From CBDUXZ01 sp965371325 [NCBI: uncultured bacterium] (lineage in GTDB: Bacteria; JAUYMQ01): 8,172 nt of DNA. The notes under the pieces are model-generated. The model was given only the letters and a program-made list of their open reading frames with translations, had not been told where the DNA came from and did no database searches. Location: NCBI GenBank assembly GCA_965371325.1, contig CBDUXZ010000074.1, positions 1-8,172 on the forward strand, given 5' to 3'. The position numbers were made by a program, and so were the translations under genes. This document shows, piece by piece, positions 1 to 8,172 of the stretch (position 1 is its first letter; every line of letters begins with the position of its first letter).

Positions 1-30
1 CGGATTGTCGATCAGCTCATCATTCACTGA
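1..30 (+). CDS. Possible 3' end of an upstream gene (partial)
   Basis: Read from base 1, the frame gives the nine residues RIVDQLIIH and then a TGA stop at 28-30. A strong terminator begins 20 bases later, which is where the end of a co-directional gene is expected. Only nine residues are visible, so no family can be named. The call rests on the stop/terminator spacing alone, and the open frame could be chance. Confidence 0.3.
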   Translation, partial: RIVDQLIIH

Positions 31-49
31 GCGCCCGCCGCTCCGGGAC

Positions 50-84
50 AAAAAAAACCCCCCGTTCCCGGGGGGTTCTTCTTT
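50..84. terminator. Bidirectional intrinsic terminator
   Basis: A perfect 9-bp stem (56-64 with 69-77, AACCCCCCG/CGGGGGGTT) closes a TTCC loop. On the + strand it is followed by TTCTTCTTT. On the - strand the complement of A50-57 gives an uninterrupted run of eight U beginning inside the stem foot. It can therefore stop transcription from both sides: a gene ending near 30 on the + strand, and anything transcribed leftward from 85-860. The - strand version is the more canonical one. Confidence 0.85.
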
Positions 85-90
85 AGGCTG

Positions 91-117
91 CTCACTTAAG
101 GTTCAACCAGAAGTGAG
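91..117. repeat. Symmetric dyad between terminator and small ORF
   Basis: CTCACTT (91-97) is the exact reverse complement of AAGTGAG (111-117). Nested inside, GGTT (100-103) and AACC (105-108) are symmetric around the same centre, base 104. Only two positions per arm fail to pair. As DNA this is operator-like; as RNA it would form a hairpin immediately before the terminator on the leftward transcript. It overlaps the last codons of the candidate small ORF. Confidence 0.45.
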
Positions 118-165
118 GAAGAGCAGGAGCGCGCCTATGACGCACATCCCGACAGTCGCTTCCAT
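103..165 (-). CDS. Candidate 20-residue hydrophobic small protein
   Basis: On the - strand an ATG (163-165) opens a 20-codon frame ending at TGA (103-105). The start is preceded by GGAGGG (complement of 175-180) with a 9-base gap, a convincing Shine-Dalgarno arrangement. Residues 5-17 (VGMCVIGALLLFL) form one hydrophobic segment, so the product would be a single-span membrane peptide or a bare signal-like peptide. The strong leftward terminator at 50-84 follows 18 bases after the stop. The same frame stays open back to an ATG at 262-264 (53 residues, basic N-terminal half), but that start has no ribosome binding site. No family is recognised. A leader peptide or small membrane protein fits; chance is a real alternative at this size. 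Confidence 0.28.
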   Translation of the reverse strand: MEATVGMCVIGALLLFLTSG

Positions 166-857
166 ACTTGTCGTCCCTCCAGAGGCTGCCGTCCCCCGCC
201 GAACCGTGCTTCGACCGAGGGTTTCGACAACCGGGCGAGTGCTTCTTCGCGTCTGATCTCCCATGCGGCTTGGGATCGCGACCAGACGCCCTCCGAGTGA
301 GCGCTTTGCGTTCCTACGAGCCGACGGGCGACATGCCCGTTGACCGGTCCTTCAAAAAGGAGGAGTAGGCAGTGGCAGCGTTGGGGGGGGTGAGAGGTTG
401 GCAGTCCCGTTGTTTCCAGGGGTGCCAAATACACCACCGCCTCCTCCCTGCGCCGGATATGTGCAAATACCTTGCCACCGCGCGGGCAAAGTGGAGACTG
501 CGACGGAAACCCCGCGAAATCAGGGAACTTATTCCTCATTGAGGCTCAAAATCGTGAGGGTCAGGGTCCCTCGGGAGCGGGAGAATGGGAAAGATATCTC
601 CCAATATAGGAAAACTATTTCCCTCCTCCCCGGGCCGCCGGGGGCATATTTCACGCCCCTTTCGGCCCCGATCTCACCGCCGCCGGGGGGCGCTTCAGGC
701 CGGAAATCTGATCCCGGGACGCCCGGCGCCTCCAGGAAAGTCGCTGGGAAAGCGTGCACTTCGTGCATCAACCGGGAGAGATGAAAACAGCAAAAGGTGA
801 TCACGCGTCGATCTTGTCTTGCTCTTTGGAACTCGCGCGATAAATGCGCGCCGGCGC

Positions 858-886
858 TTGACGCTCCACGGAAGCGGGGCTAGCCT
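858..886 (+). promoter_or_regulatory. Probable housekeeping-sigma promoter for miaB
   Basis: TTGACG (858-863) matches the -35 consensus at five of six positions. After a 17-base spacer comes TAGCCT (881-886), which keeps the two most conserved first bases and the last T of the -10 box. Transcription would begin near 892-895, about 30 bases before the miaB start. An inverted repeat, CGCGC/GCGCG with a 7-base spacer (834-850), ends just upstream of the -35 and could be a regulator site. Confidence 0.5.
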
Positions 887-924
887 CATGCAAGCATTTC
901 GAACGGCCGGAGGAAGCAGGCGCG

Positions 925-2244
925 ATGGATAAATACCTCTACCTCGAGACGTTCGGCTGCCAGATGAACGAGCACGACTCGGAGAAAATCGCCACCGTCC
1001 TCGCTCGCAGCAATTACCATCTCACGCGCGATCCCCGGCAAGCCGATCTCATCCTTCTGAACACCTGCACCATTCGCGAGAAAGCCGATCAGAAGTACCT
1101 CTCGACCCTCGGCCGATACCGGGCGCTCAAGGCGAGTAAGCCCGAACTCATCATCGGCGTCGGTGGGTGCTCCGCCCAGCAACAGGGCGAGCGCCTTCTC
1201 AAGCAGTGCTCCCATGTCGACCTCGTCTTCGGCACGCACAGCATCCTCAGGCTCCCCGCGCTGCTCGACGAGGTGCGGAGGAGCAGGCGCGTGGTGAGCG
1301 TTGACTTCACCGGCGCGCTCGAAGATCGCTTCGATGCCACGCTTCTCCCGGTATCGCGGCATCCCGCGCGCGCCTACGTCACGGTTATGGAAGGGTGCGA
1401 TCTGTTCTGCACTTTCTGCGTCGTCCCCTTCACCCGCGGCCGCGAGATCTCCCGTCCCCCTGCGCAGATTCTTTCCGAGGCGCGCGCACTGGCTGAGCGG
1501 GAGGTGAAGGAGATCACCCTTCTGGGCCAGACGGTCAATGCCTATGGGCGGCGGCGGGGTCAGACGCCCTTCCACGAGCTCCTCTTCGCCATCGACGAGA
1601 TCCCCGGAATTGAGCGTGTTCGCTTCACCTCGAGCCATCCGCTCTACGCAACCGAGGGGCTGATCGACGCCTACCGCCACATGAAACATCTCTGCCCGCA
1701 TCTGCATCTGCCGGTTCAGTCCGGCTCCAATCGCACGCTGGCGCGCATGCACCGCCGCTACACACGAGAGGCGTATCTCGGGATCGTGGCGCGCGTGCGC
1801 AAGGCGCGGCCCGACGTGGCGGTGACCACCGACCTGCTCGTGGGTTTTCCGGGGGAGAGCGCGGAGGACTTCGAGGAAACGCTGAGCCTCATGCGGGAGG
1901 TGCGTTTTTCGGACGCCTACGCATTCGCCTACTCGGAGCGGCACGCCACCAAGGCGGCGGCCTATCCCGATCAGGTTCCGCAGGGGGAGCGCAAAGAGCG
2001 GCTGGCCCGCATACTGGCCCTTCAGAGGGAGATCAGCCTCGCCGACAATCAGTCGCGGATCGGGGGCATTGAGGAGGTGCTGGTGGAGGGGCAGAGCAAA
2101 ACCGACCCCGCCAGGCTTACGGGCCGGACGGGCCATAACAAGGTCGTCAATTTCGCGGGCGATCCGAAGCTTGCCGGGACCATTACGCCCGTGCAAATTG
2201 TCGATGCGTTTCCAAATTCGCTTGGAGGCGAACCGCTCCATTGA
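925..2244 (+). CDS. miaB: tRNA-2-methylthio-N6-dimethylallyladenosine synthase MiaB
   Basis: This radical-SAM methylthiotransferase adds the methylthio group at C2 of isopentenyl-adenosine 37 in tRNAs that read codons starting with U. At 439 residues it has the normal length. Domain order is complete: an N-terminal MTTase domain with cluster cysteines C12 (ETFGCQMN), C48 (NTCTIR) and C82 (GGCSAQ); a radical-SAM core with the CxxxCxxC motif at C158, C162 and C165 (GCDLFCTFCVVP) followed by FTRGREISRP; and a C-terminal TRAM domain from about residue 380 to the end. The CVVPxTRGRE context favours MiaB over RimO or MtaB. The motif usually written YSxRPGTxAA reads YSERHATKAA (336-345), a mild departure. 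The ATG is chosen because GGAGGA (909-914) lies 10 bases upstream and the protein starts directly with the first beta strand. A promoter lies at 858-886. Identity is secure. Confidence 0.96.
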   Translation: MDKYLYLETFGCQMNEHDSEKIATVLARSNYHLTRDPRQADLILLNTCTIREKADQKYLSTLGRYRALKASKPELIIGVGGCSAQQQGERLLKQCSHVDLVFGTHSILRLPALLDEVRRSRRVVSVDFTGALEDRFDATLLPVSRHPARAYVTVMEGCDLFCTFCVVPFTRGREISRPPAQILSEARALAEREVKEITLLGQTVNAYGRRRGQTPFHELLFAIDEIPGIERVRFTSSHPLYATEGLIDAYRHMKHLCPHLHLPVQSGSNRTLARMHRRYTREAYLGIVARVRKARPDVAVTTDLLVGFPGESAEDFEETLSLMREVRFSDAYAFAYSERHATKAAAYPDQVPQGERKERLARILALQREISLADNQSRIGGIEEVLVEGQSKTDPARLTGRTGHNKVVNFAGDPKLAGTITPVQIVDAFPNSLGGEPLH

Positions 2245-2248
2245 GTCC

Positions 2249-2275
2249 CCGGGCCAAGTGGTCCGGTTCAGAACC
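2249..2275 (+). other. Hairpin and palindrome after miaB
   Basis: Four bases after the miaB stop, CCGGGCC (2249-2255) can pair with GGTCCGG (2260-2266) around an AAGT loop, with one G-U pair. There is no following U run, so it is at most a weak terminator or an mRNA 3' stabiliser. Overlapping its right arm is an 11-base palindrome, GGTTCAGAACC (2265-2275), which could instead be an operator for the next gene. The two structures share bases 2265-2266 and could compete. Confidence 0.35.
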
Positions 2276-2291
2276 TAGGTGGATGCATCGG

Positions 2292-2318
2292 TTGCCAAGA
2301 CGTTTGTGTACTTATGAA
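2292..2318 (+). promoter_or_regulatory. Weak promoter candidate for the DUF151 gene
   Basis: TTGCCA (2292-2297) resembles a -35 box and TATGAA (2313-2318) resembles a -10 box. The 15-base spacer is shorter than the usual 16-18. The segment is clearly richer in A/T than the flanking genes. It is offered because the 98-bp gap to miaB and the hairpin there leave room for an independent promoter; read-through from miaB is an equally reasonable source of transcript. Confidence 0.25.
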
Positions 2319-2342
2319 TTAGGCCACTAAGCAGGAGGTATC

Positions 2343-2840
2343 ATGTTAATCGAAATGAAGGTGGCCGGGCTCATTGTCGACGGTTCGAGCAACGTCCCGT
2401 TGCTGATTCTCAAGGACGAGGAGGATCGGTATTGCGTCCCCATCGTCATCGGACTTCCCGAGGCGCGGGCGATAGTTTCGGAACTGCAGGAGGAGAAATA
2501 TCCCAGGCCGCTCACCCACGATCTGCTGAAGAGCGTGATCGAGACTGCGGGGAGCAAGGTGGAGAAAATCGAGGTGACGGATCTGCGGGAGGATACGTTC
2601 TTCGCCTCCATCCATATGAGCACGGGAGGCAAAACGCGGGTGGTCGATTCGCGTCCCAGCGACGCCATCGCCCTTGCCCTCCGGACGAAGGCTCCCATCT
2701 TCGTTGACGAGCGGGTCATCGAGAAGCTGGGCGGCGAGGAGAAGAGCACCAGGCCCGCGTTTACGGGCGACAAGAAGGAGAAATGGACCGAATTGCTCGA
2801 GAACCTGAAGCCCGAAGATTTCGGAAAGTATAAGATATGA
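2343..2840 (+). CDS. Bifunctional nuclease family protein (DUF151/BFN domain)
   Basis: The 165-residue product has the BFN (DUF151) domain over most of its length. Landmarks are the opening strand MLIEMKVAGLIVDG, PIVIGLPEARAI (37-48), RPLTHDLLKSVI (55-66), TFFASIHM and the signature VDSRPSDAIALALR near residues 101-114, followed by KAPIFVDERVI. The remaining C-terminus (about 130-165) is charged, rich in Lys and Glu, and probably flexible. Family members have been reported as DNases and RNases or as stress- and wounding-related proteins, but the cellular substrate in most bacteria is unknown, so only the family is assigned. AGGAGG (2333-2338) lies 4 bases before the ATG, a short but workable spacing. 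It follows miaB on the same strand and ends at the compound terminator 2841-2904, so it closes that transcription unit. Confidence 0.9.
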   Translation: MLIEMKVAGLIVDGSSNVPLLILKDEEDRYCVPIVIGLPEARAIVSELQEEKYPRPLTHDLLKSVIETAGSKVEKIEVTDLREDTFFASIHMSTGGKTRVVDSRPSDAIALALRTKAPIFVDERVIEKLGGEEKSTRPAFTGDKKEKWTELLENLKPEDFGKYKI

Positions 2841-2904
2841 CCGGCCGATAAGTATTGCCGGGGCTCCCGGCGCCCCCGCCTGGCGGGGGTTTTTTTTCGG
2901 CCGG
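2841..2904 (+). terminator. Compound intrinsic terminator inside an inverted repeat
   Basis: The core is CCCCCGC (2873-2879), loop CTG, GCGGGGG (2883-2889) and then eight T (2890-2897): a textbook intrinsic terminator. Directly before it is a second perfect hairpin, GCCGGG (2857-2862), loop GCT, CCCGGC (2866-2871). Both are bracketed by an exact 8-bp inverted repeat, CCGGCCGA (2841-2848) and TCGGCCGG (2897-2904), the left arm of which starts at the base after the DUF151 stop codon. Termination of the DUF151 transcript is well supported; the role of the outer pair is not known. Confidence 0.9.
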
Positions 2905-2946
2905 GGTATTTCACGACCCGAACTCGTCCACTTGGGGGGTAGCCAA

Positions 2947-4854
2947 ATGAGCAAGGGCCGGATCCTGGCGGTCGACGACGAACACTTTTTCCGGGTCTTG
3001 TACGAAGATCTCCTGGGTGGTGAGGGGTACGCCGTCACCACCGCGGAAGACGGCGCCCGGGCGCTGGAGATCCTCGAGAGCGAGACCTTCGACGTCGTCA
3101 TCCTGGACGTGATCATGCCGGGTGAGGACGGCGTTCGGGTCGCGGAGCGCATAAAAGACAGGTGGCCCACCCTCGAGATCCTCTTCATCACGAGCCTTCG
3201 AGACGTGAAAGTCGCCACGAGCGCGATGCAGCGCGGCGCATCGGACTTCCTTACAAAGCCCATCAATCCCGACGAGCTTCTTGCCGTCATCATGCGGCTG
3301 TTTGAACGGCGGGCCGTGTTCCAGGAACATACGCGGCTTCTCGACGAGAATGTCTACTTTCTCGACTCCCTCGGCGTCTACCAGCGCGGCCTGCGCATTA
3401 TGGAGAAGCTCGATCCGGATGAGCTGTGCGAAGCCATCGTCGAGCGCCTGACGGCCGAGACCTCGGCGCAGGGGGGGGTCCTTTGGCTCGCTCTGGAAGA
3501 GAACAGGAACCGCTTGAAGCTGCAGGGCGTTCGCGGACTCGTCGTTTCGGATCAGGAGCCGGGGGAGATCTCCTGGAGCGATCACCCCAACGCGGAATTG
3601 CTGAAGCAGGGGAAGCCCTTCTACGCGACCGATGCCCAGGAGGCGCCCGATTCCAAAGAGTCCCTCAGAGACCGGAACACGCTCTTTGTTCCGGTTCTGG
3701 AAGGGGGCAAACCGGTTCTCCTGGTTCGGCTCACCGACAAGGTCGGCGGCAACCAGTTCGGTGACGAGGATCTTCGGAAGACGCGGCTCCTAGAGCAGCT
3801 CTTTCTGACCGCCCTGCGAAACGCGCGAGCCTACACTTCCCTGGCGCACCGCTCGCCGAAGGACGATCGGACACGGGCCTACGATATGGATTTTTTCAAC
3901 AACTACCTCGGGGCCGAGCTTCAAAAGTCGAATCGCTTCAAACGAAAGTTCTCCCTGCTCGCCCTGCGAATCACCAACTACGCGGATCTCCGGAAGCGCT
4001 ACGACGCGAAGGCGCTAAGAGAACATGCGGATACGGTCGTGCGGGCCGTCTCAGGCGCGGTTCGCGAGATCGATCTGATCGGACGGCTTACGGACGACGA
4101 GTTCTACGTGCTTCTTCCGGAGACGGACTACTTCGCCTCTCTCTCCCTGAAGAAGCGGATCAGCGAGGCACTCGCCGAGAGCAGCCAGCGCGGTCCGGCC
4201 CCACTGAATGTCGCGCTGGCCGCGGTGACGTACCCGGGAGACGGCGATAGCGCCAAGCTGCTCTTCCACGCCCTGCGAACCGGGCTGCTGCGTGAGCAGA
4301 TAGGGCTCGACGCGAGACGCGATGGATCGGCCGACTCGCATTGGGATTTCGTGGCAACGCTGCTCGCCTCGAAAAAGCCCGGTTTCCCTGAACGGGAGCG
4401 GCGCGGGATCCGGCCCGAGAATTCCACCATTCGGAAGGGGCGGTTTTCGACGGCCTTCTTCACGCGTCTGCAGGAGTGCCTGGTCGAGGAGATAGGGCGC
4501 GATCCCCGCGTGAACGGCATTACCTACGTTGGCCTGGGCGAACTGGACGGGGGGCAGCCCATGCTGGCGGCGCGCTCCGGCGAGGAGCGGCCGGCAACCA
4601 GGATCTACGCGATCGGAGCCCCCCGCGACTCTTCGGCGCTACCGGGCGACGGGTGGGCGGCGCCCGTGCCGGTTTCCGATGATCACATTCGCAATCACCG
4701 ATTCATCCTGTTCCTCTCGGAGGAATCGGCCTACGCCTTCTACGGGCGGCTGGATGGGGAGGATCTGCAGGGCTTCCACACCTCGGACAAGGGGTTCGTC
4801 GAGAGCCTTATCTTCAAGCTGCAGGAGGAGTATGACCTTCAGTCCCACATCTAG
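2947..4854 (+). CDS. Response regulator: receiver-GAF-degenerate GGDEF protein
   Basis: The 635-residue cytoplasmic protein begins with an intact receiver domain (1-120): acidic pair D10/D11, phosphoacceptor D54 in ILDVIMPGEDG, switch T82/S83 and K104 in LTKP. Residues about 155-298 resemble a GAF domain (FVPVLEGGKPVLLVRLTDK, then a long helix). Residues about 305-455 follow the GGDEF fold, from DDRTRAYDMDFFNNYL to VTYPGDGDSAKLL, but the catalytic motif reads TDDEF (382-386) instead of GGDEF, and the metal-binding DxD is RIT (341-343). Diguanylate cyclase activity is therefore unlikely. Residues about 465-635 are a further region I cannot assign. No signal peptide or membrane segment is seen. 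ATG 2947 is preferred because GGGGGGT (2934-2940) sits 6 bases upstream; an in-frame TTG at 2932 would add five residues but would lie on that site. It follows a strong terminator, so its own promoter is expected in 2898-2930, where none is obvious. It is first in a same-strand run of four genes. Confidence 0.88.
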   Translation: MSKGRILAVDDEHFFRVLYEDLLGGEGYAVTTAEDGARALEILESETFDVVILDVIMPGEDGVRVAERIKDRWPTLEILFITSLRDVKVATSAMQRGASDFLTKPINPDELLAVIMRLFERRAVFQEHTRLLDENVYFLDSLGVYQRGLRIMEKLDPDELCEAIVERLTAETSAQGGVLWLALEENRNRLKLQGVRGLVVSDQEPGEISWSDHPNAELLKQGKPFYATDAQEAPDSKESLRDRNTLFVPVLEGGKPVLLVRLTDKVGGNQFGDEDLRKTRLLEQLFLTALRNARAYTSLAHRSPKDDRTRAYDMDFFNNYLGAELQKSNRFKRKFSLLALRITNYADLRKRYDAKALREHADTVVRAVSGAVREIDLIGRLTDDEFYVLLPETDYFASLSLKKRISEALAESSQRGPAPLNVALAAVTYPGDGDSAKLLFHALRTGLLREQIGLDARRDGSADSHWDFVATLLASKKPGFPERERRGIRPENSTIRKGRFSTAFFTRLQECLVEEIGRDPRVNGITYVGLGELDGGQPMLAARSGEERPATRIYAIGAPRDSSALPGDGWAAPVPVSDDHIRNHRFILFLSEESAYAFYGRLDGEDLQGFHTSDKGFVESLIFKLQEEYDLQSHI

Positions 4855-4872
4855 GGGACGATCACGCCGCGC

Positions 4873-4890
4873 GCGGGCCGGTGAGCCCGC
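4873..4890 (+). other. Intergenic hairpin between the two signalling genes
   Basis: GCGGGC (4873-4878) pairs perfectly with GCCCGC (4885-4890) around a CGGTGA loop in the 62-base gap. No U run follows, so it is not an intrinsic terminator. The next gene's presumed ribosome binding site, GGGGAGG (4898-4904), lies 7 bases downstream, so the hairpin could influence translation or protect an mRNA end. Confidence 0.35.
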
Positions 4891-4916
4891 CGGTGGTGGG
4901 GAGGCCCGGCCCGAGC

Positions 4917-6497
4917 ATGAGTGAAGCGAAGTGTATCCTGATCGCCGAGAACGACCCGCGCGCGGGACGTGAGCTGAAGTTCGCCCTGGAGGGGAGGGGC
5001 TACGCCGTTCGCCTCACGGCGAGCACAGTCCGGGCCCTGGAGTACTGCATCCACAAGCGGCCCGATCTCGTGATCGTATCGGACGGCCTACCGGTCATCG
5101 ACGGGCGCACGCTCGTGGACATTCTTCGCTCCAATCCCAACACGCGCGACACCCTCTGCATCTTCCTGGTTCCCAATCCCGAGTGGTTCGCCGTCGCCCC
5201 CGGCTTCCAGGAGGAAGTGGTCAGGAGTCCCGGCTTGCCCGGCGACGTCGTGGCGGCCGTCGAGAAGATCTTCAGCCGCGCCGAGCGCGTGGGGCACATG
5301 TCGAAGGATCCCGGCTCCATGACGAAGGGGGACATCGAGGAGATCCCCGTGCTTGAGGTTCTGGAAGCGCTGCACAAGAGCGGGCGGACCGGAACGCTCT
5401 TCATCGAACAGGCAGTCGCTCTTCGGGGGGTCGGGCAGGGCTTCATCTACTTGAAGGAGGGCGAGGCGATCAACGCGCTCCTGGGGCAGGTCGACGGGGA
5501 GAAGGCCCTGTTCCGCCTCTTTTCATGCCGCCAGGGCCGCTTCGAGTTTATCGCGGATCAGGCCGTGACGGAGTGGCGTATTCGCCGGCCGCTTCATCAA
5601 CTGCTCGTGGAAGGGGCGCGGCAGATCGATCAGTGGAAGCGCATTAGCGCCGTTCTCCCCGGGCCCAAGACCCAGCTGCGGCTCCGCGCGAAGGTGGCCT
5701 CTCTCCCGCCCGGCATACATCCCCTGACGCAGGAGATTCTACTTCTGCTCGAGTACCACACCCGTGTGGTCGATGTGGTCGACAACTGTTCCGCTTCCGA
5801 CTATCAGGTGCTGAGAACACTTCACACGCTTATCCGGAAGGGCATCGTCGAGGTGGCCTCCGGCAACGGGGAGGAAAAGGCGGATGAGCCCGCGGGCTAC
5901 CGGTGGGTCACCGATTCCCAGCTCGGCCGTCTGGAAGAAAAGCTTGCTCCGCACGGGCTTCCCCCCTCCGGGAAGATATTCGGACGGATCCTCATTTTCT
6001 CTCCCGACGCGGGCCTGAAGAGGGAGCTTCTGGAGGCGATGAGGGATCTTCCCGGTTTCACCCTGGCCGGCGGTAAAGATGGCCGGCCGGGAAGCGAAGC
6101 ATCAGGAGGAAACGGGCCCTTTCCGGCGATCGGCGAGTGGCATCTCTCGGAGAAACTCTCCCTCAGGCTCCAGGACGCGCCTGTCGATGAGCTGCAGCGC
6201 CCGATCTGGTCGCTGCTCTCACGGGGAGCGGTGGGCGCGTTGTTTCTCATGAACGGTTCGAGGGAGGACTGGATCAACGCGCTCCGGCCGGCTAGCGATT
6301 TCTTCCAGTCGGCGTGTCCGATTTCAATTGGCTACTTGATCCTGGGCGAGGGGGCTGTACAAATGGAGCTGAAGGCCAAGCTGGTGAGCGCGTTCACCCT
6401 GAAGGGTGACAACGCGCTGTTCATGCTGCCGGGGAAGCAGCCTGAAAGGCTCCGCGTTATCCTTAAGGGCTTTCTCGATCAGATCGTCAGCCATTAG
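4917..6497 (+). CDS. Receiver-like/PATAN (DUF4388) protein with GTPase-like C-terminus
   Basis: The 526-residue protein has four parts. Residues 1-122 have a receiver fold, but the landmarks are altered: E11-N12-D13 in place of the usual acidic cluster, VSDGLPVIDG (54-63) with one residue fewer than normal between the candidate acceptor D56 and the proline, V85 where Thr/Ser is expected, and RSP (103-105) in place of KP. Phosphorylation is doubtful. Residues about 138-242 match DUF4388/PATAN, from GDIEEIPVLEVLEAL through SGRTGTLFIE, GFIYLKEGEAINALLG and the cysteine-containing FSCRQGRFEF. Residues about 266-340 look like a winged helix (PLTQEILLLLEY, LRTLHTLIRKGIVEV). Residues about 353-526 resemble an MglA/Ras-type GTPase (KIFGRILIFSPDAG, RPIWSLLSRGAVGALFLMNGSR), but the P-loop GxxxxGK[ST] is missing (SPDAGLKREL). 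ATG 4917 is preferred: it sits right before the first receiver strand, and GGGGAGG lies 12 bases upstream. An in-frame GTG at 4881 has no site. Most likely a protein-protein signalling adaptor. Confidence 0.82.
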   Translation: MSEAKCILIAENDPRAGRELKFALEGRGYAVRLTASTVRALEYCIHKRPDLVIVSDGLPVIDGRTLVDILRSNPNTRDTLCIFLVPNPEWFAVAPGFQEEVVRSPGLPGDVVAAVEKIFSRAERVGHMSKDPGSMTKGDIEEIPVLEVLEALHKSGRTGTLFIEQAVALRGVGQGFIYLKEGEAINALLGQVDGEKALFRLFSCRQGRFEFIADQAVTEWRIRRPLHQLLVEGARQIDQWKRISAVLPGPKTQLRLRAKVASLPPGIHPLTQEILLLLEYHTRVVDVVDNCSASDYQVLRTLHTLIRKGIVEVASGNGEEKADEPAGYRWVTDSQLGRLEEKLAPHGLPPSGKIFGRILIFSPDAGLKRELLEAMRDLPGFTLAGGKDGRPGSEASGGNGPFPAIGEWHLSEKLSLRLQDAPVDELQRPIWSLLSRGAVGALFLMNGSREDWINALRPASDFFQSACPISIGYLILGEGAVQMELKAKLVSAFTLKGDNALFMLPGKQPERLRVILKGFLDQIVSH

Positions 6498-6504
6498 GGG
6501 GAAA

Positions 6505-6540
6505 GGGGATTGCTTCGTCGCCGTGCTCCTCGCAATGACA
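6505..6540. repeat. Dispersed palindromic repeat (ATTGCTTCGTCG...CTCGCAATGAC type)
   Basis: The segment starts GGGGATTGCTTCGTCG and ends CTCCTCGCAATGACA, with terminal complements ATTGC (6509-6513) and GCAAT (6532-6536). From general knowledge, this short element is seen in many copies between genes of diverse bacteria and is often mistranslated; its frames read GDCFVAVLLAMT on + and CHCEEHGDEAI on -, which are hallmark phrases of such spurious proteins. It starts 8 bases after the PATAN-gene stop. Mobility as a non-autonomous element is assumed, not shown. It means the carbonic anhydrase-like gene should not be extended upstream through this region. Confidence 0.75.
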
Positions 6541-6553
6541 GAGTACGGTGAAG

Positions 6554-6582
6554 AGGGAAAAGGGGAGCGTCCCCTTTTCCCT
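6554..6582. repeat. 13-bp perfect inverted repeat (long hairpin)
   Basis: AGGGAAAAGGGGA (6554-6566) is the exact reverse complement of TCCCCTTTTCCCT (6570-6582), separated by GCG. There is no T run after it on +, and on - the following bases are also not T-rich, so it is not a standard terminator. It lies 13 bases after the dispersed repeat and may be part of the same inserted unit. The ribosome binding site of the next gene (6591-6596) begins 8 bases beyond it, so folding in mRNA could reduce coupling between the signalling genes and the genes downstream. Confidence 0.7.
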
Positions 6583-6606
6583 TGCCGGGCGGAGGGACCG
6601 TTGCCG

Positions 6607-7158
6607 ATGGATGGACCGGGCGTTTTCGGGCGCGTCAAGACGCATCACGGCGTCACGCCCGGCATTCACGCGAGCGTGTTTGTCGCAGAAGGGGCAATTG
6701 TCATCGGTGACGTGGAGATCGGGGAGGGCTCCAGCGTCTGGTATCAGACGGTGGTGCGTGGAGACGTGAATTTTGTGCGGATCGGGCGCCGGACCAATCT
6801 CCAGGACGGATGTGTCGTGCACGTCCACCAGAAAACGCACCCCTGCGTGATCGGCGACGAGGTGACCGCGGGGCATCAGGTTATTCTTCACGGCTGCACC
6901 GTGAAGGATCGATGCCTGATCGGCATCGGGGCGACGATACTTGACGGGGCCGTGGTGGGCGAGGAGGCCGTCGTGGCCGCCGGGAGCCTCGTAACCTCGG
7001 GCATGATCGTGCCACCGCGGAAGCTCGCGATGGGACGCCCCGCGCGGATTGTGCGGGATCTGACCGAGGCGGATCTTGTCTGGATAAAGGAGTCGGCGGA
7101 CAACTACGCGCGTTACGCTGGCGAGGCGATCGAAGAGGCCGCAAAGGGGGAGACGTGA
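6607..7158 (+). CDS. Gamma carbonic anhydrase family protein (left-handed beta helix)
   Basis: The 183-residue product is built of hexapeptide repeats (VIGDVEIGEGSSVW, VIGDEVTAGHQVILHGCTV, LIGIGATILDGAVVGEEAVV) that form a left-handed beta helix, ending in the C-terminal helix LTEADLVWIKESADNYARYA. Residues corresponding to the gamma-class carbonic anhydrase site are present: R51 and D53 (RGDVN), Q66-D67 (NLQDG), and candidate zinc ligands H72, H90 and H95 (VVHVH, AGH, ILHGC). The acidic loop of the archaeal Cam enzyme is absent, as in the YrdA/CamH branch, whose members may be zinc enzymes hydrating CO2 or may lack activity. GGAGGG (6591-6596) is 10 bases before the ATG; an in-frame TTG at 6601 has closer spacing and would add two residues. 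The open frame continues upstream only through the repeat DNA. The 3' end overlaps the next start by four bases (GTGA), so translation is probably coupled. Confidence 0.88.
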   Translation: MDGPGVFGRVKTHHGVTPGIHASVFVAEGAIVIGDVEIGEGSSVWYQTVVRGDVNFVRIGRRTNLQDGCVVHVHQKTHPCVIGDEVTAGHQVILHGCTVKDRCLIGIGATILDGAVVGEEAVVAAGSLVTSGMIVPPRKLAMGRPARIVRDLTEADLVWIKESADNYARYAGEAIEEAAKGET

Positions 7159-7610
7159 GTCGATTGAAGGCCGAAATTGTCGAGTTCTTGGGAGAGACGC
7201 AGCTTCTCGCGGGATGGCCCAGGGAGGATCTGGAAACGCTAGCCCATGCGATGAGCGTTCGTCCGCTCGAGCCGGAAGAGACGCTGTTCGAGGAACGTCA
7301 GCCCGGCGACGCCATGTACCTCCTGCTCGAAGGCCGGCTCTCCGCCTGGCGCGGCGAAGAGGAGGTCGGAGATCTTCGCGAGGGCGATCATTTCGGCGAA
7401 GGGGCGCTGGTGCGGCCCGGGCCGCGCCGCGTGACCGTGCGCGGCGCCGATCCGTCGACCGTGGCCGCGCTCTCGGCGGAAGCCTTTGTGCAACTGGGGG
7501 AGTCGCATCCCGAAGTGCATGCGAGGTTCCTTCGCGCGCTCCTTCGCGAAACGACCTCAAAGATGGCTGAAATCGAGGGTTTCCTTGACAGGCCTGGGAA
7601 CATTCGGTAG
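7155..7610 (+). CDS. Stand-alone cyclic nucleotide-binding domain protein
   Basis: The 151-residue product carries a single cNMP-binding (CAP_ED-type) domain at about 15-120: LEPEETLFEERQPGDAMYLL, then LEGRLSAWR, GDLREGDHFGEGAL and RPGPRRVTVRG. The phosphate-binding cassette region FGEGALVRPGPRRVTV keeps the FGE and a basic PRR, with V at the position often occupied by A or T before the hydrophobic strand. There is no DNA-binding helix-turn-helix, kinase or channel attached; after the domain there is only a helical tail (RFLRALLRETTSKMAEIEGFL). It would sense a nucleotide and act through a partner, or be a scaffold. The start is GTG 7155, overlapping the stop of the preceding gene, with GGGGG (7146-7150) 4 bases before it. 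No strong terminator follows. Ligand identity cannot be told from sequence. Confidence 0.85.
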   Translation: MSRLKAEIVEFLGETQLLAGWPREDLETLAHAMSVRPLEPEETLFEERQPGDAMYLLLEGRLSAWRGEEEVGDLREGDHFGEGALVRPGPRRVTVRGADPSTVAALSAEAFVQLGESHPEVHARFLRALLRETTSKMAEIEGFLDRPGNIR

Positions 7611-7847
7611 CTTCGCCCCTCAAATCGTGTCCCCAGGAGCACGGCTCCACGGGCGGCTCCGCACAGGTTACGACCTTCACTAAACGATAAATACGTTCCC
7701 CGAAATCGTCGGCTCGAAAGACGGTCGTGATCCCGCTCAAGGTGCTCCAGTTCCAGGCTGGCGCGTGGGATTGCGGCAAGCAGGGCAGATCCATCCAGGC
7801 CATCATTCGGACCGCCGGGGGTCCGGCGACCCAGGGAGGAGCCTCTG
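7611..7847 (+). promoter_or_regulatory. guaB upstream region with 5' leader
   Basis: These 237 bases contain no recognised gene. GGAGC (7636-7640) and GCTCC (7644-7648) make a small hairpin without a U run. The only AT-rich spot is around 7681-7693 (TAAACGATAAATA), a possible -10 region (GATAAA at 7686), without a good -35 at normal distance. If transcription starts nearby, the leader is about 150 bases long. Its end holds CGCCGG (7813-7818), loop GGGT, CCGGCG (7823-7828), five bases before the guaB ribosome binding site. GGAC (7809-7812) and GTCC (7821-7824) offer a competing pairing. Purine-riboswitch landmarks were not recognised. Confidence 0.45.
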
Positions 7848-8172
7848 ATGCTCGAGGAACAGCTGCAGGTGGGACTCACGTTTGATGATGTGCTCCTGGT
7901 GCCGGGGAAATCCGACGTGCTTCCCCACGAGGTTGACCTCTCGGCCCCTCTGACCGAAAAGATCCGGCTCAACATCCCCATCGTATCGGCCGCCATGGAC
8001 ACCGTTACGGAGTACCGCACGGCCATCTGCATTGCGCAGGAGGGGGGACTCGGTATCGTCCACCGCAACCTGACGCCGGCGGCGCAGGCCGCGGAGGTCG
8101 ATAAGGTGAAGCGCTTCGAGTCGGGAATGATCGTCGATCCGATCACGATGGACCCCGATCAGCGCATCGGCG
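7848..8172 (+). CDS. guaB: IMP dehydrogenase GuaB, N-terminal part (runs off the window)
   Basis: IMP dehydrogenase oxidises IMP to XMP with NAD+, the committed step of guanine nucleotide synthesis. The visible 108 residues match the family start: [20 protein letters not shown] (9-28), [20 protein letters not shown] (29-48), [23 protein letters not shown], and then [15 protein letters not shown] (90-104), where the Bateman (CBS pair) module normally begins. Full-length enzymes are near 490 residues, so the catalytic loop cysteine and most of the barrel lie beyond the window. The ATG is supported by GGGAGGA (7834-7840) with a 7-base gap and by the conserved N-terminus. The 237-bp gap and the leader hairpin suggest its own expression rather than membership of the preceding unit. 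Confidence 0.95.

Follow-up and report, generated by a model that had tools for sequence, protein, structure and literature searches.

PATAN genes are found near the mglA genes of Groups 1 and 5 of the MglA family of small GTPases, and Group 5, as described in the available text, has a standard G4 motif, occurs in Chloroflexi and deltaproteobacteria, and has PATAN neighbours (PMC4316618). In Anaerolinea, a DUF4388 protein and an Srp102-like GTPase appear under consecutive accessions (PMC8756737), and in cyanobacteria PATAN binds the pilus motor PilB (PMC10519157). GTPase folds that have lost their motifs are also on record. The pseudoGTPases named in the available parts of the cited papers are eukaryotic, and the CheY superfamily is described there as a GTPase-like fold without G motifs, a relation different from that of the family reported here (PMC5593906). 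Among enzymes of cyclic di-GMP (c-di-GMP) signalling, CdgA of Bdellovibrio has a degenerate GGDEF domain, binds c-di-GMP with a Kd of about 2 uM and has no cyclase activity, and it interacts with RomR and with an MglA-binding TPR protein in a hub at the invasive pole (PMC3271064, PMC3983030).

The window (the whole stretch of 8,172 nucleotides that was analysed) contains a gene, here called the scaffold gene, that brings several of these elements together (Table 1). By computation, its product ends in a domain of small-GTPase fold and ancestry, the GTPase motifs of this domain are lost across the sampled clade, the domain evolves under purifying selection, and the gene is in fixed pairing with the one directly upstream. 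The coordinates of the open reading frame, first given in a sequence-only reading of this DNA, are borne out. The genes of the window are, in order, MiaB-like, bifunctional-nuclease domain, receiver-GAF-GGDEF-like, scaffold, hexapeptide protein, cyclic-nucleotide-binding protein, and the start of IMP dehydrogenase. The last three (6640-8171) occupy the place where 20 of 25 relatives' loci have PHP; in L206-L208, PHP and IMP dehydrogenase are both present. Shortly 3' of the scaffold gene, at 6508-6539, stands GATTGCTTCGTCGCCGTGCTCCTCGCAATGAC, whose minus strand gives ARSTATKQS. It has one copy in the window and is presumably a dispersed bacterial repeat.

Table 1. Positions in the window of the scaffold gene, its parts and its conserved neighbours
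Feature	Positions	Strand	Remarks
Receiver - PATAN - winged-helix-like - pseudoGTPase gene (scaffold gene)	4917..6497	+	526 aa plus stop
Degenerate receiver	4917..5288	+	residues 1-124; Response_reg 31.0 bits
PATAN / DUF4388 domain	5325..5639	+	residues 137-241; Pfam PF14332, E 7.8e-19
Winged-helix-like segment (predicted)	5694..5861	+	about residues 260-315; three helices and a short strand, pLDDT about 80
PseudoGTPase domain (predicted)	5976..6494	+	residues 354-526; model, fold search, hhalign against intact GTPases
Lost G1/P-loop site	5982..6023	+	residues 356-369, GRILIFSPDAGLKR
Switch II signature P422-x6-P429-x-W431	6180..6209	+	column counts in 44 members
MiaB-like gene	925..2244	+	first in conserved gene order
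Bifunctional-nuclease-domain gene	2343..2840	+	part of conserved gene order
Partner gene: receiver - GAF - degenerate GGDEF - conserved C-terminal domain	2932..4854	+	
RxxD I-site motif of partner	4063..4074	+	R378 to D381
Degenerate GGDEF site TDDEF of partner	4090..4104	+	residues 387-391
C-terminal domain of partner	4414..4851	+	alignment; low-confidence model

At the N-terminus, the receiver of the window protein lies just above the Pfam cut-off of 30.2 bits. It had been read as lacking the conserved Thr and Lys, and the alignment agrees: E11-N12, V85 and S104 stand at the remaining columns, where the roles given to the receiver columns (phosphoacceptor, acidic pair and others) are assumed. 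The phosphoacceptor column holds S55 (5079-5081), with D56 beside it, so that the acceptor is lost too. The same reading had the loop after the candidate Asp one residue short, and this was mistaken, as there is no shortened loop in the alignment. Across 24 members, the phosphoacceptor column holds D in 12, E in seven, S in three and G in two, and two of the 24 have an acidic residue at position two of the acidic pair. Judged from these columns, the loss of receiver residues appears complete in the window protein and partial in other members. A phmmer search with the receiver matched an ordinary receiver (3t6k, E 1.6e-8), and the pseudo-receiver of FrzS (2gkg, E 8.6e-6) was also among the matches.

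The PATAN domain that had been recognised by eye is confirmed by Pfam (68.3 bits, gathering cut-off 25), and DUF4388 was matched in all 24 family members scanned. The segment that follows would have a winged-helix-like fold according to the model. Pfam gave no credible match beyond residue 241 of the window protein and left the C-terminal part without a match in this protein and three relatives, and phmmer with the C-terminal part alone returned one chance match.

The fold of this part emerges from its predicted structure. A model built from four sequences covers residues 235-526, its residue i corresponding to residue i+234 of the protein, and has a mean pLDDT of 69.6 and a pTM of 0.57. In the GTPase part, 10-residue means are 60-88, falling to 36-47 in the loop after a1. 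The predicted elements are b1 354-361, a1 365-375, a short strand 381-383, b2 404-409, b3 414-421, a2 425-435, b4 438-446, a3 450-466, b5 470-477, a4 482-493, b6 500-505 and a5 509-525. In the model, this gives the order b1-a1-b2-b3-a2-b4-a3-b5-a4-b6-a5 with six strands, which is the Ras order. The GTPase-like succession proposed from the letters is thus found as Ras topology in the model of residues 354-526, and both the fourth strand and the switch II stretch fall at the places proposed.

Foldseek returned 443 PDB matches at E up to 0.001, the best being Rab7 (E 4.7e-7, probability 1.00), and among the best 50 of the 443, 49 titles name a small GTPase. The chains superpose loosely (TM 0.32/0.48, rmsd 7.8), in part owing to a second domain in the model. 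In VIA-align, ARF1 matched at Z 13.3 (154 residues, rmsd 3.3) and MglA (3t12) at Z 12.0 (151 residues, rmsd 3.5), and all of the 50 matches listed are GTPases by title or protein named. Structure prediction and fold search of the C-terminal segment both return the small-GTPase fold, and no model without that topology was obtained. It is nearly certain that this is the identity of the domain.

Relatives of the protein were reached by way of its neighbours. As a single query, the window protein found no relative in the genome collection or the viral contigs, and the neighbouring nuclease-domain gene was therefore used as bait. It matched 29 loci, four of which (L002, L005, L006 and L008, from three Deltaproteobacteria and one uncultured bacterium) share the gene order and a scaffold homologue. 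Among 198 genomes of the same phylum, a profile of the C-terminal half found 23, in 22 of which the match covers the GTPase-like part; a larger draw of 395 genomes gave 46. In four of these 46 the match is confined to the beginning of the profile, which reduces the count to 42 of 395. These 42, the window and L005 make up the set of 44 members (43 distinct domain sequences) used below, with L002 (split) and L006 (contig end) left out. The phylum drawn for G001 (20 of 148 genomes) was the same phylum again, and that of G209, with five genomes only, gave no match in the five. The set of intact GTPases has 27 rows, 26 of them distinct, and the MglA Group 1 alignment holds 15 of the 17 sequences read out, without L092 and L099.

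In the family loci, MiaB is usually followed by the nuclease-domain protein, the partner and the scaffold, and then often by PHP, PQQ and GH57. In L002, the scaffold gene (3914-5372) lies in two overlapping frames, which is a frameshift or an assembly error. Short frames encoding PATAN alone, L036 (151 aa) and L037 (148 aa), occur in genomes that have the family as well, and L090 and L092 are MglA Group 1 GTPases in 470- and 498-aa frames with long C-terminal extensions.

The ancestry of the C-terminal domain was traced with profiles. Against the PDB, a four-row profile of the domain gave 59 sequences at E up to 10, mostly ARF-type GTPases (best E 0.0033). With 24 rows, ARF scored weaker (E 0.035) and was mixed with matches to ribosomal eL38, so the case for ancestry rests on the fold and on hhalign. 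In hhalign, the 24-row profile aligned end to end with five intact "GTPG" GTPases of the same phylum (97.4%, E 1.3e-11, 164 columns), and the result was unchanged without the row of the window (97.5%). The controls gave 5.0% for MglA Group 1, 1.5% for the family's own receiver, 1.4% for the winged-helix part, 0.3% for PATAN, and at most 0.7% for ten column-shuffled copies. At 5%, MglA Group 1 was rejected as the direct source. The domain profile also matches intact GTPases directly (L137, E 5.2e-13; L083, E 4.2e-12). When the HMM was built from the other sequences, it still recovered the C-terminal domain of the window protein at E 3.3e-25; of 5,000 letter-shuffled copies, none scored better than E 1.8. 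An HMM from the intact GTPases only finds 39 of the 44 members at E up to 10, many of them weakly, compared to two of 2,200 shuffled copies, and the window's own domain is weak in this search (E 0.086). Profiles and model together place the domain, as a pseudoGTPase, in the bacterial small-GTPase lineage of MglA type ("GTPG"). The intact relatives probably belong to MglA Group 5, an assignment made by setting them against the published description of that group (PMC4316618).

The motifs of this lineage are missing from the family. A P-loop (GxxxxGK[ST]) stands at the G1 position in 0 of 44 members compared to 27 of 27 intact relatives, so that the loss read in the window protein is conserved across the clade, with no member keeping an intact P-loop there; L061 has one P-loop-like string beyond the G1 position, in the stretch between G1 and G3. 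For the window protein itself, the Ser/Thr of the P-loop is gone as claimed, and both glycines with it. The Lys had been counted as lost as well, but K368 fills the Lys column, which is occupied by Lys in the window alone (1 of 44). The call of a broken DxxG is likewise right in part: the Gly has become V423 and the Gln D424, and neither residue is kept in any of the 44 members, but the Asp is not diagnostic, since intact relatives carry GTPG. G2 and G4 ([NT]KxD) are not conserved at the aligned columns, where the alignment is gappy and uncertain. As judged from the model and the 44-member alignment, a fold without G motifs would put the domain among the class (i) pseudoGTPases.

Other residues of the domain are held. 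The proline of G3 (P422) is found in 43 of 44 members and the switch II Trp (W431) in 37; P429 is Pro in all 44, and 24 of 27 intact GTPases have Phe there; F381 is Phe in 41 of 44, and 24 of the 27 have Val. Taken with the loss of the P-loop and G3, these positions mean that the family acquired a new switch II signature, now fixed, while giving up its catalytic residues. The interpretation of the domain as a whole stands, as neither another fold nor an intact P-loop elsewhere in the domain has appeared.

In a tree of the 44 members, the 27 intact GTPases and 15 MglA Group 1 rows, the family occupies one side of a single branch (100/99), and with a single change of label one origin suffices for the pseudoGTPase clade. 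Several branches are long, that of the window being the longest (2.29), and the tree program warned that long branches meet, those of the pseudoGTPase and MglA sides included, and that such joins can be false. Among eight close pairs, which share members and are not independent, seven give a dN/dS of 0.146-0.305 for the domain and the eighth is saturated. The other domains range over 0.075-0.366, and the pseudoGTPase domain lies within that range. The domain is under purifying selection.

The gene next upstream of the scaffold gene is a homologue of the partner in all 25 loci and in all 20 further loci. Its GGDEF-fold half is matched at Z 19.4 (147 residues, rmsd 2.4), and the diguanylate cyclase motif GG[DE]EF is found in 0 of 23 aligned partner sequences (23 of 26, with L002, L070 and L081 left out). 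The RxxD motif, five residues before the GGDEF position, is invariant (R378 and D381 in 23 of 23). RxxD is also found in active cyclases, and the argument for a receptor therefore rests on its invariance after the loss of the active site. The partner, on which the sequence-only reading was silent, is probably a second pseudoenzyme, as its motifs suggest, although a related degenerate GGDEF site, AGDEF, can be active (PMC3974145). Its C-terminal domain has four invariant columns in the 23 members. No convincing Pfam or PDB match was found for it, a PDB profile search staying at chance level, and its model is poor (10-residue means of 33-67 after residue 160). DICT (Pfam PF10069) matched one of 23 members weakly (E 0.24) and was found in 0 of 59 genomes; Roadblock was considered for the same region. 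In the window, the receiver of the partner is strong (102.7 bits), and the partner frames of several relatives have just 329-362 aa, which leaves no room for receiver and GAF, so the input end varies within the family.

A likely source of the architecture is found in Chloroflexota. In this phylum (that of G205, locus L017, Anaerolineales), the domain profile matches 29 of 121 genomes, and 20 of these loci were fetched (L164-L183). A PATAN gene lies next upstream of an intact GTPase gene in 19 of the 20, and in L164 (3088-4470, minus strand) PATAN is fused to an intact P-loop GTPase in a single 461-aa frame, followed by two Roadblock genes (Pfam). By Pfam, DUF4388 is present in the L164 fusion and in all four unfused PATAN proteins tested, and the GTPases belong to Arf/Ras/ATP_bind_1. 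The association of PATAN with MglA-type GTPases, named in the sequence-only reading, is in print (PMC4316618), and these 20 loci sharpen it. The same reading knew of no fusion with both modules decayed. Fusion as such does exist with an intact P-loop, in L164, and it is the decayed form with a receiver that is particular to the family. Of the 198 genomes of the first phylum, 5 have an intact GTPase of the same type as a separate gene, with a Roadblock gene adjoining in the two loci examined; none of the 29 family loci has a Roadblock gene by a profile from two sequences only. The Chloroflexota pairs suggest that the family arose by fusion of an existing pair and addition of a receiver, and that the switch would have been lost afterwards.

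A dead fold kept in a clade beside a dead c-di-GMP-making enzyme suggests a signalling scaffold without catalysis, and "pure interaction platform", the term first used for the window protein, may describe it. Other accounts of the domain itself fare poorly against the evidence above. Because receiver and small-GTPase folds are similar (PMC5593906), the C-terminal domain might be thought a second receiver or another Rossmann-like fold, which is hardly credible given six strands in Ras order, GTPases among all 50 VIA matches listed, and hhalign scores of 1.5% with the family's own receivers and 97.4% with intact GTPases. It is quite improbable that the domain still binds nucleotide through changed residues, as a class (ii) or (iii) pseudoGTPase, perhaps with slow cycling: the fold is intact in the model and the window protein has K368 in the Lys column of the P-loop, but the P-loop is missing in 44 of 44 members, its Lys in 43 of 44, and the Gly and Gln of G3 in all 44. 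Decay to a pseudogene or fusion relic is very improbable, since the frames of the other members used are open, dN/dS is well below 1 and new residues have become fixed, even though the window's branch is long and the L002 copy is split between two overlapping frames.

What the scaffold acts on is a separate matter. The chances are about even that it is a non-catalytic scaffold of MglA-type pseudoGTPase and degenerate receiver, fed by a c-di-GMP-binding partner, with PATAN docking on a pilus or MglA target. The partner (receiver, GAF, dead GGDEF, intact I-site motif) would bind c-di-GMP and pass its state to the scaffold; the most likely docking target of PATAN would be the type IV pilus motor or the machinery of MglA polarity; and a frozen GTPase surface would replace the nucleotide switch of the ancestral PATAN-plus-GTPase module. 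The protein perhaps takes part in type IV pilus or MglA polarity control. Among the 198 genomes, with kinship ignored, PilB passes its curated cut-off in 22 of 22 carriers compared to 101 of 176 non-carriers (p 1.3e-5, one-sided; for carrier G101 the neighbouring pieces had to be counted in), and a loose threshold gives p 0.18. MglA Group 1 is found in 21 of 22 carriers compared to 92 of 176 non-carriers (p 3.5e-5, same genomes, kinship ignored). Against this link, no gene pointing to pili was found among the scaffold's neighbours in the family loci, nor a Roadblock gene in 29 of these loci by the two-sequence profile. It is a real but minority possibility that the same dead scaffold serves some other process tied to this neighbourhood (MiaB tRNA modification, the nuclease-domain protein, PHP/PQQ/GH57) and not pili or polarity. 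The kept gene order speaks for this, with PHP in 20 of 25 loci and MiaB in 21, the sequence of the remaining four stopping short of it; the co-occurrence with PilB and MglA, in which kinship is ignored, speaks against it, as do the known binding of PATAN to PilB (PMC10519157) and the lack of a PHP gene downstream in the window itself. For the scaffold linked to pili or polarity, it is conceivable, though rather unlikely, that the partner acts as a pseudo-cyclase sensing c-di-GMP at its I-site, and that the pseudo-receiver/PATAN/pseudoGTPase scaffold under its control imitates an MglA-type GTPase in one fixed state. The scaffold may then be a competitor of active MglA for effectors, GAPs or the pilus motor. 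If this were true, the level of c-di-GMP would reach polarity or pilus control without GTP hydrolysis, by way of three degenerate classical domains in two proteins.

PseudoGTPases, pseudo-receivers and dead GGDEF receptors are each known; an MglA-type origin together with the fixed pairing is, as far as searched, not described. The literature searched on PATAN/DUF4388, bacterial pseudoGTPases and MglA, mostly open-access papers, gave no description of the receiver-PATAN-pseudoGTPase architecture. A bacterial family, intact PATAN-GTPase pairs and one fusion together form a before-and-after series from molecular switch to scaffold, and the dead GGDEF of the partner, whose I-site motif is fixed, gives a handle on whether c-di-GMP reaches the MglA and type IV pilus polarity systems.

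Each module has a counterpart in the available descriptions of known systems. The pseudo-receiver of FrzS in Myxococcus xanthus likewise lacks the phosphorylation residues, but FrzS itself continues into a coiled coil, unlike the window protein (PMC11580455). The cyanobacterial regulators PixG, PilG, TaxP2 and PixE also join PATAN to a receiver; in cyanobacterial PATAN-CheY proteins an N-terminal PATAN precedes the receiver, whereas here a degenerate receiver comes first and PATAN second, with the winged-helix-like and GTPase-fold parts after them (PMC10519157, PMC7690835). CdgA (Bd3125) resembles the partner in its dead GGDEF with RxxD five residues upstream, whereas GAF, the conserved C-terminal domain and the pairing with the scaffold set the partner apart from it (PMC3271064). 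The Chloroflexota loci have PATAN and the same type of GTPase, with one fusion, but the P-loop is intact in all 20, the genes are mostly separate, and the N-terminus of the L164 protein has no receiver. With the MglA family of Wuichet and Sogaard-Andersen, the family shares the fold, a full-length profile match and a genomic link to PATAN proteins; it differs in having lost the P-loop and the G3 Gly-Gln, in its unconserved G2 and G4, and in its fusion to receiver and PATAN (PMC4316618). The eukaryotic class (i) pseudoGTPases p190RhoGAP pG1/pG2, CENP-M and fungal dynein LIC are likewise Ras folds with eroded G motifs that form part of regulatory proteins, whereas the present family, known here by sequence and model, appears to be of bacterial MglA-type origin (PMC5593906).
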